Assembly: GCF_027942865.1 (NCBI RefSeq)
Contig: NC_134509.1
Span: 12,054,017-12,118,016, forward strand
DNA: 64,000 nucleotides
Origin: Odontesthes bonariensis
Taxonomy: Eukaryota; Chordata; Actinopteri; Atheriniformes; Atherinopsidae
Direction of reading: 5' to 3'
The notes beneath the pieces are model-generated. The model searched no databases. It was not told where the DNA came from and was given only the letters and a program-made list of their open reading frames with translations. The translations under genes were made by a program, and so were the position numbers. Below are positions 1 through 64,000 of the stretch, one piece after another (position 1 is the first letter of the stretch; the number at the start of each line of letters is the position of its first letter).

Positions 1-97
1 TCATTACCTCAACTGCGACTTCATCCAATAACACCGCGCATTTTCCGGTTTATAGGTTGTGTATCATCTCTTACGTGTTCATACTTTTGACTATCTA
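1..97. repeat. Right arm of inverted repeat, unit 1
   Basis: Matches the last 97 bp of the 177-bp right arm seen whole in units 4 and 5. Its partner arm, if present, lies upstream of the window. Confidence 0.8.
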
Positions 98-205
98 GGC
101 AAGGCAAGGCAAGGCAAGGCAAGGCAAGGCAAGGCAAGGCAAGGCAAGGCAAGGCAAGGCAAGGCAAGGCAAGGCAAGGCAAGGCAAGGCAAGGCAAGGC
201 AAGGC
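97..205 (+). repeat. (GGCAA)n tract, about 21 units
   Basis: Perfect pentanucleotide array directly abutting the 3' end of the antisense L2 LINE. On the LINE strand it reads as a (TTGCC)n tail, as expected for an L2-type 3' tail. Length varies strongly between units (21, 5, 5, 24 and 19 repeats in units 1-5). Confidence 0.95.
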
Positions 206-1869
206 ATCTTTATTTATATAGCTCATTTCATACCACAGGCAACTCAATATGCTTTACATAAAGACAAGGCATTTAATAGAATAGACATCAAAACACAGAG
301 TTAAAAGCAATCACAGAAGAGGGGAAAAAAGAAAAATATAAAACAATTAAGAGGATTTATAGCATTATGCTTTAAAATTATTTAAAGGAACTCAACCATA
401 AGCACACTGAAAGAGAAATGTTTTTAACCTGGATTTAAAAGTGCTTACAGTTGTGGCTGATTTCAGTTCTGCTGGTAGTTTGTTCCAGTTGTGTGCAGCA
501 TAACAGCTAAAAGCTGCTTCACCGTGTCCAGTTTGAACTCTGGCCTCCACTATCTGACCTGAGTCAGTAGATCTCAGAGCTCTACTGGGTTTATACTCAG
601 CTAGCATGTCATTCATGTATTCTGGACCTAAACCATTCCGTGATTTGTAGACGAGAAGCAGAACTTTAAAATCTATTCTGTATCTGACCGGGAGCCAATG
701 TAAAGACTTGAGAACTGGGGTGATGTGATCTGATCTCTTTGTTGTGTTTAAAACTCGGGCTGCAGCCTTCTGAATGAGCTGCAGCTGTTTGAGACTCTTT
801 TGGGGGAGTCCAGTCAGAAGACCGTGACATGAAACCCTTAACTCTGGATATGTTCTTAAGTTGATAAAAGGCTGTTTTGGTGACTGATTTGATATGATAG
901 TTGAAGGTCAGGTCTGAGTCTATCAGCACGCCAAGGTTCCGGACTTGGTCTTTAGTTTCTAGAGATAGTGACTCAAGGTGTTTACTGACAGCAAACCTCT
1001 TTTCTTTGTTGCCAAACACAATGACCTCAGTTTTTTCTTGATTTAACTGAAGGAAATTTTGCATCATCCACTTTTTGACTTGCTCTAAGCAGTCGCACAA
1101 TGACTCTATAGGACTGCAGTCATAGTTTTAAAGAAGTCAGATGGCATTGTGTCAAGACGGGATGTCGATGGTTTAAGATGCTGGACTGTTTCTTCTATGG
1201 TTTTTTTGTCAACTGTATTGAATTCTGACATCATAGTTGATTGATTCCTAGGTGGTTTTAAGGATTGCGTCATTTTATTATTTTGCTGATTTGTGTTGAT
1301 ATTTAGCCTTATAGATTTGATTGCTTTCATTTAAAAAGCAAGCAAATTCATTGCATTTTTCTGTGGAACAGAGTTCTGAAACTATCTGTTTTTGGGGGGT
1401 GTAAGTTTATCAACCATAGCAAACAGAGCACGAGTGTTGTTGATGTTCTTATTAATCATTTCAGATAAGTGTTGCTGTCTAGCCTTGAGTAACCCGTGGT
1501 TAAAATGACAAAGACTTTGTTTGTAGAGGTCATGGTGAATTTGAAGTTTAGTTTTTCTCCATTTACGCTCTGCTTTCCTGCATTCTGTTTTCAAGGCCTT
1601 TACCATCATAGTGTTCCTTCATGGTGTTCGCTTTCTGCACTCGCAGTTGATGACATAGCTATAACTTCCAGAAACTTAGCACTGGTATTCTCATTTATGT
1701 ACCTTTTTCTAACAGACACACGGGTTAACTGACTGTTTGGAGATAACTGTAAGGCAGAGAACATACAGAAATGATCAGAGAGCGCCAAGTCCTTGATATC
1801 AACAGAAGAAATGTCAACACACTTAGAGATAAACAGAGATAAAGAACTTTTTTGTGGCACTACTGCCAC
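206..1869 (-). mobile_element. L2-like LINE fragment, antisense to ccdc149
   Basis: On the minus strand the order is: endonuclease C-terminus (about 1869-1610), endonuclease-RT linker with KAERKWRKTKLQIHHDLY (1609-1382), RT piece with LNQEKTEVIVFG and NLGVLIDSDLTFNYHIKSV (1100-850), and C-terminus WNKLPAELKSATTVSTF (about 500-420). The core RT segment holding the catalytic FADD-type motif is missing, and frames are broken in several places. The element is 5'-truncated and internally deleted. It sits between ccdc149 exons B and C in every unit, so it inserted before amplification. Assignment to L2 rather than another jockey-group clade is from recognisable motifs, not a search. Confidence 0.75.
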
Positions 1870-2048
1870 TGCTTTATTAGTTCAGAAGGAAAATATTTGC
1901 ATTTGCACCATATATTCAACATTATATTTGAGTTGTCATGGATCACAGCACGAAGTTGTCCTTAGTGTTCAAATGTGTTTTTAGAAGTAATTTTAAGCTT
2001 AATGATTTCCTGATTGAGGCTTTTAGATAAACATAAAATATCTCACAG

Positions 2049-4996
<2,948 letters not shown>

Positions 4997-5006
4997 CTGT
5001 GTTTTC

Positions 5007-5938
5007 TATCACCCCTTAAGCAAGCATGGGAGAAAGATTTAAATTATACCTTCTCAGAGGCTGAATGGGAGGGGATACTTAGGAATGGGAAGAGGGTATC
5101 GAGAGAGTTGAGGACTCGACTAGTCCAATTTAAAATATTAGATAGAATATACTGGACTCCTGTTAGGCTACACAGGGTTAGCAAATAATGGTAAATGTTG
5201 GAGATGCCAGCAGGATAGCGGCACATTGTTACACATGCTGTGGGAGTCCCCAGATGTTCAGGTCTTCTGGGCAGCAGTTCATAGGACAGTGGGGGAGATC
5301 TTTGGCAAAGATATTCCTTTTTGTAATAGACTCTACACTCTTGGTGACCCTTCAGTTATGAGTGCTCTGCCTTCATTTCTTTCGCAGTGGGCCCAAACAG
5401 CGATTATGCTGGGTAGGAAATTATTAATATTGGAATGGAAATCTTCTTCAGCTCCATCGCTTAATCACTGGCATACTTCTCTCGGCCAACTAGCTTCTTT
5501 AGAAAGGTTATCATTTAAATTATTGAACAAACTAGATGATTATGATCGAAAATGGGGACCCTCTCCAACTCAAATACTTAGGCACCTGAATAGGCTTATA
5601 CAGCTGAACTCTTGAAACTTCATGTCCAGATTTCGTTAGGCATCACTTTTGTTTGTATTTATTTATTTTATTATTATTATTTGTTATTTATTTTTTATTT
5701 TTATACTAATATACTAATATATATATTTATATATATATATATATATTTTTTATTTGTTAATTTTTGTTTTGTATACATTCGTTCCTTTTACTATTTAATT
5801 TTGTGTGTAATGTTGTATAATTCACTTGAAGTCACTTGTCAAGGACTGAATTTATATTGTATAATAATATAATGTGGATTATTGTTTGTTCATTGTTAAT
5901 TTCTGAAAAATAAAAAAAGTTTAAATCACAAAAAAAAC
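5007..5938 (+). mobile_element. 5'-truncated L1-type LINE, unit 1
   Basis: Encodes the end of an L1-like ORF2. From about 5016 it reads QAWEKDLNYTFSEAEWEG and FKILDRIYWTPVRLHR. After one frame break near 5180 it continues with GKCWRCQQDSGTLLHMLWES (C-x2-C-type terminal motif, the last Cys replaced by Ser) to the stop at 5613-5615. An AT-rich 3' UTR with AATAAA and an A-rich tail follow. The 10-bp direct repeats CTGTGTTTTC at 4997-5006 and 5939-5948 are a clear target-site duplication. It is present in all units, so it predates amplification. Confidence 0.85.
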
Positions 5939-5948
5939 CTGTGTTTTC

Positions 5949-6312
5949 ATCTATGCTCTGTCTGAAATATATTGACGCCCTTCTTTAAAAGAAGTCAAAT
6001 TCACAAGAATTAAGCAGAAACAGATGATTGCCAAACGTGTACCAACAACACTGATGCCTTTATCCTGATTTGTGTTAAGAAGAAATGAACTCACTATATG
6101 GATTCTTTTTATTCAAAGGTGCTTGTGAAAACTGTCTTTTTTTTTTAACAATAGATAAGAAAATACTAAGCAAGCCCTCATGTCTTTACACTGTATATTG
6201 CCAGGGTAAAACAGGAAATCGTGCAGTCATTTATTGAAAGATGTGCAAACATAAATGGAAATGCAGTGGAAAAGGTAGAAAACAAGTTTCTAAAATTCTA
6301 ATGACTTGAAAG
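5949..6312. other. Non-coding spacer, L1 to Tc1 relic
   Basis: Contains the 3' untranslated part of the Tc1 relic on the minus strand and AT-rich sequence. No terminal inverted repeat could be paired by eye. Confidence 0.5.
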
Positions 6313-6700
6313 TCAACATTTAATATGAGAACCTTTATTGTTCGACACAGCCTGAACCCTCTCAGATGAGCTTTCTTGTAATTTCTTTAAGTAGTATTCA
6401 AGAATGATTCTCCAGGCTTCTTAAAAGGCATTTCAAAGCTCTTCTTTGGATGTTGGCTGCCCTTTGCTTCGTTCTCTTTCAAGATGATCCCACACCGCTT
6501 TAACAGCATTAAGTTCCGGGGCTCTGGGGAGGATTCATCCCTCCAGAAAGACCTGTTGCCTCTGATTTTCAGTTCGATTCTTGTGTCATTTTGGCATACC
6601 TCAGCCTTTTCTTATCGTTTCCCTTCCTTTAAAAATGGCTTCTTGTTGGTGCAAAAATACTACTTTATGTCTGTTAAACTGTTCTCTTTGGGTTTTTATG
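6313..6700 (-). mobile_element. Tc1/mariner transposase relic, unit 1
   Basis: The minus strand translates to AVWDHLERERSKGQPTSKEE and LKKLQESSSERVQAV before a stop at 6313-6315. This resembles the C-terminal end of fish Tc1-type transposases, where NxIEAVWDHLDRE carries the last acid of the DD34E triad. Here that residue is Lys (NAVKAVW). Further upstream, around 6700-6560, are HQQEAIFKGRE and a segment ending near WRDESSPEP. The stretch between the blocks is shortened, so the element is internally deleted and inactive. The same relic is in all units. Confidence 0.75.
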
Positions 6701-7440
6701 TTTGTACATGTAACTGATGAATAGGAACTAAATCTTTTTTTTGTGACAGCTGTAACTGTAAAATAATTTTTAAAAAGTTGCTTTTTCAAGTCTGTTATAT
6801 AAAGACACAACAATGGTTCATATCTTGAGCTTAGAGCTTTAATGACTCATTGCTCACATTTTAGTGGCTTAACACACCCAAAAAAAACACTGAATATTCT
6901 GAAAATGGTACATGGTCTGGACTGATATGGGGTGAAAAAGAAGCCAATGTTCATTTCTTTGAAAGGTTTTAAAAAAGACTGGAGACTAATTTAAAAGATT
7001 ACATGTAAGTCTGGCTCCTTGGATGCAAAATATAAAGAAACCAGGGTCGGTTCAAGCCTTTTTGCACCGTAATGTAGGTCAATTGATATTTTGTTGTATG
7101 CTGCCCTTGATGTAAAGCTTAACACTGTGTACTGCAGAATATATTTCAGGGTTTTATTCATAAACAAAGAAGAAAAACTTGTAGAGACTTGACTTTGCAA
7201 AGCTTGCACGAGGTTAGCCTGGTTGCGTGCAAACTTTTTCTGAGAGAGCGTACATGGCGATGGGAGTGGCATTTTAAGGCTTTTGATCAGAAAAGGAAAG
7301 TGGTCGGTTAGAAGGAAAGTAATTACATTCATCCAGGTGATAATGAGATGCCATACACAGTTGTCAGGAAATCTATAACAAGTGTTCACCTCTTTGTGAT
7401 TCAGGAGTAGAAAACAAACGATCAAGATCACCAGGGTGAT
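6701..7440. other. Spacer downstream of sod3, unit 1
   Basis: No gene recognised. A 146-codon minus-strand open frame (7431-6991) resembles no family I know and has a stop in unit 3, so it is treated as chance. Confidence 0.5.
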
Positions 7441-7452
7441 TCAGATTCATCC

Positions 7453-7458
7453 TTTATT
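7453..7458 (-). terminator. Poly(A) signal for sod3 copy 1
   Basis: AATAAA on the minus strand about 215 bp past the stop, kept in every unit. A second AATAAA at 7579-7584 is closer to the stop but is mutated in unit 2. Confidence 0.5.
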
Positions 7459-7671
7459 CATCAACATCCACAACCAACCATAAACAATTCTTTTAGGATT
7501 TCAGTTGCATTGGCTGACAAACAATCATATATTGAATATTACTTCAAGTACATTGCTAATCAACTGTGACTTGGTTGATTTATTTTCTTTTTTGGTTTTA
7601 TATAAGAATCCAGTGGATAAAATAATGAATAAAAACAAAGGCAAAATCTGTGTGCTAAACAAAGGAACGTC

Positions 7672-8840
7672 TCACTTGTACAACTTATACTGCATGTTCC
7701 AGAGTTTGGAGGAGGCAACCCCAATAACGCAGCAGGCGAGCCTTCGGCCTGCATTCCCATCTAACAAGCTCCCTGGGTTTCCACCAAGCCCTAAGTCATC
7801 TTCGCGTTCATGAATCACCACTGATCTTCCAAACACAGACGTGACTCCAAACAGTGTCGCATCAGATTCTATCAGCGCACTGATTTTTCCTTGCTGAGGC
7901 AAAAAGTTACCAAAGTCTCCTGGGTGGTTAGGGTGATCCACACCGTATGGATTGTAGTGGCCGCCAGTTGAGTCACATCCGCGGCTCAGGTCTCCATACT
8001 GATAGATGTGCACAGCTCTGTATTCTGGAGAGCCCTCTGTGGGGAAGCCACTGAAACTGAGAAGGACTTGCAGTTTTCCCTGAGAGGGATGCTGCTTAAA
8101 AAGCACCCGACCATAGATTTTGGGCAGGCCATCAGGGAGTGTAGAGCTCGGTTTCACTTTGCAGACTCCATACAGAGCGCCATTGGGCTGCGAGACCTCT
8201 GGTGGAAGCAGAGTATCAGTGTGCGCCGAGACACATTGTTGAAAGCCTGCCAGCAAGACCAACAGAGCGGTTTCCAGTACACTCACTGACCTGAAACATA
8301 TTGGAATAACAGGACAATGCATATCAAATGTGTTGCATGGGCTTTAGATTAAATCAACATATATTTTTGGCAGAATTTAGACTATTTAAATAAGTAAAAG
8401 AAGCTGTTTGTTTACAGGCAGGAGTCCTACAGTAAGAGGGTTATGTCACTGATGGGGTTGGAGCTGATTTAAGAAAGCCCATCAGGTAATTAGATGGTAT
8501 TTTCTATGTTAATTATAAGTTTGGTATAAAAGCCTAAAATGCAATCAACTACTACTTTTGTGCATTTTAGTAAAACAAAGAAAAAAAAAGGTAACATTTT
8601 TTTAACATGACAGTTTACAGTAGCACAGTGACTACCTCCATCATTTTAGTGGCTGGGATCTGTTACTTTTTACAAACTTCTACAGATTACACACTCAGGG
8701 ATGAGACTTCAAAACTACTAGCAGGTTTTTATCTTACCATAAAGGTAAACGGTATAACGCAGTGTGTAAAGTTAATGGCGTGCCCCTGCAAAACCATGAA
8801 GACTTTAGTATACTTACCCGTGTGGTCGCATGATCGCCAT
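7672..8840 (-). CDS. sod3: Extracellular Cu/Zn superoxide dismutase-like, copy 1 (copper ligand His to Tyr)
   Basis: Secreted Cu/Zn superoxide dismutase family (superoxide to hydrogen peroxide and oxygen, outside the cell). I place the start in a short first exon, 8840-8818 (MAIMRPHG). It ends in donor GGTAAGTA and joins in frame across a 527-bp intron to acceptor TTTCAG at 8291 and exon 2, 8290-7672. An in-frame TGA precedes the start, and a TATA box lies about 95 bp upstream. The 213-residue product has a signal peptide (residues 1-30, VSA then HTDT) and the SOD fold. Metal and active-site residues seen are His102, His119, His127, His130, Asp133 and His168, the loop Arg191, and the Cys113-Cys194 pair. 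Residue 104 (codon 8002-8004) is Tyr where SOD1 His48 and SOD3 carry a copper ligand. The C-terminus KLWNMQYKLYK lacks the basic heparin-binding tail of mammalian SOD3. The gene is likely expressed and folded but copper-defective; that is inference. Confidence 0.9.
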
Positions 8841-8935
8841 CAAAACAACAAGAATTCAAACTCAAGTCTTCAGTCTTGACAACCTGCTCAGCACAGATCC
8901 TCTGAAGAGTCACGGTAAGAGTGTTTGATAACAGC

Positions 8936-8941
8936 TTTATA
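8936..8941 (-). promoter_or_regulatory. sod3: TATA box of sod3 copy 1
   Basis: Minus strand CCTATAAAGC, about 95 bp upstream of the proposed ATG at 8840. It predicts initiation near 8905-8910 and supports exon 1. It is identical in all five units. Confidence 0.6.
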
Positions 8942-8944
8942 GGA

Positions 8945-9620
8945 TTTTTTGGAAGGCGTTACCTCAGCTGAGGGTGGAGCAGGGTTTTTGTCTATCACCC
9001 ATGAAAATTGATAACATGGCAGAGGGAATGGTTTTACGAATGCGACTGACGGAATATTAGTGTGTCACTGACAAAGGCGGAGATATCAGATGCAAGCGCA
9101 TCTAGGCAGACGAATTGTTTTCATTCATTCACCTCTAACCTTGCTGATGTTTTAGGTTACAAATTGTTTATCAGCTGATGACTGTTTTGAGGGAGATTGG
9201 GAAAAGAAATCATGAACACATGCCACACTGATGTTGTATAATGAAAAATCAAATGCACGCACGTTTATCTTGATTTATCTGTTTTATCTCTCATCATGGG
9301 TACTCGGAATCAAACTGTGATTAAAAATACAACATGATGTTCTGGTAAAGACTGACATTTTTTTACTTTTAGTTTTTAGGGCATTCACTTTATGAGCCTT
9401 GTACTTTTATCAAATGGCTGTTTGTGCAGTGTGCTGGAACCGCTTCAGATAATAACAATAAAGACTCATATATACTCATGCATCCTCTGAGTTGAGTGGC
9501 GAGAAGGAAACACCTGCTTGTAGCATGGGTAAATAACACATCTGCAAAGGTGCCATCATTGATGATTTCTGTTGTGTTGTGTTAGATAGTTATTTCTTTC
9601 TGGCCATAACGAACATCGAC
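8945..9620. other. sod3 upstream flank, unit 1
   Basis: Non-coding. In unit 5 the same flank (58112-58823) leads on to dhx15; here it is cut at 9620 by the tandem junction. Confidence 0.7.
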
Positions 9621-9630
9621 TAAGCCCTTT
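9614..9630. other. Tandem junction unit 1/2
   Basis: The sequence CATCGAC of the sod3-dhx15 spacer runs straight into TAAGCCCTTTG of the ccdc149 intron. Unit 5 shows the unrearranged right side as CATCGACTTAATTTCC (58817-58832). Equivalent junctions are at 21219/21220, 32808/32809 and 44614/44615. Confidence 0.9.
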
Positions 9631-10090
9631 GATGCGCAACATGGGTCAAAAGTGACCTGGCTGAGTTTTCATTTTCCATATCTTTGCAATAAAGTAACTT
9701 AATCATTCAACATACAAGATATTCCTCAATTAACTTATTTTTTATCATCATGCGTCCTTATTTTATTTTTTCCTTTCTTACTTTTTGAATAAAAACCCTT
9801 TTTGTATCACTACCCCTATAATGCACAACATGGGTCAAAAATGAACCGCATTCATTTTCTATGTTACTCCATGTATAGCTGAGGGTTTCTATGATATATC
9901 TCTGAAATAAATTAATCATTAATCATTTTCTATTCCAAGTATGCAGTAAATATCTTGTTTTTGCTCAGCACAAATCTTTATTTTTATTTTCCTCTCTTAC
10001 TTTATGAAAAAGCACAGCTTTTGTAATTCTACATCAAGTTTACACACATGGGTCAGACAGGACCCACATGCATTTACCATTTCACAGCTC
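9621..10090. repeat. Decayed tandem repeat, period about 200 bp
   Basis: Three diverged copies start near 9630, 9820 and 10040. Each carries an ACATGGGTC-type core, a run like AATAAA..TTAATCATT, and a T-rich TCTTACTTT segment. It opens every complete unit (also 21220-21690, 32809-33270, 44615-45080) and lies in former ccdc149 intron. The family is not recognised with confidence. Confidence 0.6.
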
Positions 10091-10631
10091 AGCACAGCTC
10101 CCATCACACATCTAAGTACAGTAAGTATTGTTTTTCAATTGTTCTAATATTACTTTAGAGATTATTTGATGACAGTAGTAAAAGATAACATTACATTACA
10201 TAATATGATGATTAGGTTTAGGTTACCTTGAGAGTGAGTACATTACTTGTCAGAAAGTTACAAGTAATTATTATTAGCTAGTTGTTGATATATTCTATTT
10301 TAGTCAGCTGGTGTTCCCAGTGCACCAGGCCTGTGTGCCAGGAGCACAAACATTTAGTGGTCATCTGCGAGAGATGTAAATATTGAGATGCAATTTGTGC
10401 TCTAGTTATGTGTTAAGTGGTATTTTATTTTGTTTTCCAGTTTCCAGTTCTGTTCAATAGCTGTGTTATCTGTTATCATGGTTCTGTTATTTAGTTCCTG
10501 TTTTAGTTTTGTAGTTGTTGTCCTCTTGTGTTCTGTTCTATATTTACTTTCTCTCTTTGTCTTTTTCCTGCTCATTTTTGATTGCTCACACCTCTGTCTT
10601 GTTGTATTGTTTGTTCATCCCTGCCTCCTAG

Positions 10632-10886
<255 letters not shown>

Positions 10887-11439
10887 TAAATCACATTTTG
10901 CAAAGTTGGACTAACAGGCAGACCCAAATAATGCAGATGGTAGTTATAAAGTTATCAGGTTACTCTTGCATGCATACGTTCAGTTGGACCCAATCAGGCC
11001 CAGGTGCTATGTGCATACTCCACACTTCCTTTCTTAAACTTGGAGTTAACAGAAGAGACTGATAGACGTAGAAGAAAAAGAAGCTGGTAATAAGAGAATA
11101 ACAACAAGGGATAGCATGTACTGTATCGATAATACAATATTATCGTGCTAAAAGGGGCTTACCCCTCCCTATTGGAGTGGAGTCAGACATACTTCATCCA
11201 ATAAATTGATTCAGTACATACTGGGACAAGTACAATCGTCCAGTTAAATGTTCTAGTTGAGCCATAACTGGCAGTCTGCCTTAACTGTGCATGGAAACAT
11301 ACGGACTAATTCTCTTAAGGATGTGATACAGCTGGAGGAGGTTCTCTATAAGGTGGAACTTTCACATTTATCACAAACAATTTGCTCTGACTACATGAGA
11401 ATGAAGCGAGACTGTAAGGGTCACTTTAAAAGGTGCCTT

Positions 11440-11714
11440 TAGATAGTCAAAAGTATGAACACGTAGTAGAGCGGGACGTGTTTCAGCAGAAGGCTCATCG
11501 GCTCAACGTGGAAATGAACCACATCGTGGTTCTCTCAGACGTCCTGAAGCTCGTCTGAGAGGGACTTCACGCTGTGCTCCAGCACCTCATTCTGTGGCAA
11601 AAACAACCCACGCCAAATCATTACCTCAACTGCGACTTCATCCAATAACACCGCGCATTTTCCGGTTTATAGGTTGTGTATCATCTCTTACGTGTTCATA
11701 CTTTTGACTATCTA
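11440..11714. repeat. Partly deleted inverted repeat, unit 2
   Basis: The right arm (11538-11714, 177 bp) is whole. Only the outer 27 bp of the left arm (11440-11466) survive, joined to exon B sequence. The intact form is seen in units 4 and 5. Confidence 0.85.
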
Positions 11715-11742
11715 GGCAAGGCAAGGCAAGGCAAGGCAAGGC
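11714..11742 (+). repeat. (GGCAA)n tract, 5 units
   Basis: Short version of the L2 tail microsatellite. Confidence 0.95.
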
Positions 11743-13453
11743 ATCTTTATTTATATAGCTCATTTCATACCACAGGCAACTCAATATGCTTTACATAAAG
11801 ACAAGGCATTTAAAAGAACAGCATAAAGCAGCATAAAAACAAGCAATTTAAAGAGAAAAAATTAGAATAGACATCAAAACACAGAGTTAAAAGCAATCAC
11901 AGAAGAGGGAAAAAAGAAAAATATAAAACAATTAAGAGGATTTATAGCATTATGCTTTAAAATTATTTAAAGGAACTCAACCATAAGCACACCGAAAGAG
12001 AAATGTTTGTAACCTGGATTTAAAAGTGCTTACAGTTGTGGCTGATTTCAGTTCTGCTGGTAGTTTGTTCCAGTTGTGTGCAGCATAACAGCTAAAAGCT
12101 GCTTCACCGTGTCCAGTTTGAACTCTGGCCTCCACTATCTGACCTGAGTCAGTAGATCTCAGAGCTCTACTGGGTTTATACTCTACTAGCATGTCATTCA
12201 TGTATTCTGGACCTAAACCATTCCGTGATTTGTAGAGGAGAAGCAGAACTTTAAAATCTATTCTGTATCTGACCGGGAGCCAATGTAAAGACTTGAGAAC
12301 TGGGGTGATGTTATCTGATCTCTTTGTTCTGGTTAAAACTCGGGCTGCAGCCTTCTGAATGAGCTGCAGCTGTTTGAGACTCTTTTGGGGGAGTCCAGTC
12401 AGAAGACCGTGACATGAAACCCTTAACTCTGGATATGTTCTTAAGTTGATAAAAGGCTGTTTTGGTGACTGATTTGATATGATAGTTGAAGGTCAGGTCT
12501 GAGTCTATCAGCACGCCAAGGTTCCGGACTTGGTCTTTAGTTTCTAGAGATAGTGACTCAAGGTGTTTACTGACAGCAAACCTCTTCTCTTTGTTGCCAA
12601 ACACAATGACCTCAAATTTTTCTTGATTTAACTGAAGGAAATTTTGGTTCATCCACTTTTTGACTTGCTCTAAGCAGTCGCACAATGACTCTGTAGGACT
12701 GCAGTCATAGTTTTAAAGAAGTCAGATGGCATTGTGTCAAGACGGGATGTCGATGGTTTAAGATGCTGGACTGTTTCTTCTATGGTTTTTGGTCAACTGT
12801 ATTGAATTCTGACATCATAGTTGATTGATTCCTAGGTGGTTTTAAGGATTGCGTCATTTTATTATTTTTCTGATTTGTGTTGATATTTAGCCTTATAGAT
12901 TTGATTGCTTTCATTTAAAAAGCAAGCGAATTCATTGCATTTTTCTGTGGAACAGAGTTCTGAAACTATCTGTTTTTGGGGGGTGTCAGCTTATCAACCA
13001 TAGCAAACAGAGCACGAGTGTTGTTGATGTTCTTATTAATCATTTCAGATAAGTGTTGCTGTCTAGCCTTGAGTAACCCGTGGTTAAAATGACAAAGACT
13101 TTGTTTGTAGAGGTCATGGTGAATTTGAAGTTTAGTTTTTCTCCATTTACGCTCTGCTTTCCTGCATTCTGTTTTCAAGGCCTTTACCATCATAGTGTTC
13201 CTTCATGGTGTTCGCTTTCTGCACTCGCAGTTGATGACATAGCTATAACTTCCAGAAACTTAGCACTGGTATTCTCATTTATGTACCTTTTTCTAACAGA
13301 CACACGGGTTAACTGACTGTTTGGAGATAACTGTAAGGCAGAGAACACACAGAAATGATCAGAGAGCGCCAAGTCCTTGATATCAACAGAAGAAATGTCA
13401 ACACACTTAGAGATAAACAGAGATAAAGAACTTTTTTGTTGCACTACTGCCAC
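11743..13453 (-). mobile_element. L2-like LINE fragment, unit 2
   Basis: Same element and same internal deletions as in unit 1. It keeps the 45-bp segment near 11815-11860 that unit 1 lacks. Confidence 0.75.
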
Positions 13454-14012
13454 TGCTTTATTAGTTCAGAAGGAAAATATTTGCATTTGCACCATATATT
13501 CAACATTATATTTGAGTTTTCATGGATCACAACACGAAGTTGTCCTTAATGTTCAAATGTGTTTTTAGAAGTAATTTTAAGCTTAATGATTTCCTGATTG
13601 AGGCTTTTAGATAAACATAAAATATCTCACAGGTATTTACACGAGCGACTTGGTCAACTTCAAAAAGAGGTCAACCTGCTCAGAACAAATCTGGTGAAGT
13701 ACAATGTAGCTACATTTTATTTTTTTATATATTGTTTTTTTTCCATAGGCATTGATGTTTTAAAACGGTCATTGACCTCTGAATTACATAAAATATCAAA
13801 CGTGTTTTAAAAGTAAAAAGACTTATCCGACTACATTGATTTCAGAGTGCTCTGGAGAGTAGGAAGAACTCTAAAATCAGCGGCAAACCCAGCAGCAGTG
13901 CTCTAACTCGGGTGCTTTCTGCTAAACAAGGTCAGACTTTATCCACAAACTTTTTTTTTTTAAAGATTCAAAATGATCTACAGCAAATTTCTGAAAAAAA
14001 AACTTGAGATAG

Positions 14013-14433
<421 letters not shown>

Positions 14434-16598
14434 TGAGACACGTTTAGTCTAACATGTGTTCTATGCATTCTTCACAATAATTCCTTCTCATGCTCTTTTT
14501 CTTCTTGCTACCTGAAGGCCTGACTTATAATGTTTCTCTGGGAATATGTGGAAGTATGTTCCTCTGTTAACATTGCCGTCTTTATGATAAGACTCTGATT
14601 TTTATCCTCTATTGCTTCTAATATCTGCCAACATTTACTCATCTCTGTCTATTCTTACAATTTCATTTGGTATATCATCATACATGTAAGCACAGCTGAA
14701 TTCACCGCACAGACATCGTGTTTAAGTTACTTGAATGGTGGTTTTGTCAAGATGATGCTGCGGTTATAAAAGCAGGACCTCGCGAAAGCAGAGCGGCAGT
14801 CTGAAAATGCTGGGAGTGACTGTTAGATGACACAAAGTCTCAATGTGCTGATTTTCAGTCACAATTTCGGACACATTAATCCATCTAACAAAATAAACAG
14901 AAAATTATGGGATTGAGATCAGCTTTATTTGAAACTCAGCTGTAATAACCCACACTAACACGCAGGCGTTATGCAGGAGTTATTCAGCCCCCAACTGCTT
15001 TCTCTGGGTGTTTTTGTCCAGTTTTGATGGGCTCAACTTTGTATGATTTCAGTCAGACTGACATGTTTACATGCATTTTAAAATTCCGGTTTATTTCTTA
15101 TCAGAAGCGTCACAGGGTCACGCTCATTGGGACAGCCCTGTGAAACACAACTGCGGCTAAGAAAATCTAAGACTCAGGGTTCCTACACGGTCTCAGAAAG
15201 AATGGGGAGGTGTGCAGTTTGTTTTTAGCATTTTACAGTTCTGCATAAGAATGAAGGGCGTCTTACACGGATTCCATGTAAAAGATAGACTTAGCCACCA
15301 TTACATCCCCATGCTGGTTGGAAGTAAAAGACTTAAAATCTGCAAGTAGAAAATGGACAAATAAGTCCATGAATCTATCAGAAAGACTGTTGACTGCAGT
15401 TTACAGTTGACCTTATTTCGCCCTCTGTTGCCCATTAGTAAGAATGCAGTTTTAAGGGTGCTTTTTTTTTTTGATTCATTTTGATTTGTCTCTGCTTTCA
15501 TATGAAAATTAGGGATACTGTGGAGGAACAAGACTTAACAGACACCATGAAAAATTTAAGTAACTTCTTTTCACTTCTTTTTGTTTTTAAAAGAGACTTA
15601 AGGGGGGATAATGACGGTACAATTGTGTATGTTCATTATGTTGAGGAGAGGTAAGAGGAGAAAAGGTAGCGCCTGTTAGTTGACCGACCTGTCGGAGTAT
15701 TGAAAACATATGACTGTGATGTACAAGCTGTCCCGCACAGTGAAGATATCGTGTTATCTTGTGACGTTGAAGGGCAACGCTTTGATTGCACGAAGGCACT
15801 AATGGAACTTTGCTGTCTGTTCATCACACACACGTCATGCTGAACTCCTGCTGACTTCATGATATACTCTGTAGAAAAGGTATCCACAAAGCTCTGTCTT
15901 CAGCACTCGGCTGCAGACTGGTGTGTCACCCCGACTGTTCCTTTCTCAACCGTTCATTATAAACCAAAAAAAAAAATGATTACTGTTGTGGGATCTCTGG
16001 TGCGTCTCACTTGGCACAACACATCCTGGTCACATGACGACCAAAGGTCTGTGGACAAAGACTTCTCTGCTTTGTGTCTTACATTTTCAATCTTCAGTAT
16101 TCAACTTTGGAGAAATTTCATCAGCACTCAACATTGAAGAAGAGTGATATTTGCTTCACAATTCTACGGCTGCTGTATTTACGAACTGATACACTGGTTC
16201 AGGGTTCGTTTCATAAAGAAATTCCATTCTTTTTTTTTTTTAACAAAGGGACCAAGTGCAAATAACGGTGTCAACTGACCATCAATAGAGATGGTGTTAG
16301 ATAAAAGCCAAATATCTGTCAGAGACTTCCTCCTTCATCTTCCTGCGTCCTGAAGGCATCGTTGCAGTGACACTAAAGAAGCTTACCTCCAGCTGCTCTG
16401 AGACCTGTTTAAGCAAAGAAGCTTTTTTTTTCATTATTTGGTTTACTGTGACACTGATGAATCCAGTTGTATGTGAGCAACTTATTTCTTAAAGCTACTG
16501 TCTTAAAAATAATAACATCCACATAGAAATTGTTTTTAAACTGTATGTAGAACACTGCATGCTCAAATACTGTTTAATTAAAAAATAACTGTGTTTTC

Positions 16599-17536
16599 TA
16601 TCACCCCTTAAGCAAGCATGGGAGAAAGATTTAAATTATACCTTCTCAGAGGCTGAATGGGAGGGGATACTTAGGAATGGGAAGAGGGTATCGAGAGAGT
16701 TGAGGACTCGACTAGTCCAATTTAAAATATTACATAGAATATACTGGACTCCTGTTAGGCTACACAGGGTTAGCAAATAATGGTAAATGTTGGAGATGCC
16801 AGCAGGATAGCGGCACATTGTTACACATGCTGTGGGAGTCCCCAGATGTTCAGGTCTTCTGGGCAGCAGTTCATAGGACAGTGGGGGAGATCTTTGGCAA
16901 AGATATTCCTTTTTGTAATAGACTCTACACTCTTGGTGACCCTTCAGTTATGAGTGCTCTGCCTTCATTTCTTTCGCAGTGGGCCCAAACAGCAATTATG
17001 CTGGGTAGGAAATTATTAATATTGGAATGGAAATCTTCTTCAGCTCCATCGCTTAATCACTGGCATACTTCTCTCGGCCAACTAGCTTCTTTAGAAAGGT
17101 TATCATTTAAATTATTGAACAAACTAGATGATTATGATCGAAAATGGGGACCCTCTCCAACTCAAATACTTAGGCACCTGAATAGGCTTATACAGCTGAA
17201 CTCTTGAAACTTCATGTCCAGATTTCGTTAGGCATCACTTTTGTTTGTATTTATTTATTTTATTATTAATATTTGTTATTTATTTTTTATTTTTTTACTA
17301 ATATACTAATACTGATGTGTATGATTATATTTATATATATATTTTTTTTATTTGTTAATTTTTGTTTTGTATACATTCGTTCCTTTTACTATTTAATTTT
17401 GTGTGTAATGTTGTATAATTCACTTGAAGTCACTTGTCAAGGACTGAATTTATATTGTATAATAATATAATGTGGATTATTGTTTGTTCATTGTTAATTT
17501 CTGAAAAATAAAAAAAGTTTAAATCACAAAAAAACC
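16599..17536 (+). mobile_element. 5'-truncated L1-type LINE, unit 2
   Basis: Flanked by CTGTGTTTTC at 16589-16598 and 17537-17546. The ORF2 C-terminus ends at 17207. The 3' UTR carries the CTGATGTGTATGATTA variant shared with unit 5. Confidence 0.85.
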
Positions 17537-17911
17537 CTGTGTTTTCATCTATGCTCTGTCTGAAATATATTGACGCCCTTCTTTAAAAGAAGTCAAATTC
17601 ACAAGAATTAAGCAGAAAAAGATGATTGCCAAACGTGTACCAACAACACTGATGCCTTTATCCTGATTTGTGTTAAGAAGAAATGAACTCACTATATGGA
17701 TTCTTTTTATTCAAAGGTGCTTGTGAAAACTGTCTTTTTTTTTTTAACAATAGATAAGAAAATACTAAGCAAGCCCTCATGTCTTTACACTGTATATTGC
17801 CAGGGTAAAACAGGAAATCGTGCAGTCATTTATTGAAAGATGTGCAAACATAAATGGAAATGCAGTGGAAAAGGTAGAAAACAAGTTTCTAAAATTCTAA
17901 TGACTTGAAAG

Positions 17912-18299
17912 TCAACATTTAATATGAGAACCTTTATTGTTCGACACAGCCTGAACCCTCTCAGATGAGCTTTCTTGTAATTTCTTTAAGTAGTATTCAA
18001 GAATGATTCTCCAGGCTTCTTAAAAGGCATTTTAAAGCTCTTCTTTGGATGTTGGCTGCCCTTTGCTTCGTTCTCTTTCAAGATGATCCCACACCGCTTT
18101 AACAGCATTAAGTTCCGGGGCTCTGGGGAGGATTCATCCCTCCAGAAAGACCTGTTGCCTCTGATTTTCAGTTCGATTCTTGTGTCATTTTGGCATACCT
18201 CAGCCTTTTCTTATCGTTTCCCTTCCTTTAAAAATGGCTTCTTGTTGGTGCAAAAATACTACTTTATGTCTGTTAAACTGTTCTCTTTGGGTTTTTATG
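17912..18299 (-). mobile_element. Tc1/mariner transposase relic, unit 2
   Basis: Same inactive, internally deleted relic as in unit 1. Confidence 0.75.
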
Positions 18300-19270
18300 T
18301 TTGTACATGTAACTGATGAATAGGAACTAAATCTTTTTTTTGTGACAGCTGTAACTGTAAAATAATTTTTAAAAAGTTGCTTTTTCAAGTCTGTTATATA
18401 AAGACACAACAATGGTTCATATCTTGAGCTTAGAGCTTTAATGACTCATTGCTCACATTTTAGTGGCTTAACACACCCAAAAAAAACACTGAATATTCTG
18501 AAAATGGTACATGGTCTGGACTGATATGGGGTGAAAAAGAAGCCAATGTTCATTTCTTTGAAAGGTTTTAAAAAAGACTGGAGACTAATTTAAAAGATTA
18601 CATGTAAGTGTGGCTCCTTGGATGCAAAATATAAAGAAACCAGGGTCGGTTCAAGCCTTTTTGCACCGTAATGTAGGTCAATTGATATTTTGTTGTATGC
18701 TGCCCTTGATGTAAAGCTTAACACTGTGTACTGCAGAATATATTTCAGGGTTTTATTCATAAACAAAGAAGAAAAACTTGTAGAGACTTGACTTTGCAAA
18801 GCTTGCACGAGGTTAGCCTGGTTGCGTGCAAACCTTTTCTGAGAGAGCGTACATGGCGATGGGAGTGGCATTTTAAGGCTTTTGATCAGAAAAGGAAAGT
18901 GGTCGGTTAGAAGGAAAGTAATTACATTCATCCAGGTGATAATGAGATGCCATACACAGTTGTCAGGAAATCTATAACAAGTGTTCACCTCTTTGTGATT
19001 CAGGAGTAGAAAACAAACGATCAAGATCACCAGGGTGATTCAGATTCATCCTTTATTCATCAACATCCACAACCAACCATAAACAATTCTTTTAGGATTT
19101 CAGTTGCATTGGCTGACAAACAATCATATATTGAATATTACTTCAACTACATTGCTAATCAACTGTGACTTGGTTGATTTGTTTTCTTTTTTGGTTTTAT
19201 ATAAGAATCCAGTGGATAAAATAATGAATAAAAACAAAGGCAAAATCTGTGTGCTAAACAAAGGAACGTC

Positions 19271-20439
19271 TCACTTGTACAACTTATACTGCATGTTCCA
19301 GAGTTTGGAGGAGGCAACCCCAATAACGCAGCAGGCGAGCCTTCGGCCTGCATTCCCATCTAACAAGCTCCCTGGGTTTCCACCAAGCCCTAAGTCATCT
19401 TCGCGTTCATGAATCACCACTGATCTTCCAAACACAGACGTGACTCCAAACAGTGTCGCATCAGATTCTATCAGCGCACTGATTTTTCCTTGCTGAGGCA
19501 AAAAGTTACCAAAGTCTCCTGGGTGGTTAGGGTGATCCACACCGTATGGATTGTAGTGGCCGCCAGTTGAGTCACATCCGCGGCTCAGGTCTCCATACTG
19601 ATAGATGTGCACAGCTCTGTATTCTGGAGAGCCCTCTGTGGGGAAGCCACTGAAACTGAGAAGGACTTGCAGTTTTCCCTGAGAGGGATGCTGCTTAAAA
19701 AGCACCCGACCATAGATTTTGGGCAGGCCATCAGGGAGTGTAGAGCTCGGTTTCACTTTGCAGACTCCATACAGAGCGCCATTGGGCTGCGAGACCTCTG
19801 GTGGAAGCAGAGTATCAGTGTGCGCCGAGACACATTGTTGAAAGCCTGCCAGCAAGACCAACAGAGCGGTTTCCAGTACACTCACTGACCTGAAACATAT
19901 TGGAATAACAGGACAATGCATATCACATGTGTTGCATGGGCTTTAGATTAAATCAACATATATTTTTGGCAGAATTTAGACTATTTAAATAAGTAAAAGA
20001 AGCTGTTTGTTTACAGGCAGGAGTCCTACAGTAAGAGGGTTATGTCACTGATGGGGTTGGAGCTGATTTAAGAAAGCCCATCAGGTAATTAGATGGTATT
20101 TTCTATGTTAATTATAAGTTTGGTATAAAAGCCTAAAATGCAATCAACTACTACTTTTGTGCATTTTAGTAAAACAAAGAAAAAAAAAGGTAACATTTTT
20201 TTAACATGACAGTTTACAGTAGCACAGTGACTACCTCCATCATTTTAGTGGCTGGGATCTGTTACTTTTTACAAACTTCTACAGATTACACACTCAGGGA
20301 TGAGACTTCAAAACTACTAGCAGGTTTTTATCTTACCATAAAGGTAAACGGTATAACGCAGTGTGTAAAGTTAATGGCGTGCCCCTGCAAAACCATGAAG
20401 ACTTTAGTATACTTACCCGTGTGGTCGCATGATCGCCAT
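19271..20439 (-). CDS. sod3: Extracellular SOD-like, copy 2 (copper ligand His to Tyr)
   Basis: Exon 1 is 20439-20417 and exon 2 is 19889-19271, with splice sites as in copy 1. The protein is identical to copy 1 by eye, including Tyr104 and Arg after His168-Glu (HERED). The frame is fully open and the 213 residues end in QYKLYK. The first downstream AATAAA present in copy 1 (7579-7584) is mutated here; the distal one remains. Confidence 0.9.
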
Positions 20440-20534
20440 CAAAACAACAAGAATTCAAACTCAAGTCTTCAGTCTTGACAACCTGCTCAGCACAGATCCT
20501 CTGAAGAGTCACGGTAAGAGTGTTTGATAACAGC

Positions 20535-20540
20535 TTTATA
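20535..20540 (-). promoter_or_regulatory. sod3: TATA box of sod3 copy 2
   Basis: TATAAA at the same distance from the start as in copy 1. Confidence 0.6.
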
Positions 20541-22230
20541 GGATTTTTTGGAAGGCGTTACCTCAGCTGAGGGTGGAGCAGGGTTTTTGTCTATCAGCCA
20601 TGACAATTGATAACATGGCAGAGGGAATGGTTTTACGAATGCGATTGACGGAATATTAGTGTGTCACTGACAAAGGTGGAGATATCAGATGCAAGCGCAT
20701 CTAGGCAGACGAATTGTTTTCATTCATTCACCTCTAACCTTGCTGATGTTTTAGGTTACAAATTGTTTATCAGCTCATGACTGTTTTGAGGGAGATTAGG
20801 AAAAGAAATCATGAACAAATGCCACACTGGTGTTGTATGCTGAAAAATCAAATGCACGCACATTTCTCTTGATTTATCTGTTTTATCTCTTATCATGGGT
20901 ACTCGGAATCAAACTGTGATTAAAAATACAACATGATGTTCTGGTAAAGACTGACATTTTTTTACTTTTAGTTTTTAGGGCATTCACTTTATGAGCCTTG
21001 TACTTTTATCAAATGGCTGTTTGTGCAGTGTGCTGGAACCGCTTCAGATAATAACAATAAAGACTCATATATACTCATGCATCCTCTGAGTTGAGAGGCG
21101 AGAAGGAAACACCTGCTTGTAGCATGGGTAAATAACACATCTGCAAAGGTGCCATCATTGATGATTTCTGTTGTGTTGTGTTAGATAGTTATTTCTTTCT
21201 GGCCATAACGAACATCGACTAAGCCCTTTGATGCGCAACATGGGTCAAAAGTGACCTGGCTGAGTTTTCATTTTCCATATCTTTGCAATAAAGTAACTTA
21301 ATCATTCAACATACAAGGTATTCCTCAATTAACTTATTTTTTATCATCATGCGTCCTTATTTTATTTTTTCCTTTCTTACTTTTTTAATAAAAACCCTTT
21401 TTGTATCACTACCCCTATAATGCACAACATGGGTCAAAAATGAACCGCATTCATTTTCTATGTTACTCCATGTATAGCTGAGGGTTTCTATGATATATCT
21501 CTGAAATAAATTAATCATTAATCATTTTCTATTCCAAGTATGCAGTAAATATCTTGTTTTTGCTCAGCACAAATCTTTATTTTTATTTTCCTCTCTTACT
21601 TTATGAAGAAGCACAGCTTTTGTAATTCTACATCAATTTTACACACATGGGTCAGACAGGACCCACATGCATTTACCATTTCACAGCTCAGCACAGCTCC
21701 CATCACACATCTAAGTACAGTAAGTATTGTTTTTCAATTGTTCTAATATTACTTTAGAGATTATTTGATGACAGTAGTAAAAGATAACATTACATTACAT
21801 AATATGATGATTAGGTTTAGGTTACCTTGAGAGTGAGTACATTACTTGTCAGAAAGTTACAAGTAATTATTATTAGCTAGTTGTTGATATATTCTATTTT
21901 AGTCAGCTGGTGTTCCCAGTGCACCAGGCCTGTGTGCCAGGAGCACAAACATTTAGTGGTCATCTGCGAGAGATGTAAATATTGAGATGCAATTTGTGCT
22001 CTAGTTATGTGTTAAGTGGTATTTTATTTTGTTTTCCAGTTTCCAGTTCTGTTCAATAGCTGTGTTATCTGTTATCATGGTTCTGTTATTTAGTTCCTGT
22101 TTTAGTTTTGTAGTTGTTGTCCTCTTGTGTTCTGTTCTATATTTACTTTCTCTCTTTGTCTTTTTCCTGCTCATTTTTGATTGCTCACACCTCTGTCTTG
22201 TTGTATTGTTTGTTCATCCCTGCCTCCTAG

Positions 22231-22485
<255 letters not shown>

Positions 22486-23038
22486 TAAATCACGTTTTGC
22501 AAAGTTGGACTAACAGGCAGACCCAAATAATGCAGATGGTAGTTATAAAGTTATCAGGTTACTCTTGCATGCATACGTTCAGTTGGACCCAATCAGGCCC
22601 AGGTGCTATGTGCATACTCCACACTTCCTTTCTTAAACTTGGAGTTAACAGAAGAGACTGATAGACGTAGAAGAAAAAGAAGCTGGTAATAAGAGAATAA
22701 CAACAAGGGATAGCATGTACTGTATCGATAATACAATATTATCGTGCTAAAAGGGGCTTACCCCTCCCTATTGGAGTGGAGTCAGACATACTTCATCCAA
22801 TAAATTGATTCAGTACATACTGGGACAAGTACAATCGTCCAGTTAAATGTTCTAGTTGAGCCATAACTGGCAGTCTGCCTTAACTGTGCATGGAAACATA
22901 CGGACTAATTCTCTTAAGGATGTGATACAGCTGGAGGAGGTTCTCTATAAGGTGGAACTTTCACATTTATCACAAACAATTTGCTCTGACTACATGAGAA
23001 TGAAGCGAGACTGTAAGGGTCACTTTAAAAGGTGCCTT

Positions 23039-23313
23039 TAGATAGTCAAAAGTATGAACACGTAGTAGAGCGGGACGTGTTTCAGCAGAAGGCTCATCGG
23101 CTCAACGTGGAAATGAACCACATCGTGGTTCTCTCAGACGTCCTGAAGCTCGTCTGAGAGGGACTTCACGCTGTGCTCCAGCACCTCATTCTGTGGCAAA
23201 AACAACCCACGCCAAATCATTACCTCAACTGCGACTTCATCCAATAACACCGCGCATTTTCCGGTTTATAGGTTGTGTATCATCTCTTACGTGTTCATAC
23301 TTTTGACTATCTA
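23039..23313. repeat. Partly deleted inverted repeat, unit 3
   Basis: Same deletion as unit 2: outer left-arm stub followed by a complete 177-bp right arm. Confidence 0.85.
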
Positions 23314-23341
23314 GGCAAGGCAAGGCAAGGCAAGGCAAGGC
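23313..23341 (+). repeat. (GGCAA)n tract, 5 units
   Basis: Same short allele as unit 2. Confidence 0.95.
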
Positions 23342-24999
23342 ATCTTTATTTATATAGCTCATTTCATACCACAGGCAACTCAATATGCTTTACATAAAGA
23401 CAAGGCATTTAAAAGAACAGCATAAAGCAGCATAAAAACAAGCAATTTAAAGAGAAAAAATTAGAATAGACATCAAAACACAGAGTTAAAAGCAATCACA
23501 GAAGAGGGAAAAAAGAAAAATATAAAACAATTAAGAGGATTTATAGCATTATGCTTTAAAATTATTTAAAGGAACTCAACCATAAGCAGACCGAAAGAGA
23601 AATGTTTGTAACCTGGATTTAAAAGTGCTTACAGTTGTGGCTGATTTCAGTTCTGCTGGTAGTTTGTTCCAGTTGTGTGCAGCATAACAGCTAAAAGCTG
23701 CTTCACCGTGTCCAGTTTGAACTCTGGCCTCCACTATCTGACCTGAGTCAGTAGATCTCAGAGCTCTACTGGGTTTATACTCTACTAGCATGTCATTCAT
23801 GTATTCTGGACCTAAACCATTCCGTGCTTTGTAGACGAGAAGCAGAACTTTAAAATCTATTCTGTATCTGACCGGGAGCCAATGTAAAGACTTGAGAACT
23901 GGGGTGATGTGATCTGATCTCTTTGTTGTGTTTAAAACTCGGGCTGCAGCCTTCTGAATGAGCTGCAGCTGTTTGAGACTCTTTTGGGGGAGTCCAGTCA
24001 GAAGACCGTGACATGAAACCCTTAACTCTGGATATGTTCTTAAGTTGATAAAAGGCTGTTTTGGTGACTGATTTGATATGATAGTTGAAGGTCAGGTCTG
24101 AGTCTATCAGCACGCCGAGGTTCCGGACTTGGTCTTTAGTTTCTAGAGATAGTGACTCAAGGTGTTTACTGACAGCAAACCTCTTCTCTTTGTTGCCAAA
24201 CACAATGACCTCAAATTTTTCTTGATTTAACTGAAGGAAATTTTGGTTCATCCACTTTTTGACTTGCTCTAAGCAGTCGCACAATGACTCTGTAGGACTG
24301 CAGTCATAGTTTTAAAGAAGTCAGATGGCATTGTGTCAAGACGGGATGTCGATGGTTTAAGATGCTGGACTGTTTCTTCTGGTTTTTGGTCAACTGTATT
24401 GAATTCTGACATCATAGTTGATTGATTCCTAGGTGGTTTTAAGGATTGCGTCATTTTATTATTTTGCTGATTTGTGTTGATATTTAGCCTTATAGATTTG
24501 ATTGCTTTCATTTAAAAAGCAAGCGAATTCATTGCATTTTTCTGTGGAACAGAGTTCTGAAACTATCTGTTTTTGGGGGGTGTCAGCTTATCAACCATAG
24601 CAAACAGAGCACGAGTGTTGTTGATGTTCTTATTAATCATTTCAGATAAGTGCTGCTGTCTAGCCTTGAGTAACCCGTGGTTAAAATGACAAAGACTTTG
24701 TTTGTAGAGGTCATGGTGAATTTGAAGTTTAGTTTTTCTCCATTTACGCTCTGCTTTCCTGCATTCTGTTTTCAAGGCCTTTACCATCATAGTGTTCCTT
24801 CATGGTGTTCGCTTTCTGCACTCGCAGTTGATGACATAGCTATAACTTCCAGAAACTTAGCACTGGTATTCTCATTTATGTACCTTTTTCTAACAGACAC
24901 ACGGGTTAACTGACTGTTTGGAGATAACTGTAAGGCAGAGAAAACAGAAATGATCAGAGAGCGCCAAGTCCTTGATATCAACAGAAGAAATGTCAACAC
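23342..24999 (-). mobile_element. L2-like LINE fragment, unit 3
   Basis: Same element as in the other units, with a few small losses near 24380 and 24940. Confidence 0.75.
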
Positions 25000-25607
25000 A
25001 CTTAGAGATAAACAGAGATAAAGAACTTTTTTGTTGCACTACTGCCACTGCTTTATTAGTTCAGAAGGAAAATATTTGCATTTGCACCATATATTCAACA
25101 TTATATTTGAGTTTTCATGGATCACAACACGAAGTTGTCCTTAATGTTCAAATGTGTTTTTAGAAGTAATTTTAAGCTTAATAATTTCCTGATTGAGGCT
25201 TTTAGATAAACATAAAATATCTCACAGGTATTTACACGAGCGACTTGGTCAACTTCAAAAAGAGGTCAACCTGCTCAGAACAAATCTGGTGAAGTACAAT
25301 GTAGCTACATTTTATTTTTTTATATATTGTTTTTTTTCCATAGGCATTGATGTTTTAAAACGGTCATTGACCTCTGAATTACATAAAATATCAAACGTGT
25401 TTTAAAAGTAAAAAGACTTATCCGACTACATTGATTTCAGAGTGCTCTGGAGAGTAGGAAGAACTCTAAAATCAGCGGCAAACCCAGCAGCAGTGCTCTA
25501 ACTGGGGTGCTTTCTGCTAAACAAGGTCAGACTTTATCCACAAACTTTTTTTTTTTAAAGATTCAAAATGATCTACAGCAAATTTCTGAAAAAAAAACTT
25601 GAGATAG

Positions 25608-26028
<421 letters not shown>

Positions 26029-28193
26029 TGAGACACGTTTAGTCTAACATGTGTTCTATGCATTCTTCACAATAATTCCTTCTCATGCTCTTTTTCTTCT
26101 TGCTACCTGAAGGCCTGACTTATAATGTTTCTCTGGGAATATGTGGAAGTATGTTCCTCTGTTAACATTGCCGTCTTTATAATAAGACTCTGATTTTTAT
26201 CCTCTATTGCTTCTAATATCTGCCAGCATTTACTCATCTCTGTCTATTCTTACAATTTCATTTGGTATATCATCATACATGTAAGCACAGCTGAATTCAC
26301 CGCACAGACATCGTCTTTAAGTTACTTGAATGGTGGTTTTGTCAAGATGATGCTGCGGTTATAAAAGCAGGACCTCGCGAAAGCAGAGCGGCAGTCTGAA
26401 AATGCTGGGAGTGACTGTTAGATGACACAAAGTCTTAATGTGCTGATTTTCAGTCACAATTTCGGACACATTTAACCATCTAACAAAATAAACAGAAAAT
26501 TATGGGATTGAGATCAGCTTTATTTGAAACTCGGCTGTAATAACCCACACTAACACGCAGGCGTTATGCAGGAGTTATTCAGCCCCCAACTGCTTTCTCT
26601 GGGTGTTTTTGTCCAGTTTTGATGGGCTCAACTTTGTATGATTTCAGTCAGACTGACATGTTTACATGCATTTTAAAATTCCGGTTTATTTCTTATCAGA
26701 AGCGTCACAGGGTCATGCTCATTGGGACAGCCCTGTGAAACACAACTGCGGCTAAGAAAATCTAAGACTCAGGGTTCCTACACGGTCTCAGAAAGAATGG
26801 GGAGGTGTGCAGTTTGTTTTTAGCATTTTACAGTTCTGCATAAGAATGAAGGGTGTCTTACACGGATTCCATGTAAAAGATAGACTTAGCCACCATTACA
26901 TCCCCATGCTGGTTGGAAGTAAAAGACTTAAAATCTGCAAGTAGAAAATGGACAAATAAGTCCATGAATCTATCAGAAAGACTGTTGACTGCAGTTTACA
27001 GTTGACCTTATTGCGCCCTCTGTTGCCCATTAGTAAGAATGCAGTTTAAGGGTGCTTTTTTTTTTTGATTCATTTTGATTTGTCTCTGCTTTCATATGAA
27101 AATTAGGGATACTGTGGAGGAACAAGACTTAACAGACACCATGAAAAATTTAAGTAACTTCTTTTCACTTCTTTTTGTTTTTAAAAGAGACTTAAGGGGG
27201 GATAATGACGGTACAATTGTGTATGTTCATTATGTTGAGGAGAGGTAAGAGGAGAAAAGGTAGCGCCTGTTAGTTGACCGACCTGTCGGAGTATTGAAAA
27301 CATATGACTGTGATGCACAAGCTGTCCCGCACAGTGAAGATATCGTGTTATCTTGTGACGTTGAAGGGCAACGCTTTGATTGCACGAAGGCACTAATGGA
27401 ACTTTGCTGTCTGTTCATCACACACACATCATGCTGAACTCCTGCTGACTTCATGATATACTCTGTAGAAAAAGGTATCCACAAAGCTCTGTCTTCAGCA
27501 CTCGGCTGCAGACTGGTGTGTCACCCCGACTGTTCCTTTCTCAACCGTTCATTATAAACCAAAAAAAAAAATGATTACTGTTGTGAGATCTCTGGTGCGT
27601 CTCACTTGGCACAACACATCCTGGTCACATGACGACCAAAGGTCTGTGGACAAAGACTTCTCTGCTTTGTGTCTTACATTTTCAATCTTCAGTATTCAAC
27701 TTTGGAGAAATTTCATCAGCACTCAACATTGAAGAAGAGTGATATTTGCTTCACAATTCTACGGCTGCTGTATTTACGAACTGATACACTGGTTCAGGGT
27801 TCGTTTCATAAAGAAATTCCATTCTTTTTTTTTTTTAACAAAGGGACCAAGTGCAAATAACGGTGTCAACTGACCATCAATAGAGATGGTGTTAGATAAA
27901 AGCCAAATATCTGTCAGAGACTTCCTCCTTCATCTTCCTGCGTCCTGAAGGCATCGTTGCAGTGACACTAAAGAAGCTTACCTCCAGCTGCTCTGAGACC
28001 TGTTTAAGCAAAGAAGCTTTTTTTTTCATTATTTGGTTTACTGTGACACTGATGAATCCAGTTGTATGTGAGCAACTTATTTCTTAAAGCTACTGTCTTA
28101 AAAATAATAACATCCACATAGAAATTGTTTTTAAACTGTATGTAGAACACTGCATGCTCAAATACTGTTTATTTAAAAAATAACTGTGTTTTC

Positions 28194-29127
28194 TATCACC
28201 CCTTAAGCAAGCATGGGAGAAAGATTTAAATTATACCTTCTCAGAGGCTGAATGGGAGGGGATACTTAGGAATGGGAAGAGGGTATCGAGAGAGTTGAGG
28301 ACTCGACTAGTCCAATTTAAAATATTACATAGAATATACTGGACTCCTGTTAGGCTACACAGGGTTAGCAAATAATGGTAAATGTTGGAGATGCCAGCAG
28401 GATAGCGGCACATTGTTACACATGCTGTGGGAGTCCCCAGATGTTCAGGTCTTCTGGGCAGCAGTTCATAGGACAGTGGGGGAGATCTTTGGCAAAGATA
28501 TTCCTTTTTGTAATAGACTCTACACTCTTGGTGACCCTTCAGTTATGAGTGCTCTGCCTTCATTTCTTTCGCAGTGGGCCCAAACAGCGATTATGCTGGG
28601 TAGGAAATTATTAATATTGGAATGGAAATCTTCTTCAGCTCCATCGCTTAATCACTGGCATACTTCTCTCGGCCAACTAGCTTCTTTAGAAAAGTTATCA
28701 TTTAAATTATTGAACAAACTAGATGATTATGATCGAAAATGGGGACCCTCTCCAACTCAAATACTTAGGCACCTGAATAGGCTTATACAGCTGAACTCTT
28801 GAAACTTCATGTCCAGATTTCGTTAGGCATCACTTTTGTTTGTATTTATTTATTTTATTATTATTATTTGTTATTTATTTTTTATTTTTATACTAATATA
28901 CTAATATATATATTTATATATATATATATATATATTTTTTATTTGTTAATTTTTGTTTTGTATACATTCGTTCCTTTTACTATTTAATTTTGTGTGTAAT
29001 GTTGTATAATTCACTTGAAGTCACTTGTCAAGGACTGAATTTATATTGTATAATAATATAATGTGGATTATTGTTTGTTCATTGTTAATTTCTGAAAAAT
29101 AAAAAAAGTTTAAATCACAAAAAAACC
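28194..29127 (+). mobile_element. 5'-truncated L1-type LINE, unit 3
   Basis: Flanked by CTGTGTTTTC at 28184-28193 and 29128-29137. It carries the long TA-repeat form of the 3' UTR, as in units 1 and 4. Confidence 0.85.
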
Positions 29128-29501
29128 CTGTGTTTTCATCTATGCTCTGTCTGAAATATATTGACGCCCTTCTTTAAAAGAAGTCAAATTCACAAGAATT
29201 AAGCAGAAAAAGATGATTGCCAAACGTGTACCAACAACACTGATGCCTTTATCCTGATTTGTGTTAAGAAGAAATGAACTCACTATATGGATTCTTTTTA
29301 TTCAAAGGTGCTTGTGAAAACTGTCTTTTTTTTTTAACAATAGATAAGAAAATACTAAGCAAGCCCTCATGTCTTTACACTGTATATTGCCAGGGTAAAA
29401 CAGGAAATCGTGCAGTCATTTATTGAAAGATGTGCAAACATAAATGGAAATGCAGTGGAAAAGGTAGAAAACAAGTTTCTAAAATTCTAATGACTTGAAA
29501 G

Positions 29502-29889
29502 TCAACATTTAATATGAGAACCTTTATTGTTCGACACAGCCTGAACCCTCTCAGATGAGCTTTCTTGTAATTTCTTTAAGTAGTATTCAAGAATGATTCT
29601 CCAGGCTTCTTAAAAGGCATTTCAAAGCTCTTCTTTGGATGTTGGCTGCCCTTTGCTTCGTTCTCTTTCAAGATGATCCCACACCGCTTTAACAGCATTA
29701 AGTTCCGGGGCTCTGGGGAGGATTCATCCCTCCAGAAAGACCTGTTGCCTCTGATTTTCAGTTCGATTCTTGTGTCATTTTGGCATACCTCAGCCTTTTC
29801 TTATCGTTTCCCTTCCTTTAAAAATGGCTTCTTGTTGGTGCAAAAATACTACTTTATGTCTGTTAAACTGTTCTCTTTGGGTTTTTATG
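29502..29889 (-). mobile_element. Tc1/mariner transposase relic, unit 3
   Basis: Same inactive, internally deleted relic. Confidence 0.75.
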
Positions 29890-30860
29890 TTTGTACATGT
29901 AACTGATGAATAGGAACTAAATCTTTTTTTTGTGACAGCTGTAACTGTAAAATAATTTTTAAAAAGTTGCTTTTTCAAGTCTGTTATATAAAGACACAAC
30001 AATGGTTCATATCTTGAGCTTAGAGCTTTAATGACTCATTGCTCACATTTTAGTGGCTTAACACACCCAAAAAAAACACTGAATATTCTGAAAATGGTAC
30101 ATGGTCTGGACTGATATGGGGTGAAAAAGAAGCCAATGTTCATTTCTTTGAAAGGTTTTAAAAAAGACTGGAGACTAATTTAAAAGATTACATGTAAGTC
30201 TGGCTCCTTGGATGCAAAATATAAAGAAACCAGGGTCGGTTCAAGCCTTTTTGCACCGTAATGTAGGTCAATTGATATTTTGTTGTATGCTGCCCTTGAT
30301 GTAAAGCTTAACACTGTGTACTGCAGAATATATTTCAGGGTTTTATTCATAAACAAAGAAGAAAAACTTGTAGAGACTTGACTTTGCAAAGCTTGCACGA
30401 GGTTAGCCTGGTTGCGTGCAAACTTTTTCTGAGAGAGCGTACATGGCGATGGGAGTGGCATTTTAAGGCTTTTGATCAGAAAAGGAAAGTGGTCGGTTAG
30501 AAGGAAAGTAATTACATTCATTCAGGTGATAATGAGATGCCATACACAGTTGTCAGGAAATCTATAACAAGTGTTCACCTCTTTGTGATTCAGGAGTAGA
30601 AAACAAACGATCAAGATCACCAGGGTGATTCAGATTCATCCTTTATTCATCAACATCCACAACCAACCATAAACAATTCTTTTAGGATTTCAGTTGCATT
30701 GGCTGACAAACAATCATATATTGAATATTACTTCAACTACATTGCTAATCAACTGTGACTTGGTTGATTTATTTTCTTTTTTGGTTTTATATAAGAATCC
30801 AGTGGATAAAATAATGAATAAAAACAAAGGCAAAATCTGTGTGCTAAACAAAGGAACGTC

Positions 30861-32028
30861 TCACTTGTACAACTTATACTGCATGTTCCAGAGTTTGGAG
30901 GAGGCAACCCCAATAACGCAGCAGGCGAGCCTTCGGCCTGCATTCCCATCTAACAAGCTCCCTGGGTTTCCACCAAGCCCTAAGTCATCTTCGCTTTCAT
31001 GAATCACCACTGATCTTCCAAACACAGACGTGACTCCAAACAGTGTCGCATCAGATTCTATCAGCGCACTGATTTTTCCTTGCTGAGGCAAAAAGTTACC
31101 AAAGTCTCCTGGGTGGTTAGGGTGATCCACACCGTATGGATTGTAGTGGCCGCCAGTTGAGTCACATCCGCGGCTCAGGTCTCCATACTGATAGATGTGC
31201 ACAGCTCTGTATTCTGGAGAGCCCTCTGTGGGGAAGCCACTGAAACTGAGAAGGACTTGCAGTTTTCCCTGAGAGGGATGCTGCTTAAAAAGCACCCGAC
31301 CATAGATTTTGGGCAGGCCATCAGGGAGTGTAGAGCTCGGTTTCACTTTGCAGACTCCATACAGAGCGCCATTGGGCTGCGAGACCTCTGGTGGAAGCAG
31401 AGTATCAGTGTGCGCCGAGACACATTGTTGAAAGCCTGCCAGCAAGACCAACAGAGCGGTTTCCAGTACACTCACTGACCTGAAACATATTGGAATAACA
31501 GGACAATGCATATCAAATGTCTTGCATGGGCTTTAGATTAAATCAACATATATTTTTGGCAGAATTTAGACTATTTAAATAAGTAAAAGAAGCTGTTTGT
31601 TTACAGGCAGGAGTCCTACAGTAAGAGGGTTATGTCACTGATGGGGTTGGAGCTGATTTAAGAAAGCCCATCAGGTAATTAGATGGTATTTTCTATGTTA
31701 ATTATAAGTTTGGTATAAAAGCCTAAAATGCAATCAAATACTACTTTTGTGCATTTTAGTAAAACAAAGAAAAAAAAAGGTAACTTTTTTTAACATGACA
31801 GTTTACAGTAGCACAGTGACTACCTCCATCATTTTAGTGGCTGGGATCTGTTACTTTTTACAAACTTCTACAGATTACACACTCAGGGATGAGACTTCGA
31901 AACTACTAGCAGGTTTTTATCTTACCATAAAGGTAAACGGTATAACGCAGTGTGTAAAGTTAATGGCATGCCCCTGCAAAACCATGAAGACTTTAGTATA
32001 CTTACCCGTGTGGTCGCATGATCGCCAT
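30861..32028 (-). CDS. sod3: Extracellular SOD-like, copy 3 (copper ligand His to Tyr)
   Basis: Exon 1 is 32028-32006 and exon 2 is 31479-30861. The frame is open, 213 residues, Tyr104 as in copies 1 and 2. It differs from them by Arg170 to Ser (HESEDDLG), just after the active-site His168. It is otherwise the same protein by eye. Confidence 0.9.
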
Positions 32029-32123
32029 CAAAACAACAAGAATTCAAACTCAAGTCTTCAGTCCTGACAACCTGCTCAGCACAGATCCTCTGAAGAGTCA
32101 CGGTAAGAGTGTTTGATAACAGC

Positions 32124-32129
32124 TTTATA
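32124..32129 (-). promoter_or_regulatory. sod3: TATA box of sod3 copy 3
   Basis: TATAAA conserved in place. Confidence 0.6.
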
Positions 32130-33840
32130 GGATTTTTTGGAAGGCGTTACCTCAGCTGAGGGTGGAGCAGGGGTTTTGTCTATCAGCCATGACAATTGAT
32201 AACATGGCAGAGGGAATGGTTTTACGAATGCGATTGACGGAATATTAGTGTGTCACTGACAAAGGCGGAGATATCAGATGCAAGCGCATCTAGGCAGACA
32301 AATTGTTTTCATTCATTCACCTCTAACCTTGCTGATGTTTTAGGTTACAAATTGTTTATCAGCTGATGACTGTTTTGAGGGAGATTGGGAAAAGAAATCA
32401 TGAACACACACCACACTGATGTTGTATGCTGAAAAATCAAATGCACGCACATTTATCTTGATTTATCTGTTTTATCTCTTATCATGGGTACTCGGAATCA
32501 AACTGTGATTAAAAATACAACATGATGTTCTGGTAAAGACTGACATTTCTTTACTTTTAGTTTTTAGGGCATTCACTTTATGAGCCTTGTACTTTTATCA
32601 AATGGCTGTTTGTGCAGTGTGCTGGAACCGCTTCAGATAATAACAATAAAGACTCATATATACTCATGCATCCTCTGAGTTGAGTGGCGAGAAGGAAACA
32701 CCTGCTTGTAGCATGGGTAAATAACACATCTGCAAAGGTGCCATCATTGATGATTTCTGTTGTGTTGTGTTAGATAGTTATTTCTTTCTAGCCATAACGA
32801 ACATCGACTAAGCCCTTTGATGCGCAACATGGGTCAAAAGTGACCTGGCTGAGTTTTCATTTTCCATATCTTTGCAATAAAGTAACTTAATCATTCAACA
32901 TACAAGGTATTCCTCAATTAACTTATTTTTTATCATCATGCGTACTTATTTTATTTTTTCCTTTCTTACTTTTTGAATAAAAACCCTTTTTGTATCACTA
33001 CCCCTATAATGCACAACATGGGTCAAAAATGAACCGCATTCATTTTCTATGTTACTCCATGTATAGCTGAGGGTTTCTATGATATATCTCTGAAATAAAT
33101 TAATCATTAATCATTTTCTTTTCAAAGTATGCAGTAAATATCTTGTTTTTGCTCAGCACAAATCTTTATTTTTATTTTCCTCTCTTACTTTATGAAGAAG
33201 CACAGCTTTTGTAATTCTACATCAATTTTACACACATGGGTCAGACAGGACCCACATGCATTTACCATTTCACAGCTCAGCACAGCTCCCATCACACATC
33301 TAAGTACAGTAAGTATTGTTTTTCAATTGTTCTAATATTACTTTAGAGATTATTTGATGACAGTAGTAAAAGATAACATTACATTACATAATATGATGAT
33401 TAGGTTTAGGTTACCTTGAGAGTGAGTACATTACTTGTCAGAAAGTTACAAGTAATTATTATTAGCTAGTTGTTGATATATTCTATTTTAGTCAGCTGGT
33501 GTTCCCAGTGCACCAGGCCTGTGTGCCAGGAGCACAAACATTTAGTGGTCATCTGCGAGAGATGTAAATATTGAGATGCAATTTGTGCTCTAGTTATGTG
33601 TTAAGTGGTATTTTATTTTGTTTTTCAGTTTCCAGTTCTGTTCAATAGCTGTGTTATCTGTTATCATGGTTCTGTTATTTCCTATCTTGGTTCTGTTATT
33701 TAGTTCCTGTTTTAGTTTTGTAGTTGTTGTCCTCTTGTGTTCTGTTCTATATTTACTTTCTCTCTTTGTCTTTTTCCTGCTCATTTTTGATTGCTCACAC
33801 CTCTGTCTTGTTGTATTGTTTGTTCATCCCTGCCTCCTAG

Positions 33841-34095
<255 letters not shown>

Positions 34096-34643
34096 TAAAT
34101 CACGTTTTGCAAAGTTGGACTAACAGGCAGACCCAAATAATGCAGATGGTAGTTATAAAGTTATTAGGTTACTCTTGCATGCATACGTTCAGTTGGACCC
34201 AATCAGGCCCAGGTGTGCATACTCCACACTTCCTTTCTTAAACTTGGAGTTAACAGAAGAGACTGATAGACGTAGAAGAAAAAGAAGCTGGTAATAAGAG
34301 AATAACAACAAGGGATAGCATGTACTGTATCGATAATACAATATTATCGTGCTAAAAGGGGCTCACCCCTCCCTATTGGAGTGGAGTCAGACATACTTCA
34401 TCCAATAAATTGATTCAGTACATACTGGGACAAGTACAATCGTCCAGTTAAATGTTCTAGTTGAGCCATAACTGGCAGTCTGCCTTAACTGTGCATGGAA
34501 ACATTCGGACTAATTCTCTTAAGGATGTGATACAGCTGGAGGAGGTTCTCTATAAGGTGGAACTTTCACATTTATCACAAACAATTTGCTCTGACTACAT
34601 GAGAATGAAGCGAGACTGTAAGGGTCACTTTAAAAGGTGCCTT

Positions 34644-35072
34644 TAGATAGTCAAAAGTATGAACACGTAGGAGATGATACACAACCTATAAACCGGAAAA
34701 TGCGCGGTGTTATTGGATGAAGTAGCAGTTGAGGTAATGATTTGGCGTGCGTTGTTTTTGCCACAGAATGAGGTGCTGGAGCACAGCGTGAAGTCCCTCT
34801 CAGACGAGCTTCAGGACGTCAGAGCAGAGCGGGACGTGTTTCAGCAGAAGGCTCATCGGCTCAACGTGGAAATGAACCACATCGTGGTTCACTCAGACGT
34901 CCTGAAGCTCGTCTGAGAGGGACTTCACGCTGTGCTCCAGCACCTCATTCTGTGGCAAAAACAACCCACGCCAAATCATTACCTCAACTGCGACTTCATC
35001 CAATAACACCGCGCATTTTCCGGTTTATAGGTTGTGTATCATCTCTTACGTGTTCATACTTTTGACTATCTA
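34644..35072. repeat. Inverted repeat around ccdc149 exon B, unit 4
   Basis: Left arm 34644-34820 and right arm 34896-35072, each 177 bp and nearly identical as reverse complements, around a 75-bp spacer. The left arm holds ccdc149 intron, acceptor and the first half of exon B. The spacer holds the rest of exon B. The right arm ends exactly at the GGCAA tract. Confidence 0.92.
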
Positions 35073-35195
35073 GGCAAGGCAAGGCAAGGCAAGGCAAGGC
35101 AAGGCAAGGCAAGGCAAGGCAAGGCAAGGCAAGGCAAGGCAAGGCAAGGCAAGGCAAGGCAAGGCAAGGCAAGGCAAGGCAGGGCAAGGCAAGGC
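35072..35195 (+). repeat. (GGCAA)n tract, 24 units
   Basis: Longest allele in the window, with one AGGGC variant near its end. Confidence 0.95.
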
Positions 35196-36906
35196 ATCTT
35201 TATTTATATAGCTCATTTCATACCACAGGCAACTCAATGTGCTTTACATAAAGACAAAGCATTTAAAAGAACAGCATAAAGCAGCATAAAAACAAGCAAT
35301 TTAAAGAGAAAAAAATTAGAATAGACATCAAAACACAGAGTTAAAAGCAATCACAGAAGAGGGGAAAAAAGAAAAATATAAAACAATTAAGAGGATTTAT
35401 AGCATTATGCTTTAAAATTATTTAAAGGAACTCAACCATAAGCACACCGAAAGAGAAATGTTTGTAACCTGGATTTAAAAGTGCTTACAGTTGTGGCTGA
35501 TTTCAGTTCTGCTGGTAGTTTGTTCCAGTTGTGTGCAGCATAACAGTTAAAAGCTGCTTCACCGTGTCTAGTTTGAACTCTGGCCTCCACTATCTGACCT
35601 GAGTCAGTAGATCTCAGAGCTCTACTGGGTTTATACTCTACTAGCATGTCATTCATGTATTCTGGACCTAAACCATTCCGTGATTTGTAGAGGAGAAGCA
35701 GAACTTTAAAATCTATTCTGTATCTGACCGGGAGCCTATGTAAAGACTTGAGAACTGGGGTGATGTGATCTGATCTCTTTGTTGTGTTTAAAACTCGGGC
35801 TGCAGCCTTCTGAATGAGCTGCAGCTGTTTGAGACTCTTTTGGGGGAGTCCAGTCAGAAGACCGTGACATGAAACCCTTAACTCTGGATATGTTCTTAAG
35901 TTGATAAAAGGCTGTTTTGGTGACTGATTTGATATGATAGTTGAAGGTCAGGTCTGAGTCTATCAGCACGCCAAGGTTCCGGACTTGGTCTTTAGTTTAT
36001 AGAGATAGTGACTCAAGGTGTTTACTGACAGCAAACCTCTTCTCTTTGTTGCCAAACACAATGACCTCAAATTTTTCTTGATTTAACTGAAGGAAATTTT
36101 GGTTCATCCACTTTTTGACTTGCTCTAAGCAGTCGCACAATGACTCTGTAGGACTGCAGTCATAGTTTTAAAGAAGTCAGATGGCATTGTGTCAAGACGG
36201 GATGTCGATGTTTTAAGATGCTGGACTGTTTCTTCTGGTTTTTGGTCAACTGTATTGAATTCTGACATCATAGTTCATTGATTCCTAGGTGGTTTTAAGG
36301 ATTGCGTCATTTTATTATTTTTCTGATTTGTGTTGATATTTAGCCTTATAGATTTGATTGCTTTCATTTAAAAAGCAAGCAAATTCATTGCATTTTTCTG
36401 TGGAACAGAGTTCTGAAACTATCTGTTTTTGGGGGGTGTAAGCTTATCAACCATAGCAAACAGAGCACGAGTGTTGTTGATGTTCTTATTAATCATTTCA
36501 GATAAGTGTTGCTGTCTAGCCTTGAGTAACCCGTGGTTAAAATGACAAAGACTTTGTTTGTAGAGGTCATGGTGAATTTGAAGTTTAGTTTTTCTCCATT
36601 TACGCTCTGCTTTCCTGCATTCTGTTTTCAAGGCCTTTACCATCATAGTGTTCCTCCATGGTGTTCGCTTTCTGCACTCGCAGTTGATGACATAGCTATA
36701 ACTTCCAGAAACTTAGCACTGGTATTCTCATTTATGTACCTTTTTCTAACAGACACACGGGTTAACTGACTGTTTGGAGTTAACTTTAAGGCAGAGAACA
36801 CACAGAAATGATCAGAGAGCGCCAAGTCGTTGATATCAACAGGAGAAATGTCAACACACTTAGAGATAAACAGAGATAAAGAACTTTTTTGTTGCACTAC
36901 TGCCAC
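35196..36906 (-). mobile_element. L2-like LINE fragment, unit 4
   Basis: Same element and internal deletions; shares most single-base variants with unit 5. Confidence 0.75.
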
Positions 36907-37539
36907 TGCTTTATTAGTTCAGAAGGAAAATATTTGCATTTGCACCATATATTCAACATTATATTTGAGTTTTCATGGATCACAACACGAAGTTGTCCTT
37001 AGTGTTCAAATGTGTTTTTAGAAGTAATTTTAAGCTTAATGATTTCCTGATTGAGGCTTTTAGATAAACATAAAATATCTCACAGGTATTTACACGAGCG
37101 ACTTGGTCAACTTCAAAAAGAGGTCAACCTGCTCAGAACAAATCTGGTGAAGTACAAGGTAGCTACATTTTATTTTTTTATATACTGTTTTGTTTCCATA
37201 GGCATTGATGTTTTAAAACGGTCATTGACCTCTGAATTACATAAAATATCAAGCGTGTTTTTAAAGTAAAAAGCCTTATCCGACTACATTGATTTCAGAG
37301 TGCTCTGGAGAGTAGGAAGAACTCTAAAATCAGCGGCAAACCCAGCAGCAGTGCTCTAACTGGGGTGCTTTCTGCTAAACAAGGTCAGACTTTATCCACA
37401 AACGTTTTTTTTTTTAAAGATTCAAAATGCTCTACAGCAAATTTCTGAAAAAAAAACTTGAGATAGTTGTTGTGGATGTCTCGTGGAAATGTGACAAACG
37501 CTGTGCTTGCAGTGAAGAAACTGTTACTCTCTGAGGTAA

Positions 37540-37830
<291 letters not shown>

Positions 37831-40001
37831 TGAGACACGTTTAGTCTAACATGTGTTCTATGCATTCTTCACAATAATTCCTTCTCATGCTCTTTTTCTT
37901 CTTGCTACCTGAAGGCCTGACTTATAATGTTTCTCTGGGAATATGTGGAAGTATGTTCCTCTGTTAACATTGCCGTCTTTATGATAAGACTCTGATTTTT
38001 ATCCTCTATTGCTTCTAATATCTGCCAACATTTACTCATCTCTGTCTATTCTTACAATTTCATTTGGTATATCATCATACATGTAAGCACAGCTGAATTC
38101 ACCGCACAGACATCGTGTTTAAGTTACTTGAATGGTGGTTTTGTCAAGATGATGCTGCGGTTATAAAAGCAGGACCTCGCGAAAGCAGAGCGGCAGTCAG
38201 AAAATGCTGGGAGTGACTGTTAGATGACACAAAGTCTTAATGTGTTGATTTTCAGTCACAATTTCGGACACATTTAACCATCTAACAAAATAAACAGAAA
38301 ATTATGGGATTGAGATCAGCTTTATTTGAAACTCGGCTGTAGGCTAATAACCCACACTAACACGCAGGCGTTATGCAGGAGTTATTCAGCCCCCAACTGC
38401 TTTCTCTGGGTGTTTTTGTTCAGATTTGATGGGCTCAACTTTGTATGATTTCAGTCAGACTGACATGTTTACATGCATTTTAAAATTCCGGTTTATTTCT
38501 TATCAGAAGCGTCACAGGGTCACGCTCATTGGGACAGCCCTGTGAAACACAACTGCGGCTAAGAAAATCTAAGACTCAGGGTTCCTACACGGTCTCAGAA
38601 AGAATGGGGAGGTGTGCAGTTTGTTTTTAGCATTTTACAGTTCTGCATAAGAATGAAGGGCGTCTTACACGGATTCCATGTAAAAGATAGACTTAGCCAC
38701 CATTACATCCCCATGCTGGTTGGAAGTAAAAGACTTAAAATCTGCAAGTAGAAAATGGACAAATAAGTCCATGAATCTATCAGAAAGACTGTTGACTGCA
38801 GTTTACAGTTGACCTTATTGCGCCCCCCGCTGCCCATTAGTAAGAATGCAGTTTTATGGGTGCTTTTTTTTTTTTTGATTCATTTTGATTTGTCTCTGCT
38901 TTCATATGAAAATTAGGGATACTGTGGAGGAACAAGACTTAACAGACACCATGAAAAATTTAAGTAACTTCTTTTCACTTCTTTTTATTTTTAAAAGAGA
39001 CTTAAGGGGGGATAATGACGGTACAATTGTGTATGTTCATTATGTTGAGGAGAGGTAAGAGGAGAAAAGGTAGCGCCTGTTAGTTGACCGACCTGTCGGA
39101 GTATTGAAAACATATGACTGTGATGTACAAGCTGTCCCGCACAGTGAAGATATCGTGTTATCTTGTGACGTTGAAGGGCAACGCTTTGATTGCACGAAGG
39201 CACTAATGGAACTTTGCTGTCTGTTCATCACACACACGTCATGCTGAACTCCTGCTGACTTCATGATATACTCTGTAGAAAAGGTATCCACAAAGCTCTG
39301 TCTTCAGCACTCGGCTGCAGACTGGTGTGTCACCCCGACTGTTCCTTTCTCAACCGTTCATTATAAACCAAAAAAAAAATGATTACTGTTGTGGGATCTC
39401 TGGTGCGTCTCACTTGGCACAACACATCCTGGTCACATGACGACCAAAGGTCTGTGGACAAAGACTTCTCTGCTTTGTGTCTTACATTTTCAATCTTCAG
39501 TATTCAACTTTGGAGAAATTTCATCAGCACTCAACATTGAAGAAGAGTGATATTTGCTTCACAATTCTACGGCTGCTGTATTTACGAACTGATACACTGG
39601 TTCAGGGTTCGTTTCATAAAGAAATTCCATTCTTTTTTTTTTTTAACAAAGGGACCAAGTGCAAATAACGGTGTCAACTGACCATCAATAGAGATGGTGT
39701 TAGATAAAAGCCAAATATCTGTCAGAGACTTCCTCCTTCATCTTCCTGCGTCCTGAAGGCATCGTTGCAGTGACACTAAAGAAGCTTACCTCCAGCTGCT
39801 CTGAGACCTGTTTAAGCAAAGAAGCTTTTTTTTTCATTATTTGGTTTACTGTGACACTGATGAATCCAGTTGTATGTGAGCAACTTATTTCTTAAAGCTA
39901 CTGTCTTAAAAATAATAACATCCACATAGAAATTGTTTTTAAACTGTATGTAGAACACTGCATGCTCAAATACTGTTTAATTAAAAAATAACTGTGTTTT
40001 C

Positions 40002-40933
40002 TATCACCCCTTAAGCAAGCATGGGAGAAAGATTTAAATTATACCTTCTCAGAGGCTGAATGGGAGGGGATACTTAGGAATGGGAAGAGGGTATCGAGAG
40101 AGTTGAGGACTCGACTAGTCCAATTTAAAATATTACATAGAATATACTGGACTCCTGTTAGGCTACACAGGGTTAGCAAATAATGGTAAATGTTGGAGAT
40201 GCCAGCAGGATAGCGGCACATTGTTACACATGCTGTGGGAGTCCCCAGATGTTCAGGTCTTCTGGGCAGCAGTTCATAGGACAGTGGGGGAGATCTTTGG
40301 CAAAGATATTCCTTTTTGTAATAGACTCTACACTCTTGGTGACCCTTCAGTTATGAGTGCTCTGCCTTCATTTCTTTCGCAGTGGGCCCAAACAGCGATT
40401 ATGCTGGGTAGGAAATTATTAATATTGGAATGGAAATCTTCTTCAGCTCCATCGCTTAATCACTGGCATACTTCTCTCGGCCAACTAGCTTCTTTAGAAA
40501 AGTTATCATTTAAATTATTGAACAAACTAGATGATTATGATCGAAAATGGGGACCCTCTCCAACTCAAATACTTAGGCACCTGAATAGGCTTATACAGCT
40601 GAACTCTTGAAACTTCATGTCCAGATTTCGTTAGGCATCACTTTTGTTTGTATTTATTTATTTTATTATTATTATTTGTTATTTATTTTTTATTTTTATA
40701 CTAATATACTAATATATATATTTATATATATATATATATATTTTTTATTTGTTAATTTTTGTTTTGTATACATTCGTTCCTTTTACTATTTAATTTTGTG
40801 TGTAATGTTGTATAATTCACTTGAAGTCACTTGTCAAGGACTGAATTTATATTGTATAATAATATAATGTGGATTATTGTTTGTTCATTGTTAATTTCTG
40901 AAAAATAAAAAAAGTTTAAATCACAAAAAAACC
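40002..40933 (+). mobile_element. 5'-truncated L1-type LINE, unit 4
   Basis: Flanked by CTGTGTTTTC at 39992-40001 and 40934-40943. TA-rich 3' UTR form as in units 1 and 3. Confidence 0.85.
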
Positions 40934-41307
40934 CTGTGTTTTCATCTATGCTCTGTCTGAAATATATTGACGCCCTTCTTTAAAAGAAGTCAAATTCACA
41001 AGAATTAAGCAGAAAAAGATGATTGCCAAACGTGTACCAACAACACTGATGCCTTTATCCTGATTTGTGTTAAGAAGAAATGAACTCACTATATGGATTC
41101 TTTTTATTCAAAGGTGCTTGTGAAAACTGTCTTTTTTTTTTAACAATAGATAAGAAAATACTAAGCAAGCCCTCATGTCTTTACACTGTATATTGCCAGG
41201 GTAAAACAGGAAATCGTGCAGTCATTTATTGAAAGATGTGCAAACATAAATGGAAATGCAGTGGAAAAGGTAGAAAACAAGTTTCTAAAATTCTAATGAC
41301 TTGAAAG

Positions 41308-41695
41308 TCAACATTTAATATGAGAACCTTTATTGTTCGACACAGCCTGAACCCTCTCAGATGAGCTTTCTTGTAATTTCTTTAAGTAGTATTCAAGAAT
41401 GATTCTCCAGGCTTCTTAAAAGGCATTTCAAAGCTCTTCTTTGGATGTTGGCTGCCCTTTGCTTCGTTCTCTTTCAAGATGATCCCACACCGCTTTAACA
41501 GCATTAAGTTCCGGGGCTCTGGGGAGGATTCATCCCTCCAGAAAGACCTGTTGCCTCTGATTTTCAGTTCGATTCTTGTGTCATTTTGGCATACCTCAGC
41601 CTTTTCTTATCGTTTCCCTTCCTTTAAAAATGGCTTCTTGTTGGTGCAAAAATACTACTTTATGTTTGTTAAACTGTTCTCTTTGGGTTTTTATG
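41308..41695 (-). mobile_element. Tc1/mariner transposase relic, unit 4
   Basis: Same inactive, internally deleted relic. Confidence 0.75.
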
Positions 41696-42666
41696 TTTGT
41701 ACATGTAACTGATGAATAGGAACTAAATCTTTTTTTTGTGACAGCTGTAACTGTAAAATAATTTTTAAAAAGTTGCTTTTTCAAGTCTGTTATATAAAGA
41801 CACAACAATGGTTCATATCTTGAGCTTAGAGCTTTAATGACTCATTGCTCACATTTTAGTGGCTTAACACACCCAAAAAAAACACTGAATATTCTGAAAA
41901 TGGTACATGGTCTGGACTGATATGGGGTGAAAAAGAAGCCAATGTTCATTTCTTTGAAAGGTTTTAAAAAAGACTGGAGACTAATTTAAAAGATTACATG
42001 TAAGTCTGGCTCCTTGGATGCAAAATATAAAGAAACCAGGGTCGGTTCAAGCCTTTTTGCACCGTAATGTAGGTCAATTGATATTTTGTTGTATGCTGCC
42101 CTTGATGTAAAGCTTAACACTGTGTACTGCAGAATATATTTCAGGGTTTTATTCATAAACAAAGAAGAAAAACTTGTAGAGACTTGACTTTGCAAAGCTT
42201 GCACGAGGTTAGCCTGGTTGCGTGCAAACTTTTTCTGAGAGAGCGTACATGGCGATGGGAGTGGCATTTTAAGGCTTTTGATCAGAAAAGGAAAGTGGTC
42301 GGTTAGAAGGAAAGTAATTACATTCATCCAGGTGATAATGAGATGCCATACACAGTTGTCAGGAAATCTATAACAAGTGTTCACCTCTTTGTGATTCAGG
42401 AGTAGAAAACAAACGATCAAGATCACCAGGGTGATTCAGATTCATCCTTTATTCATCAACATCCACAACCAACCATAAACAATTCTTTTAGGATTTCAGT
42501 TGCATTGGCTGACAAACAATCATATATTGAATATTACTTCAACTACATTGCTAATCAACTGTGACTTGGTTGATTTATTTTCTTTTTTGGTTTTATATAA
42601 GAATCCAGTGGATAAAATAATGAATAAAAACAAAGGCAAAATCTGTGTGCTAAACAAAGGAACGTC

Positions 42667-43834
42667 TCACTTGTACAACTTATACTGCATGTTCCAGAGT
42701 TTGGAGGAGGCAACCCCAATAACGCAGCAGGCGAGCCTTCGGCCTGCATTCCCATCTAACAAGCTCCCTGGGTTTCCACCAAGCCCTAAGTCATCTTCGC
42801 TTTCATGAATCACCACTGATCTTCCAAACACAGACGTGACTCCAAACAGTGTCGCATCAGATTCTATCAGCGCACTGATTTTTCCTTGCTGAGGCAAAAA
42901 GTTACCAAAGTCTCCTGGGTGGTTAGGGTGATCCACACCGTATGGATTGTAGTGGCCGCCAGTTGAGTCACATCCGCGGCTCAGGTCTCCATACTGATAG
43001 ATGTGCACAGCTCTGTATTCTGGAGAGCCCTCTGTGGGGAAGCCACTGAAACTGAGAAGGACTTGCAGTTTTCCCTGAGAGGGATGCTGCTTAAAAAGCA
43101 CCCGACCATAGATTTTGGGCAGGCCATCAGGGAGTGTAGAGCTCGGTTTCACTTTGCAGACTCCATACAGAGCGCCATTGGGCTGCGAGACCTCTGGTGG
43201 AAGCAGAGTATCAGTGTGCGCCGAGACACATTGTTGAAAGCCTGCCAGCAAGACCAACAGAGCGGTTTCCAGTACACTCACTGACCTGAAACATATTGGA
43301 ATAACAGGACAATGCATATCAAATGTGTTGCATGGGCTTTAGATTAAATCAACATATATTTTTGGCAGAATTTAGACTATTTAAATAAGTAAAAGAAGCT
43401 GTTTGTTTACAGGCAGGAGTCCTACAGTAAGAGGGTTATGTCACTGATGGGGTTGGAGCTGATTTAAGAAAGCCCATCAGGTAATTAGATGGTATTTTCT
43501 ATGTTAATTATAAGTTTGGTATAAAAGCCTAAAATGCAATCAAATACTACTTTTGTGCATTTTAGTAAAACAAAGAAAAAAAAAGGTAACTTTTTTTAAC
43601 ATGACAGTTTACAGTAGCACAGTGACTACCTCCATCATTTTAGTGGCTGGGATCTGTTACTTTTTACAAACTTCTACAGATTACACACTCAGGGATGAGA
43701 CTTCGAAACTACTAGCAGGTTTTTATCTTACCATAAAGGTAAACGGTATAACGCAGTGTGTAAAGTTAATGGCATGCCCCTGCAAAACCATGAAGACTTT
43801 AGTATACTTACCCGTGTGGTCGCATGATCGCCAT
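42667..43834 (-). CDS. sod3: Extracellular SOD-like, copy 4 (copper ligand His to Tyr)
   Basis: Exon 1 is 43834-43812 and exon 2 is 43285-42667. The frame is open, 213 residues, identical by eye to copy 3 with Tyr104 and Ser170. Keeping a full frame in four copies, while the ccdc149 parts of the same units have decayed, hints at retained function or very recent amplification. The sequence alone cannot separate these. Confidence 0.9.
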
Positions 43835-43929
43835 CAAAACAACAAGAATTCAAACTCAAGTCTTCAGTCCTGACAACCTGCTCAGCACAGATCCTCTGAA
43901 GAGTCACGGTAAGAGTGTTTGATAACAGC

Positions 43930-43935
43930 TTTATA
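43930..43935 (-). promoter_or_regulatory. sod3: TATA box of sod3 copy 4
   Basis: TATAAA conserved in place. Confidence 0.6.
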
Positions 43936-45646
43936 GGATTTTTTGGAAGGCGTTACCTCAGCTGAGGGTGGAGCAGGGGTTTTGTCTATCAGCCATGACA
44001 ATTGATAACATGGCAGAGGGAATGGTTTTACGAATGCGATTGACGGAATATTAGTGTGTCACTGACAAAGGCGGAGATATCAGATGCAAGCGCATCTAGG
44101 CAGACAAATTGTTTTCATTCATTCACCTCTAACCTTGCTGATGTTTTAGGTTACAAATTGTTTATCAGCTGATGACTGTTTTGAGGGAGATTGGGAAAAG
44201 AAATCATGAACACACACCACACTGATGTTGTATGCTGAAAAATCAAATGCACGCACATTTATCTTGATTTATCTGTTTTATCTCTTATCATGGGTACTCG
44301 GAATCAAACTGTGATTAAAAATACAACATGATGTTCTGGTAAAGACTGACATTTCTTTACTTTTAGTTTTTAGGGCATTCACTTTATGAGCCTTGTACTT
44401 TTATCAAATGGCTGTTTGTGCAGTGTGCTGGAACCGGTTCAGATAATAACAATAAAGACTCATATATACTCATGCATCCTCTGAGTTGAGTGGCGAGAAG
44501 GAAACACCCGCTTGTAGCATGGGTAAATAACACATCTGCAAAGGTGCCATCATTGATGATTTCTGTTGTGTTGTGTTAGATAGTTATTTCTTTCTAGCCA
44601 TAACGAACATCGACTAAGCCCTTTGATGCGCAACATGGGTCAAAAGTGACCTGGCTGAGTTTTCATTTTCCATATCTTTGCAATAAAGTAACTTAATCAT
44701 TCAACATACAAGGTATTCCTCAATTAACTTATTTTTTATCATCATGCGTACTTATTTTATTTTTTCCTTTCTTACTTTTTGAATAAAAACCCTTTTTGTA
44801 TCACTACCCCTATAATGCACAACATGGGTCAAAAATGAACCGCATTCATTTTCTATGTTACTCCATGTATAGCTGAGGGTTTCTATGATATATCTCTGAA
44901 ATAAATTAATCATTAATCATTTTCTTTTCAAAGTATGCAGTAAATATCTTGTTTTTGCTCAGCACAAATCTTTATTTTTATTTTCCTCTCTTACTTTATG
45001 AAGAAGCACAGCTTTTGTAATTCTACATCAATTTTACACACATGGGTCAGACAGGACCCACATGCATTTACCATTTCACAGCTCAGCACAGCTCCCATCA
45101 CACATCTAAGTACAGTAAGTATTGTTTTTCAATTGTTCTAATATTACTTTAGAGATTATTTGATGACAGTAGTAAAAGATAACATTACATTACATAATAT
45201 GATGATTAGGTTTAGGTTACCTTGAGAGTGAGTACATTACTTGTCAGAAAGTTACAAGTAATTATTATTAGCTAGTTGTTGATATATTCTATGTTAGTCA
45301 GCTGGTGTTCCCAGTGCACCAGGCCTGTGTGCCAGGAGCACAAACATTTAGTGGTCATCTGCGAGAGATGTAAATATTGAGATGCAATTTGTGCTCTAGT
45401 TATGTGTTAAGTGGTATTTTATTTTGTTTTTCAGTTTCCAGTTCTGTTCAATAGCTGTGTTATCTGTTATCATGGTTCTGTTATTTCCTATCTTGGTTCT
45501 GTTATTTAGTTCCTGTTTTAGTTTTGTAGTTGTTGTCCTCTTGTGTTCTGTTCTATATTTACTTTCTCTCTTTGTCTTTTTCCTGCTCATTTTTGATTGC
45601 TCACACCTCTGTCTTGTTGTATTGTTTGTTCATCCCTGCCTCCTAG

Positions 45647-45901
<255 letters not shown>

Positions 45902-46449
45902 TAAATCACATTTTGCAAAGTTGGACTAACAGGCAGACCCAAATAATGCAGATGGTAGTTATAAAGTTATTAGGTTACTCTTGCATGCATACGTTCAGTT
46001 GGACCCAATCAGGCCCAGGTGTGCATACTCCACACTTCCTTTCTTAAACTTGGAGTTAACAGAAGAGACTGATAGACGTAGAAGAAAAAGAAGCTGGTAA
46101 TAAGAGAATAACAACAAGGGATAGCATGTACTGTATCGATAATACAATATTATCGTGCTAAAAGGGGCTCACCCCTCCCTATTGGAGTGGAGTCAGACAT
46201 ACTTCATCCAATAAATTGATTCAGTACATACTGGGACAAGTACAATCGTCCAGTTAAATGTTCTAGTTGAGCCATAACTGGCAGTCTGCCTTAACTGTGC
46301 ATGGAAACATTCGGACTAATTCTCTTAAGGATGTGATACAGCTGGAGGAGGTTCTCTATAAGGTGGAACTTTCACATTTATCACAAACAATTTGCTCTGA
46401 CTACATGAGAATGAAGCGAGACTGTAAGGGTCACTTTAAAAGGTGCCTT

Positions 46450-46878
46450 TAGATAGTCAAAAGTATGAACACGTAGGAGATGATACACAACCTATAAACC
46501 GGAAAATGCGCGGTGTTATTGGATGAAGTAGCAGTTGAGGTAATGATTTGGCGTGCGTTGTTTTTGCCACAGAATGAGGTGCTGGAGCACAGCGTGAAGT
46601 CCCTCTCAGACGAGCTTCAGGACGTCAGAGCAGAGCGGGACGTGTTTCAGCAGAAGGCTCATCGGCTCAACGTGGAAATGAACCACATCGTGGTTCTGTC
46701 AGACGTCCTGAAGCTCGTCTGAGAGGGACTTCACGCTGTGCTCCAGCACCTCATTCTGTGGCAAAAACAACGCACGCCAAATCATTACCTCAACTGCGAC
46801 TTCATCCAATAACACCGCGCATTTTCCGGTTTATAGGTTGTGTATCATCTCTTACGTGTTCATACTTTTGACTATCTA
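46450..46878. repeat. Inverted repeat around ccdc149 exon B, unit 5
   Basis: Left arm 46450-46626 and right arm 46702-46878, 177 bp each, with a 75-bp spacer. By eye the arms differ at only a few positions. Confidence 0.92.
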
Positions 46879-46976
46879 GGCAAGGCAAGGCAAGGCAAGG
46901 CAAGGCAAGGCAAGGCAAGGCAAGGCAAGGCAAGGCAAGGCAAGGCAAGGCAAGGCAAGGCAAGGCAAGGCAAGGC
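46878..46976 (+). repeat. (GGCAA)n tract, 19 units
   Basis: L2 tail microsatellite of unit 5. Confidence 0.95.
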
Positions 46977-48687
46977 ATCTTTATTTATATAGCTCATTTC
47001 ATACCACAGGCAACTCAATGTGCTTTACATAAAGACAAAGCATTTAAAAGAACAGCATAAAGCAGCATAAAAACAAGCAATTTAAAGAGAAAAAAATTAG
47101 AATAGACATCAAAACACAGAGTTAAAAGCAATCACAGAAGAGGGGAAAAAAGAAAAATATAAAACAATTAAGAGGATTTATAGCATTATGCTTTAAAATT
47201 ATTTAAAGGAACTCAACCATAAGCACACCGAAAGAGAAATGTTTGTAACCTGGATTTAAAAGTGCTTACAGTTGTGGCTGATTTCAGTTCTGCTGGTAGT
47301 TTGTTCCAGTTGTGTGCAGCATAACAGTTAAAAGCTGCTTCACCGTGTCTAGTTTGAAATCTGGCCTCCACTATCTGACCTGAGTCAGTAGATCTCAGAG
47401 CTCTACTGGGTTTATACTCTACTAGCATGTCATTCATGTATTCTGGACCTAAACCATTCCGTGATTTGTAGAGGAGAAGCAGAACTTTAAAATCTATTCT
47501 GTATCTGACCGGGAGCCTATGTAAAGACTTGAGAACTGGGGTGATGTGATCTGATCTCTTTGTTGTGTTTAAAACTCGGGCTGCAGCCTTCTGAATGAGC
47601 TGCAGCTGTTTGAGACTCTTTTGGGGGAGTCCAGTCAGAAGACCGTGACATGAAACCCTTAACTCTGGATATGTTCTTAAGTTGATAAAAGGCTGTTTTG
47701 GTGACTGATTTGATATGATAGTTGAAGGTCAGGTCTGAGTCTATCAGCACGCCAAGGTTCCGGACTTGGTCTTTAGTTTATAGAGATAGTGACTCAAGGT
47801 GTTTACTGACAGCAAACCTCTTCTCTTTGTTGCCAAACACAATGACCTCAAATTTTTCTTGATTTAACTGAAGGAAATTTTGGTTCATCCACTTTTTGAC
47901 TTGCTCTAAGCAGTCGCACAATGACTCTGTAGGACTGCAGTCATAGTTTTAAAGAAGTCAGATGGCATTGTGTCAAGACGGGATGTCGATGGTTTAAGAT
48001 GCTGGACTGTTTCTTCTGGTTTTTGGTCAACTGTATTGAATTCTGACATCATAGATGATTGATTCCTAGGTGGTTTTAAGGATTGCGTCATTTTATTATT
48101 TTGCTGATTTGTGTTGATATTTAGCCTTATAGATTTGATTGCTTTCATTTAAAAAGCAAGCAAATTCATTGCATTTTTCTGTGGAACAGAGTTCTGAAAC
48201 TATCTGTTTTTGGGGGGTGTAAGCTTATCAACCATAGCAAACAGAGCACGAGTGTTGTTGATGTTCTTATTAATCATTTCAGATAAGTGTTGCTGTCTAG
48301 CCTTGAGTAACCCGTGGTTAAAATGACAAAGACTTTGTTTGTAGAGGTCATGGTGAATTTGAAGTTTAGTTTTTCTCCATTTACGCTCTGCTTTCCTGCA
48401 TTCTGTTTTCAAGGCCTTTACCATCATAGTGTTCCTCCATGGTGTTCGCTTTCTGCACTCGCAGTTGATGACATAGCTATAACTTCCAGAAACTTAGCAC
48501 TGGTATTCTCATTTATGTACCTTTTTCTAACAGACACACGGGTTAACTGACTGTTTGGAGTTAACTTTAAGGCAGAGAACACACAGAAATGATCAGAGAG
48601 CGCCAAGTCGTTGATATCAACAGGAGAAATGTCAACACACTTAGAGATAAACAGAGATAAAGAACTTTTTTGTTGCACTACTGCCAC
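46977..48687 (-). mobile_element. L2-like LINE fragment, unit 5
   Basis: Same element as in the other units. Confidence 0.75.
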
Positions 48688-49320
48688 TGCTTTATTAGTT
48701 CAGAAGGAAAATATTTGCATTTGCACCATATATTCAACATTATATTTGAGTTTTCATGGATCACAACACGAAGTTGTCCTTAGTGTTCAAATGTGTTTTT
48801 AGAAGTAATTTTAAGCTTAATGATTTCCTGATTGAGGCTTTTAGATAAACATAAAATATCTCACAGGTATTTACACGAGCGACTTGGTCAACTTCAAAAA
48901 GAGGTCAACCTGCTCAGAACAAATCTGGTGAAGTACAAGGTAGCTACATTTTATTTTTTTATATACTGTTTTGTTTCCATAGGCATTGATGTTTTAAAAC
49001 GGTCATTGACCTCTGAATTACATAAAATATCAAGCGTGTTTTTAAAGTAAAAAGCCTTATCCGACTACATTGATTTCAGAGTGCTCTGGAGAGTAGGAAG
49101 AACTCTAAAATCAGCGGCAAACCCAGCAGCAGTGCTCTAACTGGGGTGCTTTCTGCTAAACAAGGTAAGACTTTATCCACAAACGTTTTTTTTTTTAAAG
49201 ATTCAAAATGCTCTACAGCAAATTTCTGAAAAAAAAACTTGAGATAGTTGTTGTGGATGTCTCGTGGAAATGTGACAAACGCTGTGCTTGCAGTGAAGAA
49301 ACTGTTACTCTCTGAGGTAA

Positions 49321-49611
<291 letters not shown>

Positions 49612-51781
49612 TGAGACACGTTTAGTCTAACATGTGTTCTATGCATTCTTCACAATAATTCCTTCTCATGCTCTTTTTCTTCTTGCTACCTGAAGGCCTG
49701 ACTTATAATGTTTCTCTGGGAATATGTGGAAGTATGTTCCTCTGTTAACATTGCCGTCTTTATGATAAGACTCTGATTTTTATCCTCTATTGCTTCTAAT
49801 ATCTGCCAACATTTACTCATCTCTGTCTATTCTTACAATTTCATTTGGTATATCATCATACATGTAAGCACAGCTGAATTCACCGCACAGACATCGTGTT
49901 TAAGTTACTTGAATGGTGGTTTTGTCAAGATGATGCTGCGGTTATAAAAGCAGGACCTCGCGAAAGCAGAGCGGCAGTCAGAAAATGCTGGGAGTGACTG
50001 TTAGATGACACAAAGTCTTAATGTGTTGATTTTCAGTCACAATTTCGGACACATTTAACCATCTAACAAAATAAACAGAAAATTATGGGATTGAGATCAG
50101 CTTTATTTGAAACTCGGCTGTAGGCTAATAACCCACACTAACACGCAGGCGTTATGCAGGAGTTATTCAGCCCCCAACTGCTTTCTCTGGGTGTTTTTGT
50201 TCAGATTTGATGGGCTCAACTTTGTATGATTTCAGTCAGACTGACATGTTTACATGCATTTTAAAATTCCGGTTTATTTCTTATCAGAAGCGTCACAGGG
50301 TCACGCTCATTGGGACAGCCCTGTGAAACACAACTGCGGCTAAGAAAATCTAAGACTCAGGGTTCCTACACGGTCTCAGAAAGAATGGGGAGGTGTGCAG
50401 TTTGTTTTTAGCATTTTACAGTTCTGCATAAGAATGAAGGGCGTCTTACACGGATTCCATGTAAAAGATAGACTTAGCCACCATTACATCCCCATGCTGG
50501 TTGGAAGTAAAAGACTTAAAATCTGCAAGTAGAAAATGGACAAATAAGTCCATGAATCTATCAGAAAGACTGTTGACTGCAGTTTACAGTTGACCTTATT
50601 GCGCCCCCCGCTGCCCATTAGTAAGAATGCAGTTTTATGGGTGCTTTTTTTTTTTTGATTCATTTTGATTTGTCTCTGCTTTCATATGAAAATTAGGGAT
50701 ACTGTGGAGGAACAAGACTTAACAGACACCATGAAAAATTTAAGTAACTTCTTTTCACTTCTTTTTATTTTTAAAAGAGACTTAAGGGGGGATAATGACG
50801 GTACAATTGTGTATGTTCATTATGTTGAGGAGAGGTAAGAGGAGAAAAGGTAGCGCCTGTTAGTTGACCGACCTGTCGGAGTATTGAAAACATATGACTG
50901 TGATGTACAAGCTGTCCCGCACAGTGAAGATATCGTGTTATCTTGTGACGTTGAAGGGCAACGCTTTGATTGCACGAAGGCACTAATGGAACTTTGCTGT
51001 CTGTTCATCACACACACATCATGCTGAACTCCTGCTGACTTCATGATATACTCTGTAGAAAAGGTATCCACAAAGCTCTGTCTTCAGCACTCGGCTGCAG
51101 ACTGGTGTGTCACCCCGACTGTTCCTTTCTCAACCGTTCATTATAAACCAAAAAAAAAATGATTACTGTTGTGGGATCTCTGGTGCGTCTCACTTGGCAC
51201 AACACATCCTGGTCACATGATGACCAAAGGTCTGTGGACAAAGACTTCTCTGCTTTGTGTCTTACATTTTCAATCTTCAGTATTCAACTTTGGAGAAATT
51301 TCATCAGCACTCAACATTGAAGAAGAGTGATATTTGCTTCACAATTCTACGGCTGCTGTATTTACGAACTGATACACTGGTTCAGGGTTCGTTTCATAAA
51401 GAAATTCCATTCTTTTTTTTTTTTAACAAAGGGACCAAGTGCAAATAACGGTGTCAACTGACCATCAATAGAGATGGTGTTAGATAAAAGCCAAATATCT
51501 GTCAGAGACTTCCTCCTTCATCTTCCTGCGTCCTGAAGGCATCGTTGCAGTGACACTAAAGAAGCTTACCTCCAGCTGCTCTGAGACCTGTTTAAGCAAA
51601 GAAGCTTTTTTTTTCATTATTTGGTTTACTGTGACACTGATGAATCCAGTTGTATGTGAGCAACTTATTTCTTAAAGCTACTGTCTTAAAAATAATAACA
51701 TCCACATAGAAATTGTTTTTAAACTGTATGTAGAACACTGCATGCTCAAATACTGTTTAATTAAAAAATAACTGTGTTTTC

Positions 51782-52717
51782 TATCACCCCTTAAGCAAGC
51801 ATGGGAGAAAGATTTAAATTATACCTTCTCAGAGGCTGAATGGGAGGGGATACTTAGGAATGGGAAGAGGGTATCGAGAGAGTTGAGGACTCGACTAGTC
51901 CAATTTAAAATATTAGATAGAATATACTGGACTCCTGTTAGGCTACACAGGGTTAGCAAATAATGGTAAATGTTGGAGATGCCAGCAGGATAGCGGCACA
52001 TTGTTACACATGCTGTGGGAGTCCCCAGATGTTCAGGTCTTCTGGGCAGCAGTTCATAGGACAGTGGGGGAGATCTTTGGCAAAGATATTCCTTTTTGTA
52101 ATAGACTCTACACTCTTGGTGACCCTTCAGTTATGAGTGCTCTGCCTTCATTTCTTTCGCAGTGGGCCCAAACAGCGATTATGCTGGGTAGGAAATTATT
52201 AATATTGGAATGGAAATCTTCTTCAGCTCCATCGCTTAATCACTGGCATACTTCTCTCGGCCAACTAGCTTCTTTAGAAAGGTTATCATTTAAATTATTG
52301 AACAAACTAGATGATTATGATCGAAAATGGGGACCCTCTCCAACTCAAATACTTAGGCACCTGAATAGGCTTATACAGCTGAACTCTTGAAACTTCATGT
52401 CCAGATTTCGTTAGGCATCACTTTTGTTTGTATTTATTTATTTTATTATTATTATTTGTTATTTATTTTTTATTTTTTTACTAATATACTAATACTGATG
52501 TTTATGATTATATTTATATATATATTTTTTTTATTTGTTAATTTTTGTTTTGTATACATTCGTTCCTTTTACTATTTAATTTTGTGTGTAATGTTGTATA
52601 ATTCACTTGAAGTCACTCAAGGACTGAATTTATATTGTATAATAATATAATGTGGATTATTGTTTGTTCATTGTTAATTTCTGAAAAATAAAAAAAGTTT
52701 AAATCACAAAAAAAAAC
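51782..52717 (+). mobile_element. 5'-truncated L1-type LINE, unit 5
   Basis: Flanked by CTGTGTTTTC at 51772-51781 and 52718-52727. It has the CTGATGTTTATGATTA 3' UTR form shared with unit 2, and the GATAGAAT variant shared with unit 1. Confidence 0.85.
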
Positions 52718-53092
52718 CTGTGTTTTCATCTATGCTCTGTCTGAAATATATTGACGCCCTTCTTTAAAAGAAGTCAAATTCACAAGAATTAAGCAGAAAC
52801 AGATGATTGCCAAACGTGTACCAACAACACTGATGCCTTTATCCTGATTTGTGTTAAGAAGAAATGAACTCACTATATGGATTCTTTTTATTCAAAGGTG
52901 CTTGTGAAAACTGTCTTTTTTTTTTTAACAATGGATAAGAAAATACTAAGCAAGCCCTCATGTCTTTACACTGTATATTGCCAGGGTATAACAGGAAATC
53001 GTGCAGTCATTTATTGAAAGATGTGCAAACATAAATGGAAATGCAGTGGAAAAGGTAGAAAACAAGTTTCTAAAATTCTAATGACTTGAAAG

Positions 53093-53480
53093 TCAACATT
53101 TAATATGAGAACCTTTATTGTTCGACACAGCCTGAACCCTCTCAGATGAGCTTTCTTGTAATTTCTTTAAGTAGTATTCAAGAATGATTCTCCAGGCTTC
53201 TTAAAAGGCATTTCAAAGCTCTTCTTTGGATGTTGGCTGCCCTTTCCTTCGTTCTCTTTCAAGATGATCCCACACCGCTTTAACAGCATTAAGTTCCGGG
53301 GCTCTGGGGAGGATTCATCCCTCCAGAAAGACCTGTTGCCTCTGATTTTCAGTTCGATTCTTGTGTCATTTTGGCATACCTCAGCCTTTTCTTATCGTTT
53401 CCCTTCCTTTAAAAATGGCTTCTTGTTGGTGCAAAAATACTACTTTATGTCTGTTAAACTGTTCTCTTTGGGTTTTTATG
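53093..53480 (-). mobile_element. Tc1/mariner transposase relic, unit 5
   Basis: Same inactive, internally deleted relic. Confidence 0.75.
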
Positions 53481-54408
53481 TTTGTACATGTAACTGATGA
53501 ATAGGAACTAAATCTTTTTTTTGTGACAGCTGTAACTGTAAAATAATTTTTAAAAAGTTGCTTTTTCAAGTCTGTTATATAAAGACACAACAATGGTTCA
53601 TATCTTGAGCTTAGAGCTTTAATGACTCATTGCTCACATTTTAGTGGCTTAACACACCCAAAAAAACACTGAATATTCTGAAAATGGTACATGGTCTGGA
53701 CTGATATGGGGTGAAAAAGAAGCCAATGTTCATTTCTTTGAAAGGTTTTAAAAAAGACTGGAGACTAATTTAAAAGATTACATGTAAGTCTGGCTCCTTG
53801 GATGCAAAATATAAAGAAACCAGGGTCGGTTCAAGCCTTTTTGCACCGTAATGTAGGTCAATTGATATTTTGTTGTATGCTGCCCTTGATGTAAAGCTTA
53901 ACACTGTGTACTGCAGAATATATTTCAGGGTTTTATTCATAAACAAAGAAGAAAAACTTGTAGAGACTTGACTTTGCAAAGCTTGCACGAGGTTAGCCTG
54001 GTTGCGTGCAAACTTTTTCTGAGAGAGCGTACATGGCGATGGGAGTGGCATTTTAAGGCTTTTGATCAGAAAAGGAAAGTGGTCGGTTAGAAGGAAAGTA
54101 ATTACATTCATCCAGGTGATAATGAGATGCCATACACAGTTGTCAGGAAATCTATAACAAGTGTTCACCTCTTTGTGATTCAGGAGTAGAAAACAAACGA
54201 TCAAGATCACCAGGGTGATTCAGATTCATCCTTTATTCATCAAAGTCCACAACCTGACAAACAATCTTATATGGAATATTACTTCAACTACATTGATAAT
54301 CCACTGCAATTTGGTTGATTTTTTTTCTTTTATATAAGAATCCAGTGGATAAAATAATGAATAAAAACAAAGGCAAAATCTGTGTGCTAAACAAAGGAAC
54401 GTCTCACT

Positions 54409-54508
54409 CGTACAACTTATACTGCATGTTCCAGAGTTTGGAGGAGGCAACCCCAATAATGCAGCAGGCGAGCCTTCGGCCTGCATTCCCATGCAACAAG
54501 CTCCCTGG
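54409..54508 (-). pseudogene. sod3: sod3 3'-end fragment next to copy 5
   Basis: The minus strand encodes GNAGRRLACCIIGVASSKLW and then NMQYKLYE before a stop. This is the C-terminus of the copy-1-4 type, not that of copy 5 (ITSSSRWDMQYKRYGRHL). It is broken off at 54508. There the sequence returns to GCAAAATCTGTGTGCTAAAC, a direct repeat of about 36 bp also present at about 54372. It is a relic of a second, partly deleted sod3 gene or of a local duplication. Confidence 0.85.
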
Positions 54509-54553
54509 GCAAAATCTGTGTGCTAAACAAAGGAACGTCTCACTACTTTGGGA

Positions 54554-55777
54554 CTAATTTCTCCCCAAATGCCTCCCGTACCGCTTATACTGCATGTCCC
54601 AGCGACTGGAGGAGGTAATCCCAATAACGCAGCAGGCGAGCCTTCGGCCTGCATTCCCATGCAACAAGCTCCCTGTGTCTCCACCAAGCCCTAAGTCATC
54701 TATCCTTTCATGAATCACCACTGATCTTCCAAACACAGACAGGCCTCCAAACAGTGTCGCATCAGATTCTATCAGCGCACTGATTTTTCCTTGCTGAGGC
54801 AAAAAGTTACCAAAGTCTCCTGGGTGGTTAGGGTGATCCACACCGTATGGATTGTAGTGGCCGCCAGTTGAGTCACATCCGCGGCTCAGGTCTCCATACT
54901 GGTGGATGTGCACAGCTCTGGATACTGGAGAGCCCTCTGTGGGGAAGCCACTGAAACTGAGAAGGACTTGCAGTTTTCCCTGAGAGAGATCCTGCTTTAA
55001 AAGCACCTGACCGTAGATTTTGGGCAGGCCATCAGGGAGTGAAGAGCTCGGTCTCACTTTGCAGACTCCATACAGAGTGCCATTGTGCTGCGAGACCTCT
55101 GGTGGAAGCAGAGCGCCATTGTGCTGCGAGACCTCTGGTGGAAGCAGAGTATCAGTGTGCGTCGAGACACATTGTTGAAAGCCTGCCAGCAAGACCAACA
55201 GAGCGATTTCCAGTACACTCACTGACCTGAAACATATTGGAATAACAGGACAATGCATATCAAATGTGTTGCATGGGCTTTAGATTAAATCAACATATAT
55301 TTTTGGCAGAATTTAGACTATTCAAATAAGTAAAAGAAGCTGTTTGTTTACAGGCAGGAGTCCTACAGTAAGAGGGTTATGTCACTGATGGGGTTGGAGC
55401 TGATTTAAGAAAGCCCATCAGGTAATTAGATGGTATTTTCTATGTTAATTATAAGTTTGGTATAAAAGCCTAAAATGCAATCAACTACTACTTTTGTGCA
55501 TTTTAGTAAAACAAAGAAAAAAAAGTTAAAATTCTTTTTTAACATGACAGTTTACAGTAGCACAGTGACTACCTCCATCATTTTAGTGGCTGGGATCTGT
55601 TACTTTTTACAAACTTCTACAGATTACACACTCAGGGATGAGACTTCGAAACTACTAGCAGGTTTTTATCTTACCATAAAGGTAAACGGTATAACGCAGT
55701 GTGTAAAGTTAATGGCGTGCCCCTGCAAAACCATGAAGACTTTAGTATACTTACCCGTGTGGTCGCATGATCGCCAT
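54554..55777 (-). CDS. sod3: Extracellular Cu/Zn superoxide dismutase, copy 5 (complete copper site)
   Basis: Exon 1 is 55777-55755 and exon 2 is 55226-54554, with the same start and splice sites as the other copies; about 231 residues. The copper and zinc ligands are all present: His114 and His116 (AVHIHQYGD), His131, His139, His142, Asp145 and His180, with active-site Arg203 and the Cys125-Cys206 pair. The signal peptide is kept, although the cleavage site reads CVST. Residues LLPPEVSQHNGA are duplicated in tandem by a 36-bp repeat (55075-55146). The C-terminus RWDMQYKRYGRHLGRN is longer and more basic than in copies 1-4, closer to a heparin-binding tail. About 24 residues differ from copy 1, yet about 50 residues from QYGDLSRG to SDATLFG are identical. 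This is the best candidate for the active enzyme at the locus. Confidence 0.92.
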
Positions 55778-55872
55778 CAAAACAACAAGAATTCAAACTC
55801 AAGTCTTCAGTCTTGACAACCTGCTCAGCACAGATCCTCTGAAGAGTCACGGTAAGAGTGTTTGATAACAGC

Positions 55873-55878
55873 TTTATA
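55873..55878 (-). promoter_or_regulatory. sod3: TATA box of sod3 copy 5
   Basis: TATAAA is kept, but sequence more than about 52 bp upstream is replaced by the inserted block that starts at 55931. Confidence 0.6.
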
Positions 55879-55930
55879 GGATTTTTTGGAAGGGTTACAT
55901 CAGCTGAGGGTGGAGCAGGGGTTTTGTCTA

Positions 55931-58111
55931 AACTTGTGAGTTTTTGCAACTCGCGAGATCAGGAACGCCTGCTTTGTCGGACATGACTGCAAAAACACAA
56001 AAATCCGAACTTGGAGGCTCCGCCTTCCGTGCGGGAACCCCCATCCAAAACTCATCCGCTCCAAATTACAGCCCAGCTTTGCCCAAGTAAACAGCACCAT
56101 CTGTTAAGTTGAAACTGTAATTATAGAACCAAAAAATTAAATAAATAAATAAAGGAAAAGGAAGGTAGATTTAAAAAAAAAGGGGGTTGGGGGATGTCAA
56201 ATGCGGATATAATTAAATTTCCCGTAGTGGTAAATGTCGGTGGGCTATATCTGAATCAAGACTTCAAGACTTTGAATAGCCTATAGTAGACTGTGACCCA
56301 CCCTGGCTTCAAAGCTCTGTTTTGGATGGAAACGCAAACAGGAGGGATTTAATGATTTCTGTAACAGTCAGTACCGGTTCACCCAATACGCACCCAATAT
56401 GCCCTACGCACGATGCGCAGGGCTCAGCAAACTCATATAGAATAATAATAAACTTTATTTCACAGACTCGTGGTCCAGATAAGAATTTGCAGTACATTAA
56501 AAAGACATTAAAAGATATACACATACATTTATAGCGGCCCCCCGGGGAAAAAAAGCCCTGGGTGAACCGGACTGTGCGTCTTGCTATAGCTTCTGTAATT
56601 CAAGTGTTATATCAATCGCTCTGAGTGTAGTTACAACTGCACTTATACAAAATGGAAAGTAATGGATAAATATTTACTAAGATTGAATTTTGTTTGCTTG
56701 GATAGCCCACAGGCAAATGAAGATGCAGATGTGAATAAATAAAACTCGTGAAATATTATGACAATGGTCCTAGAAAGGCTAAATAATAATCTAAATCACC
56801 TACATTTTAAGTATATGAAGGTAAAACAAGTGCAGTGTTGGGTCTAAAAGTTAACCCAGCTGGAACACAGTTCACTCAAGACAACCCCAGTGATCAACAA
56901 AACACACAGTGCACAAGATTGTATTTTTACTTGCAAGGGGAGCCGGACGGAGTGACAGAACTTACTCCTTCACCTGTGCTCAAACGACTCCATCCGACTT
57001 TCCCCGTGTAGTTCTTTTTATTACACAGCTTAGTTACAATCAGCACACGTAAAACAATCTTGTGAGCAAGATGCAACAAATGTTTCACTGGGACATCTAG
57101 TTCCTCACGTGTTGAGTTGTTGCACATTCTCCTGCATGGGAAGACCAGAGCACCCTGTTTCCCACAGTTCCCTTGAATTACTTTGTATCACACTAAGCAA
57201 AGTTCACACACTACATGTCTGTCTATAAAATGTTGTTTACTAGAAATGAAAATCTATATACAGTTTTCCAATATGCAGTCAATTTGATGGAGCTGAATTA
57301 ATGGTAGCCTGATCCATATTTTACAGGTGCAATGCTCAAGTTCCTAACAAGCAGCACAGAGTCCAGTCAGTCAGCCATTGGAGGGACAGACCCAGATAAG
57401 ATAGGCACAGATGAACCACCTTCACCCAACAGCAGCACAGGTCCAGTACAGCCACCGTTAAGTACGTGTGCACAGCAAGCATCAGAAGCTAGCTCAGACC
57501 CTAAAGCAACAGTCTCTGCTCCACCAAATGATCCAGCAGACTGGCCCCCAGTCTTAACGGACTGCATGCGGACTGAGTTAGTTAGTGCGCAGAGGTCAAT
57601 TCAAGCCAGGAGTGGATTTTTCTTACCCCAAAGACAAGTTCAGTTAAAAAATTATCAAAAACTGAGATCTTCCATGTCCCAGGAACGTCTGAGTGGTTTG
57701 GCTATCATGAGCATCAACCATGATGTGTGGAAGCCAATATCATATGATGACATTGATGCATTTTGCATCCAAGTGCAGAAAGGGACACTTTTAATCGTGA
57801 GTAATTTGTTACACATTTAGTTAGATTTGATCTGTATTTATTTTGAGTTAGACTAACAGGTGGTGACACTAGTGCAATATGTTTAAAGGGGTGATGAGTG
57901 GAAGCACTGGGTGTCAGGAGTGACTGTTCAGTTAAGAGAGCCCCATAGCAGAATTTTGCCTAGGGCCCCATGGAGGTCTGAACCGGCTCTGGTAAACCCA
58001 CCGGCCCCAACGTGGTTGCACCAGAGTAAGATTTTTTTTTTTAAATATATGTTTTCATTTCCATGTAGGCCTATGTTATATGTAAACTGATCTGAAACAA
58101 TCCATTTTTGA
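55931..58111. other. 2.2-kb block present only in unit 5
   Basis: Units 1-4 run directly from TTTTGTCTA to TCAGCCATGACA (TCACCCATGAAA in unit 1); in unit 5 about 2.18 kb separates these points. No clean target-site duplication flanks the block. It contains a hAT-like element (56369-57991) plus flanks 55931-56368 and 57992-58111, in which nothing was recognised. It may be an insertion into unit 5 or a deletion in the ancestor of the other units. Confidence 0.85.
56369..57991 (+). mobile_element. hAT-like DNA transposon, internally deleted
   Basis: Possible ends CAGTACCGGTTCA (56369) and TGAACCGGCTCTG (to 57991) form an imperfect inverted repeat. The flanking octamers GTAACAGT and GTAAACCC are only partly alike. 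The + strand open frame 57332-57820 (162 codons) joins an N-terminal segment with DWPPVLTDCMRTELV to a C-terminal LSGLAIMSINHDVWKP, reminiscent of the hAT dimerisation tail. The zinc finger and catalytic middle are missing, so it is non-autonomous. A second inverted match ends at 56574 (GGTGAACCGGACTG), suggesting a nested short element 56369-56574. Confidence 0.6.
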
Positions 58112-58415
58112 TCATCCATGACAATTGATAACATGACAGAGGGAATGGTTTTACGAATGCGATTGACGGAATATTAGTGTGTCACTGACAGAGGTGGAGA
58201 TTTCAGATGCAAGTGCATCTAGGCAGACGAATTGTTTTCATTCATTCATCTCTAACTTTGCTGATGTTTTAGGTTACAAATTGTTTATCAGCTGATGTTT
58301 TGAGGGAGATTGGGAAAATAAATCATGAACACATGCCACACTGATGTTGTATGCTGAAAAATCAAATGCACGCACATTTATCTTGATTTATCTGTTTTAT
58401 CTCTTATCATGGGTA

Positions 58416-58514
58416 CTCGGAATCATCCATCCATCCATCCATTTTCTATACCTGCTGAATCCGTCGGACGGGTCACGGGGGGGCTGGAGCCTATCCCAGT
58501 GGTTGCTCGGAATC
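58416..58514. mobile_element. Short teleost interspersed repeat with target duplication
   Basis: Begins with (CATC)n CATTTTCTATACC and ends near GGAGCCTATCCCAG, a sequence I recognise as very common in fish genomes. CTCGGAATC occurs on both sides (58416-58424 and 58506-58514) and only once in the other units, so this is a recent insertion in unit 5. Confidence 0.75.
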
Positions 58515-58823
58515 AAACTGTGATTAAAAATACATAATGATGTTCTTGTAAATACTGACATTTTTTTACTTCTAGTTTTTAGGGCATTCACTTTATGAGC
58601 CTTGTACTTTTATCAAATGGCTGTTTGTGCAGTGTGCTGGAACCGGTTCAGATAATAACAATAAAGACTTATATATACTCATGCATCCTCTGGGTTGAGA
58701 GGCGAGAAGGAAACACCTGCTTGTAGCATGGGTAAATAACACATCTGCGAAGGCGCCATCATTGATGATTTCTGTTGTGTTGTGTTAGATAGTTGTTTCT
58801 TCCTGGCCATAACGAACATCGAC

Positions 58824-59065
58824 TTAATTTCCCATTATTCACATGAATACAGACCTTCAATCGTTGATAGAGAGGACAGAACCTTTGAGGGGGCAGTAGC
58901 ACCCACCATCAGTGTACCCTCCAGATCACCAGGGGGCGGTGACATACTGTCCAACACAAAAAAGATACACAGAACAGGAATCAGGAAACCGATTTAGTAG
59001 TATTTTGCCCGGTAGAATTGTGTTCGTGTTAAGTGACTAACGATAAGCTAGTATTTCCCCCAAAG
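58824..59065 (+). promoter_or_regulatory. dhx15: dhx15 5' flank
   Basis: The 242 bp between the array border and the dhx15 ATG must hold the proximal promoter and 5' UTR. No TATA box is evident. It is single copy: the tandem junctions of units 1-4 stop just before it. Confidence 0.6.
58926..58940 (+). promoter_or_regulatory. CTCF-like motif
   Basis: TCACCAGGGGGCGGT closely matches the CTCF core CCASYAGRKGGCR. It lies about 125 bp before the dhx15 start and about 100 bp from the array edge. A weaker AGGGGGCAG lies near 58888-58896. Confidence 0.5.

Positions 59066-64000
<4,935 letters not shown>

Follow-up and report, generated by a model that had tools for sequence, protein, structure and literature searches.

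Tyrosine at a copper-ligand position in nine of ten tandem SOD3 genes of the fish Odontesthes bonariensis, a possible secreted pseudoenzyme

Extracellular SOD-domain proteins that are reported to lack superoxide dismutase (SOD) activity are known from molluscs, namely dominin/cavortin of oysters and pernin of mussels (PMC13017621, PMC6530089). Dominin/cavortin is described in these accounts as a major oyster plasma protein with a defective copper site, for which roles in metal binding and immunity have been proposed, and five of its metal-site histidines are reported to be changed (PMC12784942). The Cu/Zn-SOD genes of oysters include tandem clusters of three to four genes, although the account, as excerpted, does not state whether dominin belongs to them (PMC9118643). 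Domain II of human CCS, an intracellular protein in which this domain is fused to copper-binding domains, has three of the four copper histidines and an intact zinc site; it is reported neither to bind copper nor to dismute superoxide, and one reverse change turns it into a SOD (PMC13017621). Among fishes, the blackfin icefish carries three tandem sod3 genes from a recent amplification, which was read as an antioxidant gain in an account that, as excerpted, makes no mention of the copper ligand (PMC7307600).

A Sod_Cu family search of the Odontesthes bonariensis genome (945 Mb, 187 contigs) returned 18 matches, of which ten form a single block on contig C4, three lie on C21 and are SOD1-like by sequence, two lie on C24 and are CCS-like by sequence, and three fall within a 707-aa frame elsewhere on C4 (28.13 Mb). 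In a rebuilt 174-kb region, the block resolves into a tandem array of ten SOD3 genes on the minus strand (C4:11,993,888-12,109,274), with a spacing of 10.9 to 19.5 kb between copies. The stretch of DNA analyzed here (the window, 64,000 nucleotides, positions 12,054,017 to 12,118,016 of the same contig) contains four copies of what we call the Tyr type and one of the His type, and its copies 1 to 5 correspond to array copies k6 to k10 (Table 1). Every one of the ten copies has an open frame and exceeds the Sod_Cu cut-off in the whole-genome search (curated cut-off, 28.9 bits; two Tyr copies that were scanned scored 98.9 and 99.1 bits, and the His copy scored 97.1 bits), and the top PDB match is human SOD3 (2JLP) (E = 7.4e-54). 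The array lies between an LGI-family gene and DHX15, with the DNA that separates it from them annotated in part. As the human SOD3 locus presumably also lies between DHX15 and an LGI gene, these neighbors fit an array at the orthologous vertebrate SOD3 locus. AGGCA pentanucleotide arrays of 6 to 25 copies recur at approximately the spacing of the units, and in two units a stretch of ~430 bp that is ~90 to 91% identical to its own reverse complement adjoins the AGGCA array.

Table 1. Positions of SOD3 genes and associated features in the window
Feature	Window position	Strand	Details
Copy 1 (k6), Tyr type, coding exon 1	8818..8840	-	ATGGCGATC...; donor GTAAGT
Copy 1 (k6), Tyr type, coding exon 2	7672..8290	-	
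Copy 1 (k6), TAT (Tyr)	8002..8004	-	SOD1-His48 position, by alignment to 2JLP
Copy 2 (k7), Tyr type, exon 2	19271..19889	-	Exon 1 at 20417-20439
Copy 2 (k7), TAT (Tyr)	19601..19603	-	
Copy 3 (k8), Tyr type, exon 2	30861..31479	-	Exon 1 at 32006-32028; R173S (ORF numbering)
Copy 3 (k8), TAT (Tyr)	31191..31193	-	
Copy 4 (k9), Tyr type, exon 2	42667..43285	-	Exon 1 at 43812-43834; R173S (ORF numbering)
Copy 4 (k9), TAT (Tyr)	42997..42999	-	
Copy 5 (k10), His type, exon 2	54554..55226	-	Exon 1 at 55755-55777
Copy 5 (k10), CAC (His)	54902..54904	-	Sole His copy of ten
36-bp tandem repeat in k10 exon	55073..55168	-	Extra LLPPEVSQHNG block near mature N terminus
Second SOD3 3' coding end	54404..54509	-	Downstream of k10 stop codon
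2,180-bp stretch	55931..58110	.	~150 bp upstream of k10 start codon
LTR-like repeat, ~436 bp	about 56836-57274		Inside the 2,180-bp stretch
AGGCA arrays	97-206, 11714-11743, 23313-23342, 35072-35196, 46878-46977		
Reverse-transcriptase-like fragment	666-1100, 12311-12685, 23850-24284		Matching places inside array units
Self-complementary stretch, ~430 bp	34644-35072, 46450-46878		

With splicing read by eye, the likely gene consists of a 23-bp coding exon 1, an intron of ~526 bp, and exon 2. Exon 1 ends at a GTAAGT donor, a TTTCAG acceptor precedes exon 2, and exon 1, donor, and acceptor are found in all ten copies. The open reading frame (ORF) start MHCPVIP is intronic in this model; the predicted spliced protein begins MAIMRPHG..., and a hydrophobic, signal-like leader (MAIMRPHGSVSVLETALLVLLAGFQQCVSA) is encoded across the spliced exons. 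Script-spliced proteins from the five window copies have lengths of 213 aa (Tyr type) and 231 aa (His type), and the tyrosine is residue 104 of the predicted spliced precursor. Window copies 1 and 2 have identical coding sequences, as do copies 3 and 4, with a single difference in 651 positions between the pairs.

Nine of the ten array copies encode AVHIYQYGD, with the codon TAT, while AVHIHQYGD, with CAC, occurs solely in k10, the copy next to DHX15. In the alignment to 2JLP, the tyrosine lies opposite the second histidine of the HxH motif of human SOD3, i.e., at the position of SOD1 His48. The other copper ligands, the zinc ligands, the active-site Arg, and the disulfide cysteines are all intact, the last three being assigned by the established SOD numbering. 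The four-His copper site is consequently incomplete in nine genes and complete in k10. These readings agree with the original prediction, made from the window alone, which had placed a Tyr codon at exactly 8002..8004 in copy 1, the same change near 19602, 31192, and 42998, and CAC in copy 5, with the remaining metal ligands, Arg, and cysteines intact and the frames open. Its figure of four Tyr copies is right for the window but falls short of the array total of nine Tyr copies and one His copy; likewise, TAT and CAC do differ by the two base substitutions it had counted, only one of which changes the amino acid.

An error in the reference would be a trivial explanation of this pattern, whether through collapsed or duplicated copies or through a wrong base, as tandem arrays are hard to assemble and a single assembly was used. 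Against this, the nine copies differ in their flanks and spacing and still have the same codon, two bases are changed in every Tyr copy, and the array sits inside a 43-Mb contig. We therefore regard an artefact as highly improbable. As the Tyr exons are nearly identical, a single change in a founder, with later amplification, accounts better for the nine Tyr copies than nine separate changes do. In this scenario, a single founder SOD3 copy would have changed His to Tyr and would then have been amplified within the SOD3 locus, mostly as a unit of ~11 to 12 kb.

The substitution is real, and it looks unusual for SOD3, since the SOD1 and CCS-like genes of the same genome retain HVH at this site and since a study of sturgeon SODs describes the metal-coordinating residues as identical between its SODs and the aligned orthologues (SOD3 tree, n = 77 sequences) (PMC7913737). 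Human SOD3 has His at this position as well. A literature search by title or abstract start found no paper describing a His-to-Tyr SOD3 in fish, and neither sod3 nor superoxide dismutase is mentioned in the main text of a study of 24 notothenioid species (PMC10256766). A scan of viral contigs returned no relatives from outside this genome.

What the loss of this histidine would do to copper chemistry can be judged from SOD1, in which, according to a review, the H46R and H48Q mutations completely abolish both copper affinity and activity (PMC4881462). This matches the expectation of the original prediction that a true copper ligand has been lost and that changes at His48 impair copper chemistry. 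Because H48Q SOD1 loses both copper and activity, the Tyr-type proteins can be expected, by analogy, to have lost dismutase function as well, and we think it very probable that they have little or no such activity. CCS domain II serves as a second precedent, and an oyster extracellular SOD that lacks one of the four copper ligands has similarly been predicted to be inactive (PMC9118643). Another role that had been suggested for the Tyr copies, heparin binding, finds no counterpart in the Tyr-type tail, which ends in KLYK and is without a basic run. Human SOD3 presumably has a C-terminal run of basic residues.

Tyrosine can serve as a copper ligand in some enzymes, and judging from the sequence, it is possible that copper in the Tyr-type protein is Tyr ligated, with altered chemistry. 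The Tyr copies could then still be copper SODs, with three His and either Tyr or water as the fourth ligand, and their amplification would raise the dose of extracellular SOD; altered redox chemistry or weaker binding would perhaps be acceptable outside the cell. In line with this, the remaining active-site residues are all intact, and the three tandem sod3 genes of blackfin icefish were interpreted in terms of antioxidant dosage (PMC7307600). Extracellular Cu-only SODs are described as tolerating reduced copper affinity (PMC13017621), and a dominin homologue of Hyotissa with a single metal-site change was taken to be potentially active (PMC12784942). The H46R/H48Q and CCS (D200) precedents point the other way (PMC4881462, PMC13017621), as do the identity of metal residues among aligned SOD3 orthologues (PMC7913737) and the predicted inactivity of the oyster SOD (PMC9118643). 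On balance, we consider it unlikely that the Tyr copies are active SODs.

To characterize variation among the Tyr copies, we compared exon 2 to the surrounding DNA. Across the nine copies, 2 of 619 exon 2 sites were variable, compared to 80 of 3,259 nearby noncoding sites (P = 1.7e-4 by Fisher's test); an earlier nine-copy run with long flanks gave closely matching exon, intron, and upstream counts. With longer flanks and eight copies (k2 being left out as its 3' flank was unaligned), the counts were 2 of 619 and 164 of 6,242 (P = 4.5e-5). In the eight-copy alignment, 619-column windows with two or fewer variable sites begin only at positions -4 to 155, which correspond to exon 2 and its immediate surroundings. 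This deficit of variation suggests purifying constraint on the Tyr coding exon, as far as can be judged from the sequences, and it is this near invariance among copies that leads us to think that the Tyr type is kept for a noncatalytic role.

The amplification is young. Mean pairwise divergence among the nine Tyr copies in noncoding DNA is 0.0088 (range, 0.0020 to 0.0123), which at the rate quoted for icefish (3.28e-9) (PMC7307600) gives a rough guess of ~1.3 million years, the rate being borrowed and the history of the array mosaic. Open frames by themselves say little at such an age. A close rival to a selected noncatalytic role is that the unit grew by unequal crossing over and carried SOD3 along as a passenger under relaxed constraint. 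Tyr would then be a loss that a redundant copy could tolerate, and the frames would be open for no other reason than the recency of the amplification. The ~0.9% difference between units in noncoding DNA (~1.3 million years if the icefish rate holds) is in keeping with such passive growth, as are the variable spacing of the copies and the presence within the unit of a reverse-transcriptase-like fragment, whose RVT_1 match (fragment 666-1100) is below the curated cut-off. Furthermore, the only two exon variants, S32W in k5 and R173S in k8 and k9 (ORF numbering), are both nonsynonymous. The exon is also just marginally less variable than its immediate neighbors: when the comparison is confined to the intron and 3' flank next to it, the contrast is 2 of 619 versus 16 of 975 in nine copies (P = 0.014) and 2 of 619 versus 13 of 1,025 in eight copies (P = 0.06). 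On the other hand, ~15 exon changes would be expected at the overall flanking rate, and only 2 were seen, and all ten genes remain open. We hold passenger amplification to be nearly as credible as a selected noncatalytic role, if itself tentative.

Synonymous changes were also scarce among the Tyr copies (0 seen, 3.7 expected; P = 0.026). As synonymous sites are depleted too, homogenization by gene conversion could produce the exon coldspot, and the invariance of the exon could thus reflect constraint, local homogenization, or both. That the Tyr copies were retained by selection for a noncatalytic role is what we infer tentatively, at odds somewhat below even.

The single His copy might be expected to preserve the ancestral state, and the original prediction had used it as the normal control. 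Our comparisons argue against this. Exon 2 of k10 is ~93% identical to that of the Tyr type, and its C terminus is different and longer. When 21 amino acid differences between the types were polarized by human SOD3, the human residue was shared by the Tyr type at 6, by the His copy at 2 (sites 101 and 107, the latter being the ligand), and by neither at 13, with the qualifications that 4 of the 25 differing residues fall outside the human alignment and are uncounted and that a single distant outgroup is a weak judge. By sequence, then, the Tyr lineage looks more conserved than the His copy, aside from the ligand and its near neighbor. The His copy further differs by a 36-bp tandem repeat in its exon and by the 2,180-bp stretch close upstream of its start codon, which matches nothing else in the 174-kb region and is absent from window copy 1. 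Within this stretch, an LTR-like repeat of ~436 bp has at least 39 other near-full-length, near-identical copies genome-wide (40 of 202 candidates scored), and several of these are paired 8 to 9 kb apart on the same strand, as expected of LTRs. Given its divergence at human-conserved sites, its repeat, its altered tail, and the upstream stretch, we rejected the idea that copy 5 represents the ancestral state unaltered.

The second SOD3 3' coding end beyond the k10 stop codon is 96.2% identical to the Tyr-type end and 90.9% identical to that of k10 itself, and it may be a relic of the origin of the two tail types. Divergence between k10 and the Tyr type varies along the gene, from 4.6 to 4.8% in the distal upstream region to 1.7% in the intron and 5.4% in the part of exon 2 before the site, while much of the downstream DNA is 0.5 to 2% divergent, and the shared downstream DNA includes long stretches that are 98 to 99.5% identical. 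This mosaic suggests that segments of different history have been brought together by gene conversion or crossing over, which makes simple dating of the His/Tyr split unsafe; the ~7 million years obtained from the distal-upstream divergence (~0.047) is a rough guess that shares the borrowed rate and the mosaic history. The contrast of dN/dS between the Tyr copies and copy 5 that the original prediction had proposed gave a suggestive nonsynonymous excess, but the result was not significant (dN = 0.062 and dS = 0.029 for the whole coding sequence; P = 0.10 by Fisher's test), and up to the DDLGLGG motif the P value was 0.44. We accordingly make no claim of positive selection from this excess.

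Taken together, the best explanation overall is an amplified and retained noncatalytic SOD3, a vertebrate counterpart of dominin/cavortin, to which we assign a probability of roughly 0.4. The Tyr proteins would be secreted and would keep the SOD3 fold, the zinc site, and the disulfides, with one of the four copper histidines gone, and the copies would be kept for a noncatalytic, dose-dependent job. Candidates for this job are extracellular binding of zinc or other metals, ligand binding, and coassembly with the remaining His-type subunit. A fuller version, in which one substitution, nine-copy amplification, and locking of the exon led to a high-dose secreted SOD3 pseudoenzyme convergent with dominin while the His copy diverged with an insertion near its start, is unlikely to be right in all its parts.

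Compared to human SOD3, the Tyr type has the same domain family, zinc ligands, disulfide cysteines, active-site Arg, signal-like leader, and DHX15/LGI locus; it differs in having Tyr for one of the four copper histidines (in nine of ten genes) and in lacking a basic C-terminal run. Oyster dominin/cavortin would be its closest functional parallel, by analogy, since dominin is an extracellular SOD-domain protein and the fish Tyr type is predicted to be one; dominin has five changed metal-site histidines and the fish Tyr type one. Dominin and pernin are molluscan and of independent origin, and the likeness would be one of mechanism and not of descent. CCS domain II resembles the Tyr type in the loss of exactly one of four copper histidines and in its intact zinc site (PMC13017621), but CCS is intracellular and fused to copper-binding domains, and it has Asp at another copper histidine (the His120 position by alignment) instead of Tyr at His48. 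The CCS-like gene of this genome retains HVH and has VVD. The sod3 cluster of blackfin icefish is likewise a recent tandem amplification in a fish, with three copies compared to ten here. Clustered globin-coding exons in the present genome speak against an icefish; a query resembling antifreeze glycoproteins, of low complexity and run with no positive control, gave no match and carries little weight. As a kind, the SOD-fold pseudoenzyme is thus already known; the nine-copy fish SOD3 variant is new, and its function is proposed by inference.

As the gained copies carry a ligand change, SOD3 copy number could mislead about activity. The mutation literature on SOD1 H48Q offers a ready comparison for the Tyr type, and because the change is young and the His copy survives alongside, a single genome provides both states for assay. 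If the Tyr protein is abundant, this array would be an example from a vertebrate in which an antioxidant enzyme has recently become a noncatalytic secreted protein.
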